Under the pieces are notes generated by a model. It was not told the origin of the DNA and did no database searches. It was given only the letters and a program-made list of their open reading frames with translations. 38,781 nucleotides of DNA from an uncultured Pelagibacteraceae bacterium (GTDB lineage: Bacteria; Pseudomonadota; Alphaproteobacteria; Pelagibacterales; Pelagibacteraceae), in assembly GCA_902572515.1 (NCBI GenBank), contig CACGGJ010000011.1, positions 1 through 38,781 of the forward strand, given 5' to 3'. The first letter of the stretch is position 1. The number at the start of each line of letters is the position of its first letter. The translations under genes and the position numbers were made by a program. Positions 1 through 38,781 of the stretch are shown piece after piece.

Positions 1-165
1 AAAAAAGTATTAGGGATGCATTGGGGAACATTTGTTTTGTCATTGGAGCCAATTATGGAACCCCCAATTAGATTTAAAAAAAGTGCTGAAAAATATGGTT
101 TTAATAAAGAAAATGCAATTATTTTTAAAATTGGAGAAGTTAGTCCTCTAGATAAATTATTATAA
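1..165 (+). CDS. Metallo-beta-lactamase-fold hydrolase, C-terminal fragment
   Basis: An open frame enters from the left edge in frame 1 and ends at TAA 163-165, giving 54 residues without a start. The fragment contains MHWGTFVLSLEPIMEPPIRF, which resembles the C-terminal end of the NAPE-PLD/UlaG-like branch of the metallo-beta-lactamase superfamily (a metal-ligand His followed by GTF and an EP-P stretch). These are Zn-dependent hydrolases of phosphodiester or lactone bonds. The catalytic HxHxDH motif would lie outside the window, so substrate and activity cannot be judged. The stop overlaps the end of the convergent AEC carrier gene by 6 bp. Confidence 0.7.
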   Translation, partial: KKVLGMHWGTFVLSLEPIMEPPIRFKKSAEKYGFNKENAIIFKIGEVSPLDKLL

Positions 166-1086
166 AGTTAAATACTCAATTGCAAAAAATATAGTCCCTA
201 TAGATGCAATAGTAGATACAAAAATTGCTTTTATTATATTTTCGGGACTTACATTATAAGCGGCACATAAAACTATAGAAGTAACTCCACAAGGTGCAAC
301 ACTCACAAAGAAAGCGCCTGGTATTTCAGCAGGCAATCCTACATTAAAAAACACTAATCCAATTAACATTAAAATAATCGGGGAAATGACTAATTTTAAA
401 ACTGAAATAGAAACAGATAATTTGTTAATTACATTTTTAGTATAAAATGAAAGAGTTATGCCAATTGCAAACAATCCAACTGGTGAAACACATGCTGCAA
501 GTTTAGACAAAGTGTATTCAATCGGTGTTTGATCAATATTAAAATTTAATAATAAAAATAATAGACCTATAATTATTGAAAGAATAAATGGGTTTAAAAA
601 TAAATTTTTAATAAAATTAAATAAATTTACATTTTTTTTTGTAGATAATTCGAGAAAAAAAGCAATTACAGATAATAAAATTATTCCATCCATTAATATG
701 ATACTTGCAACTTGTGTAATTACATCTTGTTGAAAATATATTTCTGTTATTGGCAAAAGCAAAGTCACATGGTTTGATAATGCAACTGTTAAAGCCCAAA
801 TAATTGACTCTGGGATTGATCTTTTAAAATATTTTGAAGTAATTAAGTAAGCGATAATTCCACATATCGATTGCATAATTAAATAAGAGAAAATTTGTTT
901 GAAATCTACTTGTCCAATTTCATTTTGCGCTATTAGTTTAATTATTAATGCCGGAACTGCAATATAGAACAAAAAAAGATTTAAAATTTTAGCATGACTA
1001 AGGTCTAAAACTTTTAACTTACCAAATACAAACCCTAAAAAAGTAATAAATATAAATGGAGTTAGTCCTAAAAAAATTGTGAACAT
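160..1086 (-). CDS. AEC (auxin efflux carrier) family transporter
   Basis: This 308-residue, almost wholly hydrophobic protein has about ten predicted membrane segments in two halves, the usual size and layout of AEC permeases. It starts in a first helix (MFTIFLGLTPFIFITFLG) and has a Pro/Gly-rich late segment (GLPAEIPGAFFVSVAPCGVT) typical of the second half. The family moves organic anions such as malate, malonate or auxin across the inner membrane by secondary transport; the substrate here is unknown. It is the last gene of a long minus-strand run, 3 bp after a TauD-type dioxygenase, which with the dehalogenase-like gene before it suggests a role with a small carboxylate. No regulator is adjacent. 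Confidence 0.85.
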   Translation of the reverse strand: MFTIFLGLTPFIFITFLGFVFGKLKVLDLSHAKILNLFLFYIAVPALIIKLIAQNEIGQVDFKQIFSYLIMQSICGIIAYLITSKYFKRSIPESIIWALTVALSNHVTLLLPITEIYFQQDVITQVASIILMDGIILLSVIAFFLELSTKKNVNLFNFIKNLFLNPFILSIIIGLLFLLLNFNIDQTPIEYTLSKLAACVSPVGLFAIGITLSFYTKNVINKLSVSISVLKLVISPIILMLIGLVFFNVGLPAEIPGAFFVSVAPCGVTSIVLCAAYNVSPENIIKAIFVSTIASIGTIFFAIEYLTL

Positions 1087-1089
1087 AAA

Positions 1090-1881
1090 TTATTTAATTG
1101 TTATTCTATGCATTATTCTATTTCCCTTAAAGGGTGTTGCCTGATGAAGCATAGATCTATTATCCCATATAGCCAATTGATTTTTTTCCCAAGGCAATGA
1201 AAATTGAAACTTCTTCTTAATTTGATGGTTAAATAAAAATTTTTTTAACTTTTCTTGATTTTTTATCTTTGCGCTAAAACCAACAAAATGTCCTGGACTG
1301 CAATAAATAGAACAATTTGTGCTGATTTTCCTAATTATTTTATGTGAAGATTTAAGTTCTTTAATATTTTTTCCTTTTTCTTTTACTCTTTCTTTTGTTG
1401 TAATCGAGATTGGACCCTCAGAGGAATATTTACCTTTAATATTTTTGAATTTTCTTTTTATTGGACTTGGTAATTCTTTATAAGCAAGATATTGAGAACA
1501 AAATTCTGTATTAGCTTTTCCTTTTTTTGGCACAAGTTTAGAAAGCAACATTGTAAATCTTGGTGGTTTTTTTGTATAAATTGAGTCGGTATGAAATTGT
1601 TCACCAAAACTTGGTCCTTTATCAGTTGATTTTCTTTGCACCACAGTAATTTGAGGAAATTTTTTATTTAAACCTTTTAGTCTTGGATAGTTGGCTAATT
1701 TTCCAAAATATTTAGCAAACTTAATGTAAAGTTTAGAAGTTAATTTTTGTTCCTTAAAATATAACATTCCATATTTATTCAGTGCTTTCTTAATTTTTAA
1801 AATATCTTTATTCGTAATATCTTTTAAATTTACAATTATTTCAGCTCCAATATTTTTTTTATTTGGAATTATTTTTAACAT
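1090..1881 (-). CDS. TauD/TfdA family Fe(II)/2-oxoglutarate-dependent dioxygenase
   Basis: 263 residues. The family couples 2-oxoglutarate decarboxylation to hydroxylation of substrates such as taurine, 2,4-D or gamma-butyrobetaine. The iron triad is visible: His97 and Asp99 in FHTDS, and the distal His246 in MLHQATP. Thr125 matches the 2-oxoglutarate-contacting Thr of TauD. The C-terminal NRIMHRITI places Arg255 and Arg259 where TauD has its 2-oxoglutarate-binding arginine and the following conserved one. All catalytic elements therefore look intact. The specific substrate cannot be told from sequence. Its start overlaps the end of the upstream dehalogenase-like gene by 23 bp, implying translational coupling, and the AEC carrier follows after 3 bp. 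Confidence 0.9.
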   Translation of the reverse strand: MLKIIPNKKNIGAEIIVNLKDITNKDILKIKKALNKYGMLYFKEQKLTSKLYIKFAKYFGKLANYPRLKGLNKKFPQITVVQRKSTDKGPSFGEQFHTDSIYTKKPPRFTMLLSKLVPKKGKANTEFCSQYLAYKELPSPIKRKFKNIKGKYSSEGPISITTKERVKEKGKNIKELKSSHKIIRKISTNCSIYCSPGHFVGFSAKIKNQEKLKKFLFNHQIKKKFQFSLPWEKNQLAIWDNRSMLHQATPFKGNRIMHRITIK

Positions 1882-2746
1882 TTTTTAAAAAAAATTTTTT
1901 TAAGTGATTAATCGTTTGTTTAGGACTCTCCTCTGGAATGAAATGATCTGAATTAATTTCTGCTCCATAAACTTTTTTGTTTGTGTATTTTTGCCAAATT
2001 TTAACTGATTTAAATTGCGTTCCAACAACTCCCTTTTTACCCCACAAAACTTGTATAGGAATGTTTAATTTTTTTTTTCTATCTTTTTTGTCATGCTCTA
2101 AATCTATAGTAGCCGCAGCTCTATAATCTTCACATGTTGCATGAATTCTTTTTTTTTGTTTAAAGGCTCTAAAATATTCATCTTCAACTTTTCCAATCGC
2201 ACGTTTTGATGACCTATTAAAACGACTTTTTAACCATCTTTTAGGATCTGCCATTATCATTTTCTCTGGTAAAGGTGCTGGCTGTATTAAATAAAACCAG
2301 TGAAAATATCCTTTTGCAAATTTCATATCAGTATGCTCATACATATCTAGAGTTGGACAAATATCTAATACACTTAAAGCCATAATCTTATTTCTATGAT
2401 CTTTTGCCATTCTATGTGCAACTCTCCCGCCTCTATCATGTCCAGCAACAAAAAATTTTTTAAAATTTAATTTACTCATCAATTGAACCATATCTTTAGC
2501 CATTTCTCTTTTAGAATAATTTTTATGATTAGTACCACCAGGTAAAACTAAACTATCTCCATATCCTCTAAGGTCAGCAACTATTATAGTGAAATATTTA
2601 CTAAGCTCAGGGGCAGTCTTGTGCCACATCACATGTGTTTGGGGATATCCATGAAGTAATAATAAGGGGGGACCGTTACCTTTAAATCTACAAAAAATTT
2701 TACCCTTGCTTACTTTAACAAATTTTTTTTTAAAACCATTAAACAT
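1859..2746 (-). CDS. Alpha/beta hydrolase of the haloacetate (fluoroacetate) dehalogenase type
   Basis: 295 residues with the alpha/beta hydrolase HGYP oxyanion region (32-35) and a nucleophile elbow GHDRGGR in which the nucleophile is Asp104, not Ser. Fluoroacetate dehalogenases use Asp-His-Asp, two carboxylate-binding arginines and a His/Trp/Tyr halide pocket. The equivalents here are Asp104, Asp128 and His268; Arg105 and Arg108; His149-Trp150 (in YFHWFYLIQP) and Tyr208. This set makes a hydrolytic C-halogen cleaving enzyme the best call, although some Asp-nucleophile relatives are epoxide hydrolases. It is followed by a TauD-type dioxygenase (23 bp overlap) and a carboxylate-type carrier. 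Real substrates at sea are unknown. Confidence 0.85.
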   Translation of the reverse strand: MFNGFKKKFVKVSKGKIFCRFKGNGPPLLLLHGYPQTHVMWHKTAPELSKYFTIIVADLRGYGDSLVLPGGTNHKNYSKREMAKDMVQLMSKLNFKKFFVAGHDRGGRVAHRMAKDHRNKIMALSVLDICPTLDMYEHTDMKFAKGYFHWFYLIQPAPLPEKMIMADPKRWLKSRFNRSSKRAIGKVEDEYFRAFKQKKRIHATCEDYRAAATIDLEHDKKDRKKKLNIPIQVLWGKKGVVGTQFKSVKIWQKYTNKKVYGAEINSDHFIPEESPKQTINHLKKFFLKNVKNNSK

Positions 2747-2757
2747 GATTAAACTAT

Positions 2758-3033
2758 TTAATTATTTAATAGTTTATTTTTCGCCTTTTCAAATTCCTCT
2801 TGAGAAATAATTCCTTTTTCTTTTAAATCATTCAATTTAGTAAGTTCATCACTTAAATTGCTACTTTGTTCATCAGAAGTTTCGCTTGTCTCCCTACCCT
2901 CACTTTCAGCTTCCTCTTTCTCAGCTCTATTTGCTTCCTTAGACTTAAAACCATTCATAATTGCCATTCCACCTAAGTATAAAACATAAGCCATAATAGG
3001 AATAACCAATCCAAAAAAAATTATTTTTTCCAT
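2758..3033 (-). CDS. Small membrane-anchored SHOCT-domain protein
   Basis: 91 residues. The N-terminus is one hydrophobic helix (about residues 4-27), followed by a highly charged Glu/Ser-rich linker (about 30-62). The C-terminal 25-residue SHOCT motif reads LNDLKEKGIISQEEFEKAK. SHOCT is a short two-helix oligomerisation module found at the ends of many unrelated bacterial proteins; it gives no enzymatic function. The protein probably sits in the inner membrane with the SHOCT tail free to self-associate. It is 3 bp from the next small membrane protein gene and 11 bp from the dehalogenase-like gene, so it is likely co-transcribed with both. Confidence 0.8.
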   Translation of the reverse strand: MEKIIFFGLVIPIMAYVLYLGGMAIMNGFKSKEANRAEKEEAESEGRETSETSDEQSSNLSDELTKLNDLKEKGIISQEEFEKAKNKLLNN

Positions 3034-3036
3034 AAT

Positions 3037-3240
3037 TTAATCTTCATCTTCTTCACGCCAGTTTTTTTCATACATTAAATATGCAGCGTATATTACTGAT
3101 ACAGTACCTACAATCATACCATAATCAAAACCAGTTTGCTTGTCATGCAAATACCAACCTAATTGTGTTGCCCCAATAGGTGGCACTGTAAGTAATAAAA
3201 AAATTATTCCAAATCTATAGGGTCTTTTAGGTTTTCTCAT
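3037..3240 (-). CDS. Hypothetical 67-residue membrane protein
   Basis: The gene starts at ATG and is preceded by only 30 bp after the FkbM gene. The product has a basic N-terminus (MRKPKRPYRFG), two hydrophobic stretches (about 11-30 and 38-57) and an acidic tail ending WREEDED, which suggests a two-helix inner-membrane protein with both ends cytoplasmic. I do not recognise the family. It is coding rather than chance, because it fits the tight spacing of the operon (3 bp before the SHOCT gene) and shows a sensible topology. Function unknown. Confidence 0.6.
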   Translation of the reverse strand: MRKPKRPYRFGIIFLLLTVPPIGATQLGWYLHDKQTGFDYGMIVGTVSVIYAAYLMYEKNWREEDED

Positions 3241-3270
3241 AATACTAGCTTATCAATATTATCTTGAAGA

Positions 3271-3948
3271 TTAAGATTTAGATTTAAAGATGTGACTAAA
3301 TACACCTGACCAGACTAGTTCATAACTAAAATTACTCAAATATTTGTATACCCCACTATTTTTTATTTCCTTTTCATGAATTTCTATACAAATTAATTCT
3401 GGTTTAAATTTTTCAATAGTAAATCCTTTTAGTACTCTCAAATCAGCACCCTCAACATCTATATCTAGTAAGTCTATTTTTTTATCAGTTAATTTTGTTT
3501 TTTCTAAAATAGTATCTAATGTTAAAGATTTTATTATAGATTTTTTAATATTACCTTGAAAAGCTATTTTTGCCTGAAATTCATCAATTGTGCTAAGTTG
3601 ACTTAACGCTTTTTGATAAAACATTTTGGTCACTCCATTTGTATCTGAAACTGCACAATTTAAGTTAATATCATCTGGTCTTAAATAGTTAAATAAATCA
3701 ATGCTAAACTGGTGAATATCTATATTAATACCTGACCATCCATTATTATGTAAAAGATATGTGTTGTTTCTATGTATTGGGTGATAACAACCTACATCTA
3801 TATAAAAACCATTATTTTTTTTTCTAAAATATTCAACTATAAAAAAATCTTCACCATCCATAGAATAAGATTTTTTTTTAATAAAGTGTTTATGTTTTAA
3901 ATAAATATTATGAAATATATGAATTTTTTTTTTAAGATTGCTTAACAT
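3271..3948 (-). CDS. FkbM family SAM-dependent methyltransferase
   Basis: 225 residues. FkbM-type enzymes O-methylate sugars or other polar groups using S-adenosylmethionine. The SAM-binding glycine-loop equivalent is YIDVGCYHP (about 49-57), preceded by the family's 'GEDFFI' start region (32-37). The second signature, LLDIDVEGADLRVLKGF, lies in the C-terminal third, followed by the ELICIEIHE strand. Length is normal for the short FkbM forms. It follows folD by 16 bp on the same strand. In marine bacteria such genes often act on surface glycans, but no glycan cluster is present here, so the target is unknown. Confidence 0.85.
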   Translation of the reverse strand: MLSNLKKKIHIFHNIYLKHKHFIKKKSYSMDGEDFFIVEYFRKKNNGFYIDVGCYHPIHRNNTYLLHNNGWSGINIDIHQFSIDLFNYLRPDDINLNCAVSDTNGVTKMFYQKALSQLSTIDEFQAKIAFQGNIKKSIIKSLTLDTILEKTKLTDKKIDLLDIDVEGADLRVLKGFTIEKFKPELICIEIHEKEIKNSGVYKYLSNFSYELVWSGVFSHIFKSKS

Positions 3949-3964
3949 TAAATAATGTCAAATA

Positions 3965-4810
3965 TTATAATTGTGATCTTTTAAAACACTCAATAGTATT
4001 TTTTAATAAACAGGCAATTGTCATTGGACCTACACCGCCTGGAACTGGTGTAAGTGCTTTTGCATTTTTTGAAACTTCATCAAAATGAACATCACCAACT
4101 ATACCGTTGTCAGTTTTATTTATACCAACATCAATAACAATAGCATCTTTTTTAACCCAATCTCCTCTAACAAGTTCGGGTATACCTACAGCTGCAACAA
4201 TTATATCTGCCTCTAAACATTCAGCTTTTAAATCTTTAGTTTTTGAATGAGTTATAGTTACGGTACAATTTTCTTTTAAAAGAAGTTGTGTCATTGGTTT
4301 CCCATTTAAATTTGATCTACCCACAACCACAGCTTTTTTACCACTTAAATTAGGTTCAATCTTTTTTATCAACAAATAACATCCAAGGGGAGTACAAGGT
4401 ATCGAACTTTCATAACCAGATGAAAGATTGCCTACATTCATTGGATGAAATCCATCTACGTCCTTTGAGGGAACAATAGCTTCTATTACCTTCTGCTTAT
4501 CAATATGCTTAGGTAAAGGAAGTTGAACTAAAATTCCTGAAACAGTTTCATCGCTGTTTAGTTCTTGAATTTTTTCTAGAACAGTCTTTTCTTCAACTGA
4601 GTCTGGATATTTAATTACTTCAGATTTTAATCCCACCTCATTTGCTGACTTCTCTTTATTTCTTACATAAATCTGACTAGGTGTTAAATCACCAATCAGT
4701 ATTACTGTTAAACCTGGTACTTTATTATGTTTTGATTTTAACTCTGCAACTTCTTCCTTTAACTCTGCTCTTAATTCTGCTGCTGCTTTTTTTCCATCAA
4801 TTAAAATCAT
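3965..4810 (-). CDS. folD: Bifunctional methylenetetrahydrofolate dehydrogenase/cyclohydrolase FolD
   Basis: FolD interconverts 5,10-methylene-, 5,10-methenyl- and 10-formyl-tetrahydrofolate using NADP in the cytosol, feeding purine and formyl-methionine synthesis. The 281-residue length is standard. Visible signatures are the catalytic Tyr48/Lys52 in SQIYVRNKEKSANEVG, QLPLPKH (97-102), the active-site Asp119 in DVDGFHP, and the NADP-binding VVGRSNLNGKP (162-172). The C-terminal PVPGGVGPMT block is complete. It follows yggT by 9 bp, within the hemC-to-AEC run. It links to purH in the same window, which consumes 10-formyl-tetrahydrofolate. Confidence 0.97.
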   Translation of the reverse strand: MILIDGKKAAAELRAELKEEVAELKSKHNKVPGLTVILIGDLTPSQIYVRNKEKSANEVGLKSEVIKYPDSVEEKTVLEKIQELNSDETVSGILVQLPLPKHIDKQKVIEAIVPSKDVDGFHPMNVGNLSSGYESSIPCTPLGCYLLIKKIEPNLSGKKAVVVGRSNLNGKPMTQLLLKENCTVTITHSKTKDLKAECLEADIIVAAVGIPELVRGDWVKKDAIVIDVGINKTDNGIVGDVHFDEVSKNAKALTPVPGGVGPMTIACLLKNTIECFKRSQL

Positions 4811-4819
4811 ATTTCTCTC

Positions 4820-5110
4820 TTAAAAAATCATTGGTGCGATGTACAGTTTCATACACATTTCGATAAACCAAATCAATAAAAGAAGAATGATTGGAGAAAT
4901 ATCTAGTGAACCTAAATTTGGCAAAAAACGTCTAATTTTATTCAGGAAAGGCTCAGTTAATTTGTAACTCAACTCTAAAATTGCATACACAAACCTATTT
5001 TGAGTATTAAGAATGTTAAAAGTTATTAACCAACTTACAATAACATTGGCGATTACAACATAAGAGTACAATTTTAAAATTTGTAAAACTAAATAAAAAA
5101 TAGCTATCAT
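4820..5110 (-). CDS. YggT family membrane protein
   Basis: 96 residues with two hydrophobic segments (about 5-33 and 68-93) and the family's connecting block LTEPFLNKIRRFLPNLGSLD, where the Pro-Arg/Leu-Pro pattern before the second helix is diagnostic of YggT. The family is widespread and has been linked to osmotic stress and, in some lineages, to organisation of cell division or FtsZ-related complexes; the molecular role is not settled. Its ATG overlaps the stop of the MscS gene (ATGA, 4 bp), so translation is probably coupled, and pairing with a mechanosensitive channel fits an osmotic role (inference). Confidence 0.9.
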   Translation of the reverse strand: MIAIFYLVLQILKLYSYVVIANVIVSWLITFNILNTQNRFVYAILELSYKLTEPFLNKIRRFLPNLGSLDISPIILLLLIWFIEMCMKLYIAPMIF

Positions 5111-6192
5111 TTTTTCTCAACGTAAATCGACTGACTTGGGAAAGCAAATGAAGCACCATTTTTTTCTACAATTTCCTTAATCGCAATTGCTAATCTTTCT
5201 TTTACATCAAGCCAATTATTCCAACTTCCTGTTTTTGTAAAGCATCTTACATACATATCTATTGAACTATCAGAAAATTTATCAACTCTTACCGCAACAC
5301 CAATTGAGGTATTATAATCTTCGCTTGAATTAATATGACTTTCGATTTCATCTCTAATTTTTTTTAACTGATCTACCGTAGTGTCATATTGAAGTGTAAT
5401 AATCCAACTGATTAACCAATTTGAAGTTTCACTTACATTTACAACTGCGTTTTCGGCAAATTGAAAATTTGGAATAATAGCAAGAGATTTGTCAAACTTT
5501 CTAATTGTTGTTGATCTAAATCCAATCTTTTCTACTACACCTTCGATAATACCCTCGACAGCTATCCAGTCTCCAATTTTAAATCTCTTTTCAACTAAAA
5601 CTAAAATTCCTGATATTAAATTTTTGAATAAATCTTGTGCCCCTAATGCTACAGCAACACCAAACAATCCAAGACCTGCAATGATTGGACCTATTTTAAT
5701 TCCCCACAATTCTAAAACTGCTGCTAAACCTAAAATAAAAATTAAAATTTTTAGCGATTTAATTATCCAGCCAATAAGTTCTCTTGTTAACAATTTGTCT
5801 AAACCACTAAGTATGTATGAGATTGGTTCTATGATTTGGTGAATTACCCAAAAAATTAAAATAGTGATCAACGTTCTATTAATTGTATCTACCACTTCTC
5901 TTCCTTCTAGTGAGAAAGTCATGTAGTAGCTTGCAATAAAAAATCCTAATACAATTGGTAAAAATCTTGCTGGACCTACAAGTGATTGAACAAAAGTATC
6001 ATCTAATTTATTCGTTGTTCTTTTTGAGATAATTTCTAATTTTTTAATAACTAATTTGCTTATTAGACCTCTAAAAATTAAGAATAGTAAAAATATTCCA
6101 ATACCAATTAAGATTTGAAAGATATCAACACCAAGAATTCCTTTATTCCATACTGATAAAAATATTTCCGAAAAATTATTAATTAATTCCAT
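5107..6192 (-). CDS. MscS family small-conductance mechanosensitive channel
   Basis: 361 residues. MscS-type channels open under membrane tension to release solutes on hypo-osmotic shock. About five hydrophobic segments occupy 22-195 (more than the three of E. coli MscS). The pore-lining helix is GPIIAGLGLFGVAVALGAQD (168-187), rich in Gly/Ala as expected, followed by NLISGILVLVEKRFKIGDWI (191-210) leading into the beta domain, with the GVVEKIGFRSTTIR motif at about 218-231. The C-terminal alpha/beta vestibule is complete. It lies 2 bp after hemD and overlaps yggT by 4 bp. Confidence 0.93.
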   Translation of the reverse strand: MELINNFSEIFLSVWNKGILGVDIFQILIGIGIFLLFLIFRGLISKLVIKKLEIISKRTTNKLDDTFVQSLVGPARFLPIVLGFFIASYYMTFSLEGREVVDTINRTLITILIFWVIHQIIEPISYILSGLDKLLTRELIGWIIKSLKILIFILGLAAVLELWGIKIGPIIAGLGLFGVAVALGAQDLFKNLISGILVLVEKRFKIGDWIAVEGIIEGVVEKIGFRSTTIRKFDKSLAIIPNFQFAENAVVNVSETSNWLISWIITLQYDTTVDQLKKIRDEIESHINSSEDYNTSIGVAVRVDKFSDSSIDMYVRCFTKTGSWNNWLDVKERLAIAIKEIVEKNGASFAFPSQSIYVEKK

Positions 6193-6194
6193 TT

Positions 6195-6893
6195 CTAAAT
6201 TTTATATAACAAAAACTCTTCTTCTCCAGGGTTAAAAAGAAAAATCTTTTTCCATTTGATTTCATTCAGTATTGACGAGGTTTTTTCGCCTATACACATC
6301 AAATTTGTATTCATCCATAAATTCTCGGTTTGGTAAATCTTTATGAAATTTAAGAAACTTGACGCACTATTTTGAGAGTAAACATAGACCATATCAGGCA
6401 TATTTAATTTTAATTCATTAACAAATTTCTCATCAAATTTTTGATTATGATCTACCCTGTAATTAATAATTCTTTTTACCTTAAAACCTTCGCTTAATAA
6501 CTGTTGATCTAAATCAACCGATATTGTTTCACCACTAACGTAAAGTAATTCTTTATTTTTGGACTCATAACTTTGTATAATTAATTCCTTTAAGTTTGTA
6601 ACATTTCCTTCAGCCGCAATTGTATTTTGAAAACCAACACTTCTTGCTTTGTTTTCTGTAGCATTTCCAACACAAAAGCATTTAACATTTTTATCTAATT
6701 TTACTGTGTTTAAAAATTTTACTGCATTTGCACTAGTAAAAACAATTCCACCATATTCAGAAAAGTTAATTTCTTCATAATGAACCTTTTCAATTCTTAT
6801 TAATGGAAGATGAGAAACTTGATGTCCTAATGATTGAAATTTTAATATCATTTCAGAACAATCCTCCAGTGGTCTAGTTAACAAAATATGCAT
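6195..6893 (-). CDS. hemD: Uroporphyrinogen-III synthase HemD
   Basis: 232 residues. HemD cyclises hydroxymethylbilane with inversion of ring D to give uroporphyrinogen III. HemD sequences diverge strongly, but this one has the usual N-terminal ILLTRPLED, the FTSANAVKFL block and VYSQNSASSFL in the second lobe, followed by CIGEKTSSIL. Position alone is nearly decisive: the ATG is 1 bp after the hemC stop, and hemC makes its substrate. Length is slightly short of the typical 240-260. The next pathway steps (hemE, hemH, hemJ) sit in a separate operon at 34978-37412. Confidence 0.92.
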   Translation of the reverse strand: MHILLTRPLEDCSEMILKFQSLGHQVSHLPLIRIEKVHYEEINFSEYGGIVFTSANAVKFLNTVKLDKNVKCFCVGNATENKARSVGFQNTIAAEGNVTNLKELIIQSYESKNKELLYVSGETISVDLDQQLLSEGFKVKRIINYRVDHNQKFDEKFVNELKLNMPDMVYVYSQNSASSFLNFIKIYQTENLWMNTNLMCIGEKTSSILNEIKWKKIFLFNPGEEEFLLYKI

Positions 6894-6894
6894 A

Positions 6895-7812
6895 TTATCT
6901 TTTATATAAATTATTTGATTTTGTTTTTAAAAGTATTCCAACCTCTTTACCAATTTCTTTAAACTCATTCAAATTACCAACTTTTTTTTCATAAAACCTT
7001 TGTTTACCATCTAAAGAAAAAAGTTCAGCCTCCACTATAATCTTGTCTCCATCAACCACTGAATGAGCACCAATTGCTGTTTCACAATCTCCATCTAAAA
7101 CTTTTAAAATATTTCTCTCAAGGTGAGCTCTTTTATGTGTTTCCTCATGATTAATTTTATTTAAAATAGAAATTGTCTCATCATCATTCTCCCTGCACTG
7201 AAGAGCAATTACGCCCTGTCCTGCACTAGGAATTATTTCTTCAGCTGAAAAAATTTCTGATATTTCATTTTCAAATTTTAAAAATTTGATACCAGCATAA
7301 GACAAAATAATTGCATCATACATCCCTTCATTCAATTTTCTAATTCTAGTATCTACATTTCCTCTAATTAGTTTACAGTTCAAATCTTGTCTAATTTTTT
7401 TTATTTGAAATTCTCTTCTGTATGATGAGGTGCCAACAATTGACTTTTGATCTAAGTCTTTAAGTTTTTTTTTGTTCTTTGTAATTAAAATTTCTCTAGG
7501 GTCATTTCTTTCAAGGAAAGAGTCTGTTATTAATCCTTTTGTTTCATTAGCAGGCATATCTTTCAGTGCATGGACTGCAATATCAATATTTTTTAACTGA
7601 AGTTCTTTTTCAATATTACTAGAAAACAAACCTTTGCCACCAAGCTCAGATAATCTTATATCCTGTACTTCGTCACCTTTAGTTGTAATTGATTTAATTA
7701 AAATATCTTCATTACCAAGGTCGGTATTTTCAATAATCTTATCTTTAGCTTGTTGAGCATAAAGTAAGGCAAGCTTGCTACCCCTAGATCCAATTATTAT
7801 TTTTTTTCTCAT
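6895..7812 (-). CDS. hemC: Hydroxymethylbilane synthase (porphobilinogen deaminase) HemC
   Basis: 305 residues. HemC polymerises four porphobilinogens into hydroxymethylbilane on a covalent dipyrromethane cofactor. The cofactor-binding Cys243 lies in LDGDCETAIGAH. The catalytic Asp85 is in VHALKDMP. N-terminal IIIGSRGSKLALLYAQ, GTSSYRRE (127-134) and the RGNVDTRIRKL substrate-binding segment (150-160) are all present. The gene heads the minus-strand run 7812-160 and is divergent from tsaD, with 54 bp between the two starts. Confidence 0.97.
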   Translation of the reverse strand: MRKKIIIGSRGSKLALLYAQQAKDKIIENTDLGNEDILIKSITTKGDEVQDIRLSELGGKGLFSSNIEKELQLKNIDIAVHALKDMPANETKGLITDSFLERNDPREILITKNKKKLKDLDQKSIVGTSSYRREFQIKKIRQDLNCKLIRGNVDTRIRKLNEGMYDAIILSYAGIKFLKFENEISEIFSAEEIIPSAGQGVIALQCRENDDETISILNKINHEETHKRAHLERNILKVLDGDCETAIGAHSVVDGDKIIVEAELFSLDGKQRFYEKKVGNLNEFKEIGKEVGILLKTKSNNLYKR

Positions 7813-7839
7813 AAAAAATTATTTCTTACTTGTATAAAG

Positions 7840-7849
7840 ATTGTACAAT
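7840..7849. promoter_or_regulatory. Palindrome in the hemC/tsaD divergent promoter region
   Basis: The 54 bp between the divergent hemC and tsaD starts contain the perfect 10-bp palindrome ATTGTACAAT. Its right half includes TACAAT (7844-7849), a possible -10 for tsaD that would put a start site about 10 nt before the ATG. No good -35 is visible on either strand. It may be an operator, or chance in AT-rich DNA. Confidence 0.25.
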
Positions 7850-7866
7850 TATTAAAAACTATTTGA

Positions 7867-8940
7867 ATGAGCAAAAAACCCTTAATTCTTGGAATAGAGT
7901 CTAGTTGTGATGAAACAGCAGCTTCTTTAATAACTGAAAATGAAGAAGGATACCCAGTAGTTTTATCCAACCTTGTTTCTAGCCAAGTGGAGGTTCATAA
8001 GGAGTTTGGTGGTGTAGTTCCTGAACTAGCAGCACGTTCACACATTGAAAAAATTGATTGGATTGTCAAAAAAGCTATTGATGAGAGTGGAAGAAAAATT
8101 GAAGAAATAGATGCAGTTGCTTCTACCGCTGGTCCTGGATTAATTGTTTGTTTATCAGTTGGGTTAAGTTTTGGTAAAGCTTTCGCAACAGCAACGAATA
8201 AACCTTTTATTGCTGTTAATCATTTAGAGGGACATGCTTTAAGTCCAAAACTAAATATAAATTTAAATTATCCATATTTACTTCTTTTAATTTCAGGTGG
8301 GCACTCACAATATTTAAGTGTTCAGAACCTTGGTAAATATAAAAGATTAGGAACAACTATTGATGATGCATTAGGTGAGGCCTTTGACAAAACAGCAAAA
8401 CTTTTAGGTATAGAGTTTCCAGGAGGACCTCAAATAGAAATTTTAGCTAAAAAAGGTGATCCAGAAAGGTATGATTTACCAAAACCAATTTTCAGCAAAG
8501 GAGGATGCAATCTTTCTTTCGCAGGTCTAAAAACCGCCGTATTGAAGATAAGCAAAACAATTAAATCAGAACAAGATAAATATGACCTTGCAGCATCTTT
8601 TCAAAAAACAATTGAGGAAATTTTATATAAAAAAACAAAGATTGCCTTTACTGAATTTGAAAAAATAAATGAATTAAATGAAAAAATTTTCGTTGTTGCT
8701 GGAGGGGTTGCGGCAAATAAAAAAATTAGGTCTATGTTAACTAATCTATGTGAAGAAAATAATTATAAAAGTATTTTTCCACCGATAGAGTTTTGTGGAG
8801 ATAATGCAGCAATGATTGCAATGGTTGGTTTGGAAAAATTTAAAATAAATCAATTTGATGATTTAGATTATCCAGCAAAACCTAGATGGCCTTTAGATGA
8901 GGATGCAGCTTTTCTCAAAGGTGCTGGAGTTCAATTGTAA
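7867..8940 (+). CDS. tsaD: tRNA N6-adenosine threonylcarbamoyltransferase TsaD
   Basis: 357 residues. TsaD (formerly Gcp/YgjD) transfers the threonylcarbamoyl group to A37 of ANN-decoding tRNAs, with TsaB and TsaE. The family opening LGIESSCDETAAS (8-20) is intact. The metal-binding histidines are His119 and His123 in NHLEGHALSP, and the late metal Asp is in FCGDNAAMIA. SGGHSQ and the GEAFDKTAKLLG block are also present. Length is normal for alphaproteobacteria. The start sits 54 bp from divergent hemC. The stop overlaps the next ATG by one base (TAATG). Confidence 0.98.
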   Translation: MSKKPLILGIESSCDETAASLITENEEGYPVVLSNLVSSQVEVHKEFGGVVPELAARSHIEKIDWIVKKAIDESGRKIEEIDAVASTAGPGLIVCLSVGLSFGKAFATATNKPFIAVNHLEGHALSPKLNINLNYPYLLLLISGGHSQYLSVQNLGKYKRLGTTIDDALGEAFDKTAKLLGIEFPGGPQIEILAKKGDPERYDLPKPIFSKGGCNLSFAGLKTAVLKISKTIKSEQDKYDLAASFQKTIEEILYKKTKIAFTEFEKINELNEKIFVVAGGVAANKKIRSMLTNLCEENNYKSIFPPIEFCGDNAAMIAMVGLEKFKINQFDDLDYPAKPRWPLDEDAAFLKGAGVQL

Positions 8941-9353
8941 TGAAATATTGGTTACTTAAATCTGAACCAGATGTTTGGTCAATTGACCAACAAAAAAAAA
9001 CTGGAATTAAAGGTGCACCTTGGGACGGTGTCAGAAATTATCAAGCTGCAAAAAATTTAAAAAGTATGAGTAAAGGAGATCTTTGTTTTTTTTATCATTC
9101 AAACATAGGAAAAGAGATAGTTGGAATAGTAAAAGTTATTAAAGAATCGTATATAGATAAAACAGACAAAACAGGGAGATTTGTTGCCGTTACTGTTCAA
9201 TTTAAGTCTAAATTTTCAAAGCCTATAACGCTCGAAAGTATTAAAAAAAATAAGGATTTAAGCCATTTAGCTCTGATAAAGCAAAGTAGGCTTTCTGTAA
9301 TGCCTGTTGATTATAAAAGCTGGAAAATTATAAATAACATGAGTAAAATTTAA
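8940..9353 (+). CDS. EVE domain-containing protein
   Basis: 137 residues covering one EVE domain, a PUA-like fold that in relatives binds modified bases in nucleic acid. Typical features: KYWLLKSEPDVWSI at the N-terminus, then GAPWDGVRNYQAAKNLKSM, which carries the aromatic/basic pocket region, then GDLCFFYHSN. The C-terminal SHLALIKQSRLSVMPV block is also conserved. The gene shares one base with the tsaD stop and lies 15 bp before acs, an arrangement common in alphaproteobacteria. Its biological role in this setting is not established. Confidence 0.93.
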   Translation: MKYWLLKSEPDVWSIDQQKKTGIKGAPWDGVRNYQAAKNLKSMSKGDLCFFYHSNIGKEIVGIVKVIKESYIDKTDKTGRFVAVTVQFKSKFSKPITLESIKKNKDLSHLALIKQSRLSVMPVDYKSWKIINNMSKI

Positions 9354-9368
9354 AAAAAAAATTGTCCT

Positions 9369-11465
9369 ATGCCAAAAAAAAAGAAGAAGAAAAGCAAGGT
9401 AAGAAAAAAAAAGTCTAAAGTTAGAAAAAAAACCTCAAAAAAGGTGAAGAGAAGATCTAAAGTTAGAAAAAGATCTTCAAAAAAAGCAAAAAAAAGAATT
9501 AAAGCAAAAAAAGAAAACGGAAATACACCTCCTGAAGTTGTTATTAAAACAAAACCAGAATGGGTTAAAAGTAGCTTAGCAAATAAAAGTAAATACCAAC
9601 AAAAATATTCTCAATCTATAAAAAGCAATGACGAATTTTGGAGAAAAGAGGGAAAAAGAATTACTTGGATAAAACCATATAAAAAAATTAAAGACGTAAA
9701 ATACAGTACAAAAGAAGTAAAAATTAAATGGTTTGAAGATGGTACTTTAAATGCTTCTGCAAATTGCATTGATAGACATTTAAAGGATAAAAAAGATAAA
9801 ACTGCTATTATTTGGGTTGGAGATGATCCAAAAGATAGTCAAAAAATTTCTTATAAACAACTTCATCAAAAAGTTTCTAAAGCAGCGAATGGTTTAAAAA
9901 AATTAGGAATTAAAAAAGGTGACCGTGTAACAATTTATTTAACTATGATACCAGAGTTAGCAATTTTAATGCTGGCCTGTGTGAGAATTGGTGCAGTTCA
10001 TTCAATTATTTTTGGAGGTTTTTCAGCAGATTCGATTTCCGGAAGAGTGAATGATTGTGAATCTGAATATATAATCACTGCTGATGAAGGAGTGCGGGGT
10101 GGAAAAACTATACCACTGAAATATACAGTTGATGAAGCTCTAATGAGTTGTCCAAATGTTAAGAAATGTATTGTTGTTAAACGAACAGGTAATTATATCA
10201 ACTGGGATCAAAATAGAGATGTTTGGTATCATGATTTAATTAAAGATGTTCCTAATCATTGTGAACCTGAAGAAATGAATGCTGAGGATCCTTTGTTTAT
10301 TTTATATACTTCGGGTTCAACAGGGAAACCTAAAGGAGTTCTTCATACTACTGGTGGTTATATGGTTTATGCATCAATGACTCATCAATATATTTTTAAC
10401 TACAAACCAAAAGATATTTATTGGTGTACTGCTGATATTGGCTGGGTAACTGGACATAGTTACATTATTTATGGACCACTTTCGAATGGTGCTACAACTA
10501 TCATGTTTGAAGGAATTCCAAATTATCCTGATAGTTCTAGATGGTGGCAAATAGTCGATAAATATAAAGTAAATACTTTTTATACAGCACCAACTGCAAT
10601 AAGAGCTTTAATGCGTGAAGGAGATAAACCAGTTAAGAAAACTTCTCGAAAATCACTTAAACTCTTAGGAACGGTGGGAGAACCAATAAATCCAGAGGCT
10701 TGGATGTGGTATTATAAAACTGTAGGTAATTCTAAATGCCCAATTGTAGATACATGGTGGCAGACAGAAACTGGAGGAATAATGATTGCTCCTCAAACAG
10801 GTGCCATTCCTTTAAAACCTGGATCTGCAACAAAACCTTTCTATGGAATTAAGCCAGTACTTGTTGATAAAAATGGTAAAGAAATTAAAGGAGCTGGTGA
10901 AGGAAGATTATGTATAGCTCAATCATGGCCCGGCCAAATGAGAACGGTATATGGAGATCATCAAAGATTTATTGATACTTATTTTTCTCAATTTAACGGA
11001 AAATATTTCACTGGTGATGGATGTCGAAGAGATAAAGATGGTTATTACTGGATCACTGGTCGTGTAGATGATGTAATTATTGTTTCAGGTCATAACCTGG
11101 GAACAGCTGAAATTGAAAGTGCTTTTGTTGCTCATCCAAAAGTAGCTGAAGCTGCTGTAGTTGGTTACCCTCACGATATAAAAGGTAATGGTTTATATTG
11201 TTATGTAACATTAAATGCAGGAGAAAACGAAACAGGCGAACTTGAAAGGGATCTTAAACTTTGGGTTAGAAAACAAATTGGACCTCTTGCAACCCCAGAT
11301 CTGATTCATTTTACACCAGGTCTTCCTAAAACAAGATCAGGAAAAATAATGAGAAGAATTCTAAGAAAGATTGCTGCCAATGAACATGGTCAATTAGGAG
11401 ATACAACTACTCTGGCAGATCCAAGTGTAGTTGATAGTTTGGTTGAAAATAGAAAAAATATTTAA
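9369..11465 (+). CDS. acs: Acetyl-CoA synthetase with lysine-rich N-terminal extension
   Basis: 698 residues. Acs makes acetyl-CoA from acetate, ATP and CoA via acetyl-AMP. The enzyme core is complete: phosphate loop [58 protein letters not shown], and the catalytic, acetylation-regulated Lys659 in [11 protein letters not shown]. It is about 45 residues longer than E. coli Acs (652) because residues 1-48 form a tail with 32 Lys/Arg, including a tandem 14-residue repeat. No ATG, GTG or TTG lies in frame between the tail and the conserved core, so the tail must be translated if the ATG at 9369 is used. A sodium:solute symporter (12221-14292) downstream probably supplies acetate. Confidence 0.96.
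9414..9497 (+). repeat. Two 42-bp tandem units coding the Lys/Arg tail of Acs
   Basis: Two in-frame units of 42 bp encode [14 protein letters not shown] (residues 16-29) and [14 protein letters not shown] (30-43). Both DNA units begin TCTAAAGTTAGAAAAA (9414 and 9456). A partial third copy, SKVRKKK, precedes them at residues 9-15. The pattern points to growth of the tail by tandem duplication. Confidence 0.85.
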
Positions 11466-12085
11466 AACTGAATTAAATCTTTAAACTCTTGTTTAACAAC
11501 ATCCCATTTTAAAATCATCGAATTTAAAACAATCTTTCGATCTAAAATTTTTAATTCATCTGCAATCGGAGCCCATTTATATAAAGAGAGTGCACTAGGA
11601 TTAAAAGGTAAATCCTGATAATAAACATCCCAATTTATTTTATCCAATCTTTCATCAAAACTTTTCCTGGCTTCATCAATAATATTTAATGGCATCTTAT
11701 TAGAAATTTCATCATCTAAAATTTTATTAAAAATTTCGTTAGCTTTGTGAATATCCTGATAATTGAAATTTACTTTCAAATAGGAAAAAGTAAAAAAAGT
11801 TAAATCTTGTAATGCAACTGAGTAAATATTCCATTTAGCAAGATTTACTGATGACATAAATTCATCATTATCAAAATGAAGAACGTATCTTGTTCCCATT
11901 CTAGTTTTTAGATAATTATATAAAGTAACTTGAGTAGCCCATGCAGATTTAGTTTGAATAAACTGCTCTAATTCATCTAAAGTTTTTATTTTTTTCTTTG
12001 GAATAAACGCCTTAAACATAGCGAATAAATATGTTTTAAAATCATCAAGTTTTATGTCTCTCCAAGTTAATTTATATTTTCCCAT
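11462..12085 (-). CDS. Conserved hypothetical protein between acs and the symporter
   Basis: 207 residues from the ATG at 12085 ([15 protein letters not shown]). The frame stays open to a TTG at 12106 that would add seven residues, but the ATG is preferred. The protein is soluble-looking and rich in aromatic and charged residues ([25 protein letters not shown] at about 68-92), with no signal peptide, membrane segment or nucleotide-binding motif that I can see. I do not recognise the family. It is flanked by acs (tail-to-tail, 4 bp overlap) and the symporter (divergent, 135 bp between starts), a placement that hints at acetate metabolism but does not prove it. Confidence 0.7.
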
Positions 12086-12208
12086 GTAAATCTGTAAGTG
12101 CGCCAATTATATCTTAAAAAAGTAAGTAAATAAGTACCTAATATGATCAATTTTTAGGGTTTTCAAAGCTCTCATAATGGTTATGGTTTTACCCAGTTAT
12201 AACTAAAA

Positions 12209-12215
12209 AGAGAGG
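12209..12215 (+). promoter_or_regulatory. Strong Shine-Dalgarno site of the symporter operon
   Basis: AGAGAGG lies 5 nt before the ATG at 12221, one of the clearer ribosome-binding sites in a window where most starts lack one. The 135-bp leader upstream also has a short imperfect inverted repeat (GTTATGG at about 12180-12186 and CC...ATAAC to 12203). A -10-like TATAAC is at 12198-12203 without a matching -35. Confidence 0.5.
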
Positions 12216-12220
12216 TATAA

Positions 12221-12481
12221 ATGTCAAATCAACAAAAACACTGGGAAAAAACCAGGTCATTGTTATTTATAACATTGGCAATTTGGTTTGTTTTCTCAAT
12301 TGGCATCTTTCTCTTTGGAGCTGAAATGAACGAGGTCACAGGACCTTTCGGTTATCCATGGACATATTGGTTTACGTGTCAGGGATCTCTTGGTGCTTTC
12401 GTAATCCTAATTTTCTGGTTTGCGAACAGACAAGAAAAAATCGATGAAGAGTTCGGCTTTAGCGAAAGAGAGGACGAATAA
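12221..12481 (+). CDS. DUF4212 small subunit of a sodium:solute symporter
   Basis: 86 residues. DUF4212 (sodium symporter small subunit family) proteins are two-helix membrane subunits encoded next to a VC_2705-type solute:sodium symporter. Here there is a basic N-terminal segment (QQKHWEKTRS), a first helix (about 14-34), the conserved GPFGYPWTYWFTCQGSLG link (about 43-60), a second helix and an acidic tail. The stop overlaps the large subunit's ATG by one base (TAATG), so the two are translationally coupled and probably form one transporter. DNA composition is less AT-biased than the neighbours, as in the large subunit. Confidence 0.93.
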   Translation: MSNQQKHWEKTRSLLFITLAIWFVFSIGIFLFGAEMNEVTGPFGYPWTYWFTCQGSLGAFVILIFWFANRQEKIDEEFGFSEREDE

Positions 12482-14292
12482 TGAAAGGTAATTTCATAGA
12501 TAATTTGCCTAAGGTTTATGGAATCTATACTGGAGGATTTATAGGTTTCATAATCATCATGGCAATTGCTGAACAGATGGGTATGACAGCTAAAGCGATC
12601 GGTATCGCTTTTGTTGCATTTACTGTATTCATCTATGCATTAATCGGTTGGCTATCAAGAACAGCCCAAGCAGATGCATATTACGTAGCTGGTAGGCAGG
12701 TACCAACAGTCTTCAACGGAATGGCGACAGCAGCAGACTGGATGTCTGGTGCTTCATTCGTTGCTATGGCGGGTGGTATTTACTTTAAAGGTTACGGCTA
12801 TATGGCTCTACTTGTAGGTTGGACTGGTGGTTACGTGCTTGTTGCATCTTTATTAGCACCATACTTAAGAAAATTTGGCTGTTATACAGTTCCAGATTTT
12901 ATAGGTACTAGATACGGTGGTAATTTAGCTAGATTTAGCGCAGTTGTAGTTTTAACTGTTGCTTCATTTACTTATGTGACTGCACAAATTAACGCTACGG
13001 GTACTATTGCATCTGTTGCACTTGATATCCCATTCCAATACGCAGTTTATGTTGGACTAATAAGTATTTTATTATGTTCAATGTTAGGTGGTATGAGAGG
13101 GGTAACTTGGACACAGGTTGCACAATATATTGTACTAATTATAGCTTACCTACTTCCAGTATTCTGGATCAGTAACAAAATGGGTGCGGGTTTCTTCCCT
13201 CACTTTATGTTAGCTGACGAGGTAGCTAGAATTGGTGAATTAGAACAACAGTTTGGTTTTGTTAAAAACGCAGCTGCTGATCTAAAATCAGTACCTAAAG
13301 GCTTAGCAGGAATAACTAAAGCTCACTCTGCAGTGAACGCTACACCTTGGGCATTTATTTCATTAGCATTAGCGATGATGATGGGAACAGCTTCATTACC
13401 GCACGTGATGATGAGATACTTTACTACTCCAAGTGTAAAAGCAGCTAGAAAATCAGTAGGTTGGTCATTATTCTTTATTTTCCTACTTTATTCTTCTGCT
13501 CCAATGTTAGCTACATTATCTAAGTTATCATTGATCGACCCGAATTTACCAACTGGTATTATCGGTAAGACATTTGCAGAAGTGGAAGCGATAGATTGGT
13601 ACCAAAACTGGAACCAAGCAAACCTAATGTTTATCAGCGACTTTAACGGAAATGGAACTCTTGAATTAAATGAGTTCTTCATGGGTGGTAAAGCCGTTGT
13701 ATTAGCAACACCAGAGATAGCTGGATTACCTTATGTAATTTCAGGTCTAGTTGCTGCAGGAGGTATGGCAGCTGCCATGTCTACTGCTGATGGTTTGATT
13801 CTAGCAATTGCAAACGCTATATCACATGATGTTTACTATAAGATCATTGATCCAAAAGCGGAAACTGCAAAACGACTTCTTGTTGCAAGGGTATTACTTG
13901 TAGTAATTGGTTTTGCTGGAGCAACTATTGCCGCAATGGAGATTCAAGGAATCTTAGGTTCGGTTATCTGGGCATTTGACTTTGCGATGTCTGGATTGTT
14001 CTTCCCACTTGTACTTGGTGTATGGTGGAAGAGAGCTAACAGACAAGGTGCGATTGCTGGTATGCTAGGAGGTCTAGCTGCTGGTACTTGGTACTTAGTT
14101 TGGGTGCGAACTGGTGGAAGTGGATTCCTAGGAATTACACAGTTAACATTTGGTATCTTCGGATCAGCTGTTAGTTTAGTTTTAATGGTGGTAGTTAGTT
14201 TGATGACTACAGAACCAGATAAAGCTACACAAAAAATGGTTGATGATGTGCGTGTTCCAAGTGGTAAAACAATCCTTGGTAAATCACACTAA
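12481..14292 (+). CDS. Sodium:solute symporter large subunit (VC_2705/ActP-like, likely acetate)
   Basis: 603 residues, about 13 membrane segments of the SSS family. Family blocks include YYVAGRQVPTVFNGMATAADWMSGASF (68-94), TVPDFIGTRYGG (136-147), MGTASLPHVMMRYFTTPS (301-318) and ISGLVAAGGMAAAMSTADGLIL (420-441). Relatives of ActP take up acetate, propionate or pyruvate with Na+; acs nearby makes acetate the best guess. A loop at residues 387-398 (DFNGNGTLELNE) fits an EF-hand calcium loop. The gene uses more C/G-ending codons (TTC, ATC, GGC) than its neighbours, suggesting high expression. It is followed by an intrinsic terminator. Confidence 0.93.
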   Translation: MKGNFIDNLPKVYGIYTGGFIGFIIIMAIAEQMGMTAKAIGIAFVAFTVFIYALIGWLSRTAQADAYYVAGRQVPTVFNGMATAADWMSGASFVAMAGGIYFKGYGYMALLVGWTGGYVLVASLLAPYLRKFGCYTVPDFIGTRYGGNLARFSAVVVLTVASFTYVTAQINATGTIASVALDIPFQYAVYVGLISILLCSMLGGMRGVTWTQVAQYIVLIIAYLLPVFWISNKMGAGFFPHFMLADEVARIGELEQQFGFVKNAAADLKSVPKGLAGITKAHSAVNATPWAFISLALAMMMGTASLPHVMMRYFTTPSVKAARKSVGWSLFFIFLLYSSAPMLATLSKLSLIDPNLPTGIIGKTFAEVEAIDWYQNWNQANLMFISDFNGNGTLELNEFFMGGKAVVLATPEIAGLPYVISGLVAAGGMAAAMSTADGLILAIANAISHDVYYKIIDPKAETAKRLLVARVLLVVIGFAGATIAAMEIQGILGSVIWAFDFAMSGLFFPLVLGVWWKRANRQGAIAGMLGGLAAGTWYLVWVRTGGSGFLGITQLTFGIFGSAVSLVLMVVVSLMTTEPDKATQKMVDDVRVPSGKTILGKSH

Positions 14293-14303
14293 ATAATCTT
14301 TTT

Positions 14304-14336
14304 AAAGGGGCGATTAATTTCGCCCCTTTTATTTCA
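14304..14336 (+). terminator. Rho-independent terminator after the symporter operon
   Basis: A perfect 9-bp stem AAAGGGGCG (14304-14312) / CGCCCCTTT (14321-14329) encloses the 8-nt loop ATTAATTT and runs into a T-rich tail (TTTATTTC). It lies 12 bp past the symporter stop. It is the only convincing intrinsic terminator in the window. Confidence 0.92.
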
Positions 14337-14361
14337 TTACATTTTCCAATATAAATTTTGA

Positions 14362-14712
14362 ATGTCAGCAAATTTTCATCCTTTAATATATTTTGTAGAT
14401 TATTTGCTTGGGATTATAATGTGGACTCTTATCGGAAGAGTAGCGATGAATATTTTTCAAAGAGAAGACTCACAGTTTTTTTTCATGAGAGTATTCGTAA
14501 AATATACAAATCCATTGATTAAGTTATTTAAACCAATAACACCCTCATTTATTATTGGGCCACTGGTGCCTTTATACGTTGCTTGGTTTTTCTACATGAT
14601 TAGATTTTATCTAATGCCTTGGATCTTAGGCTATTCAGTGATGGGAATGTTGTCATTTCCTCTAGAGAGTGAGATTTCTAGACAAATTTATCAATTTTTT
14701 AATTCATTTTAA
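14362..14712 (+). CDS. Small membrane protein with YggT-like layout
   Basis: 116 residues with hydrophobic stretches at about 9-28, 64-88 and 90-100. The middle block YTNPLIKLFKPITPSFIIGPLVPLYVAWFFYMIRFYLMP resembles in layout the YggT link (TEPLL, a Pro-rich turn, then a long helix), but identity by eye is weak, so I do not assign the family firmly. It starts 26 bp after the symporter terminator and is followed 34 bp later by rpe on the same strand. Function unknown. Confidence 0.6.
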   Translation: MSANFHPLIYFVDYLLGIIMWTLIGRVAMNIFQREDSQFFFMRVFVKYTNPLIKLFKPITPSFIIGPLVPLYVAWFFYMIRFYLMPWILGYSVMGMLSFPLESEISRQIYQFFNSF

Positions 14713-14746
14713 TTTTTAAAATTGATACTAGTTAACCTAGCAATCA

Positions 14747-15406
14747 ATGAAAAATATACAAATCTCACCATCAATTTTATCAGCTGACTTTAGTCAATTA
14801 GGTTCAGAAATTAAAAAACTCGAAGATGGTGGAGCTGATATGATTCATGTGGATGTTATGGACGGTCATTTTGTTCCTAATTTAACAATAGGACCACCTG
14901 TAATTAAAGCCCTTCGAAAACACTGTTCATTAAAATTTGATGTTCATTTAATGATTTCACCAGTACATAAATACATAGATGCTTACGCTGATGCTGGAGC
15001 AGATATAATTACTATTCACCCTGAAGCTACTGATAATTTAGAAAATTCAATTAAAAAAATAAAAGAAAAAAATAAAAAAGTTGGAGTTTCTCTTAATCCT
15101 AAATCTAAAATTGATTTGATTTTAGATTTATTAGATCAAATAGATTTAGTATTAATTATGAGTGTAAATCCTGGATTTGGAGGTCAAAAATTTATGCCAG
15201 AAGTTTTAGATAAAATCAAAGATCTAAAGAAAATAAAAGAACAAAAAAAGATAGATTTTGACATAGAAATTGATGGTGGGATCAATTTTGATAATTGCAA
15301 AAGTGCTATTGACGCTGGTGCAAACATTCTTGTTTCAGGTACTACAGTATTCAAAAGTAATGGTGGAGATATAAAGAAAAATATTAATTTATTAAAATTA
15401 AAATAA
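14747..15406 (+). CDS. rpe: Ribulose-phosphate 3-epimerase
   Basis: 219 residues, standard length. Rpe interconverts ribulose 5-phosphate and xylulose 5-phosphate in the pentose phosphate pathway. The TIM-barrel signatures are all present: ISPSILSADF, metal/catalytic HVDVMDG with His35 and Asp37, FDVHLM with His67, MSVNPGFGGQKF (138-149), and the second catalytic Asp176 in DGGI. The phosphate-binding segment ends with SGTTVF. It is followed after 4 bp by the heparinase-like gene and then purH, an order that recurs in alphaproteobacteria. Confidence 0.97.
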   Translation: MKNIQISPSILSADFSQLGSEIKKLEDGGADMIHVDVMDGHFVPNLTIGPPVIKALRKHCSLKFDVHLMISPVHKYIDAYADAGADIITIHPEATDNLENSIKKIKEKNKKVGVSLNPKSKIDLILDLLDQIDLVLIMSVNPGFGGQKFMPEVLDKIKDLKKIKEQKKIDFDIEIDGGINFDNCKSAIDAGANILVSGTTVFKSNGGDIKKNINLLKLK

Positions 15407-15410
15407 GTTA

Positions 15411-17036
15411 ATGATTAATACAAATTCCTTAGGCATTTTAGGTCAATTTTATTTTAATATAAAAGAAAGTTTTAAATCAATTTATCAAAATTCAAATTTT
15501 TACGAACAAAAAATATCAAAAACTTTTGAAAATAGTTTTGAATACAAACCTAGTCCTCATTTACTTTCATCTATAATTAAATACCAAAATAAAAAATATA
15601 AAATTGAAGATTTTGCTATCGAGTCAATTTGGCAAAACAAATTAAGTCCTAAAGATTATGAAAAATTAAATAATTTTTTTTGGTTTTTCAGCTTAGATTT
15701 AAAATCCTCCAAAAAAACTACACAAACAGTTATAAAAAATTGGATTTCAAATAACACTAAATATCAAAAAAGAAGTTGGGAATTTGATTTAACAGCAAAA
15801 AGAATTATTTCATGGTTATCAAATCATCAACTAACGTATGAAGGTGGTGATCAAGAATACAGAACTACTTTTGATCACATGATACAGAAGCAAACTAATC
15901 ATTTATTAAATGAAATAAAAAATCCAAAAGAAGTAGAAAATAAGATGGTTGGATGTGCTGCAATAATTTTGACTGGCTTAGCTTATAAGAATGAAAGACA
16001 ATATCTTACTTACGGATTAAATTTATTAAAAAATATAATTAAATCCTCAATCGACAATCAGGGTTTTACAAAATCAAGAAATATCAGACAATTAATATTT
16101 TATTTAAAATATTTTATAATAATTAGAGAGTGGTTTAAAGAATCTCAGAGTTTGATCCCTGAATATATTGATGAAACTATTTACTATTTGGGCTCAAGTT
16201 ACGCTTTCATTTGGCAAAATGTTAAACAAGATATTTTTTTTAATGGTAACTATTCTTCTGATAATTATGAATTTGATCAATACTTGAAAAGGTTTGGTTA
16301 CACTTTTAAAAATCAAATTAATGAACTAGGAGGTTATGCAATACTTAAAAATAAAAAAATAATTCTTGCTGCTGATATTGGATCTAGCCCTAACAAAATA
16401 TTTTCTAACGACTATCAAGCAGGAGCTTTATCATTTGAAATATTTTCTAATGATAAAAAATTAATTTCTAATGCTGGTTACTATTCAGATAAAAATAATA
16501 AATTTAATAAATTGTCAAGAAGTACAGCTTTACATTGTGCTTTAAGCATTGAGGATTTTTCCTCTTGTAATTTTATTAAGTATCAAAAAAATTTGATTGT
16601 TGATAAGGGTCTGAAAGTATCAAAAAAAAATGTAGTTTTTGAAAATAATTATTGGAAAATATCAGGTACACATGATGGATATTTAACTAAATTTGGAACT
16701 ATTTATGAAAGAGAGATTGAGTTCTACCCAGAACAAATGAAATTTATTGGCTATGATAAGTTATTAAGAAAAAATCCAAGTAAAGAAATTAAATTTGATA
16801 TTAGATTTCATCTTGATCCAAACTCAAAAGTAATGAAAACACAAGATAACAAATCAATACTAATTGAATTAGATGAGGAAGGTTGGAAATTTAGTTGTGA
16901 TAACTTTGATATTAATATTGATAATGGTTTATATTTCGGTAATAAAAATTCATATAAAGAAAACCAAAATATTTTTATCTCAGGTATGAATAATGAAAAA
17001 GAACAGATAATAAAGTGGGAGATAAATAAATTATAA
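15411..17036 (+). CDS. Heparinase II/III-like family protein
   Basis: 541 residues. The N-terminal half is an alpha-helical toroid-like region (for example RSWEFDLTAKRIISWLSNHQ at about 120-140). The C-terminal half is the beta-rich heparinase II/III-like domain, with EFDQYLKRFGYTFKNQINELGGYAILKNKKIILAADIGS marking its start. Family members are polysaccharide lyases or degenerate relatives; in alphaproteobacteria the copy between rpe and purH has no proven substrate. I see no clear signal peptide. The gene is extremely AT-rich. Its stop shares one base with the purH start (TAATG). Confidence 0.85.
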   Translation: MINTNSLGILGQFYFNIKESFKSIYQNSNFYEQKISKTFENSFEYKPSPHLLSSIIKYQNKKYKIEDFAIESIWQNKLSPKDYEKLNNFFWFFSLDLKSSKKTTQTVIKNWISNNTKYQKRSWEFDLTAKRIISWLSNHQLTYEGGDQEYRTTFDHMIQKQTNHLLNEIKNPKEVENKMVGCAAIILTGLAYKNERQYLTYGLNLLKNIIKSSIDNQGFTKSRNIRQLIFYLKYFIIIREWFKESQSLIPEYIDETIYYLGSSYAFIWQNVKQDIFFNGNYSSDNYEFDQYLKRFGYTFKNQINELGGYAILKNKKIILAADIGSSPNKIFSNDYQAGALSFEIFSNDKKLISNAGYYSDKNNKFNKLSRSTALHCALSIEDFSSCNFIKYQKNLIVDKGLKVSKKNVVFENNYWKISGTHDGYLTKFGTIYEREIEFYPEQMKFIGYDKLLRKNPSKEIKFDIRFHLDPNSKVMKTQDNKSILIELDEEGWKFSCDNFDINIDNGLYFGNKNSYKENQNIFISGMNNEKEQIIKWEINKL

Positions 17037-18574
17037 TGAGGAAAAAAATCAAAACAGCTCTCATCTCTGTATCTGATAAAAATAACTTAAAACCATTGCT
17101 AAATATTTTAAAAAAGAACAAAATTAAAATAATTAGCTCAGGTGGAACTTATAAAGAAATAAAAAGATTAAAATTTAACTGTTTAGAGGTATCTAATTTT
17201 ACTAATTCTCCTGAGATTTTGGAGGGTAGAGTAAAAACTCTTCATCCAAAAATCCATGCAGGAATTTTAAATAAAAGAGAAAAAAAATCTCACTTAAAAG
17301 ATCTTAAAGATAATAATTTTGAGAATATTGATTTAGTCATTGTTAATTTTTATCCATTTGAAAAAACTCTTAAAAAAACAAATAATCATCAAAAAATTAT
17401 TGAAAATATAGATGTAGGTGGTCCTACTATGGTTAGATCGGCAGCAAAAAACTACAATGATGTAGCTGTAATAACTTCTTCAGATCAGTATAAGGAATTA
17501 ATTCAAGAACTAAAAAAATTCAAGGGATCTACTTCTTTAAATTTTAGAGAAAAACTATCAAGAATAGCGTTTGCTGAGACTGCGTATTATGACTCTGTGA
17601 TTTCAAACTATTTTAACAAAAAAACAAATACTATTTTCCCCAAGAAAAAAATTTTTCATGGAAATCTGATAGAGCAACTTAGATACGGTGAAAATCCTCA
17701 CCAATTAAGCGCAATTTATTCAGGTAGTTCAAATATGAACTTAAAACAAATTCATGGAAAACAGCTTAGTTATAACAATTATAATGACATATTTAGCGCC
17801 CTAACTATTTCAAGATCTTTCCCAAAAGGAAAGGGAACAGTTATAGTTAAGCACGCAAACCCTTGTGGAGTTTCTGCTAAAAATGATCATTTAGAGAGTT
17901 ATAAGTCCGCTCTTTCTTGTGATCCTGTAAGTGCTTTTGGTGGAATAGTTTCTTGTAATTTTAAAATTAAAAGTGGTTTAGCTGTTGAATTAAATAAGTT
18001 ATTTTTAGAGGTAATAATTGCAAATGGTTTTGATAGCAATGCAATCAAAATATTAAATGCTAAAAAAAACTTAAGATTGATTGATGGAACAAATTACACA
18101 TCAGGAGAACTTTTCAAGTTTGTATCATTTAATCAAGATATAATGATACAATCAGAGGACTTAAATATATTTGCAAAAAAAAATTTTAAAGTTGTATCAA
18201 AACGAAAACCAACATCTAAACAACTTAAAGATCTTATTTTTGCTTTTAATGTATGTAGGTATGTAAAATCAAATGCAATAGTATTAGCATCTAATCAAGC
18301 TACTGTGGGTATTGGTTCTGGTCAACCAAGTAGACTAGATAGTTGCCAAATAGCAATAAATAAAATGAAAAAATTTAATCTTCAGACTGATAATTTGGTG
18401 GCAGCCTCAGACGCATTTTTTCCTTTTGTAGATGGTATCGAAAAATTAGTCCAATCAGGTGTCAGAGCTGTTATTCAACCATCTGGATCAATAAGAGATA
18501 AAGAAATAATTAATTTTGCAAACGAAACTGACACAGTGCTTCTTTTTTCAAAGACAAGACACTTCAGACATTAG
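17036..18574 (+). CDS. purH: Bifunctional AICAR formyltransferase/IMP cyclohydrolase PurH
   Basis: 512 residues, full length. PurH performs the last two steps of IMP synthesis, using 10-formyl-tetrahydrofolate. The N-terminal MGS-like cyclohydrolase domain (about 1-140) shows SSGGTYKEI (34-42) and RVKTLHPKIHAGIL (65-78). The transformylase domain shows YGENPHQ (217-223), the catalytic Lys272-His273 in VKHANPCG, SAFGGIVSCN and DAFFPFVDGIE. The C-terminus RHFRH is the family's usual end. The last 11 bp overlap the convergent pterin dehydratase gene. Confidence 0.97.
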   Translation: MRKKIKTALISVSDKNNLKPLLNILKKNKIKIISSGGTYKEIKRLKFNCLEVSNFTNSPEILEGRVKTLHPKIHAGILNKREKKSHLKDLKDNNFENIDLVIVNFYPFEKTLKKTNNHQKIIENIDVGGPTMVRSAAKNYNDVAVITSSDQYKELIQELKKFKGSTSLNFREKLSRIAFAETAYYDSVISNYFNKKTNTIFPKKKIFHGNLIEQLRYGENPHQLSAIYSGSSNMNLKQIHGKQLSYNNYNDIFSALTISRSFPKGKGTVIVKHANPCGVSAKNDHLESYKSALSCDPVSAFGGIVSCNFKIKSGLAVELNKLFLEVIIANGFDSNAIKILNAKKNLRLIDGTNYTSGELFKFVSFNQDIMIQSEDLNIFAKKNFKVVSKRKPTSKQLKDLIFAFNVCRYVKSNAIVLASNQATVGIGSGQPSRLDSCQIAINKMKKFNLQTDNLVAASDAFFPFVDGIEKLVQSGVRAVIQPSGSIRDKEIINFANETDTVLLFSKTRHFRH

Positions 18575-18908
18575 ATATTTTATCTATTTTTGCAGCAAGA
18601 ATAAAATCACTCTCAGCCAGACCCTTTATCGCATGCGTAAATATTTTAATTCTCGCATAACCCCACCCAAACCAAAGATCAGGATGATGACCTTCAGCTT
18701 CAGCTATTTGTCCAACTTTATTAACAAATTCCTGACTTTTTAAAAAGTTATCAAATTTGAAATTCTTGATTAAATGAAAGCCGTCAATTTTATCTTCTAA
18801 AACTTCCCAGCCATCAACTTTTTTAAGATATTTATGTATCTCCTCCGCATTAAATGGAGGAATATTTCCTTCACAAGGGACACATTTTTTATTTGCTAGA
18901 TCACTCAT
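18564..18908 (-). CDS. phhB: 4a-hydroxytetrahydrobiopterin dehydratase (pterin carbinolamine dehydratase)
   Basis: 114 residues, normal length. The family dehydrates 4a-hydroxytetrahydropterin to recycle the cofactor of aromatic amino acid hydroxylases. The signature is intact: EGHHPDLW with His74, His75 and Pro76, His92 in FTHAIKGL, and Asp101. The N-terminal KKCVPCEGNIPP is also typical. No phenylalanine hydroxylase lies next to it. In organisms without one, members have been proposed to help molybdopterin enzymes or folate metabolism. The gene converges on purH with an 11 bp overlap and begins 11 bp past the 3' end of the tRNA gene. Confidence 0.95.
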   Translation of the reverse strand: MSDLANKKCVPCEGNIPPFNAEEIHKYLKKVDGWEVLEDKIDGFHLIKNFKFDNFLKSQEFVNKVGQIAEAEGHHPDLWFGWGYARIKIFTHAIKGLAESDFILAAKIDKISNV

Positions 18909-18918
18909 AATTTTTTTT

Positions 18919-18993
18919 TGGAGCGGGCAAAGGGGGTCGAACCCTCGACCTTCTCGTTGGCAACGAGACGCTCTACCACTGAGCTATGCCCGC
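18919..18993 (-). tRNA. tRNA-Gly (anticodon GCC)
   Basis: Read on the minus strand, the gene begins GCGGGCATAGCTCAGTGGTA and folds as a complete cloverleaf. The acceptor stem is GCGGGCA/TGCCCGC, the D arm GCTC...GAGC, the anticodon stem TCTCG/CGAGA around loop TTGCCAA, and the T arm GAGGG-TTCGACC-CCCTT. The anticodon GCC decodes GGC and GGU glycine codons. The 3' CCA is encoded (TCCA), 75 nt in all. The downstream phhB start is 11 bp away, so the two may share a transcript. Confidence 0.97.
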
Positions 18994-19114
18994 TTGTTCT
19001 ATAAGTATTAAAACTAGTGCCTTTTTTAATATTAAGCAAGAGACAAAATAATTAGAAAATAAATTTATTATTTTAGGTTTGTGACAAAGTTCAATATTAT
19101 TAAAAAATTATATG

Positions 19115-19123
19115 TGGTATAAT
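19115..19123 (+). promoter_or_regulatory. Extended -10 promoter of the LON-domain gene
   Basis: TGGTATAAT matches an extended -10 element (TGn followed by consensus TATAAT at 19118-19123). No good -35 is seen at normal spacing, which extended -10 promoters can tolerate. A start site about 7 nt downstream would fall at 19130-19131, right at the ATG, predicting a leaderless message. Confidence 0.6.
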
Positions 19124-19130
19124 TTAAATT

Positions 19131-19775
19131 ATGAAAAAAGAAGATCTTCCAAATGAAATCCCTGTGTTTCCTCTTAGTAATTTTATAATATTTCCAAAAA
19201 CTACTGTACCATTAAATATATTCGAACCACGTTATATAGATATGATAAACGATAGTATGAAATCGAATAAATTAATTGGAATGATTCAGCCAAAAACCTC
19301 AAATATTAAACAAATTAAACCTGAATTACATGAAGTTGGTTGTCTTGGAAGAATCACCAGTTTTAGAGAAACAGAAGATGGGAGGTTTTTGATTGAAATT
19401 AAAGGTTTAATTAGATTTAGAAAAATTACAGAATTGGATACAGAAAATAAATATAGAATCTTAAAAATAGATTTTGAAGGTTTCTATCAAGACCTAGAAA
19501 ACAAAAAAGAAAACTTAAAATTTTCTGATCTTGAATTGATTTTTAAAGATTTAAAATCATTATTTGAAAAGAGAGGGTTTATAATTAATTGGAAGGCCTT
19601 AGAAAAGCAAAGTCTTGATGAAACAATTAATGCACTTGCTATGGCATCACCGTTTTCTTTAGAGGAAAAACAAGTTCTGTTAGAAGCTGAAAATTTAGAT
19701 AATAGAAAAGAAAAAATTTCCCAGATTTTAAGCACTTATACTTTTGATAATTTTGACAACACAACAATTCAATAA
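19131..19775 (+). CDS. LON peptidase substrate-binding (LonN) domain protein
   Basis: 214 residues comprising only a Lon N-terminal/PUA-like domain. Typical N-terminal features are EIPVFPLSNFIIFPKTTVPLNIFEPRYIDM (8-37) and GRITSFRETEDGRFLIEIKG (64-83). The rest is helical, with NALAMASPFSLEEKQVLLEA near the end. There is no AAA+ or Ser-Lys protease domain, so this is a stand-alone substrate-recognition domain and not a truncated Lon: the size matches the stand-alone family. The role of such proteins is unclear. The stop is 1 bp from the end of the convergent UbiH-like gene. Confidence 0.93.
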   Translation: MKKEDLPNEIPVFPLSNFIIFPKTTVPLNIFEPRYIDMINDSMKSNKLIGMIQPKTSNIKQIKPELHEVGCLGRITSFRETEDGRFLIEIKGLIRFRKITELDTENKYRILKIDFEGFYQDLENKKENLKFSDLELIFKDLKSLFEKRGFIINWKALEKQSLDETINALAMASPFSLEEKQVLLEAENLDNRKEKISQILSTYTFDNFDNTTIQ

Positions 19776-19776
19776 T

Positions 19777-20844
19777 TTAGAAGTTTATTCCTTTATCAGC
19801 CACACTTGTAAATAATTTATTTATAGAACGGTTTTTTCCTAAAATTTTTACAGATTTGCTTAAAATATTGTTATTAAATTTTCTCTCAAAATTAAAAAAT
19901 TCTTGAACAAAATCAATACCATTTGAAAAAATATAATTTTTATGTTTTATATTTTTTTCAAATTCATAATTTACAGATTTATCAAGAGGCAAACCTAAGT
20001 CTAATTTTTTTTTAATAATACTAATAAAAAGATTTATATCTCTAATTGTCATATTAAAGCCCTGACCAGCAAGTGGGTGAATTCTATGAAGCAAATCACC
20101 AAAAGCTAAAATATTGTTATGAAAATAAGATCTCAAAGTAAATGATTTTAATTCAAAATTTTCAATCTTCTCAATTTTTTTTATTTTATATTTTAAATTA
20201 TGTTTACCTATTAATTTTATTATTTTTTCTCTATTAACATCTTTTAAATTATATATTGAATAAACAATTGAAGTTTTATTTTTTGATAATGGTAAAAAAG
20301 CTAGTGGACCAATTTTAGTAAATATTTGAACAGCAATTTCGTTTGAAATTTTTTCATGACTAATGACAGTTGTGTAAGCAGAACTGTTATAAGCTTTTTC
20401 AATTTTTTTACTAAAATATTTTTTTACAAATGAATTATTGTATTCTGTATTAACTATTAAATTATATTTTTCTAATTTTGATATTTTTTTTTTTAATTTT
20501 ATTTTTTTAAAAAAATTATTTTTAGATAAATTTTTATTTAAAACTTCATATAACTGATGGTTTTTTATTATCGAAAAAAGTTGATTGCTATTTTCAAAAT
20601 TTAATATTTTTTCATTTTTATCAGTATAAATTTCAATTTTTTTTAATTTCCAGCTAATTTTTTCTAAATTTATTATATTTCTATTAAAATAATTAAAGTT
20701 ACTTTTTGAAATACCGATCGTTCTAGAGTGATTAATTTTATAATTTTTATTCGATGAAATTAAATCAACAAAAATATTTTGATTAACTAAAGCTTTTGCT
20801 AAAGTTAAAGCAGTTAAACCTGAACCAAGTATACAAACTCTCAT
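19777..20844 (-). CDS. Divergent UbiH/UbiF-like FAD-dependent monooxygenase family protein
   Basis: 355 residues from the ATG at 20844; a TTG 13 codons upstream keeps the frame open, but the FAD-binding fold starts at MRVCILGSGL, so the ATG is chosen. The N-terminal dinucleotide-binding GSGLTALTLAKAL (7-19) is clear, as is the second FAD motif FGDLLHRIHPLAGQGFNMTIRD (248-269), matching the GD...P..GQG.N pattern of ubiquinone hydroxylases. The middle DG fingerprint is degraded: LIVNTEYNNSFVKKYF (129-144) has NTE where GADG is usual. The substrate is probably a ubiquinone precursor by family, but this copy is unusual and very Lys/Asn-rich. Confidence 0.78.
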   Translation of the reverse strand: MRVCILGSGLTALTLAKALVNQNIFVDLISSNKNYKINHSRTIGISKSNFNYFNRNIINLEKISWKLKKIEIYTDKNEKILNFENSNQLFSIIKNHQLYEVLNKNLSKNNFFKKIKLKKKISKLEKYNLIVNTEYNNSFVKKYFSKKIEKAYNSSAYTTVISHEKISNEIAVQIFTKIGPLAFLPLSKNKTSIVYSIYNLKDVNREKIIKLIGKHNLKYKIKKIEKIENFELKSFTLRSYFHNNILAFGDLLHRIHPLAGQGFNMTIRDINLFISIIKKKLDLGLPLDKSVNYEFEKNIKHKNYIFSNGIDFVQEFFNFERKFNNNILSKSVKILGKNRSINKLFTSVADKGINF

Positions 20845-20885
20845 ATTATTTTTAATTTTAACAACAAAAATTAGATGATACAAAG

Positions 20886-20894
20886 TGGTAAAAT
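20886..20894 (+). promoter_or_regulatory. Candidate extended -10 promoter of ftsK
   Basis: TGGTAAAAT (20886-20894) matches a TGn-extended -10 with one mismatch to TATAAT. It resembles the element before the LON-domain gene (TGGTATAAT). A start site about 7 nt downstream, near 20901, would leave a leader of only about 6 nt before the ATG at 20907. Confidence 0.4.
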
Positions 20895-20906
20895 TGATTC
20901 ATAAAT

Positions 20907-22991
20907 ATGGATATAAAAAAAACAGCTAATTTATTCGCTAATTTTACTATCAAAAGGGTAGCAGAAATTTTTGGGCTAACTGTTTTTTTTGCTGGAATTT
21001 TATTATTATTATCACTACTTACATATTCACCAGATGACCCTAATTTCATTTTTCCAGAAAACACAAAAATTGAAAATATTTTGGGTTTCCATGGAAGTTT
21101 TGTTTCAGATTTATTTTTTCAATCAATAGGACTAACTTCATATTTATTTTCATTTACTTTAATTGTAACTGGCATCAACATTATTAGATGCAAGGAATTT
21201 TTTTTAATAATTGAAAATATATTCTTTGCAATTATTTATTGTATACTTGGAACTTTATTTTTTTCACATTTTTATTCAGATGATTTTACTCTCTATATAA
21301 ATGGTAATGGAGGATTCATAGGTGATTATTTAAATCAAACATTTTTGAATTCTATAATATTAATTAATGATGTAATTTTTTATTATTTTTTAATCGCTCT
21401 AAATATTTTTTTATTTTTGGTAAGTATTAATTTTCATCCAATAAAATTTTATGAATTATTAAAAAATATAAATCGAGTTTTTACTAAAAGACAAAGAAAA
21501 AATTATACTGAAAAAAGCGAAATAATCAGTGAATATATCCCTCAGGAAGAAATAAAAAATCTTATTCAAGAGGATTTGCCTTTTATAAAGACTGATAATA
21601 AAAGCCAAAATAAAACTAAATTTAAATTACCAGACTTGGATTTATTAAAAATTCCTTCAAAAAAAGAAAGGGATAATCTTGAGAAAAGCGAAGCACACGA
21701 TCCTGAATTTTTAGAAAAAATTCTCTTAGATTTTGGTGTTAATGGCAATATCAAAAAAGTTAGCCATGGACCTGTGGTAACTTTAAATGAATTTGAGCCA
21801 GCAGCTGGTGTAAAGGTTTCAAAAATAATTAATTTATCTAATGACATTGCAAGAAATACAAGCTCAGAGTCTGCAAGAATAGCTACAATACCAGGAAGCA
21901 ATACTGTTGGTATCGAACTACCAAACAATATTAGAGAAAATGTTTATTTAAGTGAAATTTTAAATAATTCTGATTTCAAAAAAAGAGATATCAAATTACC
22001 GATCGCATTAGGAAAAAGTATTTCTGGTAAACCTATAGTTGGAGACTTATCATCAATGCCTCATCTACTTATCGCAGGTACAACGGGGTCGGGTAAATCT
22101 GTCTGTATCAATACCATTATTTTATCTCTTCTTTATCGACATACACCTGATAAATGTAAATTTATTTTGATAGATCCAAAAATGCTTGAACTTTCAACAT
22201 ATGAAGGAATTCCACATTTATTGTGTCCAGTAATAACAGAGGCTAAAAAGGCTGCGTCTGTTCTTGGTTGGGTAGTTAAGGAAATGGAGAGTAGATATAG
22301 ACTGATGACTAAAGAAGGAGTCAGAAATATCGATGGCTATAATACAAAACATAAACTTCCAATGCCCTATATCGTTGTTGTAGTTGATGAAATGTCGGAT
22401 TTAATGTTGGTAGCAGGTAAAGAAATTGAAAGCTATATACAAAAATTATCACAAATGGCAAGAGCAGCAGGGATTCACATTATTATGGCCACTCAAAGAC
22501 CTAGTGTTGATGTAATTACAGGAACAATTAAAGCAAATTTTCCAACAAGAATATCATTTCAGGTTACTTCAAAAATAGATAGTAGAACAATTTTAGGTGA
22601 GCAAGGAGCAGAGCAATTATTAGGAAAAGGAGATATGCTATATATGTCTTCTGCTAATCGAATAGTAAGAATTCATGCTCCTTTCGTTTCAGACGGTGAA
22701 ATTGAACAAATTAACAATTTTTTAAGAACACAGGCCGAGCCTGATTATGTCGACGAAATTTTAAATTTTGCAGATGAAAAAGAGATGGGTGATAACCAAA
22801 ATCTAGGTGATAAAGACGAACTCTATCAACAAGCTTTGGAAATTATAAGATCAGAGGGAAAAGCTTCCACTTCTTTTTTACAAAGGAAACTCCAAATCGG
22901 TTACAACAGAGCTGCAAGAATAATTGATATGATGGAAGCAGACGGAATTGTTAGTAAGGCCAATCACGTTGGTAAAAGAGATGTTCTGTAA
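20907..22991 (+). CDS. ftsK: DNA translocase FtsK
   Basis: 694 residues. FtsK is a septum-located hexameric motor that moves chromosome ends toward dif and couples segregation to division. Four membrane helices lie at about 20-40, 68-93, 98-121 and 150-176. A short basic/acidic linker (190-265) is far shorter than in E. coli. The motor has Walker A GTTGSGKS (391-398) and Walker B IVVVVDE (489-495). The C-terminal gamma winged helix (about 635-694) shows QRKLQIGYNRAARIIDMMEADGIV, the region that reads KOPS sites. The stop shares one base with lolA (TAATG). Confidence 0.97.
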   Translation: MDIKKTANLFANFTIKRVAEIFGLTVFFAGILLLLSLLTYSPDDPNFIFPENTKIENILGFHGSFVSDLFFQSIGLTSYLFSFTLIVTGINIIRCKEFFLIIENIFFAIIYCILGTLFFSHFYSDDFTLYINGNGGFIGDYLNQTFLNSIILINDVIFYYFLIALNIFLFLVSINFHPIKFYELLKNINRVFTKRQRKNYTEKSEIISEYIPQEEIKNLIQEDLPFIKTDNKSQNKTKFKLPDLDLLKIPSKKERDNLEKSEAHDPEFLEKILLDFGVNGNIKKVSHGPVVTLNEFEPAAGVKVSKIINLSNDIARNTSSESARIATIPGSNTVGIELPNNIRENVYLSEILNNSDFKKRDIKLPIALGKSISGKPIVGDLSSMPHLLIAGTTGSGKSVCINTIILSLLYRHTPDKCKFILIDPKMLELSTYEGIPHLLCPVITEAKKAASVLGWVVKEMESRYRLMTKEGVRNIDGYNTKHKLPMPYIVVVVDEMSDLMLVAGKEIESYIQKLSQMARAAGIHIIMATQRPSVDVITGTIKANFPTRISFQVTSKIDSRTILGEQGAEQLLGKGDMLYMSSANRIVRIHAPFVSDGEIEQINNFLRTQAEPDYVDEILNFADEKEMGDNQNLGDKDELYQQALEIIRSEGKASTSFLQRKLQIGYNRAARIIDMMEADGIVSKANHVGKRDVL

Positions 22992-23539
22992 TGTTAAAAT
23001 TGTATTTAATTATAATCTTCTTTTTTTTAACATTTTATTCAAATGCAGAAATAAAAGAGAAAATTATTCAAAACCTTAAGAATACAAAAAATTTAGATTT
23101 TAAATTTGAACAAAATGTTAATGGTAAAATAGAGAATGGTAATTGTACGATAGAATATCCAAAGAAAATATTTTGTGAATATGCAAGAAGTAATAATAAA
23201 ATTTTAGTTTCAAATGGAAAATCTTTAGTTGTTAAAACTATTTCGAGCTATTATCGGTATCCTTTAGAAAAAACTCCCTTAAATGTTATTTTGGATAAAA
23301 ATATTCTAATCAATAAAATTAAATCTTTAAAAGAAAGAACAATCGACAATAATCTAATTAATTTTACAATTTTAGAAAATAATAACGAGATAAGTGTATT
23401 TTTTGACAAAAAAACGTATGATTTGATTGGTTGGCAAAACACAGATATGTATCAAAATTTTAATATTACCTTTCTTTCATCTATTAGAAAAAATAGGGTG
23501 CTGTCTAAGAATTTATTTAATATACCTACTCAAAATTAA
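22991..23539 (+). CDS. lolA: Outer-membrane lipoprotein carrier LolA family protein
   Basis: 182 residues. LolA shuttles lipoproteins through the periplasm from LolCDE to the outer membrane. The N-terminus is a signal peptide (MLKLYLIIIFFFLTFYSNA). The mature part has the LolA-like pattern: FKFEQNVNGKIENGNCTIEYPKKI, CEYARSNNKILVSNGKSLVV, then SYYRYPLEKTPLNVIL, where the P-L stretch is typical of the family. Identity is low overall, as is usual for alphaproteobacterial LolA. Placement directly after ftsK is a recurrent order in this class. The stop overlaps the convergent GNAT gene by 4 bp. Confidence 0.88.
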   Translation: MLKLYLIIIFFFLTFYSNAEIKEKIIQNLKNTKNLDFKFEQNVNGKIENGNCTIEYPKKIFCEYARSNNKILVSNGKSLVVKTISSYYRYPLEKTPLNVILDKNILINKIKSLKERTIDNNLINFTILENNNEISVFFDKKTYDLIGWQNTDMYQNFNITFLSSIRKNRVLSKNLFNIPTQN

Positions 23540-24039
23540 ATATTTAATATTTCGGTTTTAAATATTTTCATGCCTCTTGAGATATAGTTATTCAAAGCAT
23601 TTTTATGATCTAAAGAACAAGTATGTACCCAAACTCGTTTGGTATTATTAACAAAGGATTTTTTAATAGCTTCTGACAATAAAAAAGATCCTAATTTTTT
23701 ATTTTGATATTCCTCTAAAATTCCAAAATAGGCAATTTCTGTTTCATTATTTTCTGGATGAAAAATTAATTCAAAAAATCCTACTAGATCACCCCTATGT
23801 TTTAAAACATATGAATTAACATTTTTAGAGGAAACATATTTAATCCATTTTTCTTCTGACCAAGTAAGTCTATCTACCCACTTGTGTTTTTTACCAATAT
23901 TTTTATAAAAAAATTTATTAAGCTGAAAACTAATTGGATCAATTAAACTTAAAGAATAATCTTCAGAGGGTGTGTTTCCTTCGATTAGATCTTGAAGTGA
24001 ATTAATTTCTAAGTAATTTCTTTTAACTTCTTCTGTCAC
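23536..24039 (-). CDS. GNAT family N-acetyltransferase
   Basis: 167 residues. The start is GTG at 24039, overlapping the HIT stop in the arrangement GTGA (4 bp), so translation is probably coupled. The acetyl-CoA-binding core is visible: strand ETEIAYFGILEEYQNKKLGSFLLSEAI, with QNKKLG as the pyrophosphate-binding loop, then RVWVHTCSLDHKNALNNYISRGMKIF, the usual GNAT ending. The substrate cannot be inferred. It is the last gene of the histidine operon run, after the HIT gene, which is not a usual histidine-pathway position. Confidence 0.88.
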   Translation of the reverse strand: MTEEVKRNYLEINSLQDLIEGNTPSEDYSLSLIDPISFQLNKFFYKNIGKKHKWVDRLTWSEEKWIKYVSSKNVNSYVLKHRGDLVGFFELIFHPENNETEIAYFGILEEYQNKKLGSFLLSEAIKKSFVNNTKRVWVHTCSLDHKNALNNYISRGMKIFKTEILNI

Positions 24040-24401
24040 TCCACCATTTTCCCAACTCGTTCTCCTCCAAATAAATGGAAATGCAAGTGAGGCACCTCTT
24101 GACCACCGTGATCACTAATGTTTGCTAAAGCTCTATAGCCTTTGCCTACTTCACTTGAAATACCAAGCTTTTTAGCAACTATATTAATACCTTTTAACAA
24201 ACCAACCATTTCCTCAGAAGAAGCATTTAAACTAAAATCATCTAAGTCAACATATTTTCCTTTGGGAATAACTAGTGCATGAATTTTTTTTTGTGGATTA
24301 ATGTCATGAAATGATAAAACAAAATCGTCCTCATAAATTTTATTACAAGGGATCTCTCCACGTAAAATTTTTGCAAAAATGTTGTTATCGTCGTAATTCA
24401 T
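24036..24401 (-). CDS. HIT family (HinT-like) nucleotide hydrolase
   Basis: 121 residues. HIT proteins hydrolyse nucleoside phosphoramidates or adenylated substrates. The catalytic histidine triad HLHFHLFGG places His105, His107 and His109 as expected, and the N-terminal NIFAKILRGEIPCNKIYEDD followed by FHDINPQKKIHALVIPK (31-47) is characteristic of HinT. Length is normal. The ATG overlaps the hisE stop by 4 bp (ATGA), and the GNAT gene starts inside its own stop. Confidence 0.95.
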   Translation of the reverse strand: MNYDDNNIFAKILRGEIPCNKIYEDDFVLSFHDINPQKKIHALVIPKGKYVDLDDFSLNASSEEMVGLLKGINIVAKKLGISSEVGKGYRALANISDHGGQEVPHLHFHLFGGERVGKMVE

Positions 24402-24670
24402 TTTTTTCTTTTTTCCAGCTCTGACATTACCTCTTCAATTTTTACATCATTAGCCTCTAAATACATTAGCAAATGGTAAAATACATCCGCAGCTTCATGA
24501 ATTTTATTAGAATTTTTCTCTACAGCTTCAATTAATTCATCAACTTCTTCTAAAACTTTTGCTTTACTTAATGATTTATCTGCAAGCAGCTTATTAGTAT
24601 ATGAACCTTCAACAGGTGAAAATTTTCTCTCTCTTGCAAGTTTTATTAAGTTTTCTAAGGTATTAAGCAT
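24398..24670 (-). CDS. hisE: Phosphoribosyl-ATP diphosphatase HisE
   Basis: 90 residues. HisE hydrolyses phosphoribosyl-ATP to phosphoribosyl-AMP, the second step of histidine synthesis. As an all-helical MazG-like pyrophosphohydrolase it shows the metal-binding acidic cluster EEVDELIEAV (41-50) and HEAADVFYHLLMYL (58-71), together with the N-terminal GSYTNKLLADK segment. It is a stand-alone HisE, not the HisIE fusion; no hisI is in the window. It sits 1 bp after hisF and overlaps the HIT gene by 4 bp. Confidence 0.96.
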   Translation of the reverse strand: MLNTLENLIKLARERKFSPVEGSYTNKLLADKSLSKAKVLEEVDELIEAVEKNSNKIHEAADVFYHLLMYLEANDVKIEEVMSELEKRKK

Positions 24671-24671
24671 A

Positions 24672-25427
24672 TTAAATTCTAACAGGAATTCCTTTTGAAT
24701 CCAAATATTCCTTAGCTTCTTTTACAGAATGTTTGCCATAGTGAAATATTGAAGCTGCTAAAACTGCACTTGCATTTCCTAATTTAATTCCATCTACTAA
24801 ATGATCTAGATTTCCAACTCCACCTGAGGCAATAACTGGAATATTCACCATAGAAGATATCTTAAACATTAGGTCAATATCATAACCAACTTGAGTACCA
24901 TCTCGATCCATAGAAGTAACTAGTAGCTCTCCTGCCCCGCTATCTTCCATTTTTTTAGCAAATTCTATTGCATCATTTCCTGTATTGTTTCTGCCACCGT
25001 GAGTGAAAATTTCCCATTTATCTCCATTTTTTTTAGCATCAATTGCAACAACAATGCATTGTGACCCAAATTTTTTTGAACTTTCTACAACTACTTCCGG
25101 ATTTTGAACTGCAGCAGTATTGATTGATACTTTGTCTGCACCACAGCTCAGTAGTTTATTAATATCCTCAACACTTCTAACACCTCCTCCAACCGTCAGA
25201 GGAACAAAGCATTTCTTCGACGTTTTATCTACTACATCATAAATAGTATCTCTATTTTCATTTGATGCAGTAATATCTAAAAAGCAAATTTCATCTGCTC
25301 CACCGTCTGAATAAATTTTAGCTTGTTCGACAGGATCTCCTGCGTCCTGCAGATCAACAAAGTTAATTCCTTTTACAACGCGTCCATTTTTAACGTCTAA
25401 ACATGGTATAATTCTATTTTTAAGCAT
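24672..25427 (-). CDS. hisF: Imidazole glycerol phosphate synthase cyclase subunit HisF
   Basis: 251 residues. HisF uses ammonia from HisH to convert PRFAR to imidazole glycerol phosphate and AICAR. The catalytic acids are Asp11 ([15 protein letters not shown]) and the Asp in VVAIDAKK at about 130. Phosphate-binding loops GGGVRS and ASGGVGN are present, as is the [15 protein letters not shown] block. The start overlaps the hisA end by 8 bp. AICAR released here feeds PurH, also in this window. Confidence 0.98.
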
Positions 25428-26145
25428 CTAATTCTTTCACTAATTCGTCTAATTCAATATCACCATCATAGATAGCTTTTCCGACTATAATGCCTTCAAT
25501 GTTATTATTATTTAATTCTTTGGCCTTTTTAATGTCGTCTATTGAAGAAACTCCTCCAGATATAATTACTGGACAATTAGAGATGTTAGCAACTTTTGCT
25601 GTCTCCTCAAAATTAGGACTTTGCTTCATGCCATCTTTATTGATATCTGTGTAAATCAATCTACTTGCACCAAAATCATTCACCTCTTTTAAATAATCTA
25701 AAGTTAATTTGTTGGAATTTTCTTTCCACCCAGAGACAGATAAATAGCCATCTTTAGCATCTAAACCTAAAGCAATCCTGTTTGGAAATTTTTCACAAGC
25801 TTCTTTTAAAAAGTTTTTATCTCGTATAGCTGCACTTCCTAAAATAACTTTTTCAACACCAGCATCAGTATATTTCTGAATGCTTTCAAAATTTCTTACT
25901 CCTCCACCAACTTCAATTTGAAGATCAAATTTAGAAACTATTTCTTGAATAATATCTAAATTAACTGTTTCACCAGTTAAAGCTCCATCCAAATCAACTA
26001 TATGTAAATTCTTGAAGCCATGTTCTTTATATTTGCCTGCTTGTTCAATTGGGGATATTTCATATTCAGTTTTATTATCGAAGTCTCCTTTAACTAACCT
26101 CACGCATTTTTTATCTTTAATATCTATGGCTGGGAATATTTTCAT
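25420..26145 (-). CDS. hisA: ProFAR isomerase HisA
   Basis: 241 residues. HisA isomerises ProFAR to PRFAR. It is a TIM barrel homologous to HisF: the N-terminal [19 protein letters not shown] carries catalytic Asp8, the phosphate loops are GGGVRN (about 79-84) and ISGGVSS, and [14 protein letters not shown] is the second active-site region. The gene begins directly after hisH (no gap) and overlaps hisF by 8 bp. Confidence 0.97.
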
Positions 26146-26772
26146 TTACAAATTTATAAAATTATCAATTATTTTAAGTCCAATTTTATCACTCTTTTCA
26201 GGGTGAAATTGTGTTCCAAAGATATTTTCTTTTTCAACAGAGCAAACAATATTTGAAGAATAATCTGTTGTTGCTGAAACTACATTTTTATCCTCTGGCA
26301 CAAATTCATAACTGTGAACAAAATACATGTGTGAATTATTTTCTATATCTTTAAAAATTTTGCTATCTTTAACAATGTTAATTTGGTTCCAGCCAATATG
26401 AGGGAGTTTATATTTTCCATTTTGATTATCTATTTTTGATACTTTACCTGATATCCAACCAAGCCCCTTGGTTTCTGTTTCTTCAAAACCAATATCAGCA
26501 AACATTTGTAATCCAACACAAATTCCAAGAAGAGGTTTTTTGTTATTTATTGCAAACTCATTCAATATATCAACTAAACCACTAATATTATTAAGTGAAT
26601 CAACACAACTTTTAAACGAACCCTGTCCTGGTAAAACAACTTTATCTGAAGATTTAATTTTATTTAAATCTGAAGTTACTTCGATATTTACTTTATCTTT
26701 AGCAACCTCTTTAAAGGAGTTTATTACCGAGCTTATATTGCCCGAATTATAATCAACAATTGTGACGTTCAT
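26146..26772 (-). CDS. hisH: Imidazole glycerol phosphate synthase glutaminase subunit HisH
   Basis: 208 residues. HisH hydrolyses glutamine and channels ammonia to HisF. The class-I glutamine amidotransferase triad is Cys85 (LLGICVGLQMF), His190 and Glu192 (TQFHPEKSD). The oxyanion-region LPGQGSF (47-53) and the N-terminal VDYNSGNISSV are typical. It lies 5 bp after hisB and abuts hisA. Confidence 0.98.
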   Translation of the reverse strand: MNVTIVDYNSGNISSVINSFKEVAKDKVNIEVTSDLNKIKSSDKVVLPGQGSFKSCVDSLNNISGLVDILNEFAINNKKPLLGICVGLQMFADIGFEETETKGLGWISGKVSKIDNQNGKYKLPHIGWNQINIVKDSKIFKDIENNSHMYFVHSYEFVPEDKNVVSATTDYSSNIVCSVEKENIFGTQFHPEKSDKIGLKIIDNFINL

Positions 26773-26777
26773 TAAAC

Positions 26778-27368
26778 TTATAATGAGCCTTTAGTGGATG
26801 GAATGCTTTTTTTATTTCTTGGATCCATCTCTAATGCAGCTCTTAATGATCTTGCTAATGCTTTATAACAAGACTCAATTATATGGTGACTATTATCACC
26901 ATAAATATTTTCAACGTGCATTGTAATGCCTGCAGATTGAGAAAATGCCTGGAACCATTCTTTAAATAGTTCCGTGTCCATTTCTCCAAGTTTTTCAACT
27001 TTTAATTTTACTTTCCAAATCAAGTAAGGTCTGTTTGAAACATCAATTGCTACTCTTGTTAAAGTTTCATCCATTGGAATAACTGTGTGAGCATATCTTT
27101 TTATGCCAACAAATTTTTTTGCCGCTTTTTTTAAAGCTTCTCCGATTGCAATACCCGTATCTTCTGTTGTGTGGTGAAGATCGATATGAGTATCCCCTTT
27201 TGCTTTTACTTTTAGATCAATTAAAGAATGTTTTGATAATTGTTCGAGCATATGATCTAGGAAACCTATACCAGTGTCAATTTGGTACTTACCTTTGCCA
27301 TCAATATTTACTTCAACATTAATGCTGGTTTCTTTTGTTTTTCGAGATACTTTTCCTTTTCTAGCCAT
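26778..27368 (-). CDS. hisB: Imidazoleglycerol-phosphate dehydratase HisB
   Basis: 196 residues, the monofunctional dehydratase without the HisB phosphatase domain. It dehydrates imidazole glycerol phosphate to imidazole acetol phosphate. The manganese-binding motifs are complete: [12 protein letters not shown] (36-47), [10 protein letters not shown] (63-72) and DNSHHIIES with His161, His162 and Glu165. It is the first gene of the operon hisB-hisH-hisA-hisF-hisE-HIT-GNAT and is divergent from hslV with 89 bp between starts. Confidence 0.98.
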
Positions 27369-27379
27369 ATATTTTTAAT

Positions 27380-27408
27380 GGTATACATACATAATCCCGC
27401 TATATCAA
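27380..27408 (-). promoter_or_regulatory. Candidate housekeeping promoter of the his operon
   Basis: Read on the minus strand, TTGATA (27403-27408) is followed after 17 nt by TATACC (27380-27385), 5/6 and 4/6 matches to the -35 and -10 consensus. A start site about 7 nt further would leave only about 5 nt before the hisB ATG at 27368. I see no leader peptide or attenuator, because there is no room for one. Confidence 0.45.
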
Positions 27409-27422
27409 TATCAGTCTGAACA

Positions 27423-27450
27423 CTTGAAGTATCAAAAATAGTCACCATTT
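27423..27450 (+). promoter_or_regulatory. Sigma32 (RpoH)-type heat-shock promoter of hslVU
   Basis: CTTGAA (27423-27428) is followed after 14 nt by CACCATTT (27443-27450), close to the RpoH consensus CTTGAA-N13/14-CCCCATTT. It lies immediately before hslV, a classic heat-shock operon, which supports the call. The predicted start site, about 7 nt past the -10, falls at the hslV ATG (27458). Confidence 0.7.
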
Positions 27451-27457
27451 ATTAAGT

Positions 27458-27973
27458 ATGACAACAATTGTGCTAGTTAGAAAAAATAATGAAGTAGTGG
27501 TTGCTGGTGATGGACAAGTAAGTATGGGAAATACTGTTGTAAAAAGCACAGCTTCAAAAGTCAGAAAAATTGAAAAAAGAGATGTGGTTGCTGGGTTTGC
27601 AGGATCTACTGCAGATGCATTAACCTTATTTGAGAGATTAGAAGGTAAATTAGAAAAACATGCAGGTAACTTATCTAGAGCTGCTGTTGAGTTAGCTAAA
27701 GATTGGCGAACAGATAAATATTTACGAAGATTAGAGGCACTAATGGCAGTAGGTGATAAAAAAAATAGCTACATTATTTCTGGAACTGGGGATGTACTTG
27801 AGCCTGAAGGAGATGTAATTGGCATAGGCTCTGGAGGTAATTATGCTCTAGCTGCTGGAAAAGTTTTAATGGAAGGTAATATGTCTGCCGAAGAAGTTGC
27901 TAAAAAAGCAATTAAAGTTGCTGCTGATATATGTGTTTTCACAAACGATAATGTTAAAATTGAAAAAATATAA
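27458..27973 (+). CDS. hslV: ATP-dependent protease peptidase subunit HslV (ClpQ)
   Basis: 171 residues. HslV is the proteasome-like threonine peptidase of the HslUV complex. After removal of Met1 the catalytic nucleophile is Thr2 (MTTIVLVRK). The [13 protein letters not shown] block (17-29), the Lys of STASKVRKI and [16 protein letters not shown] are characteristic. Length is normal for alphaproteobacteria. The stop shares a base with the hslU ATG (TAATG). A sigma32-like promoter lies directly upstream with almost no leader. Confidence 0.98.
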
Positions 27974-29346
27974 TGGATAATTCAAACGTAACGCAACTTC
28001 ATCCGAAAGACAAAAATCAAAAAGAAGAAGCTTCTTTGGTTAGCTCTTTATCACCAAGAGAAATAGTTTCAGAATTAGACAGATTTGTTGTTGGACAAAA
28101 CAAAGCAAAAAGAGCTGTTGCTGTTGCACTAAGAAATAGATGGAGACGTCAAGCTCTTAAAGGTGAAATGAAAAATGAAGTTTTGCCAAAAAATATTTTG
28201 ATGATCGGACCAACGGGGGTAGGAAAAACAGAAATTTCTAGAAGGTTGTCAAAACTTGCTGAGGCCCCTTTTGTTAAGGTAGAAGCTACAAGATTTACAG
28301 AAGTAGGATATGTTGGAAGAGATGTTGAACAGATAGTAAGAGATTTAATAGAAATTGCTATCTCAATGGAAAAAGTGAAAAAAAGAAAAGAAGTTTTTGC
28401 TCAAGCTCAAAAAGCTGCGGAAGAAAAAGTTTTGGATGCTTTGGTTGGAAAAAAAGCAAGTTTAGCTACAAGAGAAAGCTTTAGAAAAAGATTAAGAAAT
28501 GGTGATCTAGATGATAATGAAATTGAAATAGCTGTAAGCGATACTGGTTCTAGTGGAGCCTCTTTTGAAATCCCAGGTATGCCTGGTGCCAATGTTGGTA
28601 TGATTAATATTGGTGAAATGATTGGCAAGTCGATGGGGAATAAAGAAAAAAAGAAAAAAATGACTGTAAAAGAATCTCACGAAATTTTAATTAATGATGA
28701 GTCGGATAAATTAATAGAACAAGATAAGATTATTAAAGCAGCTAAACTTTCAACCGAAAACAATGGAATAGTTTTTCTAGATGAAATCGACAAAATCTCT
28801 GCAAGAACAGATAGGGTTGGTGGGGATGTTTCTAGAGAAGGTGTCCAAAGAGATTTGCTGCCTTTAATAGAGGGAACTACTGTAAATACTAAACATGGTC
28901 CAATTAAAACAGATCACATTTTATTTATTGCTTCAGGAGCATTTCAGCTTGCAAAACCGTCTGATTTATTGCCTGAACTACAAGGAAGATTACCAATTAG
29001 AGTTGAGTTAGAAGCATTAACTAGTGAAGATTTCAAAAGAATTTTAAGAGAGCCAGATTTTAGCTTGATAAAACAGTATGTGGCTCTTTTGAAAACAGAA
29101 AATGTTGACCTTGAATTTTCAGATGATGGTATTGATGCCATTGCCAATATAGCTTCAGAGGTAAATGCTACAGTTGAGAATATTGGAGCTAGAAGATTGC
29201 ATACTATAATTGAAAAAATATTAGATGAAATAAGTTTTAATGCCACTGACAGGGCTGGGGAAAAGATAGTTATTGATAAAGAATATATTAATAGAAATTT
29301 AGACACTTTGGTGAAAGATACAGATCTTTCAAAATTTATTTTATAA
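27973..29346 (+). CDS. hslU: ATP-dependent unfoldase subunit HslU (ClpY)
   Basis: 457 residues. HslU is the AAA+ hexamer that unfolds substrates for HslV. Walker A GPTGVGKT is at 79-86 and Walker B IVFLDE at 266-271. The family-specific I domain (about 115-240) lies between them. [24 protein letters not shown] and the C-terminal DLSKFIL, which docks into HslV, are present. A 27-residue polar extension precedes [10 protein letters not shown], slightly longer than usual. The last 6 bp overlap the convergent Smr gene. Confidence 0.98.
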
Positions 29347-29757
29347 TTTATTTTTTTTTAAATAAATATAAAAAGCTCCGCTTCCACCATCTTCGATTCT
29401 GGCATCTGTTATTTCGTTAATCATACTCATCAAACTACCACTATTTGAGATAAACTCTGGAACTGAATATTTCAAAATACCTAGATCTTTTGAAACATAT
29501 GGATCTTTCTCGTTTTCAGAATGAAGACCTTTTCCAGTAACAACAATTAGTTTGTTAACATTTTCCAAAAATGCTTTATTTATAAAACTTTCAATAGCTT
29601 TATTTGCTTCATCTAAAGAATAACCATGCAAATCTATTGATCTTGTTTTAATTATTCGTTTAATTTGAACTTTTGAGTCTTTATCAGGTAATTTTTCATT
29701 ACTTTTAACAAAATTCTCCCAATCCTTTGTATTTTTATTTGAAATATTATCGTTCAA
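29341..29757 (-). CDS. Smr-domain protein
   Basis: 138 residues with a C-terminal Smr (MutS2-related) domain: the DLHG motif in [20 protein letters not shown] and the [10 protein letters not shown] loop are both clear. Stand-alone Smr proteins are known or suspected nucleases acting on DNA or RNA. The N-terminal 45 residues are polar and probably disordered. The gene starts directly after the Tim44-like gene ends (29757/29758), a pairing conserved in alphaproteobacteria. Confidence 0.93.
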
Positions 29758-30354
29758 TTATGTTAAAATATTAACAAGCTGCCAATTTGGGTTTGAAGAT
29801 GTTGTGTCTCTCGAAAATACCCACGTATCATAAATCTTCTTTACTTTTTCTGGGTCACCAGACACAATTTTTTTGTCCTTATCCCTAATACAAGTAATTA
29901 CTTCAGCTATAAAATTCACGGTTACATTTAAAATTTTTCCAATTTTTTTATGCTCTTTTATTATCGCAGAATTTACTCCAATAAATGTAATTTCAGCATA
30001 GTGTCCTCTTGAGCTTCTTTCTTTAAGCGCTTTATTAAACTGATTATATATTTCATTGTTCAAGAGTGATCTACTGGTAGTTATTTTATTATCATTGTCG
30101 CTAAAATCAGTAATAACTGTTTCATATGCGATCTTAGCCCCTTTTAAAAACTCTTTCTGAGCTTCATCATCGAATTTCCCATTAATTTTTTTTGTCTGTT
30201 CTTGATTTATTGTTTTTAATACTTCTTTAAACTGAGAAGGTGCTTTACCTTCAAAACCCGTTCTTTTACCAAGTATTCCTCTTAGCCTCAGAAATATGAA
30301 GCCAGCAATCATTGCTAACAAAATGATGTCTATGTATTCAAAACTATAACTCAT
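29758..30354 (-). CDS. Tim44-like domain protein (TimA type)
   Basis: 198 residues. A single N-terminal membrane helix (about 8-24) is followed by a short linker (GKRTGFEGKAPSQ) and a Tim44-like domain, ending in VKKIYDTWVFSRDTTSSNPNWQLVNI, the typical family finish. In mitochondria Tim44 tethers the import motor; bacterial homologues are membrane-anchored and of unclear function, often near secB and fxsA as here. It is divergent from fxsA (60 bp) and followed by the Smr gene without a gap. Confidence 0.93.
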   Translation of the reverse strand: MSYSFEYIDIILLAMIAGFIFLRLRGILGKRTGFEGKAPSQFKEVLKTINQEQTKKINGKFDDEAQKEFLKGAKIAYETVITDFSDNDNKITTSRSLLNNEIYNQFNKALKERSSRGHYAEITFIGVNSAIIKEHKKIGKILNVTVNFIAEVITCIRDKDKKIVSGDPEKVKKIYDTWVFSRDTTSSNPNWQLVNILT

Positions 30355-30414
30355 AGAAATTTATAGTAATTACTCTGTTGATTAATTTCAACCAGCAATT
30401 TAGATTAAGGACAA

Positions 30415-30840
30415 ATGAACTCATTTTTATTAGCGATAATATTAGTTCCAATTATTGAAATTTATCTTTTAATTAAGATTGGATCCAAAATAGGTGCATT
30501 ATCAACAATTTTACTAATTTTTACCACTGCAATAGTTGGTGTTTATTATGCAAAATACGAGGGTCTAAATACTCTTAAATCAGGTTTTGCTCAATTGAGC
30601 AAAAATGAAACTCCTACATATGAGGTTTTGTCAGGTGCAGCAATTGCATTTGCGGCCCTATTGTTAATAGTCCCGGGATTTGCAACTGATGTTATGGGTT
30701 TTCTACTAATTTTTCCTTTAAGCAGAAAAATAATATTTGAAAGGTTTTCAAAAAAATTCCCTCCAAAAAAACAGGAAAGAAATAATTTTATTGATGGAGA
30801 ATTTGAAGATATAGAAGATGATAATGACAAAAAAATATAA
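30415..30840 (+). CDS. fxsA: FxsA family membrane protein
   Basis: 141 residues with about three or four hydrophobic segments in the first 105 residues. The N-terminal LVPIIEIYLLIKIGSKIGALSTILLIFTTAIVG block and the ALLLIVPGFATDVMGFLLIFPLSR block are the family signature. In E. coli, FxsA overproduction interferes with exclusion of phage T7 by the F plasmid; its normal job is unknown. The tail is charged and cytoplasmic. A ribosome site AAGGA lies 3 nt before the ATG. The end overlaps the secB start by up to 23 bp. Confidence 0.92.
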   Translation: MNSFLLAIILVPIIEIYLLIKIGSKIGALSTILLIFTTAIVGVYYAKYEGLNTLKSGFAQLSKNETPTYEVLSGAAIAFAALLLIVPGFATDVMGFLLIFPLSRKIIFERFSKKFPPKKQERNNFIDGEFEDIEDDNDKKI

Positions 30841-31246
30841 AGTTTTAGGAAAATATATTAAAGATTTATCTAGCGAAACAAAAGATGTTGAAACATACTT
30901 ATTTGTTAAAGAATATATTTCAAAATACCAGTTAAGTATTGATATAAATTCACGCCCGTTAAAAAATAAACTTATAGAAATAAACACCACCCTTAAGTTT
31001 GAGGATAAAAGCGAAAATGAAAAAAAATCGTATTTTGAAATTATCTTTGCAACAATAATTCAAACAGTTGAAGAAATTAAAGAAAAAAAAGAAATGGAAA
31101 AAATTATTTTATGCGATGTGCAAATAGAAATATACCCAGACTTAGAAAAAGCTTTGCTTAACCTTCTTCATGGTTCAGGCTATCCTAATGTAAAGTTTGA
31201 AAAGAAGGTTGACTTCGAAAAATTATACAATGAAAGACTAAATTAA
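30818..31246 (+). CDS. secB: Protein-export chaperone SecB
   Basis: 142 residues. SecB holds unfolded preproteins and delivers them to SecA. The family features are visible though divergent: VLGKYIKDLSSETKD near the start, INTTLKFEDKSEN in the first third, and C-terminal YPDLEKALLNLLHGSGYPNVKFEKKVDFEKLY. Position between fxsA and dnaQ agrees with other alphaproteobacteria. Two ATGs are possible (30818 and 30824); the first is given. The gene overlaps fxsA by 23 bp in another frame, and its last 4 bp overlap convergent dnaQ. Confidence 0.88.
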   Translation: MIMTKKYKVLGKYIKDLSSETKDVETYLFVKEYISKYQLSIDINSRPLKNKLIEINTTLKFEDKSENEKKSYFEIIFATIIQTVEEIKEKKEMEKIILCDVQIEIYPDLEKALLNLLHGSGYPNVKFEKKVDFEKLYNERLN

Positions 31247-31905
31247 AAATAATTTTTTTTTAATTTGCTTTTTAAATATTCTCTATGATCACTAAGTTCC
31301 TTTGCATTTGGTTTAATAATTTTTTTATAGTACGATTTATCTCCATAGTTTCTATCAATAGTGCTTTCATTTTGAATTTGAAAATCTAAAGTTGGTTCTT
31401 TTTGATCAATTAAATTAATATAAACTTTTGCTAACAAATCACAATCCATCAGGGCTGTGTGATTTTTTCTTCTAGAATTATCAACCCCGTATCTTTTACA
31501 CAAAGCATCGAGACTTACCGACGAACCAGGAAATTTATTTCTTGCTAAAATGAGTGTATCTACTATTTCATTATCTAAATTTTTTTTACCAATTAAACCA
31601 AGCTCATTATTCAGGTGCGCAATATCAAATTCAGCATTATGAATGATTAACCTTTTGTTCTTTATAAAATTTAAAAATTCCTCTTTAATTTCTTTAAATT
31701 TTTTTTTATCTAACAAAAATTCATCTGTATACCCATGAATTGATAAAGCTTTTTCTGATACTTTTCTGCCTGGGTTTAAGTAACAATGAAATTTGTTTTG
31801 TGTTGGCACCAAGTCGTCTAGCTCTATACAGCCTATTTCAACAATTCTATGTCCTTCTTTAACTGATATGCCGGTAGTTTCAGTATCTAAAACGATTTCT
31901 TTCAT
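31243..31905 (-). CDS. dnaQ: DNA polymerase III epsilon subunit DnaQ (proofreading exonuclease)
   Basis: 220 residues. DnaQ is the 3'-5' proofreading subunit. The DEDDh exonuclease motifs are intact: ExoI VLDTETTG with Asp7 and Glu9, ExoII HNAEFDIAHLN, and ExoIII HTALMDCDLLAKVY. The C-terminal tail, which binds the polymerase alpha subunit, is shortish but present. The stop side overlaps secB by 4 bp (convergent) and the start overlaps the coaE end by 4 bp. Confidence 0.96.
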   Translation of the reverse strand: MKEIVLDTETTGISVKEGHRIVEIGCIELDDLVPTQNKFHCYLNPGRKVSEKALSIHGYTDEFLLDKKKFKEIKEEFLNFIKNKRLIIHNAEFDIAHLNNELGLIGKKNLDNEIVDTLILARNKFPGSSVSLDALCKRYGVDNSRRKNHTALMDCDLLAKVYINLIDQKEPTLDFQIQNESTIDRNYGDKSYYKKIIKPNAKELSDHREYLKSKLKKNYF

Positions 31906-32474
31906 TTATTAATTTCTTCTAAAACTTTTTTTATACTTATTTTAACAGATGTTTTTGTAAAATCGTTCTTAATTATAAAATTTGCTTTTGTTTTTTTATA
32001 ATCAATTGGTAATTGAATTTTTTTGAATTTTTTAAAAAGTTTGCTATTAAAATTTTTTCTTTTCATTAATTTTTTTAAAACATCTGATTTTTTAGAATCT
32101 ATAAATACTAAGATATCTCCTTTTTTGTTAAGTTTGTTTTCTAACAGCAGAGGAATGTCTAACACTACAAATTTTTTATTTTTATTTTTTTTTAAAAATA
32201 ATTTCATTTGTTTTCGAACTTCTAAGTGAACAATATTAATAATTTTTTTTAAGTTATTTTTGTTACTTAATATTGCTATACTTATTTCGTTTTTATCTAT
32301 TGGAAATTTAGATATATATCTTGGTAATTTTTTTTTTAATATATTAAAAATTTTTTTATTTTTTTTATAAATTTTTGATACTTCACTATCTGCATTAAAT
32401 ACTGGATATCCAAAATTCTTTGCTACATAGCTTTTTCCCGAACCTATATCTCCTAAAATTCCTATTCTTATCAT
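31902..32474 (-). CDS. coaE: Dephospho-CoA kinase CoaE
   Basis: 190 residues from the ATG at 32474; a TTG one codon upstream would add a single residue. CoaE phosphorylates dephospho-CoA, the last step of CoA synthesis. The P-loop GDIGSGKS (8-15) is followed by the dephospho-CoA site region PVFNADSEV, and VVLDIPLLLENK is the conserved central block. Lysine content is unusually high. The start overlaps the aroE stop (TGATG), so it is coupled to aroE. Confidence 0.95.
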   Translation of the reverse strand: MIRIGILGDIGSGKSYVAKNFGYPVFNADSEVSKIYKKNKKIFNILKKKLPRYISKFPIDKNEISIAILSNKNNLKKIINIVHLEVRKQMKLFLKKNKNKKFVVLDIPLLLENKLNKKGDILVFIDSKKSDVLKKLMKRKNFNSKLFKKFKKIQLPIDYKKTKANFIIKNDFTKTSVKISIKKVLEEINK

Positions 32475-33313
32475 CAATCTAATAATTTAATTACTTCTTC
32501 ATCAATAGTTGGACTGACGCCTGTCCACATTTTAAAAGCTAAATGAGCTTGCCATAAAAACATCATTTTACCATTCATTGTCCTGTTTCCTCTAATTCTA
32601 GCATCTTTAAGAAAATTTGTTTCTTTAGGATTGTAAATTAAATCATAAAACAAGACATCTTTTTTGTTTTTATAATCACTAAAATCAAAATTTAATTTTT
32701 CATCTTTTGTCAGACCCACGCTGGTTGTATTTATTATTAAATCACATAATTCACTTTTTTTTTCCCAATCTATAATTTCGATTGTATCTTTTTTCATTTG
32801 ATAAATGCCAAGGGCTTTATCCCAGAATTTTTTTAACTCTTCCGCCTTACTCCGTGTTCTGTTAGACAAATAAATCTTTTCTGCTCCATCCACTTTTATT
32901 AAAGTGGACAAAATTGAAGGTGTGACACCTCCTGCTCCGATAATTAAAATTTTTTTATCTTTACAATCCCAGTCATTTTCTTCCAAGCTTATTTCAAAGC
33001 CCTGTTGATCTGTATTATATCCAACAACCTTTTCATTTTCTTTTACTAATGTATTTACGGACTTAGTAAATTGAACTTCATACGGGGCTGTATCTATAAA
33101 ATTAAAGATTTCCCTTTTAAAAGGAACGGTTACATTAACTCCTTTAACTTCATCATTCTTAATTTGCTCAACAATTTTTTTTAAATCCTTTTTCTCTACT
33201 TTTTTTTTTTCATAAATTGAGTCAAAAAATCTATATTTTTTAAACCAATAATTATGCAACAGTGGAGATAAAGAATGTGCTATTGGATTACCAATTACCA
33301 AATATTTATTCAT
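32474..33313 (-). CDS. aroE: Shikimate dehydrogenase AroE
   Basis: 279 residues. AroE reduces 3-dehydroshikimate with NADPH in aromatic amino acid synthesis. SHSLSP-equivalent AHSLSPLLHNYWF (12-24) binds shikimate; the catalytic Lys66 lies in NVTVPFKRE and Asp102 in GYNTDQQGF. The nucleotide-binding IIGAGGVTPSIL and the NRTRSKAEEL motif are present, the latter typical of NADP preference. Its start overlaps maf by 8 bp. Confidence 0.97.
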   Translation of the reverse strand: MNKYLVIGNPIAHSLSPLLHNYWFKKYRFFDSIYEKKKVEKKDLKKIVEQIKNDEVKGVNVTVPFKREIFNFIDTAPYEVQFTKSVNTLVKENEKVVGYNTDQQGFEISLEENDWDCKDKKILIIGAGGVTPSILSTLIKVDGAEKIYLSNRTRSKAEELKKFWDKALGIYQMKKDTIEIIDWEKKSELCDLIINTTSVGLTKDEKLNFDFSDYKNKKDVLFYDLIYNPKETNFLKDARIRGNRTMNGKMMFLWQAHLAFKMWTGVSPTIDEEVIKLLD

Positions 33314-33893
33314 AATTTTTTAAATAATCTTTAATTTTGTCAATAGGAAGGCCCATAATTGTATTCTCGTTTCCTTCAATTTTTGAGAACAAATGTCTGC
33401 CCTCACCTTCAATTTGATAAACATTATAAGCATATAGTGCTTCATCAGATATTTTGTTTAAATAATTCTTTAGCTCATCTTCAGTAAAATTTTTCATAGT
33501 TAATTTTGCCTTATCAGTATAGTTCCAAATCATTGATCCATTTTTTGATATGCAAACAGAACTAATTAATAAATGTGATTTACCATTAAGTTTTCTTAAT
33601 ATTTGAATTGCCTCTTCTCTGTTTTCTGGCTTAGATATTAATTCCCCCTCCAAATCTATCACGCTATCTGCTCCTAAAACTATTTTATCATTATTTTTCA
33701 TACTAACTTTGTTTGCTTTCAATTCGGCTAGGTTTTTTGAAATTATTTCTGAGCTTGCTTGTTCTTTTAACAGACTGTCTTTAACAGGATCTTCGTCTAC
33801 GTTTGATAGCTCAACAACACACTCTATATCGTTTTTATTTAAAATATCTTTTCTAACTTTGCTTTTAGACGCAAGAATGATTTTATTTTGCAT
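33306..33893 (-). CDS. maf: Maf family nucleoside triphosphate pyrophosphatase
   Basis: 195 residues. Maf proteins hydrolyse non-canonical or modified nucleotides such as dTTP/UTP analogues. The N-terminal signature ILASKSKVRKDIL matches the family (ASxSxxRxxIL), and GADSVIDLEGELISKPENREEA contains the catalytic Asp region. IEGEGRHLFSKIEGNENTIMGLP is the usual C-terminal motif. The gene overlaps ppsR by 11 bp at its start and aroE by 8 bp at its end. Confidence 0.95.
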   Translation of the reverse strand: MQNKIILASKSKVRKDILNKNDIECVVELSNVDEDPVKDSLLKEQASSEIISKNLAELKANKVSMKNNDKIVLGADSVIDLEGELISKPENREEAIQILRKLNGKSHLLISSVCISKNGSMIWNYTDKAKLTMKNFTEDELKNYLNKISDEALYAYNVYQIEGEGRHLFSKIEGNENTIMGLPIDKIKDYLKNYE

Positions 33894-34710
33894 TATTTAA
33901 ATATATTTCATGAATTTTAATTATTGAAGCAGCGGTTTCTTCAACTGACTTCCTTGTTACATCTATAAGGGGCCATTTATATTTTTGAAATGTTTTTTTA
34001 GCTTCTAATACCTCTTTTTTTATATTTTCTAAATCTGTGTATTGTATATTCTCTGTCTCTTTTAAAGAATTCATTCTATTTTTTCTCAAATCAGCCAGTC
34101 TTTCAGGTTCAGTACTTAGTCCTACTACACAAGCCATTTTTGGATTTTTTTTAAGATTTTCAGGCAATGAATTTTCGTTTACTAGAGGAATGTTTGATGT
34201 CTTAAATCCTTTATTGGCCAAATAAATAGATGTGGGTGTCTTGCTTGTTCTGCTTACTCCAACAAGAATAATGTCTGATTTATGTACTTCATTTATTAAA
34301 TTTCCGTCATCATGATTCATCGTAAATTGAATTGCTTCAATTCTGTCATAATACTCTTCATTCAATATATGTTGACCGCTTGGCTCGTGAGTTGCCTTCT
34401 GATTAAGAATTTTTGAAAAGTTTAAAATCAAATTTCCCAAAACACCAAAACATGGAATATTTTTATCCTCACTCGCGTTCGCAAGGTATTTGGCTAAGTT
34501 GTTGTCCACGATTGTATATAAAATTATTGAATTTTCATTTTTTTTTGCATCCTCTAGAATTTTTAAAATTTGATTTTCTGTTCTTGTAAAAGAGTAAGAA
34601 TGAACCTTATATTCTATATTCAAAAATTGAGCCTTCAGAGCTAAAAATATTCTATCTAAGGTCTCACCCGTTGAGTCAGAGATTAAATATATTTGATATG
34701 TATTACTCAT
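33883..34710 (-). CDS. ppsR: Pyruvate phosphate dikinase/PEP synthase regulatory protein (DUF299)
   Basis: 275 residues. The family has ADP-dependent kinase and Pi-dependent phosphorylase activity on PPDK or PEP synthase, switching them off and on. Conserved parts are ISDSTGETLDRI (10-21), the P-loop GVSRTSKT (151-158), and the C-terminal RKSVEETAASIIKIH. The orthologue in Rickettsia (RP001) and Caulobacter flanks the replication origin opposite hemE, exactly as here. Whether it acts on PPDK or PEP synthase cannot be told. Confidence 0.93.
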   Translation of the reverse strand: MSNTYQIYLISDSTGETLDRIFLALKAQFLNIEYKVHSYSFTRTENQILKILEDAKKNENSIILYTIVDNNLAKYLANASEDKNIPCFGVLGNLILNFSKILNQKATHEPSGQHILNEEYYDRIEAIQFTMNHDDGNLINEVHKSDIILVGVSRTSKTPTSIYLANKGFKTSNIPLVNENSLPENLKKNPKMACVVGLSTEPERLADLRKNRMNSLKETENIQYTDLENIKKEVLEAKKTFQKYKWPLIDVTRKSVEETAASIIKIHEIYLNNAK

Positions 34711-34977
34711 GAATAAATTGTTAATAAATTTGTAATATTTTAATTAAATTACACAATTTAAAATTTTTTAAATTAACCTTGTAAAAACTGCTATTTATTA
34801 ACATTAATAATAAATAGGGTAAAACAATCCACAAAAATTAATATGGTTAAAAAAGCTTCATTTTAAACAATTTTATTTAAATAACTTGTTGGTAAATTGT
34901 GAATATAATGTTTATAAAAATTAATCACCTTTATTCACAAGATATATTACAACTACAATAATTAATAATACTTATTT
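34711..34977. other. Putative replication origin (oriC) between ppsR and hemE
   Basis: This 267-bp segment has no gene and is the largest gap in the window. It contains TTATTCACA (34931-34939), a full match to the DnaA-box pattern TTATNCACA, and an opposite-strand box in TTGTGAATA (34897-34905); together they form a perfect 9-bp inverted pair (34897-34905 and 34932-34940). A weaker CAATCCACA is at 34825-34833. An AT-only stretch and a 10-bp inverted repeat lie to the left. Genes point away on both sides. The position between DUF299 and hemE equals Cori of Caulobacter and the Rickettsia origin. Confidence 0.7.
34791..34817. repeat. 10-bp perfect inverted repeat inside the putative oriC
   Basis: CTATTTATTA (34791-34800) and TAATAAATAG (34808-34817) are exact reverse complements separated by 7 nt. 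They could form a hairpin, bind a dimeric protein, or mark an unwinding site. No T-tract follows, so a terminator is unlikely. Confidence 0.6.
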
Positions 34978-35982
34978 ATGAAACCTTTAACCAAAGTAAT
35001 AACTAACAAAGATACTTCGTTCAATCCTATATGGATTATGAGACAGGCTGGTAGATATTTACCAGAATTTAGAGAAATAAGAAAAAAAAATCCTAATTTT
35101 ATTAATTTGTGTTTAAATGATGATTTATCTTCGGAAATAACTCTTCAACCATTAAAAAGATTTGATTTGGATGCTGCAATAATATTTTCAGATATCTTAA
35201 TGCTTCCTTATGGATTAGGTCAAAAAGTAGAATTTGAAAAAAACTTTGGACCAAAATTAGGGGAATTAAATCTAAATGAAATTGCTAAGACTGATGAAAT
35301 TGACTTTGTAGAGAAAATACACCGTGTGTATAAAGCATTAAAAAAAGTTAGCTCAGACTCTACTCTAAAAAATAAAAACACTATTGGATTTACTGGTGCT
35401 CCATGGACATTATTAGTTTATATGATTAATCAACAATCACCTAAAAAAAATTTAAAAAAAGATTTTTTTAAAGACGAGTTTTTAATAAACAGAATATTAT
35501 TAATTATTGAAAAATTTTTAAAAGTTCATGTAAAAAATCAAATTGATAACGGTGCTAATGTAATTCAAATTTTTGATAGTTGGGCAGGTTTATTAGAGGA
35601 AAAAGATTTACCCAACTATGTTTATTCTCCAACCTTAAATTTAGTAAATTATGTAAAATCTTTAAATGTGCCGGTTATATGCTTTCCTAGAGAAATTAAA
35701 AATTATAAAGAGTTTTGTGATATTGTTAAACCTGATGCTGTTAGTATTGACTATAATGTTGATCCAAAAAAAATACTTAGAGATATAAGCATACCCATAC
35801 AAGGAGGCTTAGACCCAAAAATTTTATTAACTGATAAAGAAACATTGAAAAAAGAAGCCTTTAATTATTTAGAAATTTTTCGAGATCATCCGTATATATT
35901 TAATCTCGGTCATGGTATTTTGCCTGAAACAGATCCAGAAATGGTTGAAAATTTAATTAAAATTGTAAAAGATTTTAAATGA
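34978..35982 (+). CDS. hemE: Uroporphyrinogen decarboxylase HemE
   Basis: 334 residues. HemE decarboxylates uroporphyrinogen III to coproporphyrinogen III. The N-terminal WIMRQAGRYLPEFRE (19-33) with the substrate-binding arginines, then FSDILMLPYGLG and GFTGAPWTLLVYM, are the family signatures. The C-terminal FNLGHGILPETDPE is also present. A candidate -10 TACAAT (34954-34959) gives a leader near 12 nt; its -35 position would overlap a DnaA-box-like sequence. The stop overlaps hemH by 4 bp (ATGA). Confidence 0.98.
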   Translation: MKPLTKVITNKDTSFNPIWIMRQAGRYLPEFREIRKKNPNFINLCLNDDLSSEITLQPLKRFDLDAAIIFSDILMLPYGLGQKVEFEKNFGPKLGELNLNEIAKTDEIDFVEKIHRVYKALKKVSSDSTLKNKNTIGFTGAPWTLLVYMINQQSPKKNLKKDFFKDEFLINRILLIIEKFLKVHVKNQIDNGANVIQIFDSWAGLLEEKDLPNYVYSPTLNLVNYVKSLNVPVICFPREIKNYKEFCDIVKPDAVSIDYNVDPKKILRDISIPIQGGLDPKILLTDKETLKKEAFNYLEIFRDHPYIFNLGHGILPETDPEMVENLIKIVKDFK

Positions 35983-36974
35983 TTGAAAAAAATCACCCAC
36001 CCATTAAATACGGTAACACAGGAGTACTTATAGTTAATTTGGGCACACCTGATTCTACTAATTGGTTTGATATAAGAAAATATTTAAAAGAATTTCTCTC
36101 TGACAGAAGAGTAATTGAAGTAAATCCTTTAATTTGGCAAATAATTTTGAATTTGTTCATTTTAAATTTTAGACCCTCTAAAACTGCTAAAGCTTATAAA
36201 GAGATTTGGATGAAAGATGAAAATATATCGCCACTTCTTTATTATACAAAAAAGCAAAGTGAGAAAATTTCAAATTCACTATCAAAAGAAAATATTATCA
36301 TAGAGTTTGCTATGAGATATGGAAATCCGAGCATCAATAGTAAAATTCATAAATTGCATAAAATGGGTTGTGAAAATTTGGTGATACTTCCTCTTTATCC
36401 CCAATATGCAGCAGCTACAACAGCAACAGTTTGCGACGAGGTATACAGGACTTTAATGAAAATGAGGTGGCAACCTTCTTTAAAAATTATTCCTCACTAC
36501 GAATCTAACCCACTTTACATTGATGCCCTCGTTAATTCGATCAATAAAAAAATAAATGAAATTAATTGGAAACCAGACCTAATTATAGCCTCTTATCACG
36601 GGATACCAAAAAAATATTTTGATAGAGGCGATCCTTACCATTGTTATTGTCATAAAACGACAAGACTTATTTCAGAAAAATTCACTTCAATTAAAATTAA
36701 AACTACCTTTCAGTCGAGATTTGGCCCACAAGAATGGCTTCAACCATATACTGATAAGACTTTAGAAAATTTACCCAAAGAGGGCGTTAAAAAAGTTCTT
36801 ACAATCTGTCCAGGATTTGCATCAGATTGTGTAGAGACTTTAGAAGAAATACAAATTCAAGCCAAAGAAAGTTTTTTAAATTCGGGTGGGGAAAATTTTG
36901 ATATGATCCCCTGTTTAAATGATAATAATGATCATATCGATTTACTTAAGTCCTTAATCGAAAAAAATATTTGA
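35979..36974 (+). CDS. hemH: Ferrochelatase HemH
   Basis: 331 residues. HemH inserts Fe2+ into protoporphyrin IX to give heme. Signatures: VLIVNLGTPDS near the start, LYPQYAAATTATV (139-151), the metal-binding His207 in SYHGIPKKYFDRGDPYHCYCHKT, FQSRFGPQEWLQPYTD, and CPGFASDCVETLEEI with the conserved acidic residues. It is translationally coupled to hemE and followed by hemJ after 3 bp. Confidence 0.97.
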   Translation: MIEKNHPPIKYGNTGVLIVNLGTPDSTNWFDIRKYLKEFLSDRRVIEVNPLIWQIILNLFILNFRPSKTAKAYKEIWMKDENISPLLYYTKKQSEKISNSLSKENIIIEFAMRYGNPSINSKIHKLHKMGCENLVILPLYPQYAAATTATVCDEVYRTLMKMRWQPSLKIIPHYESNPLYIDALVNSINKKINEINWKPDLIIASYHGIPKKYFDRGDPYHCYCHKTTRLISEKFTSIKIKTTFQSRFGPQEWLQPYTDKTLENLPKEGVKKVLTICPGFASDCVETLEEIQIQAKESFLNSGGENFDMIPCLNDNNDHIDLLKSLIEKNI

Positions 36975-36977
36975 TAT

Positions 36978-37412
36978 ATGAATTCGTATTTATTACTTAA
37001 ATCTTTGCATTTGATTGCAGTCATTTCTTGGATGGCTGGTCTTTTGTATCTTCCTAGAATTTTTGTTTACCATGTTGAAAATAAAGAGAAAAAAGAAACA
37101 ACAGATATTTTTGAAGTTATGGAAAGAAGGTTATTTTACTACATTATGCGTCCCGCAATGATTTTTACTTGGGTTTTTGGATTAGTATTAATTTATCTCA
37201 ATGGAATAGATATTTTCTCTCAATTATGGTTTCAGATAAAAATAGTCCTAATAATTTTATTATCAGCTTACAATGATTATTTAGGGAAATGTCTTGTTGC
37301 TCTAAAAAATTCTACAAACACAAGATCTGCAAAATTTTTTAGAATTATTAATGAAATACCCACGGTTATCTTAATTATCGTTGTTTTTTTAGCTATTTTT
37401 AAGCCAATCTAG
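36978..37412 (+). CDS. hemJ: Protoporphyrinogen IX oxidase HemJ
   Basis: 144 residues with about four membrane helices. HemJ oxidises protoporphyrinogen IX, the step before ferrochelatase, in bacteria lacking HemG or HemY. Conserved residues are His11 in KSLHLIAVISWMAGLLYLPRIFVYH and Lys88 in LWFQIKIVLIILLSAYND, both important in characterised HemJ. RIINEIPTVILIIVVFLAI closes the last helix. Clustering with hemE and hemH supports the call. rho follows after 66 bp. Confidence 0.95.
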   Translation: MNSYLLLKSLHLIAVISWMAGLLYLPRIFVYHVENKEKKETTDIFEVMERRLFYYIMRPAMIFTWVFGLVLIYLNGIDIFSQLWFQIKIVLIILLSAYNDYLGKCLVALKNSTNTRSAKFFRIINEIPTVILIIVVFLAIFKPI

Positions 37413-37451
37413 GGTTGAAATATCAACAGTAGTATATATATTATCAACATC

Positions 37452-37467
37452 TGATAAGTCCTTATCA
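37452..37467. repeat. Inverted repeat in the rho leader
   Basis: TGATAAG (37452-37458) and CTTATCA (37461-37467) flank a 2-nt centre, 12 nt before the rho ATG. A second small hairpin, GTTGA/TCAAC, lies near the start of the 66-bp gap. They may affect rho expression or be chance. Confidence 0.3.
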
Positions 37468-37478
37468 AAAAATTAATC

Positions 37479-38747
37479 ATGAACATACAAGAACTAAAAC
37501 TAAAATCATCTGAACAGCTAATTACTCAAGCAGAAGAGCTTGGTATAGAAAACGCTAGCACACTAAGAAAACAAGAAATACTTTTTGCAATCCTTAAAAA
37601 AGTTGCTGAAAAAGAGGAAATTACTGGCGTAGGTGTCCTGCAGTTATTACAAGATGGTTTTGGTTTTCTTAGGGCTATGGAGTCAAATTATCTGCCAGGA
37701 CCAGACGACATTTATGTTAGTCCAAGTCAAATTAGAAAATTTGGGTTAAGAACAGGAGATACCGTTGAGGGACCAGTAAGGGCCCCTAAAGAAGGAGAGA
37801 GATATTTTGCATTATTGCAAGTTAGCAAGATTAATTTTGAAGAACCAGAAAAAGCCAGACATAAAATTGCTTTTGACAACTTAACGCCGTTATATCCAGA
37901 TAAACAATTGGTGATGGAAGTTGAAACTACAAAGGTTGAAAAAAAACAAGATTTAACTCCAAGGCTAATTGATCTAGTTAGTCCAATCGGCAAAGGACAA
38001 AGATCGATAATTATTTCTCCACCTAAAGCTGGAAAAACAATGATTTTGCAAAGTATCGCAAACTCAATAGCTAAAAATTATCCAGAGTGTTACCTTATGG
38101 TATTGCTGATTGATGAGCGACCAGAAGAAGTAACTGACATGCAAAGAACTGTAAAAGGAGAAGTAATAAGCTCTACTTTTGATGAACCAGCTCAAAGACA
38201 CGTAGCAGTAGCGGAAATGGTTATTGAAAAAGCCAAAAGACTAACTGAACACAAAAAAGATGTTATTATATTATTAGACTCAATAACGAGATTAGGAAGA
38301 GCATATAACGCGGTTATACCAAGCTCAGGTAAAGTTCTAACAGGAGGTGTTGACGCAAATGCATTGCAGAGACCTAAAAGATTTTTTGGTGCTGCAAGAA
38401 ATATTGAAGAAGGTGGCTCATTAACAATTATATCTACAGCCTTGATTGATACAGGAAGTAGAATGGATGAAGTAATTTTTGAGGAATTTAAAGGAACTGG
38501 TAATAGTGAAACAATTTTAGATAGAAAAATTGCTGATAAAAGAATTTACCCCGCGATTGATATAACAAAATCAGGAACTAGAAGAGAAGAATTATTATTT
38601 GATAAAAATGATTTACAAAAAATGAATGTGCTAAGAAGAATAATTGCTCCAATGGGCACCATGGATGCTATAGAATTTATTAATTCAAAACTAAAAGATA
38701 CAAAAAATAATGCTGAATTTTTTAATTCAATGAACAAACCTTCGTAG
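37479..38747 (+). CDS. rho: Transcription termination factor Rho
   Basis: 422 residues, compact form without insertions. Rho is the hexameric RNA helicase that ends transcription at C-rich unstructured RNA. The N-terminal helical domain (1-48) and the OB-fold RNA-binding domain (about 50-120, [22 protein letters not shown]) are complete. The ATPase domain has the Walker A PPKAGKT (181-187), [25 protein letters not shown], the Q-loop/R-loop regions [22 protein letters not shown], and [15 protein letters not shown]. Gene order hemE-hemH-hemJ-rho matches other alphaproteobacterial origin regions. The last 34 bp of the window beyond it show nothing. Confidence 0.98.
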
Positions 38748-38781
38748 AATAGGTTAAAAGTTCAAAAATTTTCATGGACTT

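Follow-up and report, generated by a model that had tools for sequence, protein, structure and literature searches.

The 267-bp gap between the divergent genes ppsR and hemE, at positions 34711-34977 of the window, very probably serves as the replication origin (oriC) of a SAR11 chromosome, judging from its sequence and from those of its relatives. Few cell types in the ocean are as abundant as SAR11. The window is the whole stretch of DNA that was analysed, 38,781 nucleotides long, and represents contig C11 of a draft genome of 1,167,165 bases in 41 contigs. An initial annotation of the window had read the gap as oriC of a SAR11-type chromosome, and strand polarity and the conservation of DnaA boxes make this the best reading.

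The gap and its flanking genes

34711-34977, unstranded: proposed oriC, the gap between divergent ppsR (DUF299) and hemE; 267 bp, GC 0.157
33883-34710, minus strand: ppsR-like DUF299 gene (COG1806); Pfam PF03618, 2e-89
34978-35982, plus strand: hemE; Pfam PF01208, 3.3e-85

The gap is the longest between genes in the window, the next longest being 237 and 222 bp, in agreement with its initial description as the largest gene-free gap and AT-rich. The genes for about 3.5 kb on each side had been said to point away from it, and they do: all those at 31243-34710 run leftward and all those at 34978-38747 run rightward. Pfam matches identified Kinase-PPPase (DUF299), Maf, shikimate dehydrogenase, CoaE and an RNase_T exonuclease on the left, and hemE, ferrochelatase, UPF0093 and Rho on the right. 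An Rfam scan of the window returned one tRNA and nothing else. The GC content of the gap, 0.157, compares with 0.291 for the whole genome of the closed relative G020, so that its AT content lies above that of the genome; 1.65% of the 267-bp segments of G020 (8,000 masked bases included) have a GC content as low or lower, indicating that the gap is AT-rich and not extreme. In all 41 relatives, from four genera, in which hemE lies beside the gap, the gap measures 261-286 bp with a GC content of 0.13-0.26 (for L012 and L037 the start of hemE was obtained by extrapolation).

Origins bounded by hemE and a COG1806 gene are experimental in Caulobacter (Cori) and predicted in Rickettsia, as reported in the accessible text of PMC1914354. 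The Pfam matches for the two genes flanking the gap showed that the window has a boundary of this hemE/COG1806 type. The likeness to Cori and to the Rickettsia origin that the initial annotation had drawn from the flanking genes is a sound one: the divergent order is the same, and the gap shares with both origins its AT-richness relative to the genome and its DnaA boxes (PMC1914354, same text). It is shorter, with 267 bp against 404 bp in Caulobacter and 383-396 bp in Rickettsia according to that text. Because hemE-linked alphaproteobacterial origins are already known, the SAR11 gap would be a further member of the group and not a new type. We found no published description of a SAR11 oriC; subscription papers and DoriC may contain a prediction.

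DnaA boxes in the gap

34931-34939, plus strand: main DnaA box TTATTCACA; identical in 79 of 80 close relatives, position kept in distant gaps
34719-34727, minus strand: DnaA-box-like TTATTAACA, counted as TGTTAATAA; unchanged in 60 of 80 close relatives, the slot recurring in many distant gaps
34795-34803, plus strand: DnaA-box-like TTATTAACA; identical in 72 of 80 close relatives
34825-34833, plus strand: weak box-like CAATCCACA; identical in 67 of 80 close relatives, found in 1 of 43 distant gaps
34898-34906, minus strand: DnaA-box-like ATATTCACA, counted as TGTGAATAT, left arm of the inverted pair; identical in 59 of 80 close relatives
34909-34917, minus strand: DnaA-box-like TTATAAACA, counted as TGTTTATAA, 11 bp from the box at 34898; identical in 69 of 80 close relatives

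The inverted pair, the main box TTATTCACA and the weak CAATCCACA that the initial annotation had described are all present where it placed them. The pair is a perfect one of 9 bp, formed by TTGTGAATA at 34897-34905 and TATTCACAA at 34932-34940, but it is incidental: the 291 bases examined around it contain 35 inverted pairs of at least 8 nt, some of them longer and perfect. We rejected the perfect pair as a functional element, since it is kept in only 25 of 80 close relatives. This low number arises because the outer bases of the pair vary; the boxes inside it are kept. The gap had also been said to contain very few boxes, which holds for the strict consensus TTATNCACA (one in the window) but not otherwise, because the box slots number about five, not two and a weak one, the box-like sites at 34719-34727, 34795-34803 and 34909-34917 having been overlooked. 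Matches to TTATCCACA with one mismatch number 16 across the window. The motifs of the window alone are weak evidence, and the case rests on comparison with relatives.

Conservation in close and distant relatives

The close set was drawn from the best 80 of 576 loci; L112, which ends before hemE, was excluded, and the remaining 79 and the window make up the 80. The closest named loci among these best 80 of 576 come from Pelagibacteraceae and Pelagibacterales single-cell genomes and MAGs, with DUF299 proteins 92-98% identical. The commonest letter had a mean frequency of 0.924 over the gap as a whole and of 0.978 in its most conserved 40 nt (34922-34961), compared with 0.819 for hemE third positions (first 100 codons, 78 sequences).

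The wider comparison covered 44 gaps from five genera, namely those of 41 relatives, the window, and two genomes of the fifth genus (L043 and L044), which were added by hand because hemE is not adjacent there. The strict published consensus TTATNCACA occurred 19 times, in 17 of the 44 gaps, against 1.1 expected from dinucleotide shuffles. A relaxed consensus, TTATNMACA, picked post hoc after the gaps had been inspected, occurred 114 times, in 43 of the 44, against 7.0 expected from such shuffles. Its commonest form was TTATTAACA (48 of 114), and the matches recurred at preferred offsets. Comparison across related genomes, which the initial annotation had proposed as a check, thus came out in favour of the boxes, which are kept in close and distant relatives.

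We scanned G020 end to end, minus 8,000 masked bases. With the relaxed box, a consensus chosen post hoc, the gap was the sole 300-bp cluster with more than two boxes (it has four), and it ranked first in the samples of G001 and G009 and tied in that of G158. With the strict patterns the gap of G020 was not outstanding, having one box where other 300-bp stretches have up to two.

Strict CtrA sites (TTAA-N7-TTAA) numbered 0 in the window gap and 19 in the 44 gaps (present in 16), against 10.9 in single-letter shuffles; the IHF site WATCAN5WTR was found 0 times in the window gap and 19 times in the 44 gaps, against 21.1 in shuffles. The window gap thus differs from the Caulobacter and Rickettsia origins in having neither a strict CtrA nor an IHF consensus, and also in that most of its boxes have drifted to TTATNAACA. 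Missing CtrA sites are not decisive for the type of origin, because relatives without them are reported in the accessible text of PMC1914354. GANTC is found 1706 times in G020, where roughly 3800-4000 would be expected, and 123 origin gaps together contain only 2; a CcrM homologue is present in SAR11 according to PMC3973325.

Strand polarity, GC skew and dnaA

The gap of G020 lies at 910,394-910,660. In a two-breakpoint fit to this genome, the gene strands placed the origin 0.6 kb from the gap, and third-position skew, corrected for gene direction, placed it 5.3 kb away. The cumulative GC skew has its minimum at 939 kb, about 29 kb off, in a flat, broad basin with near-equal lows at 882 and 909-910 kb, and reaches its maximum at 158 kb, roughly on the opposite side of the chromosome. 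The initial annotation had expected the skew minimum at the gap; the strand turning point of G020 does lie close to it, but the raw minimum does not. In three relatives of which about one third was sampled, the fits by gene strand and third-position skew fell 0.6 and 5.0 kb from the gap (G009), 39 and 157 kb from it (G001), and 119 and 19 kb from it (G158). The bootstrap intervals of the origin fits were tens of kb or wider in all four genomes. A skew shift at the locus is thus seen in G020 to within tens of kb, and more loosely in the sampled relatives. With the gap as origin, the leading strand would carry 64-72% of the genes. The arm fractions of the four relatives were 0.44-0.63; Pelagibacter ubique HTCC1062 is among the chromosomes whose arms look unequal by skew in the accessible part of PMC2099444.

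The cumulative GC skew of the window itself is lowest near 8 kb, away from the gap, where a second divergent strand switch lies at 7813-7866. A second origin at 882 kb of G020 was considered and rejected; a 357-aa open frame covers what had appeared to be a 969-bp gap.

The skew fits, being no sharper than tens of kb, and the raw lows of G020 at 882 and 939 kb would also agree with a true origin elsewhere within some tens of kb, the gap being a nearby DnaA-binding control site. We regard this as extremely improbable, given that no other 300-bp stretch of G020 holds more than two relaxed boxes and that the switch at 7813-7866 of the window, the apparent counterpart of the 882 kb low, leaves only 54 bp between ORFs.

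In all 11 single-contig relatives, dnaA points away from the gap and lies 61-72 kb from the DUF299 gene, on the DUF299 side in three (G001, G007 and G009) and on the opposite side in eight. These distances were taken from listed coordinates, that of G009 being measured across contig ends with a circle assumed. We infer that such changes of side at a similar distance fit inversions about an origin. The DnaA protein of the window's genome has its N-terminal, ATPase and DNA-binding domains. A dif search with an E. coli sequence as query gave no match better than 8 mismatches of 28. Near the skew maximum of G020, at about 153.2 kb (L132 13170-13236), there is a SAM-V riboswitch match.

A three-base register beside the main box

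34941-34970, minus strand (trio strand): DnaA-trio-like stretch, top strand GAT ATA TTA CAA CTA CAA TAA TTA ATA ATA; in three-base register across 44 gaps, with interruptions in the window's clade

DnaA-trios have a fixed middle base every three nucleotides and read TAG-like on the other strand, as described in the accessible parts of PMC8287927 and PMC10316083. A first CTA was found 4, 7, 10 or 13 nt past the main box in 40 of the 44 gaps, the exceptions being L032, L038, L039 and L042. Counted by phase after the last box, T occurred 21, 38 and 184 times in the 44 gaps (184 of 243 in one phase), and 13, 20 and 64 times in 18 dereplicated gaps (64 of 97), each with 0 of 5000 permutations reaching the observed bias. 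The outcome was unchanged when the best phase was allowed, and at twelve control positions the top share of one phase was 48 of 114. Since the gap sequences are related, these permutation results are not probabilities. A three-base register with a conserved middle base is what DnaA-trios predict from sequence.

The window itself reads ATA TTA CAA CTA; this CTA lies 13 nt past the box, which is in register, and 79 of 80 close relatives keep it. Of the 80 sequences, 73 have CAA as the third triplet after the spacer, and the published trio rule, which asks for a minimum of three uninterrupted trios no more than 16 nt from the box, failed at the main box of the window. In 31 of 42 gaps, the best forward match to a published-style rule lay where it was expected; on single gaps, the shuffle fraction was at most 0.05 in 20 of 42 and not significant in 22 of 42.

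The interrupting CAA and the failure of the published rule would be understandable if the gap were oriC and opened by its AT-richness, at the 3' end or elsewhere, and not by DnaA-trios, and in Thermotoga the box-proximal trio is merely supportive, according to the accessible part of PMC10316083. We consider this rather unlikely, because the register extends across 44 gaps and the CTA of the window is in register and almost invariably kept. If the gap is oriC, its opening is probably guided by trios.

Gaps without hemE or DUF299

In genus g2 the sole hemE match lies far from the gap, at 718 kb in G001 (locus L044) and 412 kb in G007 (L043), where the gaps are near 141 and 1,062 kb. The gap of both genomes still adjoins DUF299, and the next gene, 353 bp off, is rho. 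It carries TTATAAACA, then CTA ATA triplets. With an E value of about 1e-56, the hemE match of g2 is weaker than those of genus g1 (1e-81 and better), and that of G001 is close to the skew maximum. In G158, hemE is found in two overlapping pieces (C1:358209-359176), one with two stops, and the frame looks interrupted.

Sister family f2 provided the converse case. In all six genomes (G002, G004, G006, G010, G012 and G018), hemE and maf adjoin each other divergently, with 281-299 bp between their profile ends, and there was no DUF299 match among the six. The box-plus-triplet pattern was not found in the hemE-maf gap of five of them, and in the sixth it occurred only straddling the end of maf. 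Because hemE has left the locus in g2 and the DUF299 match is absent in f2, the gap may outlive either neighbour. In the origins of Wolbachia, Ehrlichia and Anaplasma, the hemE boundary is kept and the other neighbour differs, COG1253 replacing DUF299 (PMC1914354, accessible text), whereas in g2 hemE is gone and DUF299 stays.

Genomes from which hemE has departed are a natural experiment that separates an origin from a hemE promoter. The conserved elements might be the promoter and control region of hemE, and of the divergent ppsR, with no origin present. Divergent genes flank the gap, so promoters must be near, and one promoter-like sequence, TTCACA-17-AATAAT at 34934-34962, matches at 10 of 12 positions and overlaps the main box and the triplets. 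Promoter-like sites are not above shuffles, however (4 found against a mean of 6.4), and G001 and G007 keep the box and triplets though hemE is elsewhere, although the adjoining rho could use a promoter there. A promoter would also leave the DnaA-box enrichment, the three-base register and the polarity unexplained, and we consider this reading very unlikely. Origin and promoter roles may coexist in the gap.

A possible mechanism of initiation

We infer the weakness of the drifted boxes and the start of replication at the gap and, from established DnaA biology, also DnaA binding, filament growth and strand opening. DnaA would bind several box slots, mostly AT-drifted (TTATTAACA, TTATAAACA) and presumably weak. 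The one near-consensus box, TTATTCACA at 34931-34939, would anchor a DnaA-ATP filament, which would be guided by the trio-like triplets, in their three-base register, onto the minus strand of the AT-rich stretch next to the box (about 34941-34977), towards hemE. The duplex would then open at the AT-rich 3' end, helicase would be loaded, and forks would depart both ways.

This proposed arrangement resembles the basal unwinding system of Bacillus subtilis and other bacteria, with a box, a short spacer and triplets in a fixed register, CTA on the box strand being TAG opposite (PMC8287927, accessible text). It differs in that only one clear box lies by the triplets and that the triplets are interrupted in the window's clade. 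Predicted trios in Alphaproteobacteria are not new, because the tree in the accessible part of PMC8287927 marks all proteobacterial classes.

We tentatively propose, as a possibility that we do not favour over its opposite, a minimal SAR11 origin made of one good box, a trio-like stretch and AT-drifted boxes, with no recognisable CtrA or IHF site in this clade, from which it would follow that initiation depends on DnaA alone. Selection would then keep this module and not the boundary genes, and it would persist without hemE and perhaps, by gap length only, in f2. The triplet register hints, from sequence only, that bacteria of this order use the basal opening module. With the origin mapped and its sites named, growth could be estimated from origin-to-terminus read depth in metagenomes, and replication control would become testable in a streamlined cell.
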